A stretch of DNA of 64,000 bases. Source: Selenomonas sp. F0473. GTDB lineage: Bacteria; Bacillota; Negativicutes; Selenomonadales; Selenomonadaceae. Under the pieces are notes generated by a model that was given only the letters and a program-made list of their open reading frames with translations, made no database searches and was not told the DNA's origin. Both the position numbers and the translations under genes were made by a program. This document shows, in pieces, positions 1-64,000 of this stretch; within the stretch, counting starts at the first letter, position 1, and each line of letters opens with the position of its first letter. The DNA lies in NCBI RefSeq assembly GCF_000315545.1, contig NZ_JH992902.1, forward strand, positions 717,280 to 781,279. Reading direction: 5' to 3'.

Positions 1-155
1 CGGTCCGCGTAGCCCGGCACCTCCATCATCTTGCACTGGATGATTTCAAGCTGCAGCCCGTGCTCCTTTGCCAACTCTTCCAGCGCGTTATTGACAACCG
101 TCGACGTGGCGATGCCCGTCCCGCATGCGACCAATACAACCTTCTTATCGTTCAT
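1..155 (-). CDS. gatB: PTS EIIB component, galactitol/fructose-like (partial)
   Basis: This is the N-terminal 51 residues of a phosphotransferase-system EIIB; the rest lies beyond the window edge. EIIB takes a phosphoryl group from EIIA on a cysteine and passes it to the sugar during transport. The start MNDKKVVLVACGTGIATST carries the typical loop with the phosphorylatable Cys11 followed by GTGIATST. The ATG has an AGGAGAG ribosome site nine bases upstream. It follows the EIIA gene by 31 bases on the same strand, so the two are co-transcribed, and the EIIC permease is expected just outside the window. The galactitol (Gat) assignment rests on the look of the EIIB loop and the EIIA pairing; the sugar is not proven. 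Confidence 0.75.
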   Translation of the reverse strand, partial: MNDKKVVLVACGTGIATSTVVNNALEELAKEHGLQLEIIQCKMMEVPGYAD

Positions 156-186
156 GATGACGCTCTCCTCTCAGTACTACAAACAT

Positions 187-657
187 CTAGGCCTCAACTT
201 TCGAGAGGCGTTCTTTGACGAAACTGCATATCTCCTGTGCCGATGCCCCCGTCTTAATCAGCCGCAGCGCGTCCGCATCCTGCAGGATCCCCATCAAGTT
301 CTGCAGCAGGGTCAGCTGCGCGTGCGCTTCCTTCATTGCCAACATGAAGACACAATCGACGGAGACAGTCTCCGTATCGTCTCCCATGACGATAAAATCC
401 ACGGGCTCCTTGAGGCGCGCGATACAGACCGCCGGCGTGTTCACATGCTCCACATCCGTATGCGGAATCGCAACGCCGCCGAGAACGGTCGGCAGGCCGG
501 TCGCGAAGATTTTCTCCCGTGCGATCACGGCATCCGCGTAGCTTTCCTTCACATGCCCCTGTTCCTGCAGCCGCTGTGCCGCCTGCCTCAAGAGATCGAA
601 CCGGTCCTCCGCCTCCACATCCAAGAGTACAAGCGCTTCATCGAGTGCAACGTCCAT
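187..657 (-). CDS. gatA: PTS EIIA component, fructose/galactitol type
   Basis: A 156-residue cytosolic EIIA of the PTS fructose/mannitol superfamily. It accepts phosphate from HPr on a histidine and hands it to EIIB. The active-site segment GGVAIPHTDVEHV contains the phosphorylatable His. The open frame extends upstream to 768, but the ATG at 657 is preceded by a strong AAAGGAGGG ribosome site at proper spacing, while the extra upstream residues are Arg-rich and unlike the family. It lies directly upstream of the EIIB gene and downstream of the PRD regulator on the same strand. A TATAAT box at 704-709 gives this operon its own start. Galactitol versus another hexitol or ketose cannot be settled here. 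Confidence 0.85.
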   Translation of the reverse strand: MDVALDEALVLLDVEAEDRFDLLRQAAQRLQEQGHVKESYADAVIAREKIFATGLPTVLGGVAIPHTDVEHVNTPAVCIARLKEPVDFIVMGDDTETVSVDCVFMLAMKEAHAQLTLLQNLMGILQDADALRLIKTGASAQEICSFVKERLSKVEA

Positions 658-703
658 CTTTTTCCCTCCTTTCATCCGTTTCGAATATTCTAAGACATTT
701 TCT

Positions 704-733
704 ATTATAGCCGATCTGCGGCGCCTTTCATAG
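704..733 (-). promoter_or_regulatory. Probable promoter of the PTS operon
   Basis: On the minus strand a perfect TATAAT (704-709) lies about 45 bases before the EIIA ATG. The hexamer 17 bases upstream is TATGAA, a poor -35. That fits a promoter needing an activator, and the adjacent PRD-type regulator is the obvious candidate. No operator was identified. Confidence 0.45.
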
Positions 734-835
734 GTATATCTGTTTCCCGAAATGCGGAAGAAATGCATCCTCGTTTATTATTTCCGCTTCCGCAATCGTC
801 CGAAGCGGGAGAGCGGTTCCCTTCATCGAAAAAAG

Positions 836-861
836 CGCAAAAAAGCGGTTATAAAACCGCC
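836..861 (-). terminator. Terminator of the PRD regulator gene
   Basis: On the minus strand GCGGTT-TTAT-AACCGC is followed directly by six T residues and then a second T-run. The hairpin overlaps the stop codon of the regulator gene (849-851). It separates the regulator transcript from the PTS operon. Confidence 0.7.
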
Positions 862-2768
862 GTAAATTCCTCGAGGAATCTCTCGTAGGACTGATGCTTC
901 AAAAGGGAGTCGATGCCGTGCTCCGTCTTGATATATTCGTAAAGTTTCAGGAATATCTTTTCCCAAAGCGCCGCCTTTTCCTGCTCGATGTTCAGCAGGA
1001 AGACGACGCGTACGGGCATATCTTCCCACTGAATCGGCCGCTTTAAAATGAGCACCGATATATTGGACACCTTGCACGCGGCGGAGAGCGCATGCGGAAT
1101 CGCCGCAAGCGCGCCGATCGCAGTCGAAGACATCCGCTCGCGCTCAAAGACGGAGGCTTTCCCCTCCGCGTCCATCCAGCCCGCGGCGACGGCTTCGTCC
1201 GTAAGGAAGTCGAGGCACTCGGCCTGCGTTCTAAAGGCCATGTCCGCATAGAACCCCTTTTTGCGGAAAAACTGCCGAACGGTTTCCGCATCCAGCACAT
1301 CCTGTTTCCGGAACATGACGCGTCGGATTTTATCGACGTCTTCGCCGCGCAGCATATGGTTCACGCGGATGATCTTCGGCGACGGCATATCCAGCGGCAC
1401 GGCGGAGACGATGTAGTCCGCCTCCTCCAGCATATCCTCCGTCAGTTTGTACGCGGGCAGTACGCCGATGACATGGATGCTGCCGCGAAAATGCTCCTCG
1501 AGTTTTGCCTTCATGAGCACGGAGACGCCGAGCCCCGCCGAGCACACGATATAGACGCTCTTCGGCTGTTCGTCTTCGTCCATGCTGTTGCGGCTCATGG
1601 ACGCGCCGAAATGCAGCGCGATATAGCCGATCTCGTTCTCGTCAAAATCGATGTGATCGATCTCGCGCACCATCTTTGCCGCATAGACGGCGATCTGGAA
1701 GGCCAGCGGATAGTCCTGTTTCACGAATGCGAGGAGCTCGTTGCGGATGTTCATACGGAACCGGACGCGCGCAATCGCAATGCGCAGGTGCAGCATCAAC
1801 CCGTCTTTGAGATACTCGTCCGCCGTAAAGTCGAGGCCGAATTTTCGGTCGACGGCGTCCAGCACCTTCTCGACGAGTTCTTTTACGTGCGCATCGTTGA
1901 CCGTGCTGCCGATATCCATGAGTTTCTTGCCCGTCAAAAGGCACTGCGTGATGTAGAATACCTCGCTGTACGGGACATCGATGCCCGTATAGCGGAAGAT
2001 CTCGTTAGCAACCTCTTTCGCCGCGCCGTATTCGAAGGTTTCTTCCAGTTTCTGCGCCGTACTGGAAAGGCAGTCGGCCGCATAACCGGTGCTTGAACGC
2101 CGAATCGCGAGGACGGTCTGTACGGAAAGGTCCCTGCGCGCCGTATCGGTGAGCTGCAGATGCCGCACGCTCGCCGTCTGCGTGAGGATCTGCTCCATCG
2201 CCTCATTGCCGATGCGGTCAAAGAGCAGTCCGCACAGCTTCTCATCGGTCACCTCGTGCAGATAATCGACGATAAATGCGCGCAGATCCCCCTCCGCACC
2301 TTCCAGGCGCAGCCCCTCCGTCTTATACTGCGCGATTTTGAGATCGTACGCGGCAAAGCGCTCGCGCGCCGCGTTCAAGTAATTCTTGACCGTGGACAGG
2401 CCGACGTACATCTCATTGGCAAGGCCCATCTGCGTGACGGAGACATTCGTGAGACAGCATTCCAAGAACCGGCTGACGATATAGTTCCGGCGCTCTTTCG
2501 GATGCGAAATCCCAATACCGGCATCATCGCCGTCTATGAGCCGGAGGAGGTCTTCCTCCCCCTCCGCCCCTTGCAGCTTATAGCCGCGGTTGGGCGCCGC
2601 AAGGAGCGCACAGCGGCTCTCTGCAAGGCGTTCCTGCAGATATTTGATATCGGAGCGGACGGTACGGGAAGAAACGTCCAGCCTGCGCGCAAGATCCGCT
2701 CCCGTCATCCCGCCCGGATGATTCAAAAGTATTTCTAAAATCTTCGCGCGCCGCTCCTGCTTTCGCAT
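849..2768 (-). CDS. PRD-domain PTS transcriptional regulator (MtlR/BglG-like activator)
   Basis: A 639-residue cytosolic regulator that ties transcription to PTS activity. Domain order read from the sequence: N-terminal HTH of the HTH_11 type (about 1-60), a second helix-turn-helix/Mga-like region (about 85-170), two PTS regulation domains (about 190-400), an EIIB-like domain with the cysteine loop VYIVCSAGLGVS (about 408-420), and a C-terminal EIIA-like domain with AIPHALS. This is the architecture of MtlR/LicR-type activators controlled by phosphorylation of PRD, EIIB and EIIA sites. It has no sigma-54 activator domain, so it is not of the LevR class. The ATG has a GAGGAGG site nine bases upstream. 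Its neighbours are the PTS EIIA/EIIB genes it presumably controls; the sugar is unknown. Confidence 0.88.
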   Translation of the reverse strand: MRKQERRAKILEILLNHPGGMTGADLARRLDVSSRTVRSDIKYLQERLAESRCALLAAPNRGYKLQGAEGEEDLLRLIDGDDAGIGISHPKERRNYIVSRFLECCLTNVSVTQMGLANEMYVGLSTVKNYLNAARERFAAYDLKIAQYKTEGLRLEGAEGDLRAFIVDYLHEVTDEKLCGLLFDRIGNEAMEQILTQTASVRHLQLTDTARRDLSVQTVLAIRRSSTGYAADCLSSTAQKLEETFEYGAAKEVANEIFRYTGIDVPYSEVFYITQCLLTGKKLMDIGSTVNDAHVKELVEKVLDAVDRKFGLDFTADEYLKDGLMLHLRIAIARVRFRMNIRNELLAFVKQDYPLAFQIAVYAAKMVREIDHIDFDENEIGYIALHFGASMSRNSMDEDEQPKSVYIVCSAGLGVSVLMKAKLEEHFRGSIHVIGVLPAYKLTEDMLEEADYIVSAVPLDMPSPKIIRVNHMLRGEDVDKIRRVMFRKQDVLDAETVRQFFRKKGFYADMAFRTQAECLDFLTDEAVAAGWMDAEGKASVFERERMSSTAIGALAAIPHALSAACKVSNISVLILKRPIQWEDMPVRVVFLLNIEQEKAALWEKIFLKLYEYIKTEHGIDSLLKHQSYERFLEEFTAVL

Positions 2769-2819
2769 CTCATTTCACCTCCTCTTTGTTCGGTCGGCGG
2801 GGTGTCTGCACGCTTTTGC

Positions 2820-2861
2820 AAAAAAAACTGAGAACGCTCTCAAGTGCTCGTTCTCAGTTTT
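2820..2861 (-). terminator. Terminator after ftsZ
   Basis: A perfect 13-bp inverted repeat (AAAACTGAGAACG at 2824-2836 with its complement at 2849-2861, loop 12) continues into a T-run on the minus strand. It ends the dcw transcript downstream of ftsZ and insulates the PTS regulator. Confidence 0.85.
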
Positions 2862-2915
2862 CTGCATCTATGTCTTTTCTCTAAGAAGCAGTGATTTATG
2901 GTTCTCGTACCGATA

Positions 2916-4136
2916 TCAGCGCTGGCGCATCCATGCGGGGATGTCAATGATATCCGCTCCGCTTGCTCCCGTATTCGGCTCGACGACGTTCATACGGCCG
3001 CGGTTCGGACTCTGACGCGGCGGTACGACGGCGGATGCGGGACGGGCCTGTGCCTGCGCGGGCGGCGGCGCCGCGGATGGCTTTGCCTCTGCCTCGGCAG
3101 CCGCTCCCGGCATGGGGATCGTCCAGTCCTCGGTGAATCCCGTCCCCGTATCCGCCTTTCCCTGATCGGTCATGCCGAATCCGGTGGCGACGACGGTGAC
3201 GCGGACGGTATCCTCGAGGCTGTCATCCACGCCGATGCCCCAAATGATGTTGGCGCGGCGCCCGTTCGAGGAGTTGACAATCATGCTGTTCAGCCACTCG
3301 GACGCCTCGTTCACCTCAAACATGCTGAGACTCTTGGAGCCCGTAAAGTTCAGAATGACGGACGTCGCGCCCTCGATGCTCGTCTCGAGCAGCGGGGACT
3401 CGATCGCGGCCTTTGCCGCGGCAACCGACGCCCCCTCGCCGCGCGCCTCGCCGATGCCCATAATGGCGCTGCCGCCGTTCGCCATCGTCGTATTGACGTC
3501 GGCGAAGTCCAGGTTCACGATGCCCTGGTTGGTAATGAGGTCGGTGATGCCCTTGACGCCCTGCCACAGGACGTTGTCGACTTTGCTGAACGCCTCCGTC
3601 ACGGGCGTGCTCTTGTCGATGATCTTCATCAAGCGGTCGTTCGGGATGGTGATGATCGTATCGACATGCGACTGCAGATTGTCAATGCCGGAATCCGCGT
3701 TGCGCGCACGCGTCATGCCCTCGTAGGAAAAGGGACGCGTCACGACGGCGACCGTCAGCGCGCCGAGTTCGCGCGCGCACTCGGCGACGACGGACGCCGC
3801 GCCCGTCCCCGTGCCGCCGCCCATACCGGCCGTGATAAACACCATATCCGCGCCGCGCAGCGCCTCAAGGATCGCCTCACGGCTCTCCGTCGCGGCCGCC
3901 TCGCCGATCTCGGGGCGCGCGCCGGCGCCGAGTCCGCGCGTACGCTTCTCCCCGATCTGGATCCGCGTCGCCGCCTTGGACTGGAGCAGCGCCTGCGCAT
4001 CCGTATTGATCGCGACGAACTCCACGCCCTGCAGTCCGGAGTCGATCATATTGTTGACCGCATTGCCGCCGCCGCCGCCGACACCGACAACGATGATCTT
4101 TGCGAGTTCCTCAAAGTTATCATCCATTTCGAACAC
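2916..4136 (-). CDS. ftsZ: Cell division protein FtsZ
   Basis: Bacterial tubulin homologue that polymerises with GTP into the division ring. It shows the glycine-rich N-terminal GTP site ([12 protein letters not shown]), the tubulin signature GGGTGTG, the T7 loop [11 protein letters not shown] that completes the GTPase site of the next subunit, a variable Ala/Pro-rich linker, and the C-terminal partner-binding peptide [12 protein letters not shown]. The frame extends to an ATG at 4151, but GGAGG falls inside those first codons and is correctly spaced (8 bases) for a GTG at 4136. Starting there gives a 406-residue protein beginning FEMDDN, which matches the usual FtsZ N-terminus better, so I chose the GTG. 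It is the last gene of the dcw cluster and has its own probable promoter. No ftsA precedes it. Confidence 0.97.
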
Positions 4137-4203
4137 AGCTTCAGCCTCCATATCGTAGCTTGACCATTCTCGTCTATCTCATTGGTAATAGTTTTCCTCG
4201 CTA

Positions 4204-4232
4204 ATTTTACCATGAATCACAGTATATTTCCA
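4204..4232 (-). promoter_or_regulatory. Probable ftsZ promoter
   Basis: In the 112-base gap before ftsZ, TGGAAA (4227-4232) and TAAAAT (4204-4209) are 17 bases apart on the minus strand. This would give ftsZ an extra local promoter within the dcw cluster. Confidence 0.5.
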
Positions 4233-4248
4233 TAGTATAAAAAAATTT

Positions 4249-4599
4249 TTACTTTGCGCCGTCCCGATAGTCCCTGAGCAGGTAGCGGCGAATGACCGCG
4301 AGATTTTTGAAAATGCGGAAGCCGAACGCGAGCAGAGCGACGTAATAGAGATCGATGCCGAGACGATCCCCGATGAAGACGAGAGCGGCCGCGAGCAGTG
4401 TGTTCGAGAAGAAACCGGTGACGAAGACGTGTTTGTCGAACCGCTCCGAAATCGCCGAACGCAGTCCGCCGAACGCGGCGTCGAGCGCGGCGACGAGCGC
4501 TACGGAAAAGAGTTTCGAATACGCGATCGGGATCACGATCGGGCTCATATAGCCGATGAAAAGTCCGATGAGGACGCTGACCAAAACGACGTAGATCAT
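4249..4599 (-). CDS. sbp: Small basic membrane protein Sbp (DUF1290)
   Basis: A 116-residue hydrophobic protein matching the DUF1290 'small basic protein' found next to ftsZ in many Firmicutes. Three membrane segments are visible: residues 3-20, roughly 28-45, and about 60-100 where the hydrophobic stretch is long enough for one or two passes. The C-terminal tail is basic (RRYLLRDYRDGAK). The open frame runs further upstream, but MIYVVLV at 4599 has a GGAGG site six bases before it, and the longer N-terminus would be Arg/Ser-rich noise. It follows the DUF881 gene with a one-base gap, as in Bacillus, so it is translationally linked to it. The biochemical role is not established; the context points to division or envelope work. 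Confidence 0.85.
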   Translation of the reverse strand: MIYVVLVSVLIGLFIGYMSPIVIPIAYSKLFSVALVAALDAAFGGLRSAISERFDKHVFVTGFFSNTLLAAALVFIGDRLGIDLYYVALLAFGFRIFKNLAVIRRYLLRDYRDGAK

Positions 4600-4600
4600 C

Positions 4601-5299
4601 TTATTCCTCCGTCCTCTCTTCCGTCTCATGCGCATAGGTCTGGCGGATGCTGCCGCGGTACGGCGGGATATATACATCGTCGCTCGCCGTGATATCGAGC
4701 TGGATCCCCCAGACGCTGAGGGTCTCGACCACGCCCCCGCGCATCTTGAGAGAGTTCTCGAGGGACTTCTTATCCCCGATCGCGCGAATCTCAAAGGGCG
4801 CCGAAGAACGCACGTTGTTGACCGAGAGCGTCGGTCCCGCGCAGCGGATTTCCGAGGTGCCGATCAGCCGCTGTCCGTTGACGGAGATCGCCTCCGCCCC
4901 CGCCGCGCGCAGCTCGTTGATGACGCGCAGGAGATCGTCGTCATGGATGACGTAAAGGTTCGGATTCTCTCCGGACTTCACTTTCTTCGTGCTATCGTCC
5001 ATACGCACGATAACGCCCTCGCCTGTGAGCGGCAGGAGCGCGGCGCGGTAGCGCAGCATCTCCCGATCCGCGCTGCCGCCCGCGTCCTCAGCCGCGGCCG
5101 CCTGCATCTTGCGCAGTTCCTCGCCGAGTTCGTCGCGTTCGTGCTCCGTCTGCAGCAGGCGGTCGGAGAGTTCCTCGATGCGCTGCTGCGAGAGGCTCCC
5201 CTTCGTATCCTGCACCGTACGGAACTGCACGGCGATCATAAAGCCGATCAATATGCAAACGAGCGCGATCATCCACCCGCCCTGCCGGAATTGTTTCAT
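4601..5299 (-). CDS. DUF881 (YlxW/YlxX-like) membrane protein
   Basis: A 232-residue protein with one N-terminal membrane segment (about 9-25), a coiled coil rich in Glu/Arg (about 35-68), and a DUF881 domain outside the membrane that includes YVIHDDDLLRVINELRAAG. This family sits between ftsQ and sbp/ftsZ in Firmicute dcw clusters. No enzymatic activity is known. Its start codon abuts the ftsQ stop (TAAATG), so translation is coupled. The topology (short cytoplasmic tail, extracytoplasmic domain) resembles FtsQ, suggesting a structural role near the division machinery, which is inference. Confidence 0.85.
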   Translation of the reverse strand: MKQFRQGGWMIALVCILIGFMIAVQFRTVQDTKGSLSQQRIEELSDRLLQTEHERDELGEELRKMQAAAAEDAGGSADREMLRYRAALLPLTGEGVIVRMDDSTKKVKSGENPNLYVIHDDDLLRVINELRAAGAEAISVNGQRLIGTSEIRCAGPTLSVNNVRSSAPFEIRAIGDKKSLENSLKMRGGVVETLSVWGIQLDITASDDVYIPPYRGSIRQTYAHETEERTEE

Positions 5300-6028
5300 T
5301 TATTTCCCCTCTGCGGTCTTGTCCGCAAGTTTGATGAACGGCGCGTCGTAACTGAAATCGACATACTCGATCGTATGGCGCGTCGTCTTCTGATCCTGTA
5401 AAAAATCCTGTGTGAGTCCGGCCTTCTCCCCGATGCCGTCGAGCCGCCCGAGCCGGATGGGAAGCGCCCCCTTCGTATAGGCGACGACGGCGTCCGGCAC
5501 GGTGATGTTGACCTCCGAGATCTGCCCCACCTCGGCGGGCGCGATCTTCCCGAGGAAAGCGAGCACCTGCGCCACCTGCGGGTCGCCGTTATCGTCCCCG
5601 ATGTAGAGATCGCGCAGCTTGATCCCCGTGATGATGGGAATGTCCGCCCCCTTGAGCGTGCGATAACTCGCGATCACCTTGCCCTGCCGGTCAAAATCGA
5701 GATAGCCGTAGTCGCAGGCAACCGTTGCGACGGGCACGCGCTCCACGATGTCCATCTCGATCTTGTTCGGCAGCCGGCGCCGCACGACGGCCGACTCGAT
5801 GCGCAGATCGTGCAGCAGATTGATCGTTATGGCATCCGTTTTCAGCTCAAAAAGGCGCTCTCCATAACGGATCCGCGCAATCTCGCAGAGTTCCTTCTCG
5901 TCCAAATTGACGTTGCCGCGCACGACGAGCTGCCGGAACGTAAAGAGCGGCGAGTAGATGAGCGCCGCAAGAATGCCGCCGATGCAGAGAAGATACAGTG
6001 CCGCCTTGAGCACACGGCGCGACTTCAT
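5300..6028 (-). CDS. ftsQ: Cell division protein FtsQ/DivIB
   Basis: A 242-residue bitopic division protein: short basic N-terminus, one membrane helix (about 8-26), then the POTRA domain beginning FTFRQLVVRGNVNLDEKELCEIARI and the beta domain with RRRLPNKIEMDIVERVPVA. FtsQ/DivIB bridges early and late divisome proteins through FtsL and FtsB/DivIC. It overlaps the end of murC-ddl by four bases and abuts the DUF881 gene, placing it firmly in the dcw operon. Its length is on the short side for the family but complete. Confidence 0.9.
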   Translation of the reverse strand: MKSRRVLKAALYLLCIGGILAALIYSPLFTFRQLVVRGNVNLDEKELCEIARIRYGERLFELKTDAITINLLHDLRIESAVVRRRLPNKIEMDIVERVPVATVACDYGYLDFDRQGKVIASYRTLKGADIPIITGIKLRDLYIGDDNGDPQVAQVLAFLGKIAPAEVGQISEVNITVPDAVVAYTKGALPIRLGRLDGIGEKAGLTQDFLQDQKTTRHTIEYVDFSYDAPFIKLADKTAEGK

Positions 6029-8364
6029 CGCTCATACCCCGCCATGGCGAGCATCTTTTCACAGAGTTCCGGGAACGAGAGCCCCACGGCGCGCGCCGCG
6101 TCCGGGACGAGCGAGGTCTCCGTCATGCCGGGTACGGAGTTCACCTCGATGGCATATGCTTCTCCCGCCTCGCTCAGCATCATGTCGACGCGCGCCACGC
6201 CTCTGCATCCGCACGCGTCGAATGCACGTACGGCGAGTTCCTGCACGGCGGCCGTACACTCCGCGGAGATCGGGGCGGGCACGAGATGCGTCGACGCGCC
6301 CGGCGTGTACTTGCTCTCGTAGTCATAACGCCCCGACGCCGTCGTGATCTCGATCACGGGCAGCGCCTCCGCACGGCCGGGCGTCCCCCACACGACGACG
6401 GTCAGTTCGCGTCCCGCGATGAACTCCTCCACGAGCAGCGCCCCGCCATAGGAGAGCGCCTCGTCGAGCGCACGGCGCAGTTCATCCTCCGCCGCGACGA
6501 TATAGACGCCGATGCTGGATCCCTGTTCGGGCGCTTTCACCACGACGGGCAGGGAGAACTCCGATAGAATCTCTGCGGCGATTGCCGCCGTGTCCGCTCC
6601 CTCATCAAAACTGCGGAAGCGCGGGGTCGCGATGCCCTCGGCGGCAAAGATGCGCTTTGCCGTCGTCTTGTCCATCGTGAGCGCCGCCGCACGCACGCCG
6701 GAGCCGGTATAGGGGATACCGAGCATCTCGAGCGTTCCCTGCAGCACGCCGTCCTCGCCGTATTTCCCGTGCAGCGCGTTGAATACGATCGCGGGATCCA
6801 GCCGTTTGATATCCTCCGCAAAGGATGCGGGATTCAGCTCGAGGCCCACGGCAGGGTGCTCCTTCTCATGCAGCGCGCGCAGAATCGCGGCGCCCGAACG
6901 GCGCGAAACCTCCGCCTCCGTCGAAGGGCCGCCCATCACAACGGCGATCAGTCCCTCGGTATTCCCCGCCGTCCCCTCTTTGAGGCGATCGACAAGTTCT
7001 TCGCCGACCTCGAGGATATTGCCCGCGCCCATCGTGATCACAAGATCGCCCGTGCGCACGTGCTGCGCCAGGTAACGCAGGAGATCGTCGCGCTCCGGCA
7101 GATAGACCGCATCCTGCCCCGTCCGGCGCGCGACCTCCTCCATCAGCGTTTCGCCGCTGATGCCCGGGATCGGTTCCTCTCCCGCCGCATAGACGTCCGT
7201 CAGCAGCAGGAGATCGGCCGCGGCAAAGCATGCCCCGAACTCTTCGCGCAGGAGCTGCGTGCGCGAGTATCGATGCGGCTGAAAGACGCAGATGAGCCGC
7301 ACGGGCGCGGTCTGCCGCGCGGCCGCAAGCGTCGCCGCAATCTCCGTCGGATGGTGCGCATAGTCGTCCACAACCCAGACGCCGCGCTCCTTCCCCTTCG
7401 TCTGGAAGCGCCGCTTTGCCCCGTGAAAATGAGCGAGCGCATCGGCGATGCGGTCAAACGGCAGCCCCGCAATCCGTGCGACGGCAATACAGGCGAGCGC
7501 GTTGAGCACGTTGTGCCGCCCGGGGATGTTGAGCGAGACGCGCCCCGCCTCCGTGCCGCGCTCGACGACCGTAAAGGAGATTACCGACCCGTGCGTCGCG
7601 ATATCCGCGGCACGGTAGTCGGCATCCCGGTCGATGGCATAGGAGACGACGGCGCGGTCGGTCTCCGCTCCCAGCCGCCGCAGAATCTCGTTCTCATAGC
7701 AGAGCACCGCCGTCCCGTCCGCGTCGATCTGAGCGATAAAGGTGCGGAACGCCTCGACGATCTTCTCCATCGTACCGTAGTGGTCCATATGGTCGTCTTC
7801 CACATTGGTCACAACGGCGATATGCGGACGGAGTTTCAGGAAGGAGCCGTCGCTCTCGTCCGCTTCGGATACGAGGTAGCGTCCCGTGCCGAGTTTCGCG
7901 TTTGTTCCGAGATCGGGCACCTCGCCCCCGACGACGATCGTCGGCGATATGCCCGCGCGGTCGAGCGTCACGCCGATCATCGAGGTGGTCGTCGTCTTTC
8001 CGTGGGATCCCGCGACCGCGATGCCGTCATATTCGTTGACGAGCGCCGCGTTGATGTCGGAGCGGTGCAGCTTCGGGATGCGCAGGTCCCACGCCGCGAT
8101 CACTTCTGGATTATCGTAGGGAATCGCCGTCGAGACGACGATCGCGTCCGCCCCGCGCACGTTCTCCGCGTGTTGGCCGTCCGTCCATACCTGCGCGCCG
8201 AGGCGCACGAGTTCCTCGATGATGGGCGAGGATCCCTGGTCCGAACCCGACACCTCGTAGCCGAGCAGGAGGAGAATTTTTGCGAGAGGGCTCATCCCCG
8301 CGCCGCCGATGCCGACAAAATGTATTTTACGGATGCCCTGCAAGTCCTTGAGCAATTCCTTCAC
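6025..8364 (-). CDS. murC-ddl: MurC-Ddl fusion: UDP-MurNAc:L-Ala ligase + D-Ala:D-Ala ligase
   Basis: One uninterrupted 779-residue frame encodes two consecutive peptidoglycan enzymes. Residues 1 to about 465 are MurC, which adds L-alanine to UDP-MurNAc: Rossmann start HFVGIGGAGMSPLA, ATP loop GSHGKTTTT (119-127), and the DDYAHHPTEI segment. From about residue 470 it is a full D-alanine:D-alanine ligase: NALHGKYGEDG, PYTGSGVRAAALTMDK, VVKAPEQGSSIGVYIV, EEFIAGRELTVVVWG, and the ATP/Mg segment EVNSVPGMTETSL. The joint is short (LKEGTAGNTEGLIAVV), with no stop or internal start evident. A MurC-Ddl fusion is known in Chlamydia. Overlaps with murG (4 bases) and ftsQ (4 bases) show tight operon packing. 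A murB gene, often next to murC, is absent here. Confidence 0.95.
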   Translation of the reverse strand: MKELLKDLQGIRKIHFVGIGGAGMSPLAKILLLLGYEVSGSDQGSSPIIEELVRLGAQVWTDGQHAENVRGADAIVVSTAIPYDNPEVIAAWDLRIPKLHRSDINAALVNEYDGIAVAGSHGKTTTTSMIGVTLDRAGISPTIVVGGEVPDLGTNAKLGTGRYLVSEADESDGSFLKLRPHIAVVTNVEDDHMDHYGTMEKIVEAFRTFIAQIDADGTAVLCYENEILRRLGAETDRAVVSYAIDRDADYRAADIATHGSVISFTVVERGTEAGRVSLNIPGRHNVLNALACIAVARIAGLPFDRIADALAHFHGAKRRFQTKGKERGVWVVDDYAHHPTEIAATLAAARQTAPVRLICVFQPHRYSRTQLLREEFGACFAAADLLLLTDVYAAGEEPIPGISGETLMEEVARRTGQDAVYLPERDDLLRYLAQHVRTGDLVITMGAGNILEVGEELVDRLKEGTAGNTEGLIAVVMGGPSTEAEVSRRSGAAILRALHEKEHPAVGLELNPASFAEDIKRLDPAIVFNALHGKYGEDGVLQGTLEMLGIPYTGSGVRAAALTMDKTTAKRIFAAEGIATPRFRSFDEGADTAAIAAEILSEFSLPVVVKAPEQGSSIGVYIVAAEDELRRALDEALSYGGALLVEEFIAGRELTVVVWGTPGRAEALPVIEITTASGRYDYESKYTPGASTHLVPAPISAECTAAVQELAVRAFDACGCRGVARVDMMLSEAGEAYAIEVNSVPGMTETSLVPDAARAVGLSFPELCEKMLAMAGYER

Positions 8365-9476
8365 CCTTCTTTTTTACAAATTCGCAGCGCGAGCGCCGCA
8401 ATCTCCTCCGCCGCCTCCGGCTTCCCCAGGCGCTTCATCGCGGCCGCCATCTCCGTGCGGCGCGCGTCGTCCGCGAGCAGCGCGTGCAGCGCCCCTTCAA
8501 GCGCGGCCGCGCCGATATCGCGGTTGAGGATGACCTCCGCCGCGCCCGCCGCCGCAAGGGCGCGGGCGTTCTTCTCCTGATGGTTCTCCGCCGCATACGG
8601 ATACGGAATGAGAATCGCGGGCACACCGCGCGCCGCAAGTTCCGCAAGCCCCGTCGCCCCCGCGCGGAACACGGCGATATCCGCCGCCGCCATCGCCTGC
8701 GGCATGTTGTAGAGATACGGCAGCACGCGGATGTGAAGCGCATCCTCGAGACGCACGCCGCGTGCACGCAGACGCGCCAGCGTATCCGCATGCTCGTCCG
8801 CGCCCGTCACATGGATGTACTGTACGTCTTGCCGCGCCGCCGCATGGGCAAGCACCTCGACCATCGCGCGGTTGATCGAACGCGCGCCGCGGCTGCCGCC
8901 CGAGATCAGCACCGTCTTCTTCGTCGGATCAAAACCGAAGAACGCCGCCCCTTCCGCGCGCGTCACCGTCAGTACCTCGGGACGGATCGGATTGCCCGTG
9001 ACGAACGTCTTCTCCTTCGGGAACACGCCGCGCGCGTCCTCCATGCCGACGGCAATCGCCGTCGCAAAATGTGAGAGAATCCGGTTCGTCACCCCGGCGA
9101 ACACATTCTGCTCCTGCACGAGCGTCGGGACGCCCGCGAGGCTCGCCGCGAGGAGAACCGGTCCCGCGACATAGCCGCCCGTGCCGACGGCGACGTCCGG
9201 GCGGAAATCGTGCACAATGCCGCGCGCACGCACGAGAGCGCGCAGGGCACGCCCCGCGCGCAGAACGTTCTCAAAAGAGAGCCGCCGCTCAAATCCGGCC
9301 AGTTCTATCGCCGCGAAGTCGATGCCCTCGCGCGGCACAATATCCGCTTCGAGGCCGTTCGGTGTGCCGACGTAGAGGATGCGCGCCGACGGGACGTGCC
9401 GCTCGATCGCACGGATGATCGTGAGCGCGGGATAGATGTGGCCGCCCGTGCCGCCGCCCGATACGATGATGTTCAT
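8361..9476 (-). CDS. murG: UDP-GlcNAc transferase MurG
   Basis: A 371-residue GT-B glycosyltransferase that adds GlcNAc to lipid I at the inner face of the cytoplasmic membrane, making lipid II. Visible hallmarks are the N-terminal loop VSGGGTGGHIYPAL, the second loop GTGGYVAGPVLL, and the UDP-GlcNAc site with ISGGSRGARSIN and FRAGATGLAELAARGVPAIL. Length is normal. It overlaps murD upstream and murC-ddl downstream by four bases each. In most Firmicute dcw clusters ftsW lies between murD and murG; here there is no room for it. Confidence 0.96.
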   Translation of the reverse strand: MNIIVSGGGTGGHIYPALTIIRAIERHVPSARILYVGTPNGLEADIVPREGIDFAAIELAGFERRLSFENVLRAGRALRALVRARGIVHDFRPDVAVGTGGYVAGPVLLAASLAGVPTLVQEQNVFAGVTNRILSHFATAIAVGMEDARGVFPKEKTFVTGNPIRPEVLTVTRAEGAAFFGFDPTKKTVLISGGSRGARSINRAMVEVLAHAAARQDVQYIHVTGADEHADTLARLRARGVRLEDALHIRVLPYLYNMPQAMAAADIAVFRAGATGLAELAARGVPAILIPYPYAAENHQEKNARALAAAGAAEVILNRDIGAAALEGALHALLADDARRTEMAAAMKRLGKPEAAEEIAALALRICKKEG

Positions 9477-10852
9477 AGTCCGTTCACGATCCTCTTGAAG
9501 TCCCGTCCGCGCTCCTCATAGCCGCCGTACATATCAAAACTCGCGCACGCCGGCGAGAGCAGCACCGTCTGCGGCGGATGAGCGAGATCATGCGCCGTAC
9601 GCACCGCCGCCTCCATATCGTAGCCGACGCGCCGGATATGCGCGGGATCGACCCCCGCGTCCAGGGCCGCCGCCGCGAAACGCTCCGCGGCCGCACCGAC
9701 GAGGATCAGCTCGTCCACACGCGCATGCACGAGGTTCATAAAGTCCGTGAGATCGGTCATCTTGTCGTCGCCGCCCGCGATGAGGACGATGTGCCCGTCA
9801 AACGCCTCGAGCGCCTTGATCGCGGCGTCCGTATTGGTCGCTTTGGAGTCGTTGTAATAGCGCACGCCGTTGATATCGCGTACCGGCTCGATGCGGTGCT
9901 CCACGCCCGCGAAGTCACGCAGTACGGGACGCATCTCCGCAGGCGTCACCCCCGCGAGAAAAGCGACGGCCGCCGCCGCAAGTGCATTCTCCACGTTGTG
10001 CCCGCCGCGGATGCCGAGCTCCGCCGCAGGAATGAGCTCATGCCGTACGCCGTCCCACGCGATCACGAGCATCCCGTCCTCGACATAGGCGCCCGCGGGG
10101 AGCGGATGCAGCCGGCTAAAGAAGCATACGCGTCCCTTTGCGCGCGCCGCCATGCCGCGCGTGTGCGGGTCGTCGCCGTTCAGTACGAGGAAGTCCTCCG
10201 GCGTCTGCGCGGCGAAGAGTTTCTCCTTCATCGCCCGGTAGACCTCCATCGAGCCGTGCCGCACGATGTGATCCGGCGTCACGTTAAGCTCCGCGGCGAT
10301 GTGCACGTGAAAGTGCGCGGTCGCCTCCATCTGGTAGCTGGAGATCTCGGCCGCAATTGCTCCCTCTGCCGGGATCCTAAGCGCCTCTTCGATGAGCGGC
10401 ACGCCGATGTTGCCGCCGACGCCGACGAAAGCAAAATGCGCGCGCAGGAGATTGCCGAGGAGCGCTGTCGTCGTCGTCTTGCCGTTCGTTCCCGTGACGG
10501 CACAGATCGGCGCGCGGGCGACCTCTCCCGCAAGCTCCACCTCCGTCGTCACGCGGATGCCGCGTGCGCGCGCCGCCCTGACGAGCGGGATGCGCTCCGG
10601 CACGGCGGGCGAGAGCACGATCATATCGACCCCCGCGAGCAGTTCTTCCCCTTGTGCGCCAAAGACGCAGGATATTCCCTGCGCCCTCAGAGCTTCGATA
10701 TGTTCCCGCGTTTCCGCGTCTTTTTCAAAATCCGTCTCGGACTTCGCGTCCGAAAGCGTCACACGCGCCCCTTCATGCGCGAGATACTTTGCGGCCGCAA
10801 AACCGCTGATGCCCGCGCCGATGACGAGCGCCGCTTTCCCACGATAGGACAA
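9473..10852 (-). CDS. murD: UDP-MurNAc-L-Ala:D-Glu ligase MurD
   Basis: A 459-residue Mur ligase adding D-glutamate to UDP-MurNAc-L-alanine in the cytoplasm. It shows the N-terminal Rossmann fold (ALVIGAGISGFAAAKYL), the ATP loop VTGTNGKTTTTALLGNLL, the central domain with NDDPHTRG-like sequence, and the C-terminal domain (YYNDSKATNTDAAIKALEAF). The start is an unusual TTG (10850-10852), supported by AAGGGGG ten bases upstream; no in-frame ATG fits. It overlaps murG by four bases and follows mraY by 39 bases. Confidence 0.95.
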   Translation of the reverse strand: MSYRGKAALVIGAGISGFAAAKYLAHEGARVTLSDAKSETDFEKDAETREHIEALRAQGISCVFGAQGEELLAGVDMIVLSPAVPERIPLVRAARARGIRVTTEVELAGEVARAPICAVTGTNGKTTTTALLGNLLRAHFAFVGVGGNIGVPLIEEALRIPAEGAIAAEISSYQMEATAHFHVHIAAELNVTPDHIVRHGSMEVYRAMKEKLFAAQTPEDFLVLNGDDPHTRGMAARAKGRVCFFSRLHPLPAGAYVEDGMLVIAWDGVRHELIPAAELGIRGGHNVENALAAAAVAFLAGVTPAEMRPVLRDFAGVEHRIEPVRDINGVRYYNDSKATNTDAAIKALEAFDGHIVLIAGGDDKMTDLTDFMNLVHARVDELILVGAAAERFAAAALDAGVDPAHIRRVGYDMEAAVRTAHDLAHPPQTVLLSPACASFDMYGGYEERGRDFKRIVNGL

Positions 10853-10891
10853 ACCCCTGCGTCCCCCTTACCAATTCATTGAACCACGGCG

Positions 10892-11878
10892 TCAGGATAC
10901 CGCCGCGATGAGCCCGGCAAGCGCCGCCGCCGCCGCGCCGACCGCCCAAAATGTATAGACGACGCGGGTCTCCGACCATCCGCCGAGTTCGAAATGATGA
11001 TGAATCGGACTCATGCGGAAAATGCGCTTGCCCCGCGTTTGGAACGAAACGACCTGCAGGATCACGGACAGCGCCTCGCAGAAGAAGACAAAGCCCGCGA
11101 CGGGCAGCAGCAGCTCCGTCCGCGAAAGGATGGCGACGGCCGCAAGCGCGCCCCCGAGCGCAAGCGAACCCGTGTCCCCCATAAAGATCCGTGCCGGATG
11201 ATGATTATACCACAAAAAGCCGACGCATGCACCAATTATCGCGCTGGAGAATACCGCGAGACCGCTGTTCGTGCCGTACGTCAAAACCGTGTAGAAGAGC
11301 GCCGCCGCCGCAACCGTCCCTGCGGCGAGTCCGTCGAGTCCGTCCGTCAAATTGACCGCATTGGACGTGCCGACGAGAACGAGCACGACGAGCAGGTAAT
11401 AGAGCTCGCCGATATCGGCCGTCGTACCGGCGAAGGGGATCCAAACGCTCGTATCGTGCCCGAGGATCGCGCGCCCGATGACAATGGTCACAAAGGCGAT
11501 GAGGATCTGCCCCGCGAGTTTTTGAGAGGCGCGCAGCCCGAGATTGCGCTTCTTGACCACCTTGATGTAGTCGTCCGCAAAACCGAGGAAGAAATGTCCG
11601 AGGAAGATGAAAAGCGCGAGCAGCGTCGTTGCCGTAGGCGGAGCGAGGAGCACCGTCGCGGCGGTCACCGCAAGCACGATCATCACGCCGCCCATCGTGG
11701 GCGTCCCGCTCTTCTTTTGGTGGCTCGCGGGACCTTCTTCGCGGATACTTTGACCGTATTTCAGCCGATGCAAAATCGGCAGGAAGAAGAGCCCGCTGAC
11801 GAGCACGATGAGGAGCGACGTCACCGCCGTCAGCAAAAGCCCCATCTCGGGCGGCAGGAAATCCAAAATCTGTGTCAT
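10892..11878 (-). CDS. mraY: Phospho-MurNAc-pentapeptide transferase MraY
   Basis: A 328-residue polytopic membrane enzyme that moves phospho-MurNAc-pentapeptide to undecaprenyl phosphate, giving lipid I. About ten hydrophobic segments are visible. Family motifs include EGPASHQKKSGTPTMGG, GFADDYIKV with the acidic catalytic pair, NAVNLTDGLDGLAAG, and FMGDTGSLALGG. The C-terminal MSPIHHHFELGGWSE contains the characteristic HHH. It overlaps murF by four bases, so expression is coupled. Confidence 0.97.
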   Translation of the reverse strand: MTQILDFLPPEMGLLLTAVTSLLIVLVSGLFFLPILHRLKYGQSIREEGPASHQKKSGTPTMGGVMIVLAVTAATVLLAPPTATTLLALFIFLGHFFLGFADDYIKVVKKRNLGLRASQKLAGQILIAFVTIVIGRAILGHDTSVWIPFAGTTADIGELYYLLVVLVLVGTSNAVNLTDGLDGLAAGTVAAAALFYTVLTYGTNSGLAVFSSAIIGACVGFLWYNHHPARIFMGDTGSLALGGALAAVAILSRTELLLPVAGFVFFCEALSVILQVVSFQTRGKRIFRMSPIHHHFELGGWSETRVVYTFWAVGAAAAALAGLIAAVS

Positions 11879-13284
11879 CGGCGTTCCACCTCCTCCCCCG
11901 CCACACGCGCCATGATCTCTTCCATCCGCATACCGCGCGACCCCTTGAAGAGGACGGTGTCGCCGTCCGTGAGGAGGTCGCGCAGCATATGTGCCGCTTC
12001 CTCATGGGTCGCGGCATGCCGGCAGAGACAGCCGCCCGCCTCCGCCGCTTCGTTGATCCGGCGCGCTTCGTCTCCATAGGTAACGACCGCGGCAAAGCCC
12101 TGCGCCGCCGCCGTACGTCCGACGCTGCGGTGCCCCTCGGCCGACGCGGCGCCGAGTTCGAGCATATCGCCGAGCACGGCGATCTTGCGTCCCGGATAGA
12201 GCGCGGCCGTCGTCTCGAGTGCCGCGCGCATCGACGCGGGACTCGCGTTGTAGGCGTCGTTGATAAACGTCCGGGTACCGACACGATGCACTTCATAGCG
12301 CATCTTCGGCGGCCTGAGATGCGAGATCCCCTCCTGCATCTCCCGCGGCGTCAGCCCAAGGGCAAATCCGGCTGCGACCGCCGCAAGCGCATTGTAGACG
12401 TTGTGCCGGCCGAGCAGGGGCACGGCATAGTCGTGCCGCTCCCCGCCGTATGTCACCATGAACCGCGTCCGCGCGCCGTCCGTCCGCAGCGCCTCTGCGC
12501 GGATGTCCGCCGCCGCACGGATGCTGTAGGTCAGCACGCGCACGTCGTCCCTCGCCTGCGCGCGCATCGCGGCGACGCGCGCGTCGTCGGCATTGAGGAT
12601 GACCGTTCCGCCCGACGGAATTGCCTCCACGAGTTCGGCCTTCGCCCGCGCGATATTCTCTATAGAACCGAGCAGCTCCATATGCGTCTCTCCGACATTG
12701 GTTACGATGCCGACCGTCGGCGCGGCGACGGCGGCAAGCGAAGCGATCTGTCCGAGGCCGCGCATCCCCATCTCAACGACGGCGGCGGTATCCTTCTCCG
12801 TGATGCCGAGCAGCGTCAGCGGCAGTCCGATTTCATTATTGTAATTTGCCGCCGTACGGCAGACGGCGCCGCGCCCCGAGAGCACCGCCGCCGCGAGATC
12901 TTTCGTCGTCGTCTTGCCGTTCGAGCCCGTGACGGCAACGACGGGGATATCGAACTTCATGCGCCGGGCATGAGCGATCTGCTGGTAGGCGGTAAGGGTA
13001 TCGTCCACGCCGATGACGATGCCCTTCGCCGCTTCCAGCATGTTCCGGTGCGCGGGAGAAAGTGGTTCCGCGACCATGACGGCCCCGGCCCCCGCACGGA
13101 GCGCATCCGCGGCAAAGTCCGCGCCGTCAAATTTCTCCCCGCGCAGCGCGACGAAGAGTTCGCCCGCTTTGACCCGGCGCGTATCTGTCGCGACGCCCGC
13201 AAACGCCGCGCTCCCCTTGAGTTTCCCATAGAGCGGACGCCCGCCCGTCGCCGCGCGGATCTCGTTCCATGTCATAAAGGTCAT
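11875..13284 (-). CDS. murF: UDP-MurNAc-tripeptide:D-Ala-D-Ala ligase MurF
   Basis: A 469-residue Mur ligase that attaches the D-Ala-D-Ala dipeptide to the UDP-MurNAc tripeptide. It has an N-terminal uridine-binding domain (TDTRRVKAGELFVALRGEKFDGADF), the ATP loop VTGSNGKTTTKDLAAAVL, the metal/substrate segment NNEIGLPLTLL, and a C-terminal domain with NDAYNASPASMRAAL. Of three in-frame starts (GTG 13290, ATG 13284, ATG 13275), ATG 13284 is nine bases after AAGGAG and forms an ATGA overlap with the murE stop, so I chose it. The Ddl half of the MurC-Ddl fusion downstream makes its dipeptide substrate. Confidence 0.96.
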   Translation of the reverse strand: MTFMTWNEIRAATGGRPLYGKLKGSAAFAGVATDTRRVKAGELFVALRGEKFDGADFAADALRAGAGAVMVAEPLSPAHRNMLEAAKGIVIGVDDTLTAYQQIAHARRMKFDIPVVAVTGSNGKTTTKDLAAAVLSGRGAVCRTAANYNNEIGLPLTLLGITEKDTAAVVEMGMRGLGQIASLAAVAAPTVGIVTNVGETHMELLGSIENIARAKAELVEAIPSGGTVILNADDARVAAMRAQARDDVRVLTYSIRAAADIRAEALRTDGARTRFMVTYGGERHDYAVPLLGRHNVYNALAAVAAGFALGLTPREMQEGISHLRPPKMRYEVHRVGTRTFINDAYNASPASMRAALETTAALYPGRKIAVLGDMLELGAASAEGHRSVGRTAAAQGFAAVVTYGDEARRINEAAEAGGCLCRHAATHEEAAHMLRDLLTDGDTVLFKGSRGMRMEEIMARVAGEEVERR

Positions 13285-14783
13285 CGGCACACACTCCTTA
13301 TCGCTTCCTCCGCCGTCTCGCGGTCGTCAAAATGGACGGTGCCCTCTTTGAGGATCTGATAAGTCTCATGGCCCTTGCCGAGGATGACGACGCTGTCGCC
13401 CGTGTGTGCCGCCCGCACGGCGTCAAAGATAGCGGTGCGCCGATCGACGAGTTTCTTATACGGTTTCGCCCCGATCACGGGCAGCGCGCCCGCCTCCACC
13501 TCGTCGAGGATTGCCGCGGGATCCTCCGTCCGCGGATTGTCCGACGTGATGAACACCGCGTCCGCCATCTCGGCCCCGATCCGGCCCATGACGGGACGCT
13601 TTGTCCGGTCGCGGTCGCCGCCGCAGCCGAACACCGCGATGATGCGCCCCGCAGTCACGGCGCGCGCCGTGCGCAGTACATTCTCCATGCCGTCCGGCGT
13701 ATGCGCATAGTCGACGATCACCGAGAAATCCTGCCCCGCGCGCACGAGTTCGAAGCGCCCGGGCACACCCGTAAATGCTTCGAGCGCCGTTCGGATCACG
13801 TCGTATCCGACGCCCTCTGCATGCGCCGCTCCCGCCGCCGCGAGCACATTGTAGACGTTGAATTTGCCCGTGATGTGCAGCGAGAGCGGGCATTCCTCTC
13901 CGCCGTGCACAAGACTGAGCGTCATATGATCCTGCGCGAGCCGGATATCCCGCGCCGTGAGCGAGGCCTCCTTCTCCACCCCGTAAGAGAGGACGGGGCA
14001 GGTCGTATGCGCGCGCATAACCGCGCCCGCCGCGTCGTCCGCATTGATGACGGCGGTCTTGCCTTTTTTCACGCCCGGCGCCGAAACCAGCTCAAAAAGC
14101 CGTGCCTTCGCGCGCGCGTAGTTTTCCATCGTCTTATGATAGTCGAGATGATCCTGCGTCAGATTCGTGAAGACGGCGGTATCGAACTCGATGCCCGCCA
14201 CGCGCCCCTGATCCAGCGCATGCGAAGACACCTCCATCACGACCGTATCCATGCCCCTCGTCCGCATCTCGGCGAGCATCTGCTGCATGACGACCACATC
14301 CGGCGTCGTATTCTCCGTGGGAAAGACATCATCCTCCATCATGACCCGAATCGTCCCGATGAGTCCGACGCGCTTTCCCGCACGGCGCAGGACAGCGTGC
14401 ACGAGATAACTTGTCGTCGTCTTGCCGTTCGTTCCCGTAATGCCGACGATGCGCATGCTGCGGGCGGGATAATCGTAGAAGAACGGAACGATCGCATCAA
14501 GCGCCTCGTTGATCTCCGGTACCCGGAGGACGGAGACGCCGTCGGGCACCGCAATATCTTCCCTCTGCGTCAAAACAGCGCGGGCTCCCGCCCGCGCCGC
14601 ATTCGGTATGAAGGTGTGCGCATCCACATGCGCGCCGCTGATGCATGCGAAGAGCGCCCCCGTCTCTATTTTCCTTGAATCGCGTTCTATCGAGGCGATC
14701 TCCGCCGCAGGGTCGCCCGTAATCCGCGCGCCCGGAACGAGCGCGGCGAGTTCCTCCAGTCGTTTTGCCATGGCGCCTCTCAT
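13281..14783 (-). CDS. murE: UDP-MurNAc-dipeptide:meso-DAP ligase MurE
   Basis: A 500-residue Mur ligase adding the third stem residue. The ATP loop is ITGTNGKTTTSYLVHAVL, and the C-terminal SDNPRTEDP carries the DNPR motif typical of enzymes that use meso-diaminopimelate rather than lysine. That agrees with the DAP-pathway genes asd and dapB just upstream. The frame overlaps the end of ftsL by four bases (ATGA). A second ATG at 14771 (MAKRLEE) has its own AGAGG site, so the protein may start four codons later. In many Firmicutes a class B penicillin-binding protein gene (ftsI/spoVD) separates ftsL and murE; here they overlap. Confidence 0.96.
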   Translation of the reverse strand: MRGAMAKRLEELAALVPGARITGDPAAEIASIERDSRKIETGALFACISGAHVDAHTFIPNAARAGARAVLTQREDIAVPDGVSVLRVPEINEALDAIVPFFYDYPARSMRIVGITGTNGKTTTSYLVHAVLRRAGKRVGLIGTIRVMMEDDVFPTENTTPDVVVMQQMLAEMRTRGMDTVVMEVSSHALDQGRVAGIEFDTAVFTNLTQDHLDYHKTMENYARAKARLFELVSAPGVKKGKTAVINADDAAGAVMRAHTTCPVLSYGVEKEASLTARDIRLAQDHMTLSLVHGGEECPLSLHITGKFNVYNVLAAAGAAHAEGVGYDVIRTALEAFTGVPGRFELVRAGQDFSVIVDYAHTPDGMENVLRTARAVTAGRIIAVFGCGGDRDRTKRPVMGRIGAEMADAVFITSDNPRTEDPAAILDEVEAGALPVIGAKPYKKLVDRRTAIFDAVRAAHTGDSVVILGKGHETYQILKEGTVHFDDRETAEEAIRSVCR

Positions 14784-15151
14784 TCCCCTTCGTGCGAAAA
14801 ATACATTTTTTGCGGAATCTGCATATGCAGTTCCTGCACGGCGATCGCCTCAATGCGCGACGGTGATTTGAGCTGTGCGATCTCGATCTTGAGGCGCTCG
14901 TTCTCCTGCTCGAGCTGCTCCGCCGTCTGCTGCGTCTCGAGCAGCGTGTAGCCGTTCTTCGCGCCGATGCCGCCGAGCAGCGTGACGACCATTGCGCCGA
15001 GCGCGATGAGGAAGAAGATCGCCCGGAGACAGTTCCGCAGATTCGTGTTCAGCTCCCTGCGCCGCAGCGGCTCCTGCGGGATCTCGATCTGGGGTGCGGG
15101 TACCGGCGCGGGGATGTCGTATGCATAGGAATCTTCTTTATGCGCCAGCAT
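14780..15151 (-). CDS. ftsL: Cell division protein FtsL
   Basis: A 123-residue bitopic protein with a Pro-rich cytoplasmic tail (about 1-38), one membrane helix (about 42-62) and a short extracytoplasmic coiled coil (LLETQQTAEQLEQENERLKIEIAQL). The size, topology and place between rsmH and murE identify FtsL, which diverges too far in sequence for motif-based calling. It forms the FtsQLB-type complex with FtsQ/DivIB. It starts 33 bases after the rsmH stop and overlaps murE by four bases. Confidence 0.85.
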   Translation of the reverse strand: MLAHKEDSYAYDIPAPVPAPQIEIPQEPLRRRELNTNLRNCLRAIFFLIALGAMVVTLLGGIGAKNGYTLLETQQTAEQLEQENERLKIEIAQLKSPSRIEAIAVQELHMQIPQKMYFSHEGE

Positions 15152-15184
15152 CTAAAGCACCTCCTTTGATTCTAAAAATAATTT

Positions 15185-16117
15185 CTATATTTTCTCCGCT
15201 GTGCGGAGCTTTGCGCTCTTTGCTCTCGGATTTTCCTTGCATTCTTCCGCGCCTGCCGCGCGCGCTTTGCCGATGATCCTGATCTCCGGCGTGTGCCCGC
15301 AGATGCAGACAGGGGTATGCGGCGGACAGACACAGCCGCGCGCGAGCTTCTGCATCGTGCGCTTCACGATGCGGTCCTCCAGCGAATGGAACGTGATCAC
15401 GGCGAGCCGGCCGCCCGGTTTCAGGGCGCGGACCGCGGCGGTCAGCGCCCCCTCGAGGATCGTCAGTTCCTCGTTGACCTCGATGCGGATCGCCTGAAAA
15501 ATCCGCTTGGCGGGGTGCCCTCCCTTTGCCCGCACCTTCTTCGGTACGGCGCGGTCGACGATGGCGACGAGATCCGCCGTCGTTTCGATGGGACGGATCC
15601 TGCGCGCCTCCTCGATAAAGGCGGCGATGCGTTTGGCCCAGCGCTCCTCGCCGTAACCGTAAAAAATCTCGGTCAGGCGCGCCGCGCTGTACGTATTCAC
15701 CACGGCGTACGCCGTACGCGCCGCCCGCCGGTCCATGCGCATGTCGAGCGGCGCGTCCCGCATATAGGAGAAACCGCGCTCCGGCGTGTCGATCTGCGGC
15801 GACGAGACGCCGAGGTCGAAGAGCACGCCGTCCGCCGACGTTATCTCCTCCGCCGCGAGAATCTCCGGCAGGTGCCGGAAGTTATCGCGGACGAGGGACA
15901 CCCGGCACGCTGCCGACGCCAGCCGCTCCTCCGCCGCTGCAATCGCGGTCTCGTCTCGGTCGATGCCGATCAGCCGGCCTTTGGGCGAGAGCTGCGCGGC
16001 GATACGTGCGGCATGACCCGCACCGCCGAGCGTACAGTCCACATAGACGCCGTCCGGCACAATGGAGAGGGCCTCGATCGTCTCTTCGGGCAGAACGCTC
16101 ACATGGTGAAAGTCCAT
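15185..16117 (-). CDS. rsmH: 16S rRNA m4C1402 methyltransferase RsmH (MraW)
   Basis: A 310-residue SAM-dependent methyltransferase that N4-methylates C1402 of 16S rRNA. Visible features: N-terminal HVSVLPEETIEAL, SAM-binding YVDCTLGGAGHAARIA and LIGIDRDETAI, DLGVSSPQIDTPERGFSY, and the C-terminal VITFHSLEDRIVK. Length is typical. It is the second gene of the dcw operon, 12 bases after mraZ, the usual position in most bacteria. Confidence 0.97.
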   Translation of the reverse strand: MDFHHVSVLPEETIEALSIVPDGVYVDCTLGGAGHAARIAAQLSPKGRLIGIDRDETAIAAAEERLASAACRVSLVRDNFRHLPEILAAEEITSADGVLFDLGVSSPQIDTPERGFSYMRDAPLDMRMDRRAARTAYAVVNTYSAARLTEIFYGYGEERWAKRIAAFIEEARRIRPIETTADLVAIVDRAVPKKVRAKGGHPAKRIFQAIRIEVNEELTILEGALTAAVRALKPGGRLAVITFHSLEDRIVKRTMQKLARGCVCPPHTPVCICGHTPEIRIIGKARAAGAEECKENPRAKSAKLRTAEKI

Positions 16118-16129
16118 CGCGCCGCTCCC

Positions 16130-16573
16130 TTAGATCGAGATGCCGTAGCTCGCCAGCTGGGTCGAGATCTCCGTGATGTTCGGATCGACCTCGCCCGCAT
16201 AGTTCGTCCACCGCTCCTTATCCCAAACCTCAATGCGCGTATCGGCACCCGTGAGGATCACGTCCTGTTTGAGCCCGATATTCGCGTAGGTACGGAGATT
16301 CGCAGGCACAAGGAAACGGCCCTGCTTGTCGCATTCGAGCGTACGCGCCCCCGCGATGAAGAACCGCGCAAACGCGCGCGCGTTCGGATCGGCAATGGAG
16401 AGCGTGCGGAGCTTCGCCGCGAACTCGTCCCACGCCGCCTGTGGGAACAGGAAGAGACTGCCGTCCAGCCCCTTCGTGATGATGAACGAAACCCCGAGTT
16501 CCTGCCGAAAATCCGCAGGCAGGATAACGCGGCCCTTTGCATCGATGCTGTGGGCGTACTCTCCCATAAACAT
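16130..16573 (-). CDS. mraZ: Transcriptional regulator MraZ
   Basis: A 147-residue protein with two SpoVT/AbrB-like repeats, the first with MGEYAHSIDAKGRVILPADFR and the second with LECDKQGRFLVPANLR. Each carries the conserved Asp/Lys-x-Gly-Arg loop. MraZ forms oligomeric rings that bind direct repeats before the dcw operon and usually repress it. The first gene of the cluster here, it is preceded by exactly such a repeat array (16581-16640), so autoregulation is very likely. The ATG follows AAAGGTGG; the RNA leader is about 65 bases. Confidence 0.96.
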   Translation of the reverse strand: MFMGEYAHSIDAKGRVILPADFRQELGVSFIITKGLDGSLFLFPQAAWDEFAAKLRTLSIADPNARAFARFFIAGARTLECDKQGRFLVPANLRTYANIGLKQDVILTGADTRIEVWDKERWTNYAGEVDPNITEISTQLASYGISI

Positions 16574-16580
16574 CCGGCCG

Positions 16581-16640
16581 CACCACCTTTCAGGATCCTT
16601 TCACCACTTTGTGGCACTTTCCACCACAATTCACCACTTT
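16581..16640 (-). promoter_or_regulatory. MraZ-type operator array (10-bp phased boxes)
   Basis: Read on the minus strand, boxes of the form AAAGTGGTG recur in 10-bp register: two close copies at 16631-16640 and 16601-16610, and weaker copies at 16621-16630 (ATTGTGGTGG), 16611-16620 (AAAGTGCCAC) and 16581-16590 (AAAGGTGGTG), with one 10-bp slot skipped. The array begins just downstream of the -10 box, so bound MraZ would cover the start site and leader. Known MraZ operators are likewise short direct repeats with a GTG/TGGG core. Confidence 0.7.
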
Positions 16641-16647
16641 TCTTACA

Positions 16648-16676
16648 GTTATAACAAAAAAATTTCTATTTTTCAA
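16648..16676 (-). promoter_or_regulatory. Promoter of the dcw operon
   Basis: TTGAAA (16671-16676) and TATAAC (16648-16653) on the minus strand are separated by exactly 17 bases in an AT-rich stretch about 75 bases before the mraZ ATG. The MraZ boxes follow at once. Confidence 0.8.
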
Positions 16677-16743
16677 GAAAACAGATATTCTTTTTTCTTG
16701 TATGCAATTTCTTCGCAGATTCCGTGCAAGCCGCAATATAAAA

Positions 16744-16774
16744 GGCCTGCGCGGAATTATACCCGCGCGGGCCA
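16744..16774. repeat. GC-rich inverted repeat next to the asd terminator
   Basis: An 11-bp arm GGCCTGCGCGG and its complement (one T-G pair in RNA) enclose a short AT-rich loop. It sits between the dcw promoter and the asd terminator and probably reinforces termination. Confidence 0.5.
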
Positions 16775-16775
16775 T

Positions 16776-16817
16776 AAAAAAAAGACCTATTTTTATTTAA
16801 AAAAATAGGTCTTTTTT
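16776..16817. terminator. Terminator after asd (may act both ways)
   Basis: A 15-bp inverted repeat (AAAAGACCTATTTTT at 16780-16794 with its complement at 16801-16815) flanked by A-runs and T-runs on both sides. It stops the dapB-asd transcript before it reaches the dcw promoter on the same strand. Confidence 0.85.
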
Positions 16818-16827
16818 GTTCCTTTAT

Positions 16828-17859
16828 TTAGAGCAGCGCATGCGTAATCATGTATTCCGCGATCTGGAGCGCGTTCAGCGCAGCCCCTTTCCTGATCTGA
16901 TCGCCGCAGATCCAAAAGTTCAGGGCGTTTTCTGCGGACTCATCCACACGCAGGCGCCCGACCTCGACGTCCGTCTTGCCGGAGGTGTAAAGCGGCATCG
17001 GATACTCCTGCGCCGCGGGATCGTCGTGGAGAACGACGCCCGGAAACGCTGCGATCGCCGCTCGTGCGGCGTCGAGCGAGATCGGCTCTTTGAATTCGAC
17101 GTTGACGGATTCGGCATGGCTGCGGTAAACCGGCACGCGCACCGTCGTCGCGGTGATGCGCAGCGTGTCGTCCTCCATGATCTTCTTCGTCTCGTCGATC
17201 ATCTTCATCTCTTCTTTGGTGTAGAGATTGTCCTTGAACACGTCGATCTGCGGGATCAGGTTAAACGCGATCGGATAGTGCTTCGGCAGTTTGCCGACGG
17301 GCAGGATATGCGCCTCTGCTTCTTTGCCCGAAGCGAGTGCCGCGACCTGTTCCTCGAGCTCCGTCATGCCCTCTTTGCCCGCGCCCGAGACCGCCTGATA
17401 CGTCGAGACGACGATGCGGCGAATCTTCGCGACGTCGTAGAGGGGCTTGAGCCCCATCGCCATGATGATCGTCGAGCAGTTCGGATTCGCGATGATCCCC
17501 TTATGGCGCGCGATGGCCTGCGGGTTGACTTCGGGCACGACGAGCGGCACCTCCGGCTCCATACGGAACGTGCTGGAGTTGTCGATGACGACCGCGCCCG
17601 CCTTGACGGCGTGCGGCGCGAACTCCGCGCTCGCCGCGCCGCCCGCAAAGAGCGCGATGTCGACTCCGGCGAAAGAATCCGCCGTCGCCTCCCGCACGGT
17701 ATACTCTTTGCCCATAAAGGCGATCTTTTTGCCCGCCGAGCGGCTGGATGCGAGGAGGCGCAGCTCGGAGAAGGGAAACTGACGCTCTTCGATGAGGTTC
17801 AGGAACTCCTGACCGACGGCGCCCGTTGCGCCGAGGATGGCCACGCGATATTTCTTCAT
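16828..17859 (-). CDS. asd: Aspartate-semialdehyde dehydrogenase
   Basis: A 343-residue NADP-dependent enzyme that reduces aspartyl phosphate to aspartate semialdehyde, the branch-point intermediate for lysine/DAP, threonine and methionine. The N-terminal cofactor loop is AILGATGAVGQEFLNLIEER. The catalytic-cysteine segment is IANPNCSTIIMAM, and SGAGKEGMTELEEQ and the C-terminal VGRLRVDE are also typical. Length is normal. It follows dapB by 13 bases on the same strand, forming a dapB-asd pair that feeds meso-DAP to MurE. Confidence 0.97.
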   Translation of the reverse strand: MKKYRVAILGATGAVGQEFLNLIEERQFPFSELRLLASSRSAGKKIAFMGKEYTVREATADSFAGVDIALFAGGAASAEFAPHAVKAGAVVIDNSSTFRMEPEVPLVVPEVNPQAIARHKGIIANPNCSTIIMAMGLKPLYDVAKIRRIVVSTYQAVSGAGKEGMTELEEQVAALASGKEAEAHILPVGKLPKHYPIAFNLIPQIDVFKDNLYTKEEMKMIDETKKIMEDDTLRITATTVRVPVYRSHAESVNVEFKEPISLDAARAAIAAFPGVVLHDDPAAQEYPMPLYTSGKTDVEVGRLRVDESAENALNFWICGDQIRKGAALNALQIAEYMITHALL

Positions 17860-17872
17860 GATTCTGCCTCCC

Positions 17873-18664
17873 TTACAGCAGTTTGTCGAGGCCCACGGTG
17901 AGCGATTTCTTCAATTTGCGCACCTTCTTCGCGGCGAGGACGACGCCCGGCATGAACGATTCTCGATTCAGCGAGTCGTGGCGGATCGAGAGCGTCTGCC
18001 CGAGGCCGCCGAAAATCACCTCTTGATGGGCGACGTAGCCCGGCAGCCGCACGCTGTGGATCCGCATGCCCTCGTACGCGGCGCCGCGCGCGCCCGGGAT
18101 CTTCTCCTCCTCGTCGGGGTGTCCCTGTCGATGCGGGGCGCGCACCTCGGCGATCATCGCAGCCGTCTGCACCGCCGTTCCGGAGGGCGCGTCGAGTTTG
18201 TTGTCGTGATGCAGCTCGATGATCTCGACATCCGGCATATACTTTGCCGCCATGCGGCTCATGAGCATCATCAGCACAGCGCCGATCGCAAAGTTCGGCG
18301 CGATGAACGCGGGCGTATCGTTTGCCTCCGCCGCCGCCTTGATCTCCGCCTTCTGGGCATCCGTGAGTCCCGTCGTCCCGACCACGGGCGACACCTTATG
18401 CGCAAGCGCCGTGAGGACGTTCCCGTGTACGGCGTCGGGGCGGGTAAAGTCAATCATCACCTCGGGGCGCAGGCGCGCGAGCGCCGCCGCAAGATCGGTC
18501 TCCACGAGGACGCCGTTTTTCCCCGTTCCCGCAAGTTCCCCCGTATCTGCGCCGCCGCCGATATCAACCGCGCCGACGAGCTGCAAATCCGCGTCGTCGG
18601 CGACCGCTTTCAGCACCGCGCGCCCCATGCGGCCGCAGGCGCCGCTGACCAAAACCTTTGTCAA
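17873..18664 (-). CDS. dapB: 4-hydroxy-tetrahydrodipicolinate reductase
   Basis: A 263-residue NAD(P)H-dependent reductase of the lysine/DAP pathway. The N-terminal Rossmann loop is VLVSGACGRMGRAVLKAV. The family signature is EIIELHHDNKLDAPSGTA, with the catalytic His-His and Lys, followed by IHSVRLPGYVAHQEVIFGG. Length is usual. It is the first gene of a dapB-asd operon with a strong consensus promoter close upstream (18703-18731). The leader is too short for a lysine riboswitch, and none is seen. Confidence 0.97.
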   Translation of the reverse strand: MTKVLVSGACGRMGRAVLKAVADDADLQLVGAVDIGGGADTGELAGTGKNGVLVETDLAAALARLRPEVMIDFTRPDAVHGNVLTALAHKVSPVVGTTGLTDAQKAEIKAAAEANDTPAFIAPNFAIGAVLMMLMSRMAAKYMPDVEIIELHHDNKLDAPSGTAVQTAAMIAEVRAPHRQGHPDEEEKIPGARGAAYEGMRIHSVRLPGYVAHQEVIFGGLGQTLSIRHDSLNRESFMPGVVLAAKKVRKLKKSLTVGLDKLL

Positions 18665-18702
18665 GGAAATTCCTCCTCAGTTCTCAATACGATTTTGCCA
18701 TC

Positions 18703-18731
18703 ATTATACAAGCGCAGTCCGCACGCGTCAA
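18703..18731 (-). promoter_or_regulatory. Promoter of dapB-asd
   Basis: TTGACG (18726-18731) and TATAAT (18703-18708) are 17 bases apart on the minus strand, ending about 38 bases before the dapB ATG. A near-consensus housekeeping promoter. Confidence 0.85.
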
Positions 18732-18786
18732 GGAAGACGGCGCCGCATCGTATCCCCGGCTTTATTTTGACGCCCCGACACAATCC

Positions 18787-20853
18787 TCAGACTTCCGAAA
18801 TATGCGCAAACTGTTCGCGGTACTGCCGCACGAGGCTCGGCAGGACGAAGGCAAGCGCAGCGGGGTCGTCCACGGTGCGGAGCGCCGCCTTGCGCGCGAG
18901 GAGGAGCAGGTCCATATCGGCGAGCACGTCGGCGATTTTGAGATCCCCGAGCCCGTGCTGCATCGCACCGAAGAACTGGCCCGGCCCGCGGAGGCGGAGA
19001 TCCTCCTCCGCGAGGCGGAACCCGTCGCTCGTCTGCTCGATGATCTTCAGCCGCTCCTCTGAGGCCGCCGCACTCCCCGCGACGAGGATGCAGTAGGAGG
19101 CGTACGCCCCGCGCCCCACGCGTCCGCGCAGCTGGTGCAGCTGCGCCAGACCAAACCGCTCGGCGTGCTCGACGACGAGGATGCTCGCGTTCGGCACGTT
19201 GACGCCGACCTCGATCACCGTCGTCGATACGAGGAGTTTGATCTTATCCTCGTAAAAATCGCGCATGACGGCTTCCTTCTCCGCGGATTTCATCCGTCCG
19301 TGCAGAAGCCCGCAGCGGATGCCGCGAAAGATGCCGCGCGAAAGTTCTTCGTAGACCTCCTCTGCCGAGGGCAGATCGCTCTCCTCGCTGGCCTCAATCA
19401 GCGGGCAGACGACGTATGCCTGCCGCCCGCTCTCAATCTCCCTGCGCACGAACGCATAGATTTTGTCCCGCGCGGCCTCGGTGCGCAGGAAGGTACGAAC
19501 GGCGCGCCGCCCGGGCGGGAGATGTTCGATGCGCGAGACGTCAAGGTCGCCGTAGACCGTCAGCGTCATCGTACGCGGAATCGGCGTCGCCGTCATGACG
19601 AGCACGTCGGGCGTTATGCCGCTCTTCTTCTCGAGCGCGGCGCGCTGCGCCACGCCGAACCGGTGCTGTTCATCCGTCACAACGAGCCCGAGCGCGGCAA
19701 AGGCGACGCGATCCTCGATCAGCGCATGCGTGCCGACGACAATATCGACCTCGTGCGCCGCGAGCGCGGCGTCCGTCTCCGCGCGCGCCTTCTTCGCGAG
19801 GCGCCCCGCGAGGAACCCGACGCGTATTCCGCGCGGGGTAAGAAGTTCCGAGAGGTAGTCGTAATGCTGGCGCGCGAGGATCTCGGTCGGCGCCATGAGC
19901 GCGCCCTGATACCCGCTCTCCACGGTCTTGACGAGAGCGAGCAGGGCGATCGCCGTTTTCCCCGATCCAACGTCCCCCTGCACGAGGCGGCGCATCGGCA
20001 GCGGCGATTCCATATCGCGCGCAACCTCCTCCCATACGGTCTGCTGGTCCTCCGTCAACGTGAAGGGCAGCGCCTCAAGTACGGCGGCGATATGCGCCCC
20101 GTTCGGGCGGTGCGCGATGCCCTGCTGCTCCTCTGCGCTCCGCTTTTTAATCGCAAGCAGGCCGCATTGAATGAGGTAGAGCTCTTCAAAGGCAAGGCGC
20201 CTCCGCGCCGCGCTGAGTTCCTCCGCCCGCTTGGGGAAGTGAATCTGCCGGAAAGCGTCCGCGCGCCCGATGAGGCCGTACTCCTCTCGGACGGCGGCGG
20301 GCAGCGTTTCCGTGAGTTCTGCGGCGGATTCTTTGAGCGCGTATGCCGTCATGCCGCGCAGCTGTTTCTGCGTAAGCCCCTCGGTTGCGGCGTAGACGGG
20401 GAGGATGCCGAGCAGGGATTCTGCGGATTCCTGCGCGCCGAGAAATTCGAGCGCCGTCATCTGAGAGAGCGCGAGCTGCCCGCCGCCGTTGTAGGCGTAA
20501 TCCGCCCTGCCCGCGAGGAAGACGCGCCGCCCCTCGCGCAGTTTCGTTTTGAGAAAGTGCTGATTGAACCAAACGGCCTGCGCATAGCCCGTGCCGTCGC
20601 CGATGAGCGCCGTCAGCACGGTAAAGCCGCGCCGCCGCGTCCGGCGTTCTGTCACCGTTTGAATGACGCCGACGACCGCGGCGCGCATGCCCGCCCGCAG
20701 GTCGGCGATGCGCGTGATGCGGCTCCGGTCCTCATAGGCGCGCGGGTAATAGGTCAGGAGGTCGTAGACCGTCTCTACGCCGAGGCGGCGCAGCGCAGCC
20801 GCCTTCTTGACGCCCACGCCGCGCACCTTGTTCACGCTGTCCGTCAGCAGCAT
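18787..20853 (-). CDS. recG: ATP-dependent DNA helicase RecG
   Basis: A 688-residue superfamily 2 helicase that reverses stalled replication forks and processes branched DNA. It shows the N-terminal wedge/OB region (SRITRIADLRAGMRAAVVGVI), Walker A RLVQGDVGSGKTAIALLA, motif II VTDEQHRFGV, motif III MTATPIPRTMTLT, and the late motifs VSTTVIEVGVNVPNA and HQLRGRVGRGAYASYC. The open frame starts at 20895, but ATG 20853 (MLLTDSVNKV) has a GGGGAGGGGG site and gives the expected length, while the extra residues fall in the pckA terminator. Downstream of pckA, it is separated by that terminator. Confidence 0.97.
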   Translation of the reverse strand: MLLTDSVNKVRGVGVKKAAALRRLGVETVYDLLTYYPRAYEDRSRITRIADLRAGMRAAVVGVIQTVTERRTRRRGFTVLTALIGDGTGYAQAVWFNQHFLKTKLREGRRVFLAGRADYAYNGGGQLALSQMTALEFLGAQESAESLLGILPVYAATEGLTQKQLRGMTAYALKESAAELTETLPAAVREEYGLIGRADAFRQIHFPKRAEELSAARRRLAFEELYLIQCGLLAIKKRSAEEQQGIAHRPNGAHIAAVLEALPFTLTEDQQTVWEEVARDMESPLPMRRLVQGDVGSGKTAIALLALVKTVESGYQGALMAPTEILARQHYDYLSELLTPRGIRVGFLAGRLAKKARAETDAALAAHEVDIVVGTHALIEDRVAFAALGLVVTDEQHRFGVAQRAALEKKSGITPDVLVMTATPIPRTMTLTVYGDLDVSRIEHLPPGRRAVRTFLRTEAARDKIYAFVRREIESGRQAYVVCPLIEASEESDLPSAEEVYEELSRGIFRGIRCGLLHGRMKSAEKEAVMRDFYEDKIKLLVSTTVIEVGVNVPNASILVVEHAERFGLAQLHQLRGRVGRGAYASYCILVAGSAAASEERLKIIEQTSDGFRLAEEDLRLRGPGQFFGAMQHGLGDLKIADVLADMDLLLLARKAALRTVDDPAALAFVLPSLVRQYREQFAHISEV

Positions 20854-20870
20854 CCCTGCCCCCTCCCCGC

Positions 20871-20910
20871 TCAAAAAACAGAAAAACCGCCGCACCGTTG
20901 TGCGGCGGTT
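20871..20910 (-). terminator. Terminator after pckA
   Basis: A perfect 11-bp stem AACCGCCGCAC with loop CGTT (20885-20910), followed on the minus strand by TTTTT-CTG-TTTTTT. It ends the pckA transcript just before recG. Confidence 0.85.
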
Positions 20911-20929
20911 CCGCCGTTATGACTGTCGT

Positions 20930-22549
20930 TTAGAGCTTCGGCCCCGCCGCAACGAGACGCTGCCCATCTTCATTGCCTTCGTACTTCTTAAAGTTCTTGA
21001 TGAAACGCGCGGCAAGGTCCTTTGCCTTTTCGTCCCACTCGGTACGGCTGGCATACGTGTCGCGCGGATCGAGAATCTTCGCATCGACGCCCGGCAGCTC
21101 CGTCGGCACCTCGAAATCGAAGTACGGAATCTTCTTCGTCGGCGCGCTGTCGATCGCGCCGCTTTGGATGGCATGGATGATGCCGCGCGTATCCTGAATG
21201 GAGATGCGCTTCCCAGTGCCGTTCCAGCCCGTGTTGACGAGGTAGGCCTTCGACCCGTGCTCCTCCATCTTGCGGACGAGTTCTTCCGCGTACTTCGTCG
21301 GATGGAGTTCGAGGAACGCCTGCCCGAAACACGCTGAGAAGGTCGGCGTCGGTTCCGTGATGCCGCGCTCCGTGCCCGCAAGTTTCGACGTGAACCCTGA
21401 GAGGAAGTAGTATTTCGTCTGCTCCGGCGTCAGAATCGAGACCGGCGGCAGCACGCCGAACGCGTCCGCCGAGAGGAAGATGACGTGCTTTGCATGGGGC
21501 CCCGCCGATTTATCGCGCACGTGTCCCTGAACGATGTGTTCGATATGATGGATGGGATAGGAGACGCGCGTATTCTCCGTGATGGATTTATCCGCAAAGT
21601 CCACATGACCCGCGAGGTCGACGGTCACGTTCTCGAGCAGCGCGTTGCGCTTGATCGCGCCGTAGATATCCGGCTCCGCCTTGGGGTCGAGATTGATGAC
21701 CTTCGCGTAGCAGCCGCCCTCGTAGTTGAACACGCCCTCGTCGTCCCAGCCGTGCTCGTCGTCGCCGATGAGCAGCCGCTCGTGGTCGGTCGAAAGGGTG
21801 GTCTTGCCCGTCCCCGAGAGTCCGAAGAAAAGGGTGGTATTCTCCCCCTGCTTGTCCGTGTTCGCCGAGCAGTGCATCGAGGCGATGCCCTTCAAGGGGA
21901 GGTAGTAGTTCATCATCGAGAACATGCCCTTTTTCATCTCGCCGCCGTACCATGTGTTGACGATAATCTGCTCGCGGCTCGTGAGGTTGAACATGACTGC
22001 CGTCTCGGAGTTGAGGCCGAGGTCGCCGAAATGCATCACGCGTGCCTTGGCCGCGTTGTAGACGATGAAATCCGGTTGAAAGCCGCGCAGTTCCTCCTCC
22101 GTCGGGCGAATGAACATATTCGTCACGAAATGCGCCTGCCACGGCACTTCCATGATGAACCGCACCGCCATGCGCGTGTTCTTGTTCGCGCCGCAGAACG
22201 CGTCGACAACGAAGAGGCGTTTGTTGCAGAGCTCGCGAATCGCAATCTCGCGCACGGCGTTCCACGCTTTCTGCGTCGCGCGGTGGTTGTCGTTCTTGTA
22301 TTCGGGGGACGTCCACCAAACCGTGTTGTGCGATGTCTCGTCGTCCACGATGTATTTATCTTTCGGAGAACGGCCCGTATAGATCCCCGTCATCACGTTG
22401 ACGGCGTCGCCCATCTCCGTTACCTGTCCGCGCTCGCAGCCCTCGAGGTCCGGCCGCAGTTCCTCGCGGAACAGCTGGTCGTAGCTTGGATTATGAACGA
22501 CTTCGGTTGTGCCTGTAATGCCGTATTGTGTGAGATCAATCGTTGCCAT
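20930..22549 (-). CDS. pckA: Phosphoenolpyruvate carboxykinase (ATP)
   Basis: A 539-residue ATP-dependent PEPCK interconverting oxaloacetate and PEP. In rumen-type and oral fermenters it often runs toward oxaloacetate, for succinate/propionate formation. Motifs include [15 protein letters not shown], the kinase-1a loop [15 protein letters not shown], the metal/ATP segment [24 protein letters not shown], and [14 protein letters not shown] near the C-terminus. These mark the ATP-type rather than the GTP-type enzyme. It stands alone, with a terminator downstream and a 123-base gap from thrC upstream. Confidence 0.97.
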
Positions 22550-22672
22550 GACAGTTTACCTCTTTCTCCAAAAAACATTGGGACGTCATATAACCGCATA
22601 TTTAGAAAATTCTTCACATAAGTGGAAAATCCTTCTTTGGCAAACAAAGTTTTTATTGATAGCGCATCTTTC

Positions 22673-24157
22673 TCAGTGCGCGCATCCTGCAAAATCCAAC
22701 ACGACCGCGCGCATCTCGTCCCGTTCGCACACGTCCGTGTGACGCACGGGCTGCGCGCGCAGTCCCGCCAGCCCCTGCGGAATCTCCATGCCGCTCAGTT
22801 CACGCAAATGCGCCATCTGTGCAAAGGGATCGGCATCGACCGCCGCCCCGAGTGCAGAGAGCACACTCGCAGCGAATTTATACGGGCTCGCCGTCGAGAG
22901 CACCGCCGTCGGGCGCGCGTCCCCCGTCTCCTTTCGGTACCGCTCCGCCGCGCTGTAGGCGACGGCGGTATGCGGGTCAAGCGTATACTTCGTGCGCTCG
23001 TATACGCTGCGGATCTCCTCCCGCGTCGCCGCATCGTCCGCAAAAGCCGCCCAGAAATGCTCACGCAGCTGCGGCAGAAGTCCGCTCGCATCGTAGACAC
23101 CCTTCTCCGCAAGACTGCGCATCCACGCGGCGACCTGCCGCGTATCCTCCGTCAGATGATAGAGCAGGCGCTCGAGATTGCTCGAGACGAGAATGTCCAT
23201 CGACGGCGAGATGGTCTGATAAAATGCGCGGCGGCGGTCGTAGACGCCGCTCTGCAGGAAGTCGGTCAGCACATTGTTCGCGTTCGAGGCACAGACGAGC
23301 CGCCCGACGGGCAGTCCCATGCGTTTCGCATAGAAGCCGGCAAGGATATTTCCGAAATTCCCGGTCGGCACGGCGTAGTTCACCGCATCGCCGCACCGAA
23401 CCGCCCCCTCCGCGAGGAGGTCGGCATACGCGCTGAAATAGTAGACGATCTGCGGTGCGAGGCGCCCCCAGTTGATGGAGTTCGCCGAGGACAGCCGCGT
23501 ATGCGCCGCCGCGAGCGTCTTTGCCGTCGCCGCGTCGCTGAATATCTCCTTCACGCCGCGCTGCGCGTCGTCGAAGTTGCCGCGCACAGCGACGACCTTC
23601 ACGTTTGCGCCTTCCTGCGTCGCCATCTGGAGACGCTGGACGGGGCTGACGCCGCCGTCCGGATAGAATACCATCATCTGAATCCCGGGCGCGTCCGCGA
23701 ATCCCGCGAGCGCGGCCTTGCCCGTGTCGCCCGACGTCGCGACGAGGATGAGTACGGTCTCTTGCTCCCCCATCTTCCCGCGCGCCGCGCTCATGAGCTG
23801 CGGAAGGAGCTGGAGCGCCATGTCCTTGAACGCGCTCGTCGGACCGTGCCAGAGTTCGAGCACCGAAAGGCCGCCGACCGCGCGCAGCGGCGCGCGCCGC
23901 GCGTCGTCGAACGTGTGTCCGTAGGCGCGCTGCACGCAGCCCGTAAGTTCCGCCTCCGTATAGTCTGTAAGATAGAGGCGCAGGATGCGCACGGCACGCT
24001 CCTCATAGGAGAGCGGCACAAGCGCCTCGATATCGGCGCGGCTCACCTGCGGGAACGCGGCAGGTACGAAGAGGCCGCCGTCAGCGGCAAGCCCCCGCAG
24101 GATTGCCGCGGCGGATGAGACGCGCTCCGCGGCGCCGCGCGTGCTGAAATAATCCAT
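22673..24157 (-). CDS. thrC: Threonine synthase
   Basis: A 494-residue PLP enzyme converting O-phosphohomoserine to threonine. The N-terminus MDYFSTRGAA is typical of the long, bacterial-type ThrC. The PLP-lysine segment is HGPTSAFKDMALQLL, and the phosphate-binding TSGDTGKAALAGF and AVPTGNFGNILAGFYAKRMG are present. The frame extends to 24193, but ATG 24157 has AAAGGA nine bases upstream and gives the right N-terminus. It lies 75 bases downstream of the ybaK-like gene on the same strand. Its precursor pathway shares Asd (16.8-17.9 kb). Confidence 0.96.
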   Translation of the reverse strand: MDYFSTRGAAERVSSAAAILRGLAADGGLFVPAAFPQVSRADIEALVPLSYEERAVRILRLYLTDYTEAELTGCVQRAYGHTFDDARRAPLRAVGGLSVLELWHGPTSAFKDMALQLLPQLMSAARGKMGEQETVLILVATSGDTGKAALAGFADAPGIQMMVFYPDGGVSPVQRLQMATQEGANVKVVAVRGNFDDAQRGVKEIFSDAATAKTLAAAHTRLSSANSINWGRLAPQIVYYFSAYADLLAEGAVRCGDAVNYAVPTGNFGNILAGFYAKRMGLPVGRLVCASNANNVLTDFLQSGVYDRRRAFYQTISPSMDILVSSNLERLLYHLTEDTRQVAAWMRSLAEKGVYDASGLLPQLREHFWAAFADDAATREEIRSVYERTKYTLDPHTAVAYSAAERYRKETGDARPTAVLSTASPYKFAASVLSALGAAVDADPFAQMAHLRELSGMEIPQGLAGLRAQPVRHTDVCERDEMRAVVLDFAGCAH

Positions 24158-24232
24158 TTGTATACATCCTTTCGCTTGGGCAGGGAAATTCATCTGTGTT
24201 ATAATAGGCTCAGCCGCCCCTGCGGCGTATGG

Positions 24233-24724
24233 TCAGCGCGCAATATTCGCCGGCACCGCGTCCGCCGCGCGGACAAGGTCGCCGGGCGCGAGCGCAATCT
24301 GCTCGCCGCGCCGTCCCGCGCTGATATAAATGCGGTCGTGCATAAGCGCGCTCTCGTCGAGGTAGACGGGGTAGGCTTTCTTCGCACCGAGCGGCGAACA
24401 TCCGCCGCGCACATAGCCCGTGAGGTCAAAAACTTCTTTGAGATGCGCCATCTCGGCGCGTTTATTCCCCGATGCGGCAGCCGCGGCCTTGAGGTCGAGT
24501 TCGCCGCCGCCCGGAATCACCGCCATGAAGACGCCCGTCCGGTCCCCGCGCACGACCAGCGTCTTATAGAGCCGCGCAAGCGGGATGCCCGTCACCGCGG
24601 CCACATGCGCGGCCGAAAGGTCGCTCTCGTCCGCGGGATAGGTCAGCAGCTCATAGGAGATGCCGAGCCGGTCGAGAATCCGCGCCGCGTTCGTCTTTTG
24701 TATTTTCTTTTTTGCCACGATCAT
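24233..24724 (-). CDS. ybaK: YbaK/EbsC-type aminoacyl-tRNA deacylase
   Basis: A 163-residue cytosolic protein of the YbaK/ProX family, which hydrolyses mischarged Cys-tRNA(Pro) or Ala-tRNA(Pro). Key segments are KTLVVRGDRTGVFMAVIPGGGELDLKAAA, with the conserved Lys (K54 by my count) and Gly-rich loop, and GYVRGGCSPLGAKKAYPVYLD with the conserved GGxSP. These fit YbaK more than the ProRS-associated INS domain. It is divergent from nadE across 54 bases. A TATAAT on the minus strand (24737-24742) may start it, but the -35 is poor. Exact tRNA specificity cannot be read from sequence. Confidence 0.88.
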   Translation of the reverse strand: MIVAKKKIQKTNAARILDRLGISYELLTYPADESDLSAAHVAAVTGIPLARLYKTLVVRGDRTGVFMAVIPGGGELDLKAAAAASGNKRAEMAHLKEVFDLTGYVRGGCSPLGAKKAYPVYLDESALMHDRIYISAGRRGEQIALAPGDLVRAADAVPANIAR

Positions 24725-24778
24725 TCACCGCGTCAAATTATAGCATAATACGCGCCGTTTTGGAAAGGAGCGCCGTCA

Positions 24779-26443
24779 ATGAAAATCGCACTCATATCGA
24801 TGGAGGTCGTGCCCGGCAGACCGGACCGCAACACGAAGACCATCTGTCAAAAAATACGGGAGGCAAAAGCCGCGGGCGCGGAACTCGCCGTCTGCCCCGC
24901 GTTCTGTCTCTCCGGCAGGTTCCTCGGACGAGAGCTCTCGCAGCCCGCCTTTCTCCGCGACTGCATGGACGACGCGCAGGATATCGCGCGGGCGGCGGAG
25001 GGCATCGCCGTGCTCTTCGGCAGCATTGCCGACGAGGCGGAGCGTCCCGTCTCGGACGGCCGCACGCTGCTCTCAGCACGCGACGGCGCGCTCCAAGAAG
25101 TAGCGCGCCGCCCGCTGCATGCGAGCAGTCCCTTCTCCCCGCTCATCTACGCGCTGCCCGAAGAGGATATCCTCATCGCCGTCGACGCCGCCCCCTTCCC
25201 CACGCCGCTCCGCGGCGCGGGGCTCGCGGCGCTCGCGCGCAAACACAGGAAGACGGTCGTCTATGTCAACGCGCTCGGTCTGCAAGACAAGGGGAAGACG
25301 GTCTATGCCTTTGACGGCGTCTGCCGCGTCTGCCGCGCCGACGGCTCCGTCGTTCTGACGACGCCCCCCTACGAAGACGGCATCACCGTCGTCGACACGG
25401 CGGCGCTGACGTCGTGCGAAACGCCCGCGAAGGAACCCGAAGTCGCCCCGATCTACCGCACGCTCCGCTACGGCGTGCGAAAATTTCTGGAGCGCATTCA
25501 TATGGAGCGGGTCGTCGTCGGCATCTCGGGCGGCATCGACTCCGCCGTCAGCGCCGCCCTCTACGTCGACGCCATCGGCGCGGACAGGGTGCTCCTCGTC
25601 AATATGCCGAGCCGTTTCAACTCCGCCACGACGAAGGGACTTGCGGCGCAGCTCGCGGAGCGACTCGGCTGCCGCTCGATGATCGTGCCCATCGAGGAGA
25701 GCGTCGCGCACACGGTCGCGCAGCTGACGGAGATTTCCGTCGAAGGCGCGGCGGCAGCACCGGGCGAGCGTCTTAAGATATCCTCTTTCGTCCGCGAGAA
25801 CATGCAGGCGCGCGACCGCAGCGGGCGGGTCCTCGCGACGATTGCCGCGGCGTGGGGCGCGGGATTTACCTGCAACGGAAACAAGGCGGAGTCGACCGTC
25901 GGCTATGCGACCCTTTACGGCGACCTTGCGGGATTCTTCGCGGCGCTCGCCGACCTTTGGAAATACCGGGTCTACGATCTCGCGCGCTATCTGAACGCGT
26001 CGGTCTACGGACGCGAGGTCATCCCGCAGGGCATCATCGACATCATGCCGAGCGCCGAGCTCTCCGACGCGCAGAACGTGGACGAGGGCAAGGGCGACCC
26101 CATCCGCTATCCGTACCACGACTTTCTCTTCCGCGCGTTTGCCGAGGACAGCCGCCTCCCCGAGGACATCCTGCAGGCGTATGCGAAGAACGCGCTCGAA
26201 GCGTACATCGGCTGCGCGGAGGGTCTTGTCGCCTCATATTTCCCCACGGCGGCGGATTTCATCGCCGATCTCGAACACTGGTGGGGGCTCTATACGGGCA
26301 TGGCGGTCGCCAAGCGCATCCAGGCCCCGCCCATCCTCTCCGTCAGCGGCCATGCGTACGGCGCGGATCATCCCGAATCCCAGATCGGCGCGTACGAAAC
26401 GCGCGCTTACCGCAGGCTCAAAGAGGAACTGCTGAACGCGTAA
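24779..26443 (+). CDS. nadE: NAD+ synthetase with a degenerate amidase domain
   Basis: A 554-residue two-domain protein. The C-terminal half is an intact NAD synthetase (adenylation and amidation of nicotinate adenine dinucleotide): PP-loop GISGGIDSAVSAA (248-260), then LVNMPSRFNSATTKGLA, TCNGNKAESTVGYATLYGD and GEVIPQ-like sequence. The N-terminal about 215 residues align in outline with the nitrilase-fold glutaminase domain of the long NadE class but look inactive. Where the catalytic Glu is expected the sequence reads CPAFCLSG (Ala at 41). No Cys occurs between residues 62 and 182, where the ICEDLW nucleophile should be, and the domain is shortened there. It would therefore use free ammonia. 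GGAAAGGAG precedes the ATG. A terminator follows. Confidence 0.93.
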   Translation: MKIALISMEVVPGRPDRNTKTICQKIREAKAAGAELAVCPAFCLSGRFLGRELSQPAFLRDCMDDAQDIARAAEGIAVLFGSIADEAERPVSDGRTLLSARDGALQEVARRPLHASSPFSPLIYALPEEDILIAVDAAPFPTPLRGAGLAALARKHRKTVVYVNALGLQDKGKTVYAFDGVCRVCRADGSVVLTTPPYEDGITVVDTAALTSCETPAKEPEVAPIYRTLRYGVRKFLERIHMERVVVGISGGIDSAVSAALYVDAIGADRVLLVNMPSRFNSATTKGLAAQLAERLGCRSMIVPIEESVAHTVAQLTEISVEGAAAAPGERLKISSFVRENMQARDRSGRVLATIAAAWGAGFTCNGNKAESTVGYATLYGDLAGFFAALADLWKYRVYDLARYLNASVYGREVIPQGIIDIMPSAELSDAQNVDEGKGDPIRYPYHDFLFRAFAEDSRLPEDILQAYAKNALEAYIGCAEGLVASYFPTAADFIADLEHWWGLYTGMAVAKRIQAPPILSVSGHAYGADHPESQIGAYETRAYRRLKEELLNA

Positions 26444-26453
26444 TTTTTTCAAC

Positions 26454-26500
26454 AAAGGGCTATCGCACGTTTTCTACAAACGTACGATAGTCCCTTTTTT
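26454..26500 (+). terminator. Terminator after nadE
   Basis: A long, slightly imperfect stem (GGGCTATCGCACGTTT at 26457-26472 against AAACGTACGATAGTCCC) followed by six T residues just after the nadE stop. Confidence 0.8.
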
Positions 26501-26508
26501 ATATTATC

Positions 26509-26524
26509 TTTTACCATTGTAAAA
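26509..26524. promoter_or_regulatory. Possible operator upstream of the metal-transport operon
   Basis: TTTTAC-CATT-GTAAAA, a small perfect inverted repeat about 30 bases upstream of the -35 box. A DtxR-family regulator gene ends this operon, so a metal-responsive site here is plausible. The match to a known TroR/MntR box was not established. Confidence 0.25.
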
Positions 26525-26552
26525 ATTATTTTTTATAAATATAAAATTCTTA

Positions 26553-26581
26553 TTTACAAATCAAAAAAATTTCGCTATAAT
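26553..26581 (+). promoter_or_regulatory. Promoter of the troABCDR-like operon
   Basis: TTTACA (26553-26558) and TATAAT (26576-26581), 17 bases apart in a very AT-rich region, about 27 bases before the binding-protein ATG. The palindrome-like ATTTACAAAT (26552-26561) overlaps the -35 and could be a repressor half-site. Confidence 0.8.
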
Positions 26582-26607
26582 CCGAAAAAGAAAGGACGGT
26601 GCAGCCC

Positions 26608-27561
26608 ATGCAGCACAAGAAAAGTTTTGCTTATGTACTTCTCGCATGTTGTTTCCTCCTCGTCTCCCTTGTCGGCGGATGCGGCGGAACGTCTGCGGAT
26701 AAACCGGCCGGCGATAAGTCGGCAGCCAAGAAAACGGTCACGGTCACGACGTCGTTCCTGCAGGATATGACGAAGCAGCTCGCCGGCGACTATGTCAACA
26801 TCGAACTGATCATCCCGGCGGGCGAGGACCCGCATCTCTACGTGGCGCAGCCTGCCGATCTCGAAAAGATCAAGAAGGCCGATCTTCTCCTCTACCACGG
26901 CCTCCACTTCGAGGGCAAGATGGCAGAGGTGCTCGAGAAGAAGGGCGTCGCTGTGACGAAGGACTTCCCCGACAGCGAGATCAACTATATGGAGGAAGAC
27001 GGCAAGCGCATCGTCGACCCGCACTTCTGGTTCGACGTCGCGCTCTACAAGCAGGCGACGGAGAAGGCCGCGGAGGAACTCGAAAAACTCCTGCCCGACC
27101 ATAAGGCGGACATCGAGGCAAATCTCAAGAAATACCTCGGCCAGCTCGACGCGCTCGACACCGAGATCAAAGAAAAGATCGCGACGATCCCCGAGGGACA
27201 GCGCAATCTCGTCACCCCGCACGACGCCTTCAACTATTTCTCGCACCGCTACCATATGAACGTCGTCGCGCCGCAGGGCGTCAGCACGGACTCCGAGGTT
27301 GCGAACGCCGACGTCGAGAAGACGGCGAACTTCATCGTCGAGCACAAAGTCAAGGCGGTATTCGCCGAGAGCACGACGAACCCGGAACGCATGAAGAAAC
27401 TCCAGGAGGTCTGCAAGACCAAGGGCTTCGACGTCGAGATCGTGGGCGGCGAAGGGAACGAATTGTTCTCGGATTCACTCGCGCCGGAAGGGCAGAAAGG
27501 CGACACCTACATCGACATGTATAAGAGCAACGTCGATCTGATCGTCAGCCATCTGAAGTAA
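26608..27561 (+). CDS. troA: Metal ABC transporter substrate-binding lipoprotein (TroA/MntA family)
   Basis: A 317-residue cluster A-I (zinc/manganese/iron) binding protein. The N-terminal signal ends in the lipobox LVGGC, so it is a lipoprotein at the cytoplasmic membrane, facing the periplasm in a diderm. Candidate metal ligands are visible in order: DPHLY, HGLHFEG, VTPHDAFNYF and FAESTTNP. The His-rich loop of dedicated zinc carriers (ZnuA) is absent, which favours Mn/Fe/Zn of the TroA/MntA kind. The ATG at 26608 lies 11 bases after AAAGGA; a GTG at 26599 is too close to it. It is the first gene of an operon with ATPase, two permeases and a DtxR-family regulator. The actual metal is unknown. 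Confidence 0.9.
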   Translation: MQHKKSFAYVLLACCFLLVSLVGGCGGTSADKPAGDKSAAKKTVTVTTSFLQDMTKQLAGDYVNIELIIPAGEDPHLYVAQPADLEKIKKADLLLYHGLHFEGKMAEVLEKKGVAVTKDFPDSEINYMEEDGKRIVDPHFWFDVALYKQATEKAAEELEKLLPDHKADIEANLKKYLGQLDALDTEIKEKIATIPEGQRNLVTPHDAFNYFSHRYHMNVVAPQGVSTDSEVANADVEKTANFIVEHKVKAVFAESTTNPERMKKLQEVCKTKGFDVEIVGGEGNELFSDSLAPEGQKGDTYIDMYKSNVDLIVSHLK

Positions 27562-27615
27562 GATATTTGACGGAGGCGGGGAAGTCCCGCCTCTTTTTGT
27601 TCTAAGGAAGAGACT

Positions 27616-28338
27616 ATGGATAAAAATAGGAGCGTCATACATGTGGAGGATCTCACGATGGCGTACCGCGAGACCCCCGTCCTCTGGGACATCGACCTCG
27701 ATATCCCGGAACACGTACGCTGCGCGATCGTCGGCCCCAACGGTGCGGGCAAATCCACGCTGCTCGGCGGCATCCTCGGTCTGATCACACCCGTATCGGG
27801 CGAGGTGCGTCTGTGGGGGCGCCCGCTCAACGAAGTGCGCAAACGCATCGCCTATGTGCCGCAGCGCGGATCGGTGCACTGGGATTTCCCGACGACCGTC
27901 TCGGACGTCGTGCTCATGGGCCGCTACGCGCATATCGGCCTCATCAAGCGGCCGAAAAAAATCGACCGTGAAATCGCGCTCGACGCGCTCGAAAAGATGA
28001 AAATGGCGGACTTTGCCGACCGTCAGATCTCGGAGCTGTCGGGCGGACAGAAGCAGCGCGTCTTCATCGCGCGCGCCCTCGCGCAGGACGCCGACCTCTA
28101 CATCATGGACGAGCCGCTCGCGGGCGTCGACGAGACGACGGAGCGCATCATCATGGACAAATTCATGGATCTGCAGAAAGACCGGCGCACCGTTATCGCC
28201 GTGCACCACGACCTCAGTACCCTCGACGCCTATTTCGACTTCCTCGTCGTGCTCAACCGCACGGTCAAGGCGTGCGACTACCTCGCAAACGTCGACAAAG
28301 AGGAAAAACTTGCGCTTGCGTACCGGATCAAGGAGTAA
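27616..28338 (+). CDS. troB: Metal ABC transporter ATPase (TroB/MntB family)
   Basis: A 240-residue ABC ATPase: Walker [15 protein letters not shown], signature LSGGQKQRVFIARALAQ, Walker B DLYIMDEPLAGVDETT, switch His in AVHHDLSTL. The segment PQRGSVHWDFPTTVSDVVLMGRY is typical of Mn/Zn importer ATPases. It would energise the paired permeases encoded next. It follows troA by 54 bases, and the troC ATG comes three bases after its stop. Confidence 0.94.
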   Translation: MDKNRSVIHVEDLTMAYRETPVLWDIDLDIPEHVRCAIVGPNGAGKSTLLGGILGLITPVSGEVRLWGRPLNEVRKRIAYVPQRGSVHWDFPTTVSDVVLMGRYAHIGLIKRPKKIDREIALDALEKMKMADFADRQISELSGGQKQRVFIARALAQDADLYIMDEPLAGVDETTERIIMDKFMDLQKDRRTVIAVHHDLSTLDAYFDFLVVLNRTVKACDYLANVDKEEKLALAYRIKE

Positions 28339-28341
28339 GCG

Positions 28342-29217
28342 ATGGACATTCTATTCAATTACACCTTTCAAATCGTCGCCGTCGGCAGCCTCGTCCTCGC
28401 CGTCACTGCGGGCTCTGTCGGCGCGTTCAGCGTCTACAAGGGACAGAGTCTCATCGGCGACGCCATCGGGCACTCGACCTTCCCCGGCATCATCCTCGCC
28501 TATATGATCTTTGCGACGCGCAGCCCCGTCGTCCTGCTCTGCGGCGCGATCGCTGCGGGCGCGGCAAGCTACGCGCTCATCCAGCTCGCGCACGAAGACA
28601 AGCGGCTCGGTCTTGACGCCAACCTCGCCGTCTTCCTCTCGGGCTTCTTCGGTCTCGGCATGGCGCTCAAGAGTTTCATCCAAGGCAACCCCGACTACGC
28701 GGGCGCCTCGCAGGCGGGGCTCGGCACCTATATCTTCGGCCAGGCGGCGTATATGCTCGAGATCGACGTCATGCTGATCTTTATCGTTTCCGCCCTCTGT
28801 CTCCTCATCCTCCTCGTATTCTACAAGGAGCTGAAACTCTTCGTCTTCGACGCGGAATACGCGCGCGTCGCGGGCCTCCCCTGCCGCCTGCTGAACGTCC
28901 TGCTGCTCGTCATGACGATCTCCGTCATCGGCATCGGCATCAAGGCGGTCGGCGCAATCCTCATCAGTTCCTTCCTCATTATCCCGTGCGTCGCGGCAAA
29001 TCAGTGGTCAAACGAGTTCTCCCGCGTTCTCGTGCTCAGCAGCGGCATCGGCGCTGTCTCGGCACTCGTCGGAACATATATCAGCACGGCGGAACAGGGC
29101 ATGTCGACAGGCCCCTGCATCATCCTCGCCGCATGTCTCATTGCTTTTTTCTCCATCCTGTTCGGACCGAAGGGCATCCTCGCCCGTATGTTAAAAAGGA
29201 GGCGGCGGCATGGATGA
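28342..29217 (+). CDS. troC: Metal ABC transporter permease 1 (TroC/MntC family)
   Basis: A 291-residue ABC-3 family membrane protein with about eight hydrophobic segments. SLIGDAIGHSTFPGIILAY near the N-terminus is the conserved loop of this family, and GAILISSFLIIPCVAANQW lies near the C-terminal transmembrane region. Two permease genes in a row (here and at 29210) match the Treponema tro layout, where TroC and TroD form a heterodimer. Its last codons overlap the start of the next permease by eight bases. Confidence 0.92.
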   Translation: MDILFNYTFQIVAVGSLVLAVTAGSVGAFSVYKGQSLIGDAIGHSTFPGIILAYMIFATRSPVVLLCGAIAAGAASYALIQLAHEDKRLGLDANLAVFLSGFFGLGMALKSFIQGNPDYAGASQAGLGTYIFGQAAYMLEIDVMLIFIVSALCLLILLVFYKELKLFVFDAEYARVAGLPCRLLNVLLLVMTISVIGIGIKAVGAILISSFLIIPCVAANQWSNEFSRVLVLSSGIGAVSALVGTYISTAEQGMSTGPCIILAACLIAFFSILFGPKGILARMLKRRRRHG

Positions 29218-30310
29218 CGCATTGCTCGTGCTGCTGCTGACCGCCGCGGCCTGTTCTTCGCTCGGCGCGTTCCTCATCCTGCGCCGCCTGTCGATGATGG
29301 CGGATGCCATCAGCCACACCGTCCTGCTCGGCATCGTGCTCGCGTTCTTCGTGACCTACAATCTCGGTTCGCCGTGGCTGCTGTTCGGCGCGGCGATCAT
29401 GGGCGTCGTCACGGTATCACTCGTAGAGCTGCTCGGCAAGACGAACCTCGTCAAATACGACGACGCGATCGGCGTCGTCTTCCCGCTGCTCTTTGCGATC
29501 GCCGTCATTCTCATCAGTAAATTCGCCGGCAACGCGCATCTCGACACAGATATGGTGCTCATGGGAGAGGTCATCTATTCCGGGCTGAACACCGTACGCA
29601 TCGGCGGACTCGATATCCCTTCCGCCGCGCTCAAGATGGGCGGTCTGCTCGCTCTCATCGCCACCTTTATCGGCGTATTCTACAAGGAGTTGAAGGTCTC
29701 GACCTTCGACGAGGAATACGCTAGGCTCATCGGCATCCCGACGGGCATTTTGTTCTACGCCTTCATGTCGATCACGTCGCTGACGACCGTCGCCGCGTTC
29801 GACGCGGTGGGCTCGATTCTCGTCATCTCGTTTTTCATCGCGCCGGCGGCGACCGCGCTGCTCTTTACAAAAAATTTGACGCAGACTTTGCTTATTTCCG
29901 TATTTTTTAGTATGATAAACAGTATCATAGGTTATACGATCGCGGTGCACGCGAACTCCTCCATCGCGGGGCTGTGTGCGGGCATCAACACGCTCGTCTA
30001 CATGTTCGCGCTGCTCGTCAATCCGAAGGGCGTCATCACGGAGTATATGCGCCGTGCCCGGAATAAAAAACGGCTGCGGCAGGAGCTCTTCATCCTGCAT
30101 ATCGGCAAACATACGGCGGTACAGATGCAAAGCCCTGAAAACCACATTGCAGAGATCGAGAACCATCTCAAATGGGGGGCGGCGCGCGTAAACGAGGTCA
30201 GCGGCGCGCTGCTTGCAAACGGGGAGCTGCGGCGCGCGGGAGACTATTACCTCCTGACGGATCGCGGCGCCGAGGTCTACAAGGCGCTGTGCCGGAGATA
30301 TTATATTTAG
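29210..30310 (+). CDS. troD: Metal ABC transporter permease 2 with C-terminal winged-helix extension
   Basis: A 366-residue ABC-3 permease, partner of the preceding one. The membrane part (to about residue 285) has the family loop MMADAISHTVLLGIVLAF and AVGSILVISFFIAPAATALL. After the last helix comes an extra cytoplasmic stretch of about 75 residues: a basic segment (RRARNKKRLRQELFIL), then a region that looks like a winged helix-turn-helix (WGAARVNEVSGALLANGEL, YYLLTDRGAEVYKAL). Similar extensions exist in some TroD/MntD proteins as I recall; the role may be metal-responsive gating or regulation, which is inference. It overlaps troC and precedes troR by ten bases. Confidence 0.9.
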   Translation: MDDALLVLLLTAAACSSLGAFLILRRLSMMADAISHTVLLGIVLAFFVTYNLGSPWLLFGAAIMGVVTVSLVELLGKTNLVKYDDAIGVVFPLLFAIAVILISKFAGNAHLDTDMVLMGEVIYSGLNTVRIGGLDIPSAALKMGGLLALIATFIGVFYKELKVSTFDEEYARLIGIPTGILFYAFMSITSLTTVAAFDAVGSILVISFFIAPAATALLFTKNLTQTLLISVFFSMINSIIGYTIAVHANSSIAGLCAGINTLVYMFALLVNPKGVITEYMRRARNKKRLRQELFILHIGKHTAVQMQSPENHIAEIENHLKWGAARVNEVSGALLANGELRRAGDYYLLTDRGAEVYKALCRRYYI

Positions 30311-30320
30311 GGGAATCGAC

Positions 30321-30983
30321 ATGACAATGGAGATACAACCGCAGTGGGAAGAGTTCATCATCGCCGTCTTTAAGATGAGCCGGCGGCAGGGCAAGGCGAC
30401 GAATAAAGAGCTCAGTCGACGGCTCTCCGTCTCGCCCTCGCTCGTCACGGAGGTCATCAAAAAGATGCAGGCCGAGGGCATCCTCGCCGGCGGAAAGAAT
30501 ATCATCGCGCTGACGGAGGCGGGCGAAGCCGCCGCTAAGCACATCATCTCAAAGCACCGTCTGTGGGAATACTTCCTCACCGAAACGCTGAACTACAATT
30601 GGAAGGACGTCCATGCACAGGCAAGCGCCCTCCAAAGCGTTACGAGCGACGCGCTCTTTGAAAAACTCAACGACTACCTCCGGCGCCCCGCGGCCTGCCC
30701 GCACGGCGGCGCGATTTTCGCCAACCGCGCCGACGAACTCGAGGGACTCGTGCCGCTCTCAGAATGCACGCCCGGGGTCTCCTATACCATGCGGCGCATC
30801 CCGGACAACACGGCGCTCCTCGAATACGTCGAGCACATCGGGCTCGTCCTCGGTCAAACGCTTACCGTCAAGGGATTCGAATCGTTCGACCACACGGCGA
30901 TCATCGACATGGACGGCGCCGAGGTGCGCGTCTCGCCGAAGGCGTGCGTCGATATCTATCTCGCGGCGGATGACGCCGACTAA
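30321..30983 (+). CDS. troR: DtxR-family metal-dependent regulator (TroR/MntR-like)
   Basis: A 220-residue regulator with an N-terminal winged helix (SRRQGKATNKELSRRLSVSP, recognition helix SLVTEVIKKMQAEG), a metal-binding/dimerisation domain (KHRLWEYFLTETLNYNW...VHAQASAL, HGG in CPHGGAIF) and a C-terminal FeoA/SH3-like domain (LVPLSECTPGVSYTMRRI). It is the last gene of the transport operon, which it most likely represses when metal is plentiful, as TroR and MntR do. The three-domain length is closer to DtxR/IdeR/TroR types than to short MntR. Metal specificity is not readable with confidence. Confidence 0.9.
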   Translation: MTMEIQPQWEEFIIAVFKMSRRQGKATNKELSRRLSVSPSLVTEVIKKMQAEGILAGGKNIIALTEAGEAAAKHIISKHRLWEYFLTETLNYNWKDVHAQASALQSVTSDALFEKLNDYLRRPAACPHGGAIFANRADELEGLVPLSECTPGVSYTMRRIPDNTALLEYVEHIGLVLGQTLTVKGFESFDHTAIIDMDGAEVRVSPKACVDIYLAADDAD

Positions 30984-30993
30984 TACGGCACAG

Positions 30994-31036
30994 AAAAAGA
31001 CTCTCCCGAGAAGACGGCGTCTGGAGAGTCTTTTTT
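30994..31036. terminator. Bidirectional terminator between troR and a membrane-protein gene
   Basis: A 13-bp stem AAAAAGACTCTCC/GGAGAGTCTTTTT with a 16-base loop, T-run on both strands. It lies between convergent genes and can serve both. Confidence 0.8.
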
Positions 31037-31069
31037 CATTGGCAGCATAATCGGTGCGCCGCCCTTCGC

Positions 31070-31519
31070 TCACGAATACATCAACGTGCCGGCGAGCCCC
31101 CAAACGATCAGGAGGATGCCGATCACCCATGCGTAGACGCCCGCGCGCGGCAGGCGCCGGACGAAGAAATAGAGTCCTTGATCCGCACGGAGCAATTTTT
31201 GCACCGTCGGTTCATCCGCATCCATACCGATGCGCGCGGCGAAGGAGTTCCTGATGCGATAGAGGGGCAGACCGCCGCACAGGAGAACGCAGCCGATAAA
31301 GAAGCCGAGCATATACTGCCCCGCCTCCGATTCAAAATCGTAGCCGGGCACCAGCGCAAGGTCGCGGATAACGAACGGGACGAGCGCAATGAGCACCGAG
31401 CCGAACACGCCGACCGTACACATAAGAGCAGCGCCGCTCGCCTCTCCGCGCCGGTACCAAACGATCGTCTGCAGGAGACGTTTTCCCACAAGCAGTAAAA
31501 TAAACGCAATAATATACAC
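31070..31519 (-). CDS. Hypothetical membrane protein
   Basis: A 149-residue protein of unrecognised family. Four hydrophobic stretches are visible (about 2-18, 30-52, 68-86, 127-147) with a charged cytoplasmic-type segment between the third and fourth (RIRNSFAARIGMDADEPTVQKLLRADQG). No catalytic motif is apparent. It is downstream of purL on the same strand after 109 bases and converges on troR. The real start could be slightly different; no strong ribosome site was noted. No function is proposed. Confidence 0.65.
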   Translation of the reverse strand: MYIIAFILLLVGKRLLQTIVWYRRGEASGAALMCTVGVFGSVLIALVPFVIRDLALVPGYDFESEAGQYMLGFFIGCVLLCGGLPLYRIRNSFAARIGMDADEPTVQKLLRADQGLYFFVRRLPRAGVYAWVIGILLIVWGLAGTLMYS

Positions 31520-31628
31520 GAAAAAGAACTCCTCTTCCTATCGGCATGCGCCCATAAATCGCTCACGGGCACGGGCGCTGCCGGGCATGCGTTACGATAG
31601 AATTATCCTCCGCGATGCCTCCCGTATT

Positions 31629-34600
31629 TTACCGCATAAAATACGCGGCGCCGGACTCGAACACCTGCTGGTTCATATCGCCGATGACGTTCTTGCCGAT
31701 GTTCTCGCCGATGCGCTCGGCGTGTGCCATGCGCCCGTAAATGCGCCCGTCCGGGCTCGTAATGCCCTCGATCGCGTTGACCGAGCCGTTGGGGTTGTAC
31801 GGCTGCTCGAGCGTCGGATCCCCCTGGTCGTTGACGTACTGCGTCGCGATCTGCCCGCGCACACGGAGGTTCGCCACAGTCTTTGCGTCGGCATAGAACC
31901 GCCCTTCGCCGTGCGAGACGGCAATCGTATGCGTATCGCCGATCTTGACATTCGCGAACCACGGCGAGAGATTCGACGCGACGCGTACCCGCACGGTCTG
32001 CGAAACATGGCGGGCGATGTTGTTGTAGGTGAGCGTCGGCGTGCTGTCGTCAAGATCGCAGATTTTTCCGTACGGCAGCAGTCCCAGTTTGAGCAGGGCT
32101 TGGAACCCGTTGCAGATACCGAGGATAAGCCCGTCCTGATCATGCAGGAGACGTTGCGCCGCCTCGGCAATCTCGGGCGCGCGGAACATCGCCGCGATGA
32201 ACTTGCCCGAGCCGCCCGGCTCGTCGCCGCCGCTGAAACCGCCCGGCAGCATGAGAATCTGAGATTTCCGCAGCGCCGCCGCAATCGCGTGCACAGTCTC
32301 CTCAACCGCCCGCGGCGTAAGATTGCGCACGACGAGGATCTCCGGCACGGCGCCGACGCGTTCCCATGCGCGTGCGGAATCGTATTCGCAGTTCGTCCCC
32401 GGGAATACGGGAATCAGGACGCGCGGACGCGCGATCTTGCCCTCACGGCTGAGCGGCCGTCCCTGCGTATAAGGGGCATAGGTCGGCCGATCGATCTGCC
32501 GCACGGCCTGCGGAACCGTCGTCGGGAAGATTTTCTCGAGCGGCTCCGTATACGCCGCCTTAATATCGGAGAGCACAATGGTATCGAGATCCGTGATGAT
32601 GCTCGGCACATCGCGCGTCTCGCCGAGCTCGATCGCCCCCGTCCCCGCAAGTTCCCGCGGAATATCGAGCGTCGACGCGACCTCGAGCAGAACCGTTCCG
32701 TAGAGCGGCTTAAAGAGATCGTCCTGCGGGATGAACGCCTTAAATTTAAAGCCGAGATTGTTGCCGAGACACATCTTCGACAACGCCGCCGCGATGCCGC
32801 CCTTGCCGACGGTCTGCGCGGAAAACGCCTTCTGCGACGCGATGAGCTGATAAATCTTAGCGAAATTCTTATTGAGCCGCGGAAATACGGGCAGGTCATG
32901 CGCGTCCCGTGGCACGGGAATCATGACGACGCGGTTCGCCGGGAATTTGAACTCGGGCGAAATCACATCGTCCGCACGTACCGGCGCGACGCCGAACGCC
33001 ACAAGCGTCGGCGGCACGTTGAGTTCCTCGAACGACCCCGACATCGAGTCCTTGCCGCCGATCGCGGGGATCCCCAGAGCATGCTGCGCGCAGAGGGCGC
33101 CTAAGAGCGCGGCAAAAGGCTTGCCCCACTTCTTCGGGTCGGTGCCGAGACGCTCGAAGTACTCCTGCAGCGTCAAGCGAATCCGCGCCGGATCCCCGCC
33201 CGTCGCAACGATTTTCGCCGCCGCCTCGACGATCGCGTAAACGGCGCCGTGGAACGGGCTCCATGTGGAGAGGTCGGGATCGAAGCCGAATGCCATCGCG
33301 GACGCCGTGTTCGTCTCCCCCGTACGCACAGGGATTTTCGCGACCATTGCTTCTGCCGGCGTCAATTGGTATTTCCCGCCGAACGGCATGAGAACGGAGG
33401 CGGCGCCGACGGTCGCATCGAACCGCTCGCCGAGCCCCTTTTGACTGCATACGTTGAGGTCGCGCAGATTCGCGAGCCACGCCTTCTCAAGATCGCGTCC
33501 GGCCTGTCTGACGGCAGGCGGGATTTGCTGCAAATACGGATTTTTCTCATTCGGCGATTCGACGATCGCGCGCACGCGCTGACGCACGCCGTTCGTGGCG
33601 AGGAAGCTGCGCGCGATCCGCACGATCTCCTTGCCGCGCCATTTCATGACGAGCCGGGGTGCCGCCGTTACGACGGCGACCCGCGTCGCTTCAAGATTTT
33701 CGATATCCGCATGACGCAGGAACTCCTCCACGTCCCCGGGTGCGAGCACAACCGCCATACGTTCCTGGGACTCGGAGATGGCAAGTTCCGTCCCGTCGAG
33801 CCCCTCGTATTTCTTCGGCACGGCGTCGAGGTCGATCGTCAGCCCGTCCGCGAGCTCGCCGATCGCAACGGCGGCGCCGCCCGCGCCGAAATCGTTGCAG
33901 CGCTTAATCAGGCGGCTGACCTCCGGATTGCGAAAGAGCCTCTGGATCTTGCGCTCCGTCGGTGCGTTGCCTTTCTGCACCTCTGCCCCGGAGGTTGTCA
34001 GCGACGTCTCGGTCTGCTGTTTGGAGGAACCCGTGGCGCCGCCGATGCCGTCGCGCCCCGTACGCCCGCCGAGCAGCACGACGACGTCCCCCGGCGCGGG
34101 CCGCTCACGCGCCACCTGCGACACGGGTGCGGCCGCGATGACGGCGCCGATCTCCATGCGCTTTGCAAGGTATCCCTTATGATAGATCTCACGTACAATG
34201 CCCGTCGCAAGGCCGATCTGATTGCCGTAGGAGCTGTATCCCTCCGCCGCGCCGAGCGTAATCTTCTTCTGCGGCAGCTTGCCCTTTAGCGTATCTTCAA
34301 TAGGTGCGCGCGGATCCCACGCCCCTGTCACGCGCATCGCCTGATAGACGTAGGAGCGCCCGGAGAGCGGATCGCGGATCGCCCCCCCGAGGCAGGTTGC
34401 CGCGCCGCCGAACGGTTCGATCTCCGTCGGATGGTTATGCGTCTCGTTCTTGAACATGAGGAGCCATTCCTCGTCCCTGCCGTCCACATCCACCGTGATG
34501 CGGATGCTGCACGCGTTGATCTCCTCCGATTCGTCGAGGTCGTCGAGTTTCCCCTCCGCGCGCAGTGCCTTCATCCCTATGACCGCAATATCCATCAGCG

Positions 34601-35420
34601 TGGATTCGCGTTTCTTTCCGTCCTTATAGATTGCCCGCCGATCGTCCGTATACTGCCGGTATGCCTCAATGATCGGCAGGGAGAACGGACCGTTTTCGAT
34701 GTTCACGGCATCGATCGCGGTCGTAAAGGTCGTGTGGCGGCAGTGATCCGACCAGTAGGTGTCGATAACGCGCAGTTCGGTGATCGTCGGCGCACGGCGC
34801 TCCGTATCGTGAAAATACTGCCGGACAAATTCAAGATCCGCCTCGCTCATCGCAAAGCCGCGCGCGGCGTGGAACCGCTCAAGTTCGACACGCGAGAGCC
34901 GGTTGAAGTCCGCGAGCACTTCGACGTCCGACGGCAGCGTCACCCGGCCGTCGAGCGTCGCGGGCAGCGCAAGAGAGGCTTCGCGGCTCTCCACAGGGTT
35001 GATGAGATACTTTTTAATGCGCTCATAGACGTCATCGTCCACCTTCCCGACGAGGACGACGACGCGGGCCGTACGTACCGTCGGGCGCTCCCCCTGGGTC
35101 ACGAGCTGCACGCATTCCTCGGCCGCGGCCGCCGTCGGATCGAACTGCCCCGGCAGCGGCTCGATCGCGAAGGTATGCGCGTCGGAGAAATCCGGCAGCG
35201 CGTCTTCGTAGACCGTATCGACAGGCGGATCTGCAAAGACGATGTTGCGCACCTGCGCAAACTCCTCTTCGCCGAGTCCCTCTATATCGTACCGCGTAAT
35301 GATCCGCACGGCGCGCAGATGCGTGAGGCGGAACGTCTCTATGAGATCGCCGCACAGCCGCTGCGCCGGAATATCGAAAAATCCCTGTCGTTTTTCCACA
35401 AAGATTCGTTTGACAGCCAT
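31629..35420 (-). CDS. purL: Phosphoribosylformylglycinamidine synthase, single chain (PurL+PurQ)
   Basis: A 1263-residue enzyme making FGAM from FGAR, glutamine and ATP in purine synthesis. It combines the synthetase (linker/ATP domains with ETHNHPTEIEPFGGAATCLGGAIRDPLSGR and GGKDSMSGSFEELN) with a C-terminal class I glutaminase. The glutaminase has FPGTNCEYDS, LPGGFSGGDEPGGSGKF, nucleophile Cys in GICNGFQALLKLG and a late HGEGRF. This long one-piece form resembles the clostridial type rather than the split PurS/L/Q of Bacillus. AGGGGGTT precedes the ATG and a clear promoter lies upstream. It is apparently monocistronic. Confidence 0.96.
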   Translation of the reverse strand: MAVKRIFVEKRQGFFDIPAQRLCGDLIETFRLTHLRAVRIITRYDIEGLGEEEFAQVRNIVFADPPVDTVYEDALPDFSDAHTFAIEPLPGQFDPTAAAAEECVQLVTQGERPTVRTARVVVLVGKVDDDVYERIKKYLINPVESREASLALPATLDGRVTLPSDVEVLADFNRLSRVELERFHAARGFAMSEADLEFVRQYFHDTERRAPTITELRVIDTYWSDHCRHTTFTTAIDAVNIENGPFSLPIIEAYRQYTDDRRAIYKDGKKRESTLMDIAVIGMKALRAEGKLDDLDESEEINACSIRITVDVDGRDEEWLLMFKNETHNHPTEIEPFGGAATCLGGAIRDPLSGRSYVYQAMRVTGAWDPRAPIEDTLKGKLPQKKITLGAAEGYSSYGNQIGLATGIVREIYHKGYLAKRMEIGAVIAAAPVSQVARERPAPGDVVVLLGGRTGRDGIGGATGSSKQQTETSLTTSGAEVQKGNAPTERKIQRLFRNPEVSRLIKRCNDFGAGGAAVAIGELADGLTIDLDAVPKKYEGLDGTELAISESQERMAVVLAPGDVEEFLRHADIENLEATRVAVVTAAPRLVMKWRGKEIVRIARSFLATNGVRQRVRAIVESPNEKNPYLQQIPPAVRQAGRDLEKAWLANLRDLNVCSQKGLGERFDATVGAASVLMPFGGKYQLTPAEAMVAKIPVRTGETNTASAMAFGFDPDLSTWSPFHGAVYAIVEAAAKIVATGGDPARIRLTLQEYFERLGTDPKKWGKPFAALLGALCAQHALGIPAIGGKDSMSGSFEELNVPPTLVAFGVAPVRADDVISPEFKFPANRVVMIPVPRDAHDLPVFPRLNKNFAKIYQLIASQKAFSAQTVGKGGIAAALSKMCLGNNLGFKFKAFIPQDDLFKPLYGTVLLEVASTLDIPRELAGTGAIELGETRDVPSIITDLDTIVLSDIKAAYTEPLEKIFPTTVPQAVRQIDRPTYAPYTQGRPLSREGKIARPRVLIPVFPGTNCEYDSARAWERVGAVPEILVVRNLTPRAVEETVHAIAAALRKSQILMLPGGFSGGDEPGGSGKFIAAMFRAPEIAEAAQRLLHDQDGLILGICNGFQALLKLGLLPYGKICDLDDSTPTLTYNNIARHVSQTVRVRVASNLSPWFANVKIGDTHTIAVSHGEGRFYADAKTVANLRVRGQIATQYVNDQGDPTLEQPYNPNGSVNAIEGITSPDGRIYGRMAHAERIGENIGKNVIGDMNQQVFESGAAYFMR

Positions 35421-35460
35421 CGGAACCCCCTCTATCTATGAAGCCGTTATCCCATGTTCT

Positions 35461-35489
35461 ATTTTATCTGAACTGACCGGAATATGCAA
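35461..35489 (-). promoter_or_regulatory. Promoter of purL
   Basis: TTGCAT (35484-35489) and TAAAAT (35461-35466) on the minus strand with a 17-base spacer, about 40 bases before the purL ATG. No purine riboswitch or PurR box was recognised between them and the gene. Confidence 0.7.
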
Positions 35490-35548
35490 CCGTGTGAATG
35501 CCTCAATCCAATATGTCTTTAAAAATTATTGCAAAAATACGGCCCCAA

Positions 35549-35578
35549 CAAAAAACGGGCATCGCAAAAGATACCCGT
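35549..35578 (-). terminator. Terminator after deoD
   Basis: On the minus strand ACGGGTATC-TTTTGC-GATGCCCGT is followed by six T residues (stem 9 bp with one G-U type pair). Confidence 0.8.
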
Positions 35579-35597
35579 CATGATATTGTCGCAGAGA

Positions 35598-36305
35598 TCA
35601 GCCGACGGCCGTCTCGAGCGCGATCTCTATCATATCTTCGAACGTCGTCTGACGCTCCTCGGCCGTGCAGCGCTCCCCCGTCACGAGATGATCGCTGACC
35701 GTAAAGAGCGCAAGCGCCCGGCGCCCGAACTTCGCCGCGAGCGTGTAAAGCGCCGCGGCCTCCATCTCGACGGCAAGCACGCCGTATTTGCGCAGCTTTT
35801 CATTATCGATCTCCTCGTCGTAGAACCGGTCGACGGAGATCACATTGCCGACGCGCACGGGGAGGTTCAGTTTCTTCGCGTTCTCCACCGCGGCAGCGAG
35901 CAGATCATAGTCCGCGAGCGGCGCATAGTTGATGCTCCCGCCGAAGATGTTGCGGATCATGGAGGAGTCCGTCGTCGCCCCCTGCGCGATCAGCACGTCG
36001 CGCAGCTTCACCTTCTCGTGCATCCCGCCGCAGGTGCCGACGCGGATGAGTTTCTGCACGCCGTAGTGCTCCATGAGTTCGTTCGCATAGATGGAGATCG
36101 ACGGCATCCCCATGCCCGTCCCCTGCACCGATACGCGCGTGCCCCGGTATGTCCCCGTGTAGCCGAGGATATTACGGATGGATGTGTACTCTTTCGCGCC
36201 CTCGAGAAAATGCTCCGCGATGAACTTCGCGCGCAGCGGATCCCCCGGCAGCAGGATACGGTCGGCAATCTCCCCCGGGGCGGCGGCAATATGCGGTGTG
36301 CTCAT
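35598..36305 (-). CDS. deoD: Purine-nucleoside phosphorylase, DeoD type
   Basis: A 235-residue hexameric-type nucleoside phosphorylase that splits purine (deoxy)ribonucleosides with phosphate. Visible motifs: N-terminal [23 protein letters not shown] (phosphate site), [39 protein letters not shown], and the nucleoside-binding [12 protein letters not shown] followed by TVSDH with the catalytic Asp. Length fits the family. It sits 62 bases downstream of galE and just upstream of a terminator. The gap before it contains a short GAAAGC-GAAA-GCTTTC hairpin. Confidence 0.96.
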
Positions 36306-36367
36306 AGAAATGCTCCTTTGCTATCGGCAAATATCATATTCTTATAGATGTGAAAGCTTTCGCTTTC

Positions 36368-37357
36368 TCAATCCTCATACCCGTTCGGATGCGATGCGTG
36401 CCAGCGCCACGCCGTGCCGATGATCTCCTCCACATCCGTGAACCGAGGGTCCCAGCCGAGCGCTATGCGCGCCTTTTCGCTCGACGCGATCAGCTGCGCT
36501 GGATCGCCCGCGCGGCGCGGGCCGATCTCCACCGCGATCTCCTTGCCCGTCGCTTTTTCCGCAGCCGCGATCATCTCCTTGACCGAGAATCCGCTGCCGC
36601 TCCCGAGGTTGAAGATATCGCTCTCGCCTCCGCGCCTCAGATAGTCGAGCGCGCGCATGTGGGCATCCGCGAGGTCGACGACGTGAATATAGTCGCGCAG
36701 ACAAGTGCCGTCGGGCGTCGGATAGTCGTCGCCGTAGATCGTGATGTGGCTGCGTCTCCCGGTCGGCACCTGTAGGATGAGCGGGATGAGATGCGTCTCC
36801 GTCCGATGGTCCTCGCCGATCGATCCGTCCGGCAGCGCGCCCGCCGCATTGAAATAGCGCAGCGAAACATAGCGCACGCCGTCGGCGCGGCTCACCCACT
36901 TCATCATCTTCTCCATCGTGAGCTTCGTCTCGCCGTAAGTATTCGTCGGGTTCGTCTCGTCGTCCTCACGGATCGGCACGCGCTTCGGCTCGCCGTAGAC
37001 CGCCGCCGTCGAAGAAAAAACGATTTTATCCGCGCCGTGCCGCACCATCGCCTCGAGCAGCACCTGCATCCCGTAGACATTGTTGTTGAAATAGAGGAGC
37101 GGCCGCTCCATGCTCTCCCCCACGAGAGAGTTCGCCGCGAAGTGAATGACCGCTTCAATTTCATGTTCCGTGAATATGCGGTCCAGCACCTCCGCATCGC
37201 GAATGTCGCCCTCATAGAATGCCGCGTTCGGATGCAGCGCCCCGCGGTGCCCCGTCTGGAGATTATCGACAACGACGACCTCTTCTCCGCTTGCAGCCAG
37301 TTGATGCGCGGCATGCGCGCCGATGTAGCCCGCGCCGCCACAAACGAGTATAGCCAT
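36368..37357 (-). CDS. galE: UDP-glucose 4-epimerase
   Basis: A 329-residue extended short-chain dehydrogenase interconverting UDP-glucose and UDP-galactose. Motifs: NAD loop VCGGAGYIGAHAAHQL, catalytic Ser/Thr region SSTAAVYGEPKRVPI, and YGETKLTMEKMM with the YxxxK pair. Next come RYFNAAGALPDGSIGEDH and, downstream, YGDDYPTPDGTCLRDYIHVVDLADAH. The length is typical of bacterial GalE. It has a good promoter upstream (37382-37410). UDP-galactose is used for LPS or capsule and for galactose catabolism; other genes of either pathway are not in this window. Confidence 0.96.
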   Translation of the reverse strand: MAILVCGGAGYIGAHAAHQLAASGEEVVVVDNLQTGHRGALHPNAAFYEGDIRDAEVLDRIFTEHEIEAVIHFAANSLVGESMERPLLYFNNNVYGMQVLLEAMVRHGADKIVFSSTAAVYGEPKRVPIREDDETNPTNTYGETKLTMEKMMKWVSRADGVRYVSLRYFNAAGALPDGSIGEDHRTETHLIPLILQVPTGRRSHITIYGDDYPTPDGTCLRDYIHVVDLADAHMRALDYLRRGGESDIFNLGSGSGFSVKEMIAAAEKATGKEIAVEIGPRRAGDPAQLIASSEKARIALGWDPRFTDVEEIIGTAWRWHASHPNGYED

Positions 37358-37381
37358 GTTCCGTTTTCTCCTTTCGGGTCT

Positions 37382-37410
37382 ATTTTACAGCCAATATATA
37401 GGCTTGGCAA
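37382..37410 (-). promoter_or_regulatory. Promoter of galE
   Basis: TTGCCA (37405-37410) and TAAAAT (37382-37387) with a 17-base spacer on the minus strand. The spacer is itself an imperfect inverted repeat (AGCC-TATATAT-TGGCT), so a regulator might bind between the hexamers. Confidence 0.75.
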
Positions 37411-37453
37411 GCGCCCCTATCATAACGCCGCGATAACAGCGATAGATACTATT

Positions 37454-38488
37454 TCATTTGGGCGCTGCATGAAGGTCAGGGTACATACAATCCGCCATGT
37501 ATCTGATTCCGTCCAGCACCCGAATACCCGGCGCATATACGTATGTGAACGGAAGCCCGTAAATACGCTGATGATGGACGGCATCCAAACTGTTCAGAGC
37601 AATGTCATTGCGTACCATATCCTCATAATAGGATCGATCCCGTTCATCCGTACACATCACAAAGATAATCTCCGGATTGCACCGGAGGATTTCTTCTTTA
37701 TTGACGGTATGCTCTTCCCCCGATACGAGCTCGCCGCCCAGTCGCTCGACCATATCTCCGACAAGCCACTGCCGCTCATAGTTGAAAATATATGCGGGCG
37801 TATTATATTGGAGCACCATCACTGTCGGATGTTCCCCGACTTCCCGCGCCCTGCCGCAGACCTCTCGAATCTGTGTCCGTATTTCACGGACATAGCTTTC
37901 TCCCAAAGCTCTTTGGTTAAAAATCTCCGCCATGTCAAGAATGAACCGGCATTCATCCTCTACTTCTGCATTTTTCTTGACACTATTAGATGAGGCCATA
38001 ATATACGTTGGAATATTTCTTTCTCTCCAAAATGTCGTATTAATCAAGGCTCCCTTGGAGAAGGTCGACCCCCACCCTACGATGAAGTCGGGCTCATACA
38101 TGACGATGGTCTCCCTGTCAAACTCATGCCGAATGATCGGGGGGAGTTTCGCATTGGCCGTATATTTGGGGTCGAAGCCGTCCATATATTTGTTCGACAC
38201 CGATGCGGCCACGACAGATTGACCCGCCCCCAGCGCGAATATCGTTTCCAGACTGCCCTTTTGATTGGTAATCACCCGATGGGGAATCCGGTCAAACGCG
38301 ATGTCAATCGGTTGTTTTCTTTCGTCATAGGTATGAATGACGACATGTCCATAAGCATGATCCGGGGCGCTGTCGGGAGACAGTATTTCCGGAGCGGATA
38401 CGGGGTGTGCTTGATTCTCCTGTACCAGCGTACCGACCCCAAGCCCCATCAGCGCCAATAGAGAAAAACCGACGATTATTTGTTTCAT
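37454..38488 (-). CDS. ABC-type iron/cobalamin periplasmic-binding protein (PF01497-like)
   Basis: A 344-residue binding protein of the BtuF/FhuD/FepB class. The segments HRVITNQKGSLETIFALGAGQSVVAAS, YEPDFIVGWGSTF, VNKEEILRCNPEIIFV and the C-terminal LDGIRYMADCMYPDLH match that fold's layout. The N-terminus is hydrophobic (about 3-23) without a lipobox Cys, so it is a secreted or membrane-anchored periplasmic protein rather than a lipoprotein. It lies 21 bases downstream of a TonB-dependent receptor gene and is surely co-transcribed. No permease or ATPase follows, so its inner-membrane partner is elsewhere. The pair is visibly richer in A+T than its neighbours. Ligand (ferric siderophore, haem or corrinoid) is unknown. 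Confidence 0.82.
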   Translation of the reverse strand: MKQIIVGFSLLALMGLGVGTLVQENQAHPVSAPEILSPDSAPDHAYGHVVIHTYDERKQPIDIAFDRIPHRVITNQKGSLETIFALGAGQSVVAASVSNKYMDGFDPKYTANAKLPPIIRHEFDRETIVMYEPDFIVGWGSTFSKGALINTTFWRERNIPTYIMASSNSVKKNAEVEDECRFILDMAEIFNQRALGESYVREIRTQIREVCGRAREVGEHPTVMVLQYNTPAYIFNYERQWLVGDMVERLGGELVSGEEHTVNKEEILRCNPEIIFVMCTDERDRSYYEDMVRNDIALNSLDAVHHQRIYGLPFTYVYAPGIRVLDGIRYMADCMYPDLHAAPK

Positions 38489-38509
38489 TTTTAAACTGCT
38501 TACAGTCGC

Positions 38510-40765
38510 TTAGAAATCGTACTTGACGCCGAACATAAAACTCCGTCCGCTCTGCGGAAACGCTCCGATACTGCACAGCGCATAATACTTATTCTCCCAA
38601 GCTTCATTGAACACATTATCCACCACGGCATATACCGACAATTGATCATCCATTTTGTAATTCATGGACAAACGGCTCACGATGAACCGACGGTCGGTAA
38701 AATAGCGCCGATTCATCCCTGAATAAATCATCGTAGAGAAATCGGCATTAAACCGATCCTTTCGATATCCAATATCGACGCCGTATTTATTCACCGGTCT
38801 GATAGAATTCACCAATACGTTGACGGAAGTTCCCGTGTCGGGATCAACCGTAACATTCTTCCCCTTAAAATCATCATGCACATAGGAATACGTCATACCG
38901 ACGGACCATGTATCAGAGATTTTCTTATGCAGTCCCAAATTGATCGCTCTTTTCTTTTGAACTGCATTGATCGCTCTATTGGATACCTTTCCATTCGGCC
39001 CTACGACCGAATACTGTCCGATGGCATTGCTCATGTCTATATACGAATAATTTACATCAAAAGCAAACCCCCGATAAACTTTTCGGATCCCCAAGTTATA
39101 GGCGTTTCCTTTTTCATTGTTGAGTTTTTCAAACGTGCTCGAAAAATCTGCACTCCATAACGGACGGTTGACCTGAGCCCATGAAGCGTATATGGTTGCG
39201 GACGGATCGATTAAATACTGACTCGACAGGATCAAGCTGCCATGACTATATTTACCGCTTTTGCTCACATTATTCCCGCTGATCGTTCCAATGGAATAGT
39301 CGCCGTAATGATCATATCGAAACGCAGGAGTGACTTCCCAATTGTCGGTTACATGGATTTTATCCTGAACATAAGCGCTGAAATTATTCCGTTTGATGGA
39401 GTTAATATCCCGGAAATAATTTGTCGCGGCATTTGGATTGATTCTATCCCATTTGCTCTGCGTCATCAGCGCGCCGAACAAAACATCATGCTTCCCCCAA
39501 TGTTTCCCAAGCTGCAGCTGGATTCCTCTCATGAATTCCCTGTCGCGTGTGGACCATTGCGGAATCTCTGTCTGCGTATCCCAATGTTCCAACAGCCATG
39601 AGATACGGCTTTGAGGGAGCCCCCACAGCCTTCCTCTCCTGTTATTCCAATAGGAAGTCCGCTCATCGAAAATCCTTACGAAACTTTCCATATGACGATC
39701 ATTGGCAAAGACATAGGTTAAGCTGAGGTTCTTGGCAATCGTCTCCGTATAGGATCCGAGCAGCCCCTCGTAAATAAACCAGTTGCGATATCCTCTCTCC
39801 CAAAAATCAGAGTTATGCCATCCATAGTCTCCTCCGGCGGCATGGTACAACGTATCGTCCAGCAGATTGCTCAAATGTCTGTAGTCCGGCGCCGTCAGCG
39901 GCATTCCTGAGCGGTCATAGGAATAATTGTAAAGGAAGGACAATCTATGCGTTTTGTCAAAATCATTGTCAATCTTAACGGTAACATTCGTATCTTTAAA
40001 ATCTGTCCCTATAAATTTTCGGTTGACTCCCGTAAGGCCATCCTTATAATGCGTACTTCCGCCTCTATCCTGATTCACCGCAATATAATACCGTAGTTTC
40101 CCCTGATTTGCAGGACCCGATGTATTGACCGCGTAATAATGGCGCCCCCATGAGCCCGTTCCTATATCGACTGCAGAACGCGGCTGAAGGCTTCCCCTTC
40201 TGGTAATGATATTGATGGCTCCGCCTGTGGCATCCGACCCATATACGGATGCGCCCGGCCCCTTGATTACCTCTATCTGTTCAACCAGATCCATATTGTT
40301 GAGCAGATACATCGCCATGACATTTTTGGAATTGCCATAACTGGAGTGTCCCGCAAAATTACTTGCCCCATTATCGAGACGTCGGCCGTCCAACAGGATC
40401 ACAACATGCCCGTCGCCGTTAATCTGTACTTCCGACGTGTATGTTCCGCCGCCGTACATGCCGCCGTGGAATCCCGTGTCGCTGATTAAGACGCCGGGTA
40501 CCGTTTTTATCGCCTCCGCAAGGCTCTTATAGTGTTTTCGTTCAATTTCTTCCCTTGCGATAACGCTGACATCCCCGCCCGTACGGTAATATGACTGGGC
40601 CGTCACTTCATTTCCGAATTTATCATATTTGCCGTCCCCATATACGGTCACATTTTCAAGGTAATAGGTTGCAAGACCCGCATCCGTCGTCTTAGATGCG
40701 CCGATTGATACGCCGGCATACGATGTTACGCATAAAGCCGCCAATACCGCACAAGTTTTCTTCAT
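38510..40765 (-). CDS. TonB-dependent outer-membrane receptor
   Basis: A 751-residue outer-membrane receptor. After a signal peptide (MKKTCAVLAALCVTSYAGVSIGA) comes a plug domain with a ferric-receptor-like order: IAREEIERKHYKSLAEAIKTVPGVLI, VVILLDGRRL, and IEVIKGPGASVYGSDATGGAINIITR. A long Tyr/Asn-rich beta barrel follows and ends in aromatic GVKYDF, the usual barrel signal. The start ATG at 40765 is set by AAGGAGAGG; the upstream open frame to 40822 is discarded. It is followed by a binding protein gene. Base composition is lower in GC than surrounding genes. Such receptors take up ferric siderophores, haem or cobalamin using TonB-ExbBD, which are not in the window. No cobalamin riboswitch was seen. 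Confidence 0.93.
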   Translation of the reverse strand: MKKTCAVLAALCVTSYAGVSIGASKTTDAGLATYYLENVTVYGDGKYDKFGNEVTAQSYYRTGGDVSVIAREEIERKHYKSLAEAIKTVPGVLISDTGFHGGMYGGGTYTSEVQINGDGHVVILLDGRRLDNGASNFAGHSSYGNSKNVMAMYLLNNMDLVEQIEVIKGPGASVYGSDATGGAINIITRRGSLQPRSAVDIGTGSWGRHYYAVNTSGPANQGKLRYYIAVNQDRGGSTHYKDGLTGVNRKFIGTDFKDTNVTVKIDNDFDKTHRLSFLYNYSYDRSGMPLTAPDYRHLSNLLDDTLYHAAGGDYGWHNSDFWERGYRNWFIYEGLLGSYTETIAKNLSLTYVFANDRHMESFVRIFDERTSYWNNRRGRLWGLPQSRISWLLEHWDTQTEIPQWSTRDREFMRGIQLQLGKHWGKHDVLFGALMTQSKWDRINPNAATNYFRDINSIKRNNFSAYVQDKIHVTDNWEVTPAFRYDHYGDYSIGTISGNNVSKSGKYSHGSLILSSQYLIDPSATIYASWAQVNRPLWSADFSSTFEKLNNEKGNAYNLGIRKVYRGFAFDVNYSYIDMSNAIGQYSVVGPNGKVSNRAINAVQKKRAINLGLHKKISDTWSVGMTYSYVHDDFKGKNVTVDPDTGTSVNVLVNSIRPVNKYGVDIGYRKDRFNADFSTMIYSGMNRRYFTDRRFIVSRLSMNYKMDDQLSVYAVVDNVFNEAWENKYYALCSIGAFPQSGRSFMFGVKYDF

Positions 40766-40870
40766 CTTGATCCTCTCCTTCTTTAATAAAAATACGCCTC
40801 CTGTATACGCCCCTCCATTCATAGATTATCCAAGAAAATACTATAAATATTTTAACCATTTATAATCCAC

Positions 40871-40899
40871 ATGATATCATTTGTTTATATTATCGTCAA
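40871..40899 (-). promoter_or_regulatory. Promoter of the TonB receptor with a palindrome on the -10
   Basis: TTGACG (40894-40899) and TATCAT (40871-40876) with a 17-base spacer on the minus strand. The -10 lies inside the perfect palindrome ATGATATCAT (40871-40880), in an AT-rich context reminiscent of a Fur-type operator. No full consensus Fur box was matched. Confidence 0.65.
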
Positions 40900-40922
40900 T
40901 ATATAAGCATATTCCCTTACGC

Positions 40923-40952
40923 AAAAAATAACCGGCAAAATTGCTTGCCGGT
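40923..40952 (-). terminator. Terminator after htpX
   Basis: ACCGGCAA...TTGCCGGT (8-bp perfect stem, 40931-40952) followed on the minus strand by TTATTTTTT. Confidence 0.8.
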
Positions 40953-41002
40953 CGGAATTTTAGCTTTTATTCTATTAGCTGTGCATATTCTTTTTCGGTT
41001 AC

Positions 41003-41872
41003 TCACCGAACGCCCATGCGCTGCGCCTGTGCGCGCAGGCGCGCGATGCGCTCCTGCGTGTCCGGATGTGTCGAGAAGAGGCTCTTAAAGGAGATGTCTC
41101 TGCCCGTCAGCGGGTTGATGATGCACATATGTGCGGTCGCGGGCGTCGCCTCGGGGAGAGGCGCGCCGTGGACGGCATAGTACTCGATCTTCTCGAGCGC
41201 TGAGGCAAGGTCGTTCGGATTGCCGCAGAACTCTGCGCCCGTCTCGTCCGCGCTGTACTCGCGCGAGCGTGAGATCGCCATCTGGATGAGCGCCGCTGCG
41301 ATCGGCGCGATAATCGCCGTCGCAATCAGGCCGATGATGCCGCCGCGGTCGTCGTCGCTTGAGCGCCCGCCGCCGAATATCGCCGCCCACTGCGCGATAT
41401 TCGCCGCGTAGGAGATAACGGTCGCCATCGTCGCCGCCACCGTCGAAATCAGAATATCACGGTGCTTTACATGGGCGAGCTCATGGCCGAGCACGCCTGC
41501 GATCTCGTTGTAGTCGAGCGCACGCATGAGCCCCGTCGTGACGGCGACCGCCGCGTTCGACGGATTGCGTCCCGTCGCGAAGGCGTTCGGCGCATCCTCG
41601 TTGATGATGTAGACGCGCGGCATCGGCAGCTCCGCCTTCCCCGCGAGTTTTTCCACGAGTCCGTAGAGCTCGGGCGCGCTCGAACGGTCGACCTCCTGCG
41701 CGTTGTACATGCTGAGCACCATGCGGTCGGAGAACCAATACGAGAAGAAGTTCATGGCGAGCGCGATGACAAGCATCACGGTCATGCCCGTATGTCCGGC
41801 GAATATGCCGCCGAGTGCAACCATGAGCGCCATGAGGAGCGCCATGAGCATTGTTGTCTTGAGGGAGTTCAT
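41003..41872 (-). CDS. htpX: HtpX-like membrane zinc metalloprotease (M48)
   Basis: A 289-residue inner-membrane peptidase of family M48. Two N-terminal membrane helices (about 7-25 and 30-48), the zinc motif [10 protein letters not shown] with HExxH, two further hydrophobic stretches (about 140-160 and 178-198), and the third zinc ligand in [13 protein letters not shown]. HtpX degrades misfolded membrane proteins in envelope stress. AAGGAGG precedes the ATG. It stands alone between serA and the TonB receptor with its own terminator. Confidence 0.95.
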
Positions 41873-41978
41873 ACAATCTGCCTCCTTAGAATCGATTGAC
41901 TTTGTCTTTTTGACTATAATACTGAAGGATTATGGAAAAAGGCTGAAATTCGCGGTTCTCTATGGAGGAATATGCGCA

Positions 41979-43559
41979 TCAGACCGATTCAAAATTAACG
42001 AGCTTTGCGTCAAAGATGCCGTCGAGTGCCACGACGCGCGCGAGCGTCTCCGCCGGAATGTCGTGGTCCACCGTGAGCACCATGATGTTCGTCCCCGCGC
42101 GGTCGGATTTCCCCACCTGCATCGCGGAGATGTTGATGCCCGCCGCGCCCATGATGGAGCCGATCGTGCCGATGACGCCGGGGCGGTTGATATGCGGGCA
42201 GATGAGAATGCGCGCGTGCGGGTCGACGTCCACGCGGAACCGGTTGATGCGGACGATGCGCCCCTCCGTTCCGAAGAGCGTTCCCTGCACCTCGGTCACC
42301 TTATCCCCCGCCGACGCACGTACGGTGATGAGCGTTGAGAAATCGGACGTCTCCTTCTCCTTGACCTCGGTCACCTTGATGCCGCGCGACTTCGCGACGC
42401 TCGGCGCGTTGACATAGTTGATCTCGCTCTCAAGGATGGGGTTGAGCATGCCCTTGAGCACCGCCGTCGTGAGGAAGCTCGTATTGACATCGGTAATCTC
42501 GCCGTTGTAGACGACCTCCACGCGCGTGACAGGGCCTGCGGCAAGAGAGCAGACCGTGCAGCCGAGGCGTTCGGCGAGTGTGATGTAGGGACGGATGACG
42601 CGCATGACTTCGGGGGAAACGGGGGCCATGTTGACCGCCGTCGTCACGGGTTCGCCCCGCAGTGCGGCGCGGATGCCCTCCGCCACGTCGACGGACACGC
42701 CGATCTGCGCCTCGACAGTCGATGCGCCGAGATGCGGCGTCAGGACAATGCCCGGCACGCCGCGCAGCGGGTGATCCGCCGGGAGCGGTTCCTCCTCGAA
42801 CACGTCGACGGCCGCCCCCGCGACGATTCCCTCGCGTACCGCCGCCGCGAGATCCGCCTCGTCGATGATGCCGCCGCGCGCGCAGTTGACGAGACGCACG
42901 CCAGGCTTCATCCGGCGCATCTGCGCTATGGAGATCATGCCGCGCGTCTCCTTGGTCAGCGGCATATGCACCGTGATGAAATCCGCTTCCTTAAATATAT
43001 CGTCGAGCGTCCCGATCGTCACCCCGAGCGCCTGCGCACGCTCCTCGTTGACGTATGGATCATAGGCGACGACGTTCATGTCAAAGGCGAGAGCGCGCTT
43101 TGCGACGCCGCTGCCGATGCGCCCCATGCCGATGACGCCGAGCGTCTTGCCGCGCAGTTCCACGCCGACATACGCCTTGCGGTTCCACTCCCCCCGCCGC
43201 ATCGTTTCGTCTGCCGCCGGGATATTGCGCGCCATCGACAGCATCATCGCCATCGTGTGCTCCGTCGCCGCGATCGTGTTGCCGCCCGGCGAATTGATCA
43301 CGATGATGCCGCGCTCGGTCGCCACTTTCACGTCGATGTTGTCGACGCCGACGCCCGCTCTGCCGATGATCTTGAGATTCTCCGCGCGCGCGATCACATC
43401 CGCCGTCACCTTTGACGCCGAGCGCACCATGAGCGCGTCATAGCCGCCGATGATGCCCAGCAGTTCCTCATGAGAGAGTTTATCGCGCACATCGACCTCG
43501 TAGTCCGCAAGCAGCGCGATCCCCTTCGGCGAAATCCCGTCGGCAACCAAAATCTTCAT
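41979..43559 (-). CDS. serA: D-3-phosphoglycerate dehydrogenase
   Basis: A 526-residue first enzyme of serine synthesis. It has the catalytic/NAD domains (GRAGVGVDNIDVKVATERGI, GKTLGVIGMGRIGSGVAKRA, VNCARGGIIDEADL, TPHLGASTVEAQ with the catalytic His), an intervening ASB domain, and a C-terminal ACT domain (ILICPHINRPGVIGTIGSIMG), typical of the long Bacillus/Mycobacterium-type SerA. Two adjacent ATGs follow GGGAGG; the second (43559) is better spaced. The operon is single-gene with a good promoter and a tight hairpin in the 5' leader. The ACT domain suggests serine feedback, which is family knowledge. Confidence 0.96.
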   Translation of the reverse strand: MKILVADGISPKGIALLADYEVDVRDKLSHEELLGIIGGYDALMVRSASKVTADVIARAENLKIIGRAGVGVDNIDVKVATERGIIVINSPGGNTIAATEHTMAMMLSMARNIPAADETMRRGEWNRKAYVGVELRGKTLGVIGMGRIGSGVAKRALAFDMNVVAYDPYVNEERAQALGVTIGTLDDIFKEADFITVHMPLTKETRGMISIAQMRRMKPGVRLVNCARGGIIDEADLAAAVREGIVAGAAVDVFEEEPLPADHPLRGVPGIVLTPHLGASTVEAQIGVSVDVAEGIRAALRGEPVTTAVNMAPVSPEVMRVIRPYITLAERLGCTVCSLAAGPVTRVEVVYNGEITDVNTSFLTTAVLKGMLNPILESEINYVNAPSVAKSRGIKVTEVKEKETSDFSTLITVRASAGDKVTEVQGTLFGTEGRIVRINRFRVDVDPHARILICPHINRPGVIGTIGSIMGAAGINISAMQVGKSDRAGTNIMVLTVDHDIPAETLARVVALDGIFDAKLVNFESV

Positions 43560-43573
43560 CATCGTTTCCTCCC

Positions 43574-43590
43574 TGCGGCGCATCGCCGCA
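43574..43590 (-). promoter_or_regulatory. Leader hairpin immediately before the serA ribosome site
   Basis: TGCGGCG-ATG-CGCCGCA, a perfect 7-bp stem with a three-base loop, ends two bases before GGGAGG of serA. It has no T-run, so it is not a terminator; it may protect the mRNA or tune ribosome access. Confidence 0.4.
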
Positions 43591-43612
43591 CTGTGCTGAA
43601 TAATATCGATTT

Positions 43613-43641
43613 ATTATACGATTTACAGGAATGAATAGCAA
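43613..43641 (-). promoter_or_regulatory. Promoter of serA
   Basis: TTGCTA (43636-43641) and TATAAT (43613-43618) with a 17-base spacer on the minus strand, about 55 bases before the serA ATG. The rest of the 300-base gap to 43864 shows only the terminator of the next gene; no gene is seen. Confidence 0.75.
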
Positions 43642-43836
43642 TACACGGGAACAGAAAAACGCTCTCTCCCTTTGATATATCTAACTTTTTGCCGATTATC
43701 CGCCAATAAATCAAATCCACATAAATGCATCTAAAATAGAGATTTTCACCGTGTTTTGTAGACAACCAGCCGTACAGCAGGTGGATTTTTGTTTCGCGCT
43801 CTTCGTTCGCTTAGCTGGGTCACGACCCATATATAG

Positions 43837-43866
43837 AAAAACCGCTTACAGATGCAAGCGGTTTTT
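43837..43866 (-). terminator. Terminator after the small-gene cluster
   Basis: AAAAACCGCTT/AAGCGGTTTTT (11-bp perfect stem, loop 8) overlapping the stop codon of the 60-residue gene. It is followed on the minus strand by CTATATA rather than more Ts, the stem itself supplying the T-run. Confidence 0.75.
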
Positions 43867-44047
43867 ATGCAACTTCTTCGATTTCATTTGTTAAAATCTC
43901 AACCCCACTATTTTCTCCATGTCCCTTGAGCATGATGCTCTGTTCTTCGGGCTCATAATCCGGCGCACCGAGCACCGTGTCAACATAACCTTTGCCATCT
44001 ATACAGATTACTTTAACCGTTTTCCCGAGCCATTCATAGACATTCAC
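43865..44047 (-). CDS. Small hypothetical acidic protein (60 aa)
   Basis: A 60-residue protein beginning NVYEWLGKTVKVICIDGKGYVDTVLG and ending EILTNEIEEVA, read from a GTG with AGGTG upstream. The first half looks like a small beta-barrel of the LSM/SH3 kind (hydrophobic strands around a 'GKTVKVICIDGKGYVDTV' core), but no family is claimed. It is the last gene of a run of small genes, 35 bases after the 78-residue gene, and ends in a terminator. The neighbourhood has phage-like features. Confidence 0.6.
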   Translation of the reverse strand: MNVYEWLGKTVKVICIDGKGYVDTVLGAPDYEPEEQSIMLKGHGENSGVEILTNEIEEVA

Positions 44048-44082
44048 GGCTTACACCTGCTCTTATAGCATGCAAGCAGTCT

Positions 44083-44319
44083 TTATAACAAATTTTCGTT
44101 GATGTCTGGCAGCGTGTCTCGGAATGGACGTCCATTGACCATGAACTTGTCGAGCGCGTTGTCATAGGATGTAAACAACGTCCCTTCATCGTCAGCGCCA
44201 CTGCAGCATATTATTTTCTCTGTGCTCTCCGGATATATGCCGATATCGAACTTATCATCATAATAGGCAAAGTCGTTCAGATTACCAACATAATTCTCCA
44301 TGAAGTCTTGCAACGTCAT
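44083..44319 (-). CDS. Small hypothetical acidic protein (78 aa)
   Basis: A 78-residue acidic protein starting MTLQDFMENYVGNLNDFAYYDD and containing ICCSGADDEGTLFTSYDNALDKFMVNGRPFRDTL. A strong AAAGGAGGAG site precedes the ATG, so it is likely a real gene despite being unrecognised. No membrane segment or signal peptide is seen. It lies in a cluster of small genes with phage-like remnants. No function is proposed. Confidence 0.62.
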   Translation of the reverse strand: MTLQDFMENYVGNLNDFAYYDDKFDIGIYPESTEKIICCSGADDEGTLFTSYDNALDKFMVNGRPFRDTLPDINENLL

Positions 44320-44385
44320 TTCGCTTCTCCTCCTTTCTTAAAATTTCCCCATGTATACCGAGAAACTGTCACCTCTGATATAGGC

Positions 44386-44595
44386 TCAGTGTCGCAAGAT
44401 ACTCTCTGCCGCCCTCCTCGATGCGCGTTCTACCGGCATCTCATTATCCAGCATGCCGAGAATCACAGGCTTTAGCCGGCACATACAATGTGGATGAACG
44501 GGCAGTAAGGGAACTTTATCCTTCGGGAATATGCCTGCGCCCATACAAAAAGGACGCCGCCAGTATAGCAATACCCTTTTGCGCTGTGATTCACT
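44386..44595 (-). pseudogene. Fragment of a phage minor-capsid/head-morphogenesis gene
   Basis: The frame reads LSESQRKRVLLYWRRPFCMG followed by AGIFPKDKVPLLPVHPHCMC and RLKPV, closing at 44386. The VHPHCMCRLKPV end resembles the Cys/His tail of SPP1 gp7-type head morphogenesis (minor capsid) proteins. A stop codon lies in frame just upstream of 44595, and there is no ribosome site or ATG at the 5' end. The main body of the gene is therefore gone and only about 70 codons remain. It overlaps the end of the preceding small gene in another frame, consistent with a deletion joint. Confidence 0.5.
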
Positions 44596-44773
44596 CAGTT
44601 TTTATTATGCGTGCGGCACGCGCAGGGTCTTTCTTGACGATAGCCGCGAAGGACTTAATCATCTCCCACTCATCGTCAGAGGCTCTCGTCTGCCTCTGTT
44701 TGCGCAGCTGTCCGTCGGGAGACGTACGCGGCCGCCCTGCCCCTTCGCGTACGCCACCCCATCCGCTAGTCAT
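44591..44773 (-). CDS. Small phage-type protein with a 'GAGRP' N-terminus
   Basis: A 60-residue basic protein: TSGWGGVREGAGRPRTSPDG, then SDDEWEMIKSFAAIVKKDPARAARIIKTE. The GGxREGAGRP start followed by a short helical region is common in small proteins of prophages and integrative elements and may bind nucleic acid. GGAGG lies seven bases before the ATG at 44773. It overlaps the upstream membrane-protein gene by eight bases. Its downstream partner is a capsid-gene fragment, so it is probably part of a decayed prophage. The function is unknown. Confidence 0.6.
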   Translation of the reverse strand: MTSGWGGVREGAGRPRTSPDGQLRKQRQTRASDDEWEMIKSFAAIVKKDPARAARIIKTE

Positions 44774-45146
44774 GGCGCAGCCTCCAATATGCGACCCATG
44801 CGGACAGCATGACACCGACACCAACACCTAACAGCCAATCTAACCACTGTATGGTATCCGCCCTGCGCACAATCAATACAAGCATCACAACCGAGAAAAA
44901 TAATATTGTCTTCACCATTTGCCATGTGATAGAATGTCCACAGGGCAAGGGCGATTGCACGCCCCCCTTTCCTGCGGCTCCGCTGTCAGTTATTTGCGTT
45001 TCCTGCGCTTTCGACTGCGGGGCTTTTTCTTTTTGGATTTTTCTTTCGGCGCTCCTTTGCTCAAGACATTTACTGAGCTTGTGGCCCCCTTCTCCTACCG
45101 TTATCAGCGCAGCGGCGAGGTCGATGTAATCCGTCTTTTCTATCAC
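44766..45146 (-). CDS. Small membrane protein, prophage-associated (126 aa)
   Basis: A 126-residue protein with a hydrophilic, Lys/Gln-rich first half (IEKTDYIDLAAALITVGEGG, HKLSKCLEQRSAERKIQKEK) and two membrane helices near the C-terminus (about 77-93 and 99-119). The start is a GTG at 45146 with AAGGAGG eight bases upstream; the frame's earlier GTG at 45155 overlaps that ribosome site. It is the first gene of the minus-strand small-gene cluster. The size and two-helix layout recall a holin or another phage membrane protein, but no family is recognised. Confidence 0.55.
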   Translation of the reverse strand: MIEKTDYIDLAAALITVGEGGHKLSKCLEQRSAERKIQKEKAPQSKAQETQITDSGAAGKGGVQSPLPCGHSITWQMVKTILFFSVVMLVLIVRRADTIQWLDWLLGVGVGVMLSAWVAYWRLRHD

Positions 45147-45159
45147 ATGTCTCACCTCC

Positions 45160-45450
45160 TTTCTATGGCTTTATTATATCATCTCCTCTTGCTTTCGTCA
45201 TTTTTTCAAGATAATTGATAAGGCGATACAGGATGTTTGTCAAACGCTTATCCCACTGTCCTATCGTTGGACGTATACCATCCCATCGATTCATATCTCG
45301 CGTGTTCATAGTCAGCATTTATCGTTTCTTTCATAATAAAGATTTTCTCCAAGTTTCTTCCGGTATTTGCAAACGTATCTTTTCGAATACAACATATGAA
45401 TATATAAGTACTTTCACATAAAAGCAAAATATTTAGATAAAATTATGTAA
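45160..45450. other. AT-rich intergenic region without a recognisable gene
   Basis: About 290 bases between the start of the small-gene cluster (minus) and the promoter of the next operon (plus). Short frames here have no ribosome site and no protein-like composition. The upstream part must contain the promoter of the minus-strand cluster, but no clear hexamer pair was picked out. Confidence 0.5.
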
Positions 45451-45455
45451 TCCCA

Positions 45456-45485
45456 TTGACATTTTTCTGAGAAACATTATATACT
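45456..45485 (+). promoter_or_regulatory. Promoter of the nickel/peptide-type ABC operon
   Basis: TTGACA (45456-45461) and TATACT (45480-45485) with an 18-base spacer (or TATATA with 16), about 70 bases before the first permease. A consensus -35 suggests strong basal expression unless repressed. Confidence 0.75.
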
Positions 45486-45552
45486 ATGTATTCATTTATC
45501 GTATTTATATCTAAGAGTTTATAAAACCTACGCGAAGGAGGTGCACGCGCCG

Positions 45553-46479
45553 ATGAAAACGCTCTTGCAGCGATGTTTGCAGTTCATCCCCGTCTTTTTC
45601 GGCATCACGCTTCTCTCGTTCGGTCTGCTCTACATCGCGCCGAGCGATCCGGTCAGCATACGCCTCTCTGCAGGCGGGATCAGCGCGGATCCGCAGGTCG
45701 TGCTGCGGATGCGGGCGGAGATGGGCCTCGACGAACCGTTCCTCGTGCAGTACGGCATGTGGCTGGAGCGCTTCGTGCAGGGGGATATGGGCCGGTCGTA
45801 CATGACGGATCTGCCGGTGGCGCAGACTTTCCTGCAGGCGCTCCCCTACACGCTCCGTATGGCGGGCGCCGCCATGCTGCTCACGCTCCTCATCTCCCTG
45901 CCGATCGGCATCGGGATCGCCGCGTGCCGCGGCAGCCGCGCGGACTACGGGGTTCGCCTGCTGACGTTCATCGTGAGCGCGACGCCGAGCTTCATCGTAG
46001 CGATTGTCCTCATGTTCATTTTTTCGTACCGGCTCGGCTGGATCCCGGTGCTCGCGACGACGAAGCCCATCGGCATGGTGCTGCCGTCGGCGGCGCTCGC
46101 TATCGTCATGTCCTCGCGCTATATCCGGCAGGTTCGCGCGGCGGCGCTCGACGAGCTCGACAAGGACTACATCGTCGGGCTGCGCGCGCGCGGCATCCCC
46201 GAGCGGCAAATCCTCTTTCGGAGCGTCCTCAAGAACATCATGGTTATCGTCATCACGCTGACGGGCATCTCGGTCGGCTCTCTGCTCGGCGGCACAGTCA
46301 TCGTTGAGACGATTTTCAATTGGTCGGGCATCGGACACCTCATCATGACGGCAATCAGCAACCGCGACTACCCCATCGTGCAGGCGGTGGTCGTCTGGAT
46401 GGCGCTTGCCTTCTTCTGCGTGAACCTGCTCGCAGATCTGTCGTACCGGTATTTCAATCCGAGAATCAAGGATCTATAA
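45553..46479 (+). CDS. nikB: ABC transporter permease 1, nickel/peptide (NikB/DppB) family
   Basis: A 308-residue inner-membrane permease with six hydrophobic segments. The first (FIPVFFGITLLSFGLLYIAP) and the large periplasmic loop (RAEMGLDEPFLVQYGMWLERFVQGDMGRSY) are hallmarks of DppB/NikB proteins. The ATPase-contacting EAA loop lies at LDKDYIVGLRARGIPERQI. The ATG at 45553 follows AGGAGGTG by ten bases; a GTG inside that site is unlikely to be used. It heads the order permease-permease-binding protein-fused ATPase. Substrate assignment (nickel, other metal chelate, or peptide) is not possible from the permease alone; the symbol is by analogy. Confidence 0.85.
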   Translation: MKTLLQRCLQFIPVFFGITLLSFGLLYIAPSDPVSIRLSAGGISADPQVVLRMRAEMGLDEPFLVQYGMWLERFVQGDMGRSYMTDLPVAQTFLQALPYTLRMAGAAMLLTLLISLPIGIGIAACRGSRADYGVRLLTFIVSATPSFIVAIVLMFIFSYRLGWIPVLATTKPIGMVLPSAALAIVMSSRYIRQVRAAALDELDKDYIVGLRARGIPERQILFRSVLKNIMVIVITLTGISVGSLLGGTVIVETIFNWSGIGHLIMTAISNRDYPIVQAVVVWMALAFFCVNLLADLSYRYFNPRIKDL

Positions 46480-46483
46480 AACG

Positions 46484-47323
46484 ATGCGCATACCAACCAT
46501 GAAACGACTGCCGCCGGCATTCTGGCTGCCGGCCCTGCTGAGCGGGCTCGTGCTCCTCATCGCCCTGTTTTCCGCGCAGCTCGCGCCGTACGACCCGTAT
46601 GCGACGGACCCGCAGATGATCCTCGCGCCGCCGTCAGGCGATCATATCTTCGGCACGGACAACTACGGCAGAGATATTCTATCGCGGACCCTCGCCGGCG
46701 GGAAAACGTCCATTTTTTCGGCGCTCTTTATCGTGCTCGCCGCCTCTTCGCTCGGCAGCCTCGTCGGTCTCCTCGCAGGATACTATCGGGGACGGGCAGA
46801 CGCCGTGCTCATGCGCGTGACGGATATCTTTCAGGCGTTCCCCGACATCGTGCTCGCGATTGCGGTCGCAGGCGTCCTCGGCGGCGGCCTCTTCAACGCG
46901 GTGCTCGCGCTCGTCGCAACGACGTGGACGCAGTACGCGCGTATTGCGCGCGGCGCGGCGATTGCTGCCAAAGAGGAGACGTACGTCCACGCGGCGCGTC
47001 TCAGCGGGTGCGGCGACGTGCGCATCCTGCTCCTGCACATTCTGCCGAACGTCGCGGGTCCCCTGGTCGTCACCGCCGTGCTCCACGTCAGCACCATGAT
47101 GATGGGCCTCGCGGGGCTCTCCTTCCTCGGCATCGGCGTCCAAATTCCCGCGGCGGAATGGGGCGCGATGATCAGTGAAGGACAAAGGTATCTCCAACAG
47201 GCGCCGTGGGCCGCGCTCGCACCGAGCTGCGTCATGGTCGCCGTGATGATGCTCTTTAACCTGTTCGGCGATCAGGTACGTGATCTGCTGGACCCCAAGC
47301 TGCGGGAAAGACGCGCAGACTGA
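46484..47323 (+). CDS. nikC: ABC transporter permease 2, nickel/peptide (NikC/DppC) family
   Basis: A 279-residue partner permease. It has the N-terminal helix (FWLPALLSGLVLLIALFSAQLAP), then the DppC/NikC signature YATDPQMILAPPSGDHIFGTDNYGRDILSRTLAGGKTS. The EAA loop is AAKEETYVHAARLSGCGDVRILLLHILPNV, and the C-terminus PKLRERRAD is typical. It starts four bases after the nikB-like stop. The two permeases would form a heterodimeric channel. The following gene encodes the binding protein after a 43-base gap. Confidence 0.87.
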   Translation: MRIPTMKRLPPAFWLPALLSGLVLLIALFSAQLAPYDPYATDPQMILAPPSGDHIFGTDNYGRDILSRTLAGGKTSIFSALFIVLAASSLGSLVGLLAGYYRGRADAVLMRVTDIFQAFPDIVLAIAVAGVLGGGLFNAVLALVATTWTQYARIARGAAIAAKEETYVHAARLSGCGDVRILLLHILPNVAGPLVVTAVLHVSTMMMGLAGLSFLGIGVQIPAAEWGAMISEGQRYLQQAPWAALAPSCVMVAVMMLFNLFGDQVRDLLDPKLRERRAD

Positions 47324-47366
47324 CATGCCGTCTTGTTGTATAAAAGTTTGTCATAGGAGGTAAACC

Positions 47367-48899
47367 ATGAAATTTAATTTTCGGAAAGCCCTATGCGCCG
47401 TGCTGATGGCCGCTGTGCCGCTCGCCGCGGCCGGCTGCGGCGGATCGGATACGTCGGCGGACGGCGGGAAGAAGATCGTCCATGTGGGCGGCACCGTCGC
47501 TGTCTCAACGGGTACCATGGATCCGGCGAAGGAGTGGAACGGCTGGTCTGCCGTCCGCTACGGCGTCGGCGAGACGCTGTTCCGGCTGGACGACGCGCTG
47601 CAGCCGCAGCCGTGGCTCGCGGAAAAGGCAGAGAATCTCGAGCCGACCGTATGGCGCATCACGCTGAAGGAGGGCGTCACCTTCTCCAACGGAGAGAAGA
47701 TGACCGCCGATAAGGTCATCGCCTCTCTCAAGCGCACGGCGGAGCTCAATGACCGTGCGGTATGGCTGAAGGACGCCGTGTTCACCGCGGAGGGAAATAC
47801 CGTCACGATCAAGACGAAAGAGCCGAACGCGACGCTCGTCAACGACCTCTCTGACCCGTACGCCGTCATTCTCGACGTTGCGGGCACGATGGACTTCGAC
47901 AATGCCCCCGTCGGCACGGGCCCGTTCGTGATGACCTCATTTGAGGCCGGCAAATCCGCGGTCATGGAGAAAAACACAAAGTATTGGGACGGCGACGTGA
48001 AGGTCGACGGCCTCGAATACACGAGGATCGCGGATTTCAACACGCTCGCGATGGCGCTCCAGTCGGGCGAGATCGACGTGGCGCTCGACCTCAGCCCCGA
48101 GAGCGCGGAGACGATCGCGCAGTCGGATCAGTTCACGGTGGTCAAGACGCCGCAGACGCGCACCTATCAGCTCTATTTCAATCTTGATAAACTGACCGAA
48201 CCCGCCGTGCGCGAAGCGATCATGTACGGTGTGGACAAAAAGACCATCGGCGACGACGTACTGAAGGGCGCCATGACGCCGTCCGGCAGCGCGTTCCTCG
48301 CTGCGACGCCGTTCGGCGATCCCGCGCTGAAGCTCCGTTCCTACGATCCGGAGAAGGCGAAAGCAGTGCTCGCCGCAGCCGGCTATGCGGACAGCGACGG
48401 CGACGGCATTGTCGAAAAGAACGGCAAACCGCTGACCGTCGAGATGGGCGTCTACAAGCGCCTCTTTAACGAAAATATCACAACGGAGATGCAGGCGCAG
48501 CTGAAGAAGATCGGCATCAACGTGCAGATCACCGCGCACGAGAAGGCGAATTACCTCAAGCCCGGCGATTTCGAAATGTCGCTCTACTCCGTCATCACGA
48601 TGCCGACCGGCGATCCGTACGCCTTCCTGCGCGACGTCATGAGCACACAGGGCGTCGCCAACTTCAGCCGCTACAACAATCCGGCCGTGCAGAGCATGCT
48701 CGCAGAACTCCCCAACACCTTTGATTTCGCGAAGCGCGTCGCGCTCGTCAACCGCATTCAGCAGCAGGCAATCGACGACGGCGCGATGGATTTCATCGGC
48801 TTCAACAACATGCAGGCCGGCATCTCGAAGCACGTGACGGGATTCCTGACGACGCCCAGCGACTACTATCAGGCGTCGAAGGATCTCGACAAGCATTGA
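47367..48899 (+). CDS. nikA: Solute-binding lipoprotein, family 5 (nickel/peptide/opine type)
   Basis: A 510-residue binding protein of the SBP_bac_5 family. The signal ends in the lipobox AAAGC, so it is lipid-anchored. Family landmarks: GVGETLFRLDDALQPQPWLAEKAENLEPTVWRITLKEGVTFSNGE, GTGPFVMTSFEAGKSAVMEKNTKYW, and YDPEKAKAVLAAAGYADSDGDG. The modest size and similarity of layout to NikA/CntA-type proteins, plus fused ATPases, make a nickel or metallophore role possible, but peptides are not excluded. AGGAGGTAAACC precedes the ATG. The solute-binding protein follows both permeases, an unusual order compared with the common binding-protein-first layout. Confidence 0.85.
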   Translation: MKFNFRKALCAVLMAAVPLAAAGCGGSDTSADGGKKIVHVGGTVAVSTGTMDPAKEWNGWSAVRYGVGETLFRLDDALQPQPWLAEKAENLEPTVWRITLKEGVTFSNGEKMTADKVIASLKRTAELNDRAVWLKDAVFTAEGNTVTIKTKEPNATLVNDLSDPYAVILDVAGTMDFDNAPVGTGPFVMTSFEAGKSAVMEKNTKYWDGDVKVDGLEYTRIADFNTLAMALQSGEIDVALDLSPESAETIAQSDQFTVVKTPQTRTYQLYFNLDKLTEPAVREAIMYGVDKKTIGDDVLKGAMTPSGSAFLAATPFGDPALKLRSYDPEKAKAVLAAAGYADSDGDGIVEKNGKPLTVEMGVYKRLFNENITTEMQAQLKKIGINVQITAHEKANYLKPGDFEMSLYSVITMPTGDPYAFLRDVMSTQGVANFSRYNNPAVQSMLAELPNTFDFAKRVALVNRIQQQAIDDGAMDFIGFNNMQAGISKHVTGFLTTPSDYYQASKDLDKH

Positions 48900-48931
48900 G
48901 CCCGTTCACGAAGGGCCGAGGAGACAGAGGG

Positions 48932-50578
48932 ATGCGGGAACTCCTGCGCATTGACCACCTGACAGCAGGCTACGGCGGCAGCTCCGTGATCCGGGACATT
49001 CATCTATCCCTGTGCCCGGGCGAAGTGCTCGGCATCGTCGGTGAGAGCGGCAGCGGAAAATCGACGCTCTTAAAGGCCGTCGCACAGATCCGCGGGCTCG
49101 CTGCGGATATCCTTGCGGGCAGCGTACACTTTGCGGGGCGCGATATGGCCGCGGTCTCTGTGGCGGACAAGCGCCGCCTGCACGGGGAAGAACTCGCGAT
49201 GGTGTTCCAATATGCGAGCGCCTCGCTGAACCCGTCGCGGACGATCGGCGCGCAGCTCAAAGAAGCTGTGCGGGCACATGAAAAGCGCCCGCCCGACGAG
49301 ATTCGTGCGCGCGCGGAGGACGTGTTCGGCGGCATGGGGTTTTCGGATGTGGACCGCATTCTTGCGGCGTATCCGTTCGAGCTCTCGGGCGGCATGGCGC
49401 AGCGTGCGGCAATCGCGCTCGCCGTGATCCTGCGCCCGCAGCTCCTCCTTGCCGACGAACCCACGTCGGCGCTCGACGCAACGATTCAGCTACAGGTGCT
49501 GGACGAACTGCGTGCGCTGAAGGACCGGACGGGAACGGCCATCCTCCTCATCACCCACAACATCGGCGTCGTGCGGCACATCGCCGACCGCGTCGCCGTC
49601 ATGTCCGGCGGCTGCATCGTCGAACAGGGCAATGTAGCGGAGGTCCTCGGAAACCCACAGCATCCATATACGCGGGAACTGCTTGCGGCCGTACCGAAGA
49701 TGTCCGCGACACATACGGACTGCGACCGCAAAGATCATACAGAGAAAAATACCGTCCCTATAGCCTCCCCCGTCCGAGCGGGGGAGGGGGGCCGCGTAAG
49801 CGGTGGAAGGGGCGCCCATTTCGAAGATCTCCTGCGCTTTGACAACGTCTCCATGCACTTTGACGATGCGGCGGGACGTGTGCAGGCAATCAATGGCATC
49901 TCCTTTTCCCTCGGGCGGCGCGAACTCCTCGGCATCGTCGGCGAAAGCGGCAGCGGTAAATCCACCGTTGCAAAGCTCCTCACGGGGCTGCATCTGCCGA
50001 CGGGCGGGAATATCTTCCTCGACGGCAGGGACATCACGCGCACAAACAGAAAGGAGCGGCGCGCGCTCTACACGCGCATCCAGATGGTGTTTCAGGACGC
50101 GCCCGGCTCGTTCAACCCGCGCCGCACCATCGGTGCGATGATCGGCGAGACCATCTGCCGCCTGTGCGCGCCTGATGGCCGCCGGACGGAGGAACGCGTC
50201 GCCGCCCTCCTCTCTGAGGTGGGGCTGCCCGCATCCTATGCGCGTCGCTACCCGCACGAGATGAGCGGGGGCGAATGCCAGCGTGCCGCGATTGCGCGCG
50301 CAATGGCGGTGCATCCCGATATTCTCCTGTGCGATGAGGCGACCTCGGCGCTCGACGTCTCCGTGCAGGCAAAAATCGTGTCCCTCCTGCTCCATCTGCA
50401 GAAAGAACACGGCATGAGCCTCATCTTCATCTCGCACGATTTGCCCCTCGTAAGTTCTATCGCGGAACGCGTGCTCATCATGCGCGCGGGGCGCATCGTC
50501 GAGGAGGGCACGCCGCGCCGCGTCCTCACGAATCCCACGGACGAATACACCAAAAATCTCCTGCGCGCGGCGCTGTGA
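48932..50578 (+). CDS. Fused dual ABC ATPase (NikD-NikE/DppD-DppF type)
   Basis: A 548-residue protein carrying two complete ABC ATPase domains that are usually separate subunits. Domain 1 (about 1-255): Walker A GESGSGKSTLLKAV, signature LSGGMAQRAAIALAV, Walker B LLLADEPTSALD. Domain 2 (about 300-548): GESGSGKSTVAKLL, MSGGECQRAAIARAM, DILLCDEATSALD. The linker (about 262-300) includes the stretch IASPVRAGEGGRVSGGRGAH, encoded by a palindromic repeat carried in frame (49759-49817). The start at 48932 (MRELLRID) follows GAGGAG/GAGGG; the frame's TTG at 48896 overlaps the nikA stop. It would energise the two upstream permeases. Confidence 0.9.
   Translation: MRELLRIDHLTAGYGGSSVIRDIHLSLCPGEVLGIVGESGSGKSTLLKAVAQIRGLAADILAGSVHFAGRDMAAVSVADKRRLHGEELAMVFQYASASLNPSRTIGAQLKEAVRAHEKRPPDEIRARAEDVFGGMGFSDVDRILAAYPFELSGGMAQRAAIALAVILRPQLLLADEPTSALDATIQLQVLDELRALKDRTGTAILLITHNIGVVRHIADRVAVMSGGCIVEQGNVAEVLGNPQHPYTRELLAAVPKMSATHTDCDRKDHTEKNTVPIASPVRAGEGGRVSGGRGAHFEDLLRFDNVSMHFDDAAGRVQAINGISFSLGRRELLGIVGESGSGKSTVAKLLTGLHLPTGGNIFLDGRDITRTNRKERRALYTRIQMVFQDAPGSFNPRRTIGAMIGETICRLCAPDGRRTEERVAALLSEVGLPASYARRYPHEMSGGECQRAAIARAMAVHPDILLCDEATSALDVSVQAKIVSLLLHLQKEHGMSLIFISHDLPLVSSIAERVLIMRAGRIVEEGTPRRVLTNPTDEYTKNLLRAAL
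49759..49817. repeat. Palindromic repeat element inside the fused ATPase gene
   Basis: The stretch holds CCTCCCCCG-TCCGAG-CGGGGGAGG (perfect 9-bp stem, 49764-49787), a second small stem CCGC-GTAA-GCGG (49792-49803), then GGAAGGGGCGCC. Its composition (G/C runs) is unlike the flanking codons, and it resembles short interspersed palindromic elements common between genes in Negativicutes and other Firmicutes. Here it is inside a coding frame without breaking it. Confidence 0.6.
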
Positions 50579-50590
50579 CGCCGCGGCATT

Positions 50591-50640
50591 ATAAAGACAG
50601 CCCTACATACACTGAAACCGTATGCGGGGCTGTCTTTATT
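50591..50640 (+). terminator. Terminator of the nickel/peptide ABC operon
   Basis: ATAAAGACAGCCC...GGGCTGTCTTTAT, a 13-bp outer stem extended by CATA/TATG, with a T-rich 3' side, just after the ATPase stop. Confidence 0.85.
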
Positions 50641-50720
50641 TTATGGTATGAATGCAACTATTCTCTCAGCGTGAGAAAAATTTCAAGATATGCGCACATG
50701 GTAGAATTGCCGGATAGTAA

Positions 50721-50844
50721 ATGAGGCGTCAGCGCTAATGCATCGCTGGGAATGAGGAGAATGCGAGCGAAGGCGTAGATGAAACCTACGTCGAGCGACG
50801 CATTCGACGATATGACGAAGCTAGGCGCAGCGATCACGCTTCAT
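50721..50844. repeat. Nested inverted-repeat element (structured RNA or mobile repeat)
   Basis: Non-coding, about 124 bases. Outer stem ATGAGGCGT (50721-50729) with ACGCTTCAT (50836-50844); next ATCGCTG (50742-50748) with CAGCGAT (50828-50834); inner GAATGCG (50759-50765) with CGCATTC (50799-50805); apical CGTAG (50774-50778) with CTACG (50786-50790). All arms nest in order, giving one long branched hairpin. It lies between a terminator and the 3' end of a convergent gene. No known RNA family was recognised. Confidence 0.6.
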
Positions 50845-50847
50845 GCC

Positions 50848-51621
50848 TTATCCGCCGACCCAATAGAAGATAATATGCGTCCCATCCTCTGATATGCCAA
50901 TGATATTGGCGCGCGGACGACTCGGATCGTCGCCGATATCCCAAACGTAAAAAACGAATTTTTCCTTCAATACGCCCAACTTCGCAGGATGGGGCACATA
51001 ATCGATAAACAGGCGCTGCCACAGAGGAAGCGCCTTGAACCGCGGCACAGCCGCCGCTTCGTCCACACGAATCTCGGGGACGCCGATCACATTGTTGATG
51101 CGGGAACTCCTCGTGCGCATCTCCGCGCGTTCCCGCGCCATCGTATCATACGGACGGATATTTTCTTTTGCATCACGATAGGAAAGATACGCCTCGTCCT
51201 CCCCGGGGCCGAAGGCGATCTTGCTCCACACCTGCACATCGTAAGCGCTCTCCGGGATCTCTTTTGGGAAAAAAGCCCGCCGCACGCGCGTATAATTTTC
51301 CCTGCCGTTCGGCGAAAAATCAGGATAGATAAAAAACTCAATAATAATAAACGCAACCGTCACGACGACCGTAAAAAAGGGAAATCCCACACTCCATAAT
51401 GTCTGTCCCCATCCCCTACACCGCCGCACAGCAAGGTAGGCCGATACGGTACAGAGCGCCATGAGCCGGCTAACGGAGACCGCGCCCCATGTGCTCAGGA
51501 GCAGGACACACCCCCACCCCAGCAAAAATAAGACAGCCGGTATGTTGAACGCGCGCAGGTCGCCCCAAAGTATGTGAAGTGCGCGCCCAAATCCCCGCAC
51601 AAGTCGTTTTGTCCGCATCAT
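50848..51621 (-). CDS. Hypothetical membrane protein (257 aa)
   Basis: A 257-residue protein of unrecognised family. The N-terminal third has three hydrophobic segments (about 24-42, 44-63, 75-97); the remainder is hydrophilic with conserved-looking aromatic stretches (FVFYVWDIGDDPSRPRANII and GISEDGTHIIFYWVGG at the end). The latter suggest a soluble beta-rich domain that would face one side of the membrane. AAGGGA precedes the ATG. It is a single gene with an AT-rich upstream region, converging on the ABC operon. No function is proposed. Confidence 0.65.
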   Translation of the reverse strand: MMRTKRLVRGFGRALHILWGDLRAFNIPAVLFLLGWGCVLLLSTWGAVSVSRLMALCTVSAYLAVRRCRGWGQTLWSVGFPFFTVVVTVAFIIIEFFIYPDFSPNGRENYTRVRRAFFPKEIPESAYDVQVWSKIAFGPGEDEAYLSYRDAKENIRPYDTMARERAEMRTRSSRINNVIGVPEIRVDEAAAVPRFKALPLWQRLFIDYVPHPAKLGVLKEKFVFYVWDIGDDPSRPRANIIGISEDGTHIIFYWVGG

Positions 51622-51778
51622 AAAACAATCCCTTATACAATTTCATCCCGGCTATCATAGCACATATATTAAATTTAAAAAAGCATTTATTATAAAAATA
51701 AAAGAAAATATTATAAATCAAGATGAACGAAACAGCCGTGATGTGACCACGGTTGTCATACCGCAAAATCCGCCGCAC

Positions 51779-51814
51779 ACAAAAGCGCCTGCCGCAACCG
51801 GGCAGACGCCTTTT
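51779..51814 (-). terminator. Terminator after hcp
   Basis: On the minus strand AAAAGGCGTCTGCC-CGGTTGC-GGCAGGCGCTTTT, an almost perfect stem with one bulge and T-rich end, 23 bases after the hcp stop. Confidence 0.75.
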
Positions 51815-51836
51815 CTATACACAGATCGTTATTGAA

Positions 51837-53504
51837 TTACACAGCAGCGGCAGCCTGTGGCGCTGCCTCGACCTCGATGCCGAACATCGCCATATCGTCC
51901 TCGACGTTCGTGATGCCGCCGATGCCGAAGTTCTCGACGAGCACCTTCGCCACATTCGGCGAGAGGAACGCGGGGAGCGTGGGGCCGAGACGGATGTTCT
52001 TCACGCCGAGGTGGAGCAGGGCGAGGAGAACGATTACGGCCTTCTGCTCATACCACGCGATGTTGTACGCGATCGGCAGATCGTTGATATCGTCGAGACC
52101 GAAGACCTCCTTGAGCTTCAGCGCGATGAGCGCGAGCGAGTAGGAATCGTTGCACTGACCGGCATCGAGCACGCGCGGGATGCCGCCGATATCGCCGAGA
52201 TTCTTCTTGATGTACTTGTACTTCGCGCAGCCCGCCGTGAGGATCACCGTATCCGGCGGGAGCTTTTCCGCGAACTCGCCGTAGTAGTCGCGCGACTTCA
52301 TGCGGCCGTCGCAGCCGCCCATGACGACGAACTTCTTGATCGCGCCGCTCTTAACGGCCGCGACGACCTTGTCCGCCACGGCAAAGACCTGCTCGTGCGC
52401 GAATCCGCCCACAATCTCGCCCGTCTCCAGCTCCGTCGGGGGCGCACACTTCTTCGCACACTCAATGACGGGCGTGAAGTCCTTATCGCCGTTGACAAGA
52501 GGAATATGCGTGCAGCCCGGCACGCCGACCGCCGCCGTCGTAAAGAGGCGGTCCTTGTAGCTGTCCTTCGGCGGCACGACGCAGTTTGTCGTCATGAGAA
52601 TCGCGCCATTGAACTTCTCGAACTCCTCTTTCTGCTGCCACCACGCGTTGCCGTAGTTGCCGACGAGGTTGTCGTACTGCTTGAACTTCGGATAGTAATG
52701 CGCGGGGATCATCTCGCCGTGCGTATAGACGTCGATGCCCGTGCCCTTCGTCTGCTCGAGGAGCCGCTCGAGGTCCTTGAGATCATGGCCGGAGATGAGA
52801 ATGCCCGGGCGGTTCCGGACGCCGAGTTTCACCTTCGTCACCTCGGGATTGCCGTAGGTGCTTGTATTCGCCGTATCGAGGAGCGCCATGCCCGCAACGC
52901 CCCACTTGCCCGTTTCGAGCACGAGCGCCGTCAGCGCGCCGCCGTCCATCGTATCGTCGAGCAGCTGCGCCAGCGCGCGCTGCATGAACACGTCCACTTC
53001 CTCGTTCTCATAGCTCAGCGCATTCGCGTGCTCCATGTAGGCCGCAAGGCCCTTGAGCCCATAGGTCGTCAGCTCGCGCAGGCTGCGGACATCCTCGTTC
53101 TCCGTGGCGAGAATGCCGACCGTCTTCGCCTTTGCCGCGAAATCCGCGCGCGCCGCCGTCCAGTGGGCCGCCGCAGGAAGGTTCGACGCGTCGGAGATCT
53201 GCCCGAGCAGGTCGGCCTTCAGCGTAAGCGATTCCTCAATCACATTCATGATGGCCTCGCGGTCGAAGTTCGCATTCGTAATCGTCACGAAAAGGTTCAT
53301 CGTCACGCGGTGGTTGGTCTCCACCGAGACCGGCTTGCCCTCCGCGCGCAGCGCCGTCGTTACGGCGCCCAGTCCCTTCGTCACATAGACGAGGAGGTCC
53401 TGCATCTCCGCAACGTCCGGCTTCTTGCCGCAGACGCCCTGCACCGTACAGGCTTTGCCGCCCGCCGTCTCCTGGCACTGATAGCAAAACATTTTTGCAT
53501 CCAT
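51837..53504 (-). CDS. hcp: Hybrid cluster protein (hydroxylamine reductase)
   Basis: A 555-residue Hcp (prismane) protein carrying a hybrid Fe-S-O cluster and reducing hydroxylamine or nitric oxide in nitrosative stress. The N-terminal cluster motif [22 protein letters not shown] is clear. Downstream cluster ligands are seen in [29 protein letters not shown] and [12 protein letters not shown]. The ATG at 53504 has AAAGGAG eight bases upstream; the frame's earlier start is discarded. The class with short C-x2-C-type spacing at the N-terminus fits anaerobes. A palindrome resembling CRP/FNR-family sites precedes it. Confidence 0.96.
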
Positions 53505-53542
53505 AAAGAGTCTCCTTTGTCCAATACACATTTCTTGCCCGT

Positions 53543-53585
53543 ATTATAGCAAAGGAGTTCTTGTGAATGATGTAACATATGTTAC
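53543..53585 (-). promoter_or_regulatory. hcp promoter with CRP/FNR-type (HcpR-like) operator
   Basis: On the minus strand TATAAT (53543-53548) has no matching -35. Instead the perfect palindrome GTAACATATGTTAC (53572-53585) is centred about 42 bases before the expected start site, the class II activator position. GTAAC-N4-GTTAC is the kind of site I recall for HcpR in Clostridia. The regulator itself is not in the window. Confidence 0.65.
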
Positions 53586-53685
53586 TCGCCGATAATCAAT
53601 AGGAATTCTCAGTTTTTAGGGGTACGACAGCAAACTAATCGCCCCTTTCAGCCGATTTATGCAGGAAATATCATATTGTCCGCGC

Positions 53686-53691
53686 TATAAT
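53686..53691 (+). promoter_or_regulatory. -10 box of the xylA promoter
   Basis: TATAAT (53686-53691) about 60 bases before the xylA ATG. The sequence 17 bases upstream is not a recognisable -35, so an activator such as the AraC-family regulator at 55038-56072 may be needed. No operator could be defined. Confidence 0.5.
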
Positions 53692-53753
53692 GTCACTATA
53701 TACTGTCGGATACGGCGGTACAGGTTTAGGACAGGCAAAAAAGGAGAAGCGTT

Positions 53754-55082
53754 ATGAGCGAAATTTTTCCAAATATCCCTCATATCAAATACGAGGGCAG
53801 AGACAGCAAAAACCGTCTGGCATTCAAATACTATGATCCGCAGCGCGTGATCCGCGGCAAAACGATGGAGGAACACCTCACATTCGCGATGGCGTGGTGG
53901 CACAATCTCTGCGCCGTGGGCGTAGATATGTTCGGCGCGGGCACGGCGGACAAAACGTTCGGCGCGCAGCTGGGTACGATGGCACATGCAAAGACGAAGG
54001 TCGACGCCGGCATCGAGTTCATGCAGAAGCTCGGCATCAAGTATTACTGCTTCCATGACGCGGATATTGTCCCCGAGGATCCGACCGACATCAACGAGAC
54101 AAACCGCCGCCTCGAGGAGCTGACCGACTATCTCCTCGAAAAGACGAAAGACACCGGCATCCGGTGTCTCTGGGCGACTGCCAATATGTTCAGCAACGCG
54201 CGCTTTATGAACGGCGCGGGCAGCAGCAATTCGGCGGATGTATTCTGCTTTGCTGCGGCGCAGGCGAAAAAGGGCATCGAGCTCGCCGTGAAACTCGGCG
54301 CGCGCGGCTATGTTTTTTGGGGCGGCCGCGAGGGCTACGAAACGCTGCTCAACACGGATATGGCGCTCGAGCAAAGCAACGTTGCACAGCTTTTCCGCAT
54401 GAGCCGCGATTATGGGCGCGGAATCGGATTCAAAGGGGATTTCTACATCGAGCCGAAACCGAAAGAGCCCATGAAACATCAGTATGACTTCGATGCTGCG
54501 ACTGCCATCGGATTCCTCCAGAAGTACGGACTCGACGACGATTTCAAGATGAATATCGAGGCGAACCATGCGACGCTCGCGGGACATACCTTCCAGCACG
54601 AACTGCGCGTCTGCGCCGTGAACGATATGATGGGATCCGTAGACGCGAACCAAGGAGATATGCTGCTCGGCTGGGACACGGATCAGTTTCCTTCCAACGT
54701 CTACGATACGACGATGGCGATGTATGAGATTCTCAAGGCAGGCGGCCTGCGCGGCGGACTCAACTTTGACGCAAAGAACCGCCGTCCGAGCAACACGGCG
54801 GAGGATATGTTCCTCGCCTTCATCGTCGGCATGGACACCTTTGCCCTCGGTCTCATCAAGGCGGCGGCACTCATCGAGGACGGACGCATCGACGCGTTCG
54901 TCAAGGAGCGCTACGCGAGCTACGAAACGGGCATCGGCGCAAAGATCAAAAACGGTGCGGCGACGCTTGAAGAGTGCGCCGCGCATGCCGCAGCGCTCAA
55001 GGCGCCCGCCGATCCGGGATCCGGACGCCAAGAGTACCTAGAGGGCATCGTGAACAACATACTGTTCGGCTCCGCATGTTAA
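53754..55082 (+). CDS. xylA: Xylose isomerase
   Basis: A 442-residue TIM-barrel enzyme converting D-xylose to D-xylulose with two divalent metals. Catalytic segments: [12 protein letters not shown] (His/Asp pair), [34 protein letters not shown] and [13 protein letters not shown] with metal ligands. The length and the N-terminus ([20 protein letters not shown]) fit the class II enzymes. AAAAAGGAG precedes the ATG. It is transcribed toward, and its 3' end overlaps by 45 bases, the AraC-family regulator gene on the other strand. XylB and the uptake genes are in the adjacent minus-strand operon. Confidence 0.97.
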
Positions 55083-56072
55083 CGCCGCACCGAACCGAAT
55101 ACGCGGCATCGTTCTGCGTGTCGGTTTGGCCTGTTGGGCGCGAAAGGCGCTCAGCATGCGCAGGCCGTCGGCCGGGGAAATTTTTTTCTCCGAACGCGCC
55201 GGTGAAGCGGGTCTCCTTCGTAAGGAGATCCGCTTTTTTTGTCGGTATGCGCCGGGTGTGCATCCGTGCTCCTCACGAAATAATTTCGTCAAATAGCGCA
55301 CATCGGAGAACCCGCAGCTGAGGCTGACCTCCAAAACGCTCTGCTCCGTCCCCTCCATAAGACGGCACGCATGGGCGAAACGCTTCTGTCGAAGATACTT
55401 TTGAAACGACATCCCGAGCATATCCTTGAAGAGATGAGACAGATAAGTCAGCGACAGATGTTCCCTCCGGGCGATCTCACCGAGCAGGAGTTTTCGTCTG
55501 TAATTGTTCTCAATATAGTCTAGGATGGAGAGCATTCGATCTGCACGTTCCCTGTGCGGCAGTCCCTCCGCCGTGTCGAGGAACGTCCACGGAAGATTCG
55601 TATTGAGAAGATAGTAGATCTGCCCGACACAGCTAAGACATGCGAACTCATAGTTCGGCCGCCGTCCGAAAAATATGGCGCCAAGCTCCGTCAGCAATTC
55701 AGAAAGCCGGGCATACTGATCCGGCGCAGCCGACAGTGCCGTACGCAGAGCAGAGTCACATGCGTATCGGATATTCTTCGCGCCGCTGAAAGCACGCTCC
55801 ACAAGCTGTGCCGAAATCTGCACAATCAGCAATATGCCGTCTTCGTTCTCGACGGAGGCAAAGCGATGCGCCTCGAGCGGATTGACGAGATAGATATCTC
55901 CGCACCTAAGATTTCGGCGCATACCGCCCGTCTCCAGCACGACATGCCCGTCCAGTACAAGCCCGATTTCCATATCCTGATGCAGATGTGTGCCGCGTTC
56001 GTGCATCCGAACGAGAAAGACGTTCAGATCGCTGAGCTGTTCGTAGGAAATCACTTCGTATTCACCGGACAT
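55038..56072 (-). CDS. AraC-family regulator of the xylose module
   Basis: A 344-residue regulator: an N-terminal cupin-type sugar-sensing domain (about 1-150; [28 protein letters not shown]), then two helix-turn-helix motifs typical of AraC/XylS ([20 protein letters not shown] and [28 protein letters not shown]). The start is ATG 56072 with GAAGGAGGGGG; the longer frame is discarded. After the usual C-terminus (PGAYRQKK) runs a basic, low-complexity tail of about 60 residues ending inside xylA. It lies 48 bases downstream of xylB in the same operon. The likely inducer is xylose, by context. Confidence 0.88.
55205..55240 (+). terminator. Terminator after xylA, inside the AraC-family gene
   Basis: AAGCGGGTCTCCTT/AAGGAGATCCGCTT (14-bp stem with one G-U type pair, three-base loop) then a T7 run. 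It lies about 120 bases after the xylA stop and within the 3' part of the convergent AraC-family frame. Confidence 0.8.
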
Positions 56073-56120
56073 ATTCCCCCTCCTTCCCGGCAAGTAATGC
56101 GGCCGCCGCCCTTCCGGCAC

Positions 56121-57596
56121 TCAGTGCAGCCGCGGGAAAACGTCTTTCAGCGCGGGATAGATGAGCCGGTATTTTTGATACTGTGCCTCATAACGCGCGG
56201 CAAGTGCCGGTATCGGACGGACGGTCTCGGTCACGCGTACAATCGCTGCTGCGGCGGCCGCCGCATCCGGGTATGCGCCGCAGGCAAGCATCGCAAGCAT
56301 CGCCCCGCCCATACCGGGGCCTTCTTCGGCGGCGAGCACATCCAACTCGATATTTAGGACATTCGCGAATATCCTGCGCCACAGCGGCGATTTCGCCCCG
56401 CCGCCGCAAATTTTGCTCCGTGTGATCCGTATGCCGAGAGAACGCGCGACTTCGAGGCTGTCACGCATCCCGAACGCCACGCCCTCGAGCATTGCCTGCA
56501 CAAGATCGGCGCGCGAGGTATCCAGCGCCATTCCGACGAACGCTGCGCGCGCATCCGTATCGTTGATCGGGCTGCGCTCCCCCATGAGATATGGCAGGAA
56601 GAATACGGAATTTGAACCGAGCCGTTCCTCTGCGATCTTCATCTGTTCCGCCGCATAATCCTTTGTCCCCAGCACATGCTCCATCAGCCATGCATTGCAG
56701 GATGCCGCACTCAGCATGACCCCCATCAGATGATAGCCGCCGTCCGCATGCGCAAACGAATGCAGCGCATTATGCGGATCGACGCTGAAACGCTTGCTTG
56801 TCATAAAGATCGTGCCGGACGTACCGATGGAGATATTGCACGCTCCCTCGCCGACCGTGCCCGTACCGACAGCCGCGGCGGCGTTGTCCCCCGCCCCCGC
56901 CGCGACGATCGTTTCCTTTGGGATGCCGAGTTTCTGCGCCGCATCCGGCAGCAGCGTGCCGACCGGTGCGGCGGATGGGAATACCCGCGGCATCTGCGCC
57001 TCCCGCACGCCGCAGACGCGGAGCATCTCCTCCGACCAGCGGCCGCGTTCCACATCAAACAGGAGCGTTCCCGACGCATCCGACGGATCCGTGCAGTGCA
57101 CGCCCGTGAGTTTATAGTTGATATAGTCTTTGGGCAGCATAATTTTATCAATGCGCGCAAAGAGCTCCGGCTCGTGTTCGCGCATCCACAGGAGTTTGGG
57201 CGCGGTAAAGCCCGCAAAGGCGATATTTGCCGTCAACACGCTCAGCCGCGACCTGCCGATCGTCTCGTTCAAATAGTCCACCGCACGCGCTGTTCGCCCG
57301 TCGTTCCAGAGAATCGCGGGACGGATCACACGGTCCCCACGGTCAAGCACGACAAGTCCGTGCATCTGTCCGCCCGCGCCGATGCCCGCCACCTGTGCCG
57401 CATCGTGCCCGGCGAGGAGTTCGGGGATGCCGTCCTCCACCGCCCTCCACCACTGCGCCGGATCCTGCTCGCTCCAACCGGGCTGCGGGAATGCGAGCGG
57501 ATAGCTGCGCGACACAATATTTTTGATGTCTCCCGTCTCATCCGTCAGCAGCAGCTTGCATGCGGACGTTCCGAGATCAATGCCGATATAAAGCAT
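56121..57596 (-). CDS. xylB: Xylulokinase
   Basis: A 491-residue FGGY-family kinase phosphorylating D-xylulose to xylulose 5-phosphate. N-terminal phosphate loop IGIDLGTSACKLLLTDETG, substrate-site GGQMHGLVVLD, DASGTLLFDVERGRWSEEML, then GAGDNAAAAVGTGTVGEGACNISIGTSG and the C-terminal ICGGGAKSPLWRRIFANVL. The frame extends to 57785, but ATG 57596 has AGAGAGGTGA and the extra residues are Arg/Ser-rich overlap of xylH. Co-transcribed with the upstream ABC genes and the downstream AraC-family regulator. Confidence 0.96.
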   Translation of the reverse strand: MLYIGIDLGTSACKLLLTDETGDIKNIVSRSYPLAFPQPGWSEQDPAQWWRAVEDGIPELLAGHDAAQVAGIGAGGQMHGLVVLDRGDRVIRPAILWNDGRTARAVDYLNETIGRSRLSVLTANIAFAGFTAPKLLWMREHEPELFARIDKIMLPKDYINYKLTGVHCTDPSDASGTLLFDVERGRWSEEMLRVCGVREAQMPRVFPSAAPVGTLLPDAAQKLGIPKETIVAAGAGDNAAAAVGTGTVGEGACNISIGTSGTIFMTSKRFSVDPHNALHSFAHADGGYHLMGVMLSAASCNAWLMEHVLGTKDYAAEQMKIAEERLGSNSVFFLPYLMGERSPINDTDARAAFVGMALDTSRADLVQAMLEGVAFGMRDSLEVARSLGIRITRSKICGGGAKSPLWRRIFANVLNIELDVLAAEEGPGMGGAMLAMLACGAYPDAAAAAAAIVRVTETVRPIPALAARYEAQYQKYRLIYPALKDVFPRLH

Positions 57597-57621
57597 GAAA
57601 TCACCTCTCTTTTCATGCCGC

Positions 57622-58812
57622 TTACGATTTCGCCGACTGATTGTAGATATCGAATGCGACCGCCGCGAGAAGCACGAGGCCCTTGATCGCCTGCTGCCAA
57701 TCGATGCCGACGCCCATGATCGACATACCGTTGTTGAGTACGCCCATGACGAGGCCGCCCACCACCGCGCCGATGATCGTCCCAATGCCGCCCGTCGCGG
57801 ATGCGCCGCCGATATAGCACGCGGCGATGGCGTCCAGCTCGAACATCATGCCCGCCGAAGGCGCCGCCGCGTTCAAACGAGCGGAGAAGACGAGTCCGGC
57901 GACGGCAGCCATCAGCCCCATATTGACAAAGACGATGAACCGTACCCAACGCGTCTTGATGCCCGAGAGCTGCGCCGCACGCTCGTTGCCGCCCACCGCA
58001 TAGATGTGGCGGCCGAACACCGTCCGGCTGCAGATAAAGGAATACAGCGCCACAAGGAAACCGAGCAGGATCAGGATGACTGGCAGCCCCTTGAACCGAT
58101 CAAGCCAATAGCAGGAGACGAGACTGACGAGGACGATCGCCGCGCATTTCACCGTGAATACGGCAGCGCTGTCCGCCGGAATCCCATGGCGCAGGCGCTG
58201 CCGCCGTCCGTTCAGGACAATATAGATGCCGATCGCGGCGATGAGGACGCCGACGAGCATCGTGCTCATGGGGAGCGCACCGATGATAGGAATGTCCGCA
58301 AGGAAGCGCTGCGCAACGAATTGATAGCTCTCGGGAAACGGTGAGAGTGTGTTTCCGTCCAAAATAATCATCGTCGCCCCGCGGAAGAGCAGCATCCCCG
58401 CAAGTGTCACGATGAAGGCGGGCACGCGCACAAACGCGATCCAAAATCCCTGCCACGCACCGATGGCGATGCCGAGCAGAATGCACGCAGCGATCGTCAG
58501 CGGCACGGACATGCCCATCGTGACGATCATCGTCGCCGCGACCGCGCCGATCACGGCGACAACCGAACCGACGGAGAGGTCGATATCCCCCGTTAAAATG
58601 CAGGGCAGCATACCGATGGCGAGAATCAAAATGTAGCTGTTCTGCATCACGAGTTTCGAAATATTCATCGGCGCAAGCAGCACGCCGTCCGTACACCATT
58701 GGAAAAAGAGCGCAATCACGACCAGCGCGATAAACATCGCGTATTTATGCACCGCCGCCTGCACGATACCGGCGGCACGCACGCCGGATGACTCTTCTTT
58801 TTTCCCACTCAT
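57622..58812 (-). CDS. xylH: Sugar ABC transporter permease (XylH/GguB family)
   Basis: A 396-residue permease with about ten hydrophobic segments. The family core is ILTGDIDLSVGSVVAVIGAV, with IGAWQGFWIAFVRVPAFIVTLAGMLLFRG and, near the C-terminus, AGMMFELDAIAACYIGGASATGGIGTIIGA. It matches XylH/GguB permeases, longer than RbsC. ATG 58812 has GGAGGAGG upstream; the longer frame is discarded. It works with XylG and the ChvE-like binding protein; XylB follows after 25 bases. Confidence 0.93.
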   Translation of the reverse strand: MSGKKEESSGVRAAGIVQAAVHKYAMFIALVVIALFFQWCTDGVLLAPMNISKLVMQNSYILILAIGMLPCILTGDIDLSVGSVVAVIGAVAATMIVTMGMSVPLTIAACILLGIAIGAWQGFWIAFVRVPAFIVTLAGMLLFRGATMIILDGNTLSPFPESYQFVAQRFLADIPIIGALPMSTMLVGVLIAAIGIYIVLNGRRQRLRHGIPADSAAVFTVKCAAIVLVSLVSCYWLDRFKGLPVILILLGFLVALYSFICSRTVFGRHIYAVGGNERAAQLSGIKTRWVRFIVFVNMGLMAAVAGLVFSARLNAAAPSAGMMFELDAIAACYIGGASATGGIGTIIGAVVGGLVMGVLNNGMSIMGVGIDWQQAIKGLVLLAAVAFDIYNQSAKS

Positions 58813-58828
58813 ATGGATTCCTCCTCCG

Positions 58829-60385
58829 TCATCCGGCCTTTGACTGCCGGGTATTGCTCCGCATGATGTACCGCATGATGCTCTCCTGCGACGCTTCCTC
58901 CGCGGGCAGTTCGCCCACAAACCGTCCCTCGTTCATGACGTAGATGCGGTCGCTGACGCCGAGCACCTCCGGCAGCTCCGAAGAGATCACGAGCACACAT
59001 TTACCCGCCGCCGCGAGTTCGTTGATCACGCAGTATATTTCATACTTTGCTCCGACGTCGATGCCGCGCGTCGGCTCGTCGAGAATCAGCACATCGGGGT
59101 CCGCATACAGCCAACGCGCGAGCATGACCTTCTGCTGATTGCCGCCTGAAAGATTGCGCGCGCGCTGATAGATGCCGGGCGCTTTGATGCGCAGTTTCTT
59201 CAGGTAGTCCTCCGCAACGCCGATCTCCTCCTCCTCGCGGATCACGCCGTGTGCAGCGAGCCGCGGAAGTGTCGGCAGGCTAATATTCTCGCGGATGCTC
59301 TGTCCGAGAATGAGCCCCTGCCCCTTGCGGTCCTCTGTGACGTAGGCGATGCCGTGTGCAATCGCGTCGCCCACGCTGTCCACACGAATCTCCTTGCCGT
59401 CCTTATAGATACGGCCCGTGATATTGCGTCCGAACGACTTGCCGAAAAGGCTCATCGCAAGCTCCGTGCGCCCCGCGCCCATGAGGCCCGCGATGCCGAC
59501 CACCTCGCCGCGGCGCAGGCGGAGGTTCACATGATCCACCACGCGGCGCCCCGCAATGTAGGGCGAATCCACGCACCAATCCTGCACCTCAAGGCAGACT
59601 TCGCCGATATTCTGCTGCCGGCGCTGCGGGTATCGGTCCGTAATCTCGCGCCCGACCATACCGCGGATGATGCGCTCCTCCGAGATGTCGTCAGCGCCCT
59701 TCGTAAGCGTTTCAATCGTACGCCCGTCCCGGATCACCGTGATCTTATTGGCAACGCGCGTGACCTCATTCAGCTTATGAGAAATGATGATCGCCGTCAT
59801 CCCGAGGCGGTCTCGCAGTTCCAAAATGAGTTTGAGCAGTTTCTCACTGTCGTCATCGTTGAGCGCCGCCGTCGGTTCGTCGAGGATGAGGAGGCGGACA
59901 TCTTTGGCGAGGGCCTTCGCGATCTCGACGAGCTGCTGCTTGCCGACGCCCATCTTGTTCACGGGAGTCTCCGGCAAATCGTGCAGCCCCACGCGTTTCA
60001 TGAGTTCGACGGAGCGTTCATAAACGGTCTCCCAGTCGATGATGCCGTGCGACTGCCGCTCGTTGCCGAGAAAGATATTTTCCATCGCCGAAAGATAAGG
60101 AATGAGCGCCAGTTCCTGATGAATAATAACGATACCGACCCGCTCGCTTTCACGAATGTCGTGAAACTTGCATTCCGCACCGTCATAGAGAATTGTCCCG
60201 CCGTAGCTCCCATAGGGGTACACACCGCTCAGCACGTTCATGAGCGTGGACTTTCCTGCGCCGTTCTCGCCCACCAGCGCGTGAATCTCCCCCGCGCGCA
60301 CGGATATATTAACCTTATCGAGAGCGCGCACTCCTCCGGGAAAAACTTTCTCGATGTCCTGCATTTGCAAGAGTATGTCCGCCAT
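58829..60385 (-). CDS. xylG: Sugar ABC transporter double ATPase (XylG/MmsA/GguA)
   Basis: A 518-residue tandem ABC ATPase for monosaccharide import. First domain: Walker [17 protein letters not shown], signature region [18 protein letters not shown], Walker [14 protein letters not shown]. Second domain is degenerate at Walker A ([16 protein letters not shown]), with signature [15 protein letters not shown] and [18 protein letters not shown], as usual for RbsA/XylG-type proteins. GGGAGGTGA precedes the ATG. A hairpin with six Ts separates it from the upstream binding-protein gene, so its expression is likely lower than that of the binding protein. Confidence 0.95.
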
Positions 60386-60400
60386 AGTTTCACCTCCCAG

Positions 60401-60461
60401 AAAAAACGTCCCCTGCGATCCGATGAGACCATTCCGGTTCCCGAAGAATCGACAGAGGACG
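60401..60461 (-). terminator. Intra-operon attenuating hairpin between xylF and xylG
   Basis: On the minus strand CGTCCTCTG(T)CGATT pairs with GATCGCAGGGGACG (about 14 bp, one bulge, G-U pairs) and is followed by TTTTTT. It is placed after the binding-protein stop and before the xylG ribosome site, where partial terminators commonly raise the binding-protein to ATPase ratio. Confidence 0.7.
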
Positions 60462-60475
60462 CAGCATCGTTCTAT

Positions 60476-61573
60476 TTACTTCTGCAGCTCGGCTTCGGTG
60501 TAGTATCCGGAATCGATCAGCAGGGCCTTATAGTTGGAGGCATCGACAAATTTCGGCTCGAGAAGGTACGAAGGAACGACCTTCACGCCGTTGTTGTAAT
60601 CCTTCGTGTTATTGACCTCCGGCTCCTGCTTATTAAGGACTGCTTCGACCATCTTCACAACCTCATCCGCAAGCGCACGCGTATCCTTGAACACAGACAT
60701 TGACTGCTCCCCTGCAACGATCGCCTTCACGTTCGGCAGATTCGCATCCTGTCCCGTGATTACCGGCAGCTTCTTCCCCGCTGTGTTATAGCCCGCAGAT
60801 TTCAGTGCCGACTGCACGCCGAGAGAAACGGAGTCGTTCGAGCAGAGCACCGCATCCACATTCGCGCCCGTATAATATGTCGTCAGGATGTTGTCCATAC
60901 GCTCCTGTGCCTTTGCCTCGTCCCAGTTCGGCGTCGCGCACTGCTCGCGTGTCATCTGACCCGAGCGGACGACGAGCTGCCCCTTATCGATGTAAGGCTT
61001 CAGCACGTCCATCGCGCCGCCGAAGAAGAAGTTGACATTGTTGTCGTCCATCGGCCCCGTCGAAATCTCGAGGTTGAAGGGGCCTTTGCCCTCGGCCAAC
61101 CCGAGTTTATCCGCGATGTACTGCCCCTGGATCTTTCCGACGAGGTAGTTGTCAAATGTCGCGTAGTAATTGACCGCATCCGTATTCATAATGAGGCGGT
61201 CGTAGGCGATGACCGCAACGCCCGCATTCTTCGCCTCGTTGAGTACCGAAGAGAGGGCACTGCCGTCGATCGAGCCGACAACAACGACCTTACAGCCCTT
61301 TGTGATCATATTCTCAATCTGAGATACCTGTGTCTCCACCTTGTTCTCGGCGAACTGCAGATCCACGTCATAGCCCTTCTCACGCAGCTTCTTCTCCATG
61401 TTCGCGCCGTCCTGATTCCAACGCTGGAGCGATTTCGTCGGCATCGAGACGCCGACCTTGACCCCCTTGCCGTCACCCGACGTACCGCCCGCGCCGTTTG
61501 ATCCGCCGCATCCGGCAAAAAAAGCTGCGGTCACAACTGCCAGACCACAGGCTAGGAGTTTCTTCATGCGCAT
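60476..61573 (-). CDS. xylF: Monosaccharide-binding lipoprotein (XylF/ChvE-like)
   Basis: A 365-residue periplasmic-type sugar-binding protein. The signal ends in the lipobox FFAGC. The mature part is closest in feel to ChvE: GVSMPTKSLQRWNQDG, SQIENMITKGCKVVVVGSIDG, VIAYDRLIMNTDAVNYYATFDN, SGQMTREQCATPNWDEAKAQ, and GQDANLPNVKAIVAGEQSM. ChvE binds several aldoses (galactose, glucose, arabinose, xylose); the adjacent xylA and xylB favour xylose here. ATG 61573 lies nine bases after GGAGG. It is the first gene of the xylFGHB-regulator operon and is preceded by palindromic operators. Confidence 0.93.
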   Translation of the reverse strand: MRMKKLLACGLAVVTAAFFAGCGGSNGAGGTSGDGKGVKVGVSMPTKSLQRWNQDGANMEKKLREKGYDVDLQFAENKVETQVSQIENMITKGCKVVVVGSIDGSALSSVLNEAKNAGVAVIAYDRLIMNTDAVNYYATFDNYLVGKIQGQYIADKLGLAEGKGPFNLEISTGPMDDNNVNFFFGGAMDVLKPYIDKGQLVVRSGQMTREQCATPNWDEAKAQERMDNILTTYYTGANVDAVLCSNDSVSLGVQSALKSAGYNTAGKKLPVITGQDANLPNVKAIVAGEQSMSVFKDTRALADEVVKMVEAVLNKQEPEVNNTKDYNNGVKVVPSYLLEPKFVDASNYKALLIDSGYYTEAELQK

Positions 61574-61631
61574 CCTTATCAGCCTCCTAAACAATGACCA
61601 TAACGTCCTCTCTTAGGACTTTTCGCTCAGC

Positions 61632-61647
61632 ATGTGTTCGAGCAAAA
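61632..61647. promoter_or_regulatory. Second LacI-type half-matching operator
   Basis: ATGTGTTCGAGCAAAA shares its centre (GTGxTCGAGCA) with the perfect palindrome 68 bp away. It lies between that palindrome and xylF, near the likely xylF start site (weak TTGTAT/CATAAA pair upstream on the minus strand). Confidence 0.5.
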
Positions 61648-61694
61648 TTTATGCATATAAACCAATTAAATATACAATGTTTATCATGCACTGT

Positions 61695-61720
61695 TATAAC
61701 TGTGCTCGAGCACAGTTATA
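61695..61720. promoter_or_regulatory. Perfect 26-bp palindromic operator (LacI family)
   Basis: TATAACTGTGCTC followed by its exact reverse complement, centred on a CG pair as is typical for LacI-family operators. It lies in the xylF/lacI divergent region, upstream of both promoters, beside a LacI-family gene. Confidence 0.8.
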
Positions 61721-61778
61721 GATTAACAGAGAAAGGAATGAATGTCAAGTCTGAATTACCGGAATTTCTACAAAATAT

Positions 61779-61807
61779 TTGTCAAACAGGAAAAAAGAAC
61801 GTATAAT
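61779..61807 (+). promoter_or_regulatory. Promoter of the LacI-family gene
   Basis: TTGTCA (61779-61784) and TATAAT (61802-61807) with a 17-base spacer. The start site would fall near 61814, directly before the GGGGAGG ribosome site, which fixes the start codon at 61832. Confidence 0.8.
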
Positions 61808-61831
61808 GTGGCACAATGGGGAGGCGGATAT

Positions 61832-62854
61832 ATGATTACCATCAAACAGATTGCGGAACTATGCGGGGTCTCGCGCGGAACGGTCGACCGCGTCATCAAC
61901 GGACGCGGCAATGTCAAAGAGGAAAAACGCGCGCTGATCCTCAAAACGATGGCCGAGTTCGGCTATCGGCCGAATCCCGCAGCACGTGCGCTCGTCTCCC
62001 AGAAGCAGAGCCCCATTGCGGGAATTGTCATCGCGGCAAGCGAGATCCAATTCTTCTCCCCCATCATCACCGCCCTGCGCAAAGCTGCCGACTATTACGG
62101 CCGTTTCGGACTCGAGACAGAGTGGCATCTTCTCACCGGCTACAGCGTCGCCGACCAATGCGCAGCGATCAATGCGCTGCGTGCAATGGGTGCTGAGGCG
62201 CTGATCATCAATCCTATCAACGATCCGCAGGTGATCGCCGCCCTCGAATCCGCCATTACGGACGGCATCTTTGTGGTCTCGCTCAACAACGACTTTGAGA
62301 CCCCGCTTCCCCATATCTATGTGGGCTGCGATTACGAGGCGGGCGGACGCACCGCGGCGGCGCTCCTGCGCAAGATATGCAGGGGGCCCATCAACGCCGG
62401 CGTCAGTTACAGCGGAGAGCGCATGCTCGGGCATTTGCAGCGTGTCGAGGGATTCCGCAGCCGCCTCAATATGGAAACGGACTGCGGTGTCGTCGCCGTG
62501 GAGGAGGATTCCGACGACGATATCCACGCCTATGAAGAAACGCTTCGGATCATCGACGAACATCCCAAAATGAACGCCTTTTTCATCGCGACCTCGGGCG
62601 GCGCGCACGGCGTCTGCCAAGCATTCGTAAAACGCAGACGGGCGCAGGACGTAACCATCGTCACCTTCGATACCATTCCCGCCATCGAGCGATCGCTGCG
62701 TGCAGGCGTCATCGACGCCGCTATCTACCAACACCCGCGCCGGCAGGGCGAGATTGCCATGCAGATCACCTACGACCGCCTCGTCAGCGGTATTGCCCCC
62801 ACACGAGAGCGCTATATCATGCAGAACGAGATTCGTATCATCGAAAATTTTTAA
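61832..62854 (+). CDS. LacI-family transcriptional regulator
   Basis: A 340-residue regulator: N-terminal LacI helix-turn-helix (ITIKQIAELCGVSRGTVDRVINGRGNV) and hinge (YRPNPAARALVSQ), then a periplasmic-binding-protein-like sensor domain (IAGIVIAASEIQFFSPIITAL, PHIYVGCDYEAGGRTAAALL, FFIATSGGAHGVCQAF). ATG 61832 is chosen because GGGGAGG lies seven bases upstream and the promoter lies within the longer open frame. It is divergent from xylF across a region with a 26-bp palindrome, so it most likely represses the xylose uptake operon and is relieved by a sugar. This would be the module's second regulator besides the AraC-family one. Confidence 0.92.
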   Translation: MITIKQIAELCGVSRGTVDRVINGRGNVKEEKRALILKTMAEFGYRPNPAARALVSQKQSPIAGIVIAASEIQFFSPIITALRKAADYYGRFGLETEWHLLTGYSVADQCAAINALRAMGAEALIINPINDPQVIAALESAITDGIFVVSLNNDFETPLPHIYVGCDYEAGGRTAAALLRKICRGPINAGVSYSGERMLGHLQRVEGFRSRLNMETDCGVVAVEEDSDDDIHAYEETLRIIDEHPKMNAFFIATSGGAHGVCQAFVKRRRAQDVTIVTFDTIPAIERSLRAGVIDAAIYQHPRRQGEIAMQITYDRLVSGIAPTRERYIMQNEIRIIENF

Positions 62855-62861
62855 ATTCCAT

Positions 62862-62913
62862 AGCAATAGGGAGACGAAGCACGCCGCATCGCGTGTATCG
62901 TCTCCCTATTGCT
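62862..62913. terminator. Bidirectional hairpin between lacI-type gene and GNAT gene
   Basis: AGCAATAGGGAGACGA (62862-62877) pairs perfectly with its complement at 62898-62913, 16 bp. It lies between convergent genes. The flanking T-runs are weak, so termination efficiency is uncertain. Confidence 0.65.
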
Positions 62914-62940
62914 GTGTCTATTTCTATTGTCGGACGGCGT

Positions 62941-63531
62941 TTACCCGATATCCGCGGGATATCCGAGTGCCGCCTCAGCCTCTGCCGCATAGCGTCGATA
63001 ATCCGTCCACTCGCGAAAGAGTTCCTTCTGATGCATATTGTTGACGAACATCTCCTCCGGAAAGCGTATCGTTCCATAGTTCACGCGATAGCCCGTACGC
63101 CGGTAAAAATTCAGCGCTCTCTCATTCTCCCGCACGGCATGGATATAATTGATCGTCACGCCGAGCCCCTCGAAGAGAAACCGCGCGTGCAGAAGTGCCG
63201 CCTCAGCAAACGCTGCGCTTCTCCGATATGCGCGGTTCCCGACCAATACGCGTCCCGTAATGCAGACCCGCGCCGCAGGATCATAATGCGTCCAGCCGAT
63301 CGTGCCGAAGGGGACGTCTCCCTCCCTTGCGACCATAACGAACAGGCCCTGCGTATCGTCCGCCGCATAGTGCCGGTACCATGCCCGCTGGTTCTCCTGC
63401 GTGAGGAGGAACGGCTGATTGAGGAACCGGTTATTCTCCGGGTCGTTGCGCCAATCGATGATATAGGGAAAATACCGCTCCTCCACCTCTGCGAGGTAAA
63501 CGCGTCTGCCGTCCAATCGAATCTTGCCCAT
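62941..63531 (-). CDS. GNAT-family N-acetyltransferase
   Basis: A 196-residue acetyltransferase of the RimJ/RimL-like GNAT group: N-terminal DGRRVYLAEVEERYFPYIIDWRND, acetyl-CoA loop region VLVGNRAYRRSAAFAEAALL, and C-terminal AVRENERALNFYRRTGYRVNY. Its neighbour is a sugar aminotransferase 21 bases upstream. That pairing is seen in amino-sugar synthesis (PseC/PseH or FdtB/FdtC type), where the acetyltransferase modifies the freshly made amino sugar. ATG 63531 follows GGGAG by nine bases. The exact sugar cannot be told; ribosomal-protein acetylation is the alternative. Confidence 0.82.
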   Translation of the reverse strand: MGKIRLDGRRVYLAEVEERYFPYIIDWRNDPENNRFLNQPFLLTQENQRAWYRHYAADDTQGLFVMVAREGDVPFGTIGWTHYDPAARVCITGRVLVGNRAYRRSAAFAEAALLHARFLFEGLGVTINYIHAVRENERALNFYRRTGYRVNYGTIRFPEEMFVNNMHQKELFREWTDYRRYAAEAEAALGYPADIG

Positions 63532-63551
63532 CAAATTTCTCTCCCTACCGC

Positions 63552-64000
63552 TCAGGAAAATCGATTGAGCGTATCAATAACGTATCCGATCTCATCGTCT
63601 CGCATGCCGTTGAACATGGGCAGGCTGAGCACCTCGTCGGCGTATTGCTCCGTCACGGGGAAGTCCCCGTGCGCATGTCCGAGGGATCGGTAGCACTCCG
63701 CGAGATGGGGCGGGATCGGGTAGTGGATCACCGTATCGATGCCGTGCTCTCTCAGATAGGCCTGCAGGCGGTCACGCTCCGCCGTACGCACGACGAACTG
63801 GTGGTAGACGTGCTCCGCGCCCGGACGCGTCTGCGGGAGTGTGATACGATCGTTTTGTATCCCCGCGAGATATTTTTCAGCGATTGCCTGACGCTCGGCG
63901 GTGAGCGCAGGCAGATGTTTCAGTTTTGTGCGCAGAAGCGCCGCCTGCAGCTCATCGAGACGCGAGTTGACACCGCACAGTTCATTATGATATTTTTCCC
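63552..64000 (-). CDS. DegT/DnrJ/EryC1-family sugar aminotransferase (C-terminal part)
   Basis: The last 148 residues of a PLP aminotransferase running off the window edge. The visible part begins EKYHNELCGVNSRLDELQAALL, the usual conserved block after the PLP-lysine region. It continues through HVYHQFVVRTAERDRLQAYLREHGIDTVIHYPIPPHL and ends YVIDTLNRFS. The PLP lysine itself is outside. Such enzymes make amino-sugar nucleotides for O-antigen, capsule or flagellin glycans. With the GNAT gene downstream it suggests a surface-polysaccharide locus continuing beyond the window. Confidence 0.9.
   Translation of the reverse strand, partial: EKYHNELCGVNSRLDELQAALLRTKLKHLPALTAERQAIAEKYLAGIQNDRITLPQTRPGAEHVYHQFVVRTAERDRLQAYLREHGIDTVIHYPIPPHLAECYRSLGHAHGDFPVTEQYADEVLSLPMFNGMRDDEIGYVIDTLNRFS

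Follow-up and report, generated by a model that had tools for sequence, protein, structure and literature searches.

What is the palindromic sequence that lies between two convergent genes at 50721-50844 of the window, by which we mean the whole 64,000-nucleotide stretch of Selenomonas sp. F0473 DNA analysed here? A sequence-only reading of the locus described nested inverted-repeat arms in this gap, held such nesting to be unlikely by chance, and suggested that it is a small structured RNA, a REP/MITE-like mobile element or a signal for 3' processing of the two convergent transcripts. The data presented below give good support to a structured, partly mobile repeat superfamily that is widespread in the class and present also outside it. 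The locus itself holds one copy of a dispersed, structure-conserved repeat of approximately 133 bp, for which work as a transcript boundary is, tentatively, the best explanation. A repeat with the looks of a REP or a MITE thus shares its conserved, strongly covarying fold with elements found throughout a bacterial class in the operons of stable RNAs. It is matched by no Rfam model, and genome annotation would gain a family.

The element in the window

At minimum energy, RNA of the + strand of 50721-50844 folds into a single long rod (-50.4 kcal/mol, z -4.01), which none of 200 dinucleotide shuffles equalled. The fold of the minus-strand RNA is less remarkable (z -0.97), and with DNA folding parameters the + strand is unremarkable (z -0.64). 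The nested arms described earlier are indeed present: three of the arm pairs belong to the family structure (Table 1), and the fourth competes with it. We take this remaining arm of 5 bp to be CGCTG/CAGCG, at about 50744-50748/50828-50832, a competing pairing of the window copy; the fold and the family pair approximately 50745-50747 with 50819-50821. The family model covers 50716-50848 and the outer arms extend imperfectly to 50711-50854, making the element slightly longer than the stretch first delimited. All six modelled pairs of the middle helix vary on both sides among the copies, and the apical helix is the most conserved part of the superfamily. The self match of the window copy to the covariance model R1, which was built from 33 copies, lies at G000:C1:767995-768127 in contig coordinates of the own genome (100%).

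Table 1. Features of the element and its neighbours in window coordinates
Feature	Position	Strand	Description and basis
Repeat element	50716..50848	+	matches family model R1 over its full length (positions 1-133) with 130.3 bits, E 4.5e-39
Outer stem, 5' arm	50721..50729	+	pairs with 50836-50844; fold and covarying outer-helix pairs
Middle helix, 5' arm	50759..50765	+	pairs with 50799-50805; fold
Apical helix, 5' arm GGCGTAG	50772..50778	+	pairs with 50786-50792; fold
Apical loop	50779-50785	+	fold
Apical helix, 3' arm CTACGTC	50786..50792	+	fold and covariation
Middle helix, 3' arm	50799..50805	+	fold and covariation
Outer stem, 3' arm	50836..50844	+	abuts end of the convergent gene; fold and covariation
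5'-side neighbour gene, 560 aa	48896..50578	+	convergent with the 257-aa gene; ORF list
Neighbour gene, 257 aa	50848..51621	-	membrane-like; stop codon abuts the 3' end of the element; ORF list

The 560-aa neighbour carries two ABC-transporter ATPase domains (PF00005, two stretches), and a Pfam search of the 257-aa protein returned no family. The stop of the 257-aa gene is in an unchanged position in Selenomonas artemidis, and at the orthologous locus of that species (corresponding to window 50500-51000) the element is reduced to its 3' arm, roughly the final 35 bases, after the same stop. Some species of the genus retain the 257-aa gene beside the same ABC transporter. A terminator-like hairpin (AAAGACAGCCC...GGGGCTGTCTTTATTTT, 50592-50640), retained in S. 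artemidis, lies between the ABC-transporter gene and the element.

Copies in Selenomonas genomes

The sequence-only reading had proposed to look for copies in this and related genomes and named a unique sequence free of compensatory changes as the finding that would speak against it. The sequence is far from unique. A blastn search with a 171-base query matched 41 places in the own genome (2.07 Mb), and the search with R1 raised this to approximately 60 near-full-length copies of a repeat of about 133 bp, followed by a tail of fragments. S. artemidis DSM 19719 has 74 R1 matches, representing about 70 copies, and the remaining species of the genus have zero to two matches each by the same model. 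Tandem pairs are common, and a full copy may also be preceded by the 3' arm of another copy. Remnants of the 3' arm like the one at the orthologous S. artemidis locus precede many full copies. An end profile of 126 copies gave the conserved ends CCGYAACCTRAG and GTCACGYCT.

A plasmid or phage origin was considered and rejected, the plasmid and phage collections searched having yielded no match. Four pattern matches were found in viral contigs, two of them having a weak R1 score (16.5 bits, E 0.015), the others none.

Covariation and structural constraint

In a plain MAFFT alignment of the copies, 26 of the 39 pairs vary on both sides. Two-sided changes amount to 153 cells; shuffles give 41.9, and sliding one side of the alignment gives 12-26. 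The structure was drawn from the aligned sequences themselves with RNAalifold as a guide, and these controls therefore weigh more than the raw covariation count. With model-fitted alignments, 131 distinct copies, nearly all from two species, gave 576 two-sided cells vs 165 in the control, and distant copies gave 283 vs 82, with 34 of the 39 pairs varying. Covariation thus exceeds both the shuffled and the slid controls, and the structured repeat behind the earlier suggestion of a small structured RNA is directly supported. Chance folding of 50721-50844 is ruled out by the shuffles, the other copies and their covariation, as the earlier remark on nesting had anticipated.

The constraint is not limited to canonical pairs. 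Several unpaired positions are invariant across copies, and in the internal motif GGAA/TGAC the A-G opposition switches jointly to C-A (GGCA/TAAC), both in Selenomonas and in distant genera. Judging from these sequences, we read this opposition as a putative constrained non-canonical pair. RNA of the + strand is the more stable one in all 28 distant copies and in 103 of the 127 Selenomonas copies, the minus-strand RNA being likewise a strong hairpin (mean z -3.7). Among the pairing exceptions of the dispersed Selenomonas copies, G-U is barely more frequent than A-C (118 to 95), and this small excess fits poorly with selection at the RNA level.

The own genome and S. artemidis have 39 element pairs with aligned flanks, of which 37 entered the shared-site test; two from an rRNA operon looked mismatched and were left out, and some of the 37 are upstream members of tandem arrays with a flank that is partly another element. 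Double changes that keep a pair numbered 154, twice the mean of 77 under the null (at most 94 in 200 draws). Single changes that break a pair numbered 45 vs 143 in the null, i.e., about a third. Identity averages 75% for elements at shared sites and 71% for paralogues, and just 4 of the 39 have their true partner as best match. Identity so close to that of paralogues points to either fast turnover within the structural constraint or replacement from other copies, two readings that these data do not separate.

Placement at the ends of protein genes

The copies are placed in a fixed orientation relative to genes, as counted with our own codon-score gene calls rather than an annotation. The stop of a gene on the opposite strand lies at the 3' end of the element in 41 of the 50 terminal copies of the own genome and in 43 of the 53 of S. 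artemidis (~81%). At the 5' end the same placement is seen in 2/50 and 1/53 copies, respectively (2-4%), and in random windows of the same loci in 3-4%. The distances from stop to element fall into few classes, which fit either a stop supplied by the element's own end (TRAGGCGTGA, minus strand) or a native stop that was kept; in most of the genes compared by eye, the element-free species have the native stop at the same place. The idea of a processing element for the two convergent transcripts proves too narrow, since most copies touch one gene end only.

Replication strand was tried as an explanation of this orientation. Near dnaA (1.355 Mb) the copies indeed change strand, but the exceptions track the neighbouring gene, and this cause was rejected.

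Placement in tRNA and rRNA operons

The dispersed Selenomonas copies are antisense to the gene that they touch, unlike the copies in stable-RNA operons. In other genomes the element occupies the 16S-23S spacer ahead of tRNA-Ile or tRNA-Ala, or lies a short way upstream of 23S, or separates tRNA genes. Every copy embedded in a tRNA or rRNA operon is in the sense orientation; the four neighbours counted on the opposite strand are single tRNAs at a greater distance. The 3' end of the operon copies is typically 1-13 nt before the tRNA or approximately 30 nt before 23S. The own genome has such copies too, in an rRNA operon (L114:1503-2235, L130:6113-6534), where they precede tRNA-Ala and tRNA-Ile, with a weak match before 23S. 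A second locus near 30 kb of the own genome is similar and partly masked. In some distant genomes, copies precede rplU-like and hisA-like genes, named by eye from their translated starts. These placements provide natural replicates in number of a strong hairpin located directly at a stop codon or immediately ahead of a tRNA.

Breadth and mobility of the superfamily

A broader model, R2, has matches at E<=1e-6 in 134 of 300 genomes of the class, representing 49 of 97 genera, and in 37 of 299 genomes drawn from the phylum. The E-values of R2 are rough owing to a short calibration, yet the aligned members share core sequence as well, and its copy numbers are to be read as "at least", because at most 11 candidates per genome were scored. 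Members of the superfamily were also seen in metagenome-assembled genomes, at L204:7002-7136 in one labelled Oscillospiraceae, where R1 scores weakly and R2 gives 50.8 bits, and at L206:98-206 in one labelled Acidaminococcaceae.

In two relatives, G153 and G015, there are groups of almost identical copies that have terminal inverted repeats and carry TA at either end, from which it follows that some members have moved recently. An IS5-type transposase gene (DDE_Tnp_1; L263:1659-2657) of S. artemidis is located between G153-like ends, AAGGAAACGCTGATAAA. Such ends number 36 in the genome G001 and 138 in G153, and there are none in the own genome. Window-type copies have the core in common with the G153 and G015 members and do not show the G153-type ends. 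The end profile of these old copies gives no clear terminal inverted repeats or target-site duplication, and no partner transposase was found for them.

Comparison with known families

The window has no match to an Rfam family, and at the element none appeared even below the gathering threshold in five loci, in agreement with the earlier remark that no known RNA family was recognised. No description of the element was found in the open-access papers searched; it may be one of the anonymous entries among the thousands of unnamed motifs of PMC8040213.

REPs, the GTAG-/CGTC-tagged repeats associated with RAYT, resemble the element in being dispersed extragenic palindromes close to stop codons and patchy between species. 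Extragenic copies of the element are many, some of them at most 15 nt from a stop codon, and a share of E. coli REPs lies within 15 nt of stop codons as well (PMC12306157). However, REPs measure 20-40 bp (PMC3733652), and the element, with its approximately 133 bp and internal mismatches, is above that size. Its conserved ends, CCGYAACCTRAG and GTCACGYCT, are not the tags GTAG/CGTC. A RAYT-driven REP is not supported, the PF01797 matches of the own genome being of the IS200-type Y1 kind only, with no RAYT among them. The proposal of a REP/MITE-like mobile element therefore stands for a MITE-like repeat, which is directly supported, and falls for a REP in the strict sense on account of size, tags and RAYT. 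The own genome has seven full copies of the IS200-type Y1 transposase (L031-L037; 161-168 aa; PF01797) and one masked copy with the same start.

Among MITEs of the IS5 and IS630 types, the likeness is with the G153 and G015 members, with their terminal inverted repeats and TA at both ends; window-type copies differ in having the core without these ends. The ERIC repeats of enterobacteria are imperfect palindromes of similar length in transcribed intergenic places, and the element is like them in length and palindromic form and probably also in its transcribed surroundings. An ERIC homologue was nevertheless rejected, as the consensus found no match in 20,395 E. coli records (distant blastn sensitivity, E up to 1). 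BOX, RUP and NEMIS are short interspersed hairpins, some of them in transcripts and some processed by RNase III. The likeness to these is one of manner, and the element differs from them in that many genera have its core in the spacers of their tRNA and rRNA operons.

Possible function and rival explanations

A function as an RNA boundary or processing element is possible, and we put it forward with reserve. In its RNA form, the + strand would be a long rod with a conserved non-canonical core, which may mark boundaries within transcripts and so lead to the separation or trimming of adjacent RNAs. The rod would most likely be recognised or cut by a double-strand ribonuclease, or it would shield against exonucleases; in the artemidis lineage, copies may have moved to gene ends and then been kept. 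A rod-shaped RNA marking the boundaries between RNAs, or cleaved at them, agrees with the sense copies of stable-RNA operons and with the strand bias. The copies at gene ends, antisense and with little G-U excess, fit poorly with a purely RNA role, and matched pairs could also be kept by correction of palindromes during replication or by gene conversion. That elements at shared sites barely exceed paralogues in identity also counts against the boundary reading. On a wider scale, a still undescribed rod-RNA family of the phylum may signal boundaries or processing sites in operons for tRNA, rRNA and proteins; transposable elements would have taken it up and brought it to dozens of gene ends in some lineages, its fold being kept there by selection. 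This is likewise a guarded suggestion.

Self-correction of palindromes in a selfish element is a serious rival. A selfish MITE family without host function, in which the hairpin serves transposition and template switching or exchange between copies restores the arms, seems to us rather unlikely, even though it would account for much: the near-identical copies of G153 and G015 with their terminal inverted repeats and TA ends, the IS5-type DDE transposase gene between similar ends in S. artemidis, the patchy copy number within the genus, the small G-U excess, and the tandem copies and 3' remnants. Simple correction of the arms, however, would erase the internal mismatches, which are invariant. 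The fixed orientation at stop codons (41/50 and 43/53), the sense placement in tRNA and rRNA operons, and the failure of window-type copies to show G153-type ends also argue against it. Compensatory change in such repeats is thereby made testable as either RNA function or palindrome self-correction.

The remaining explanations account for less. An attenuator of translation, in which the minus-strand hairpin slows terminating ribosomes and cuts the output of the abutting gene as in E. coli REPs, is improbable. That most terminal copies are a few nucleotides from the stop codon would suit it, as would the strength of the minus-strand hairpin (mean z -3.7) and the E. coli precedent of REPs within 15 nt of the stop codon (PMC12306157), but a plain hairpin needs no fixed orientation, the + strand gives the more stable RNA, and the sense copies of tRNA and rRNA operons are left unexplained. 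The strong hairpin between convergent genes invites comparison with an intrinsic terminator of both, which is very improbable: neither strand has a T-run after the outer stem, a scan gave one weak site in the apical part of the minus strand vs 0.6 expected by chance, and the separate terminator-like hairpin at approximately 50592-50640 persists in S. artemidis, with little of the element left there. Least probable of all is an attC-like site for an integron-type recombinase acting on folded single-stranded DNA. A fold conserved above sequence, a fixed orientation after stop codons and tandem pairs are what such sites would lead one to expect, but the copies are dispersed and do not form a cassette array, and the ends of the 126 profiled copies (CCGYAACCTRAGTGAC ... 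GTCACGYCT) lack the consensus end boxes of attC.

The copies of the own genome lie mainly on that side of the chromosome which holds the origin. A region of approximately 0.55 Mb (G000:C1:30242-578270) is free of full-length copies, dnaA being located at 1.355 Mb.
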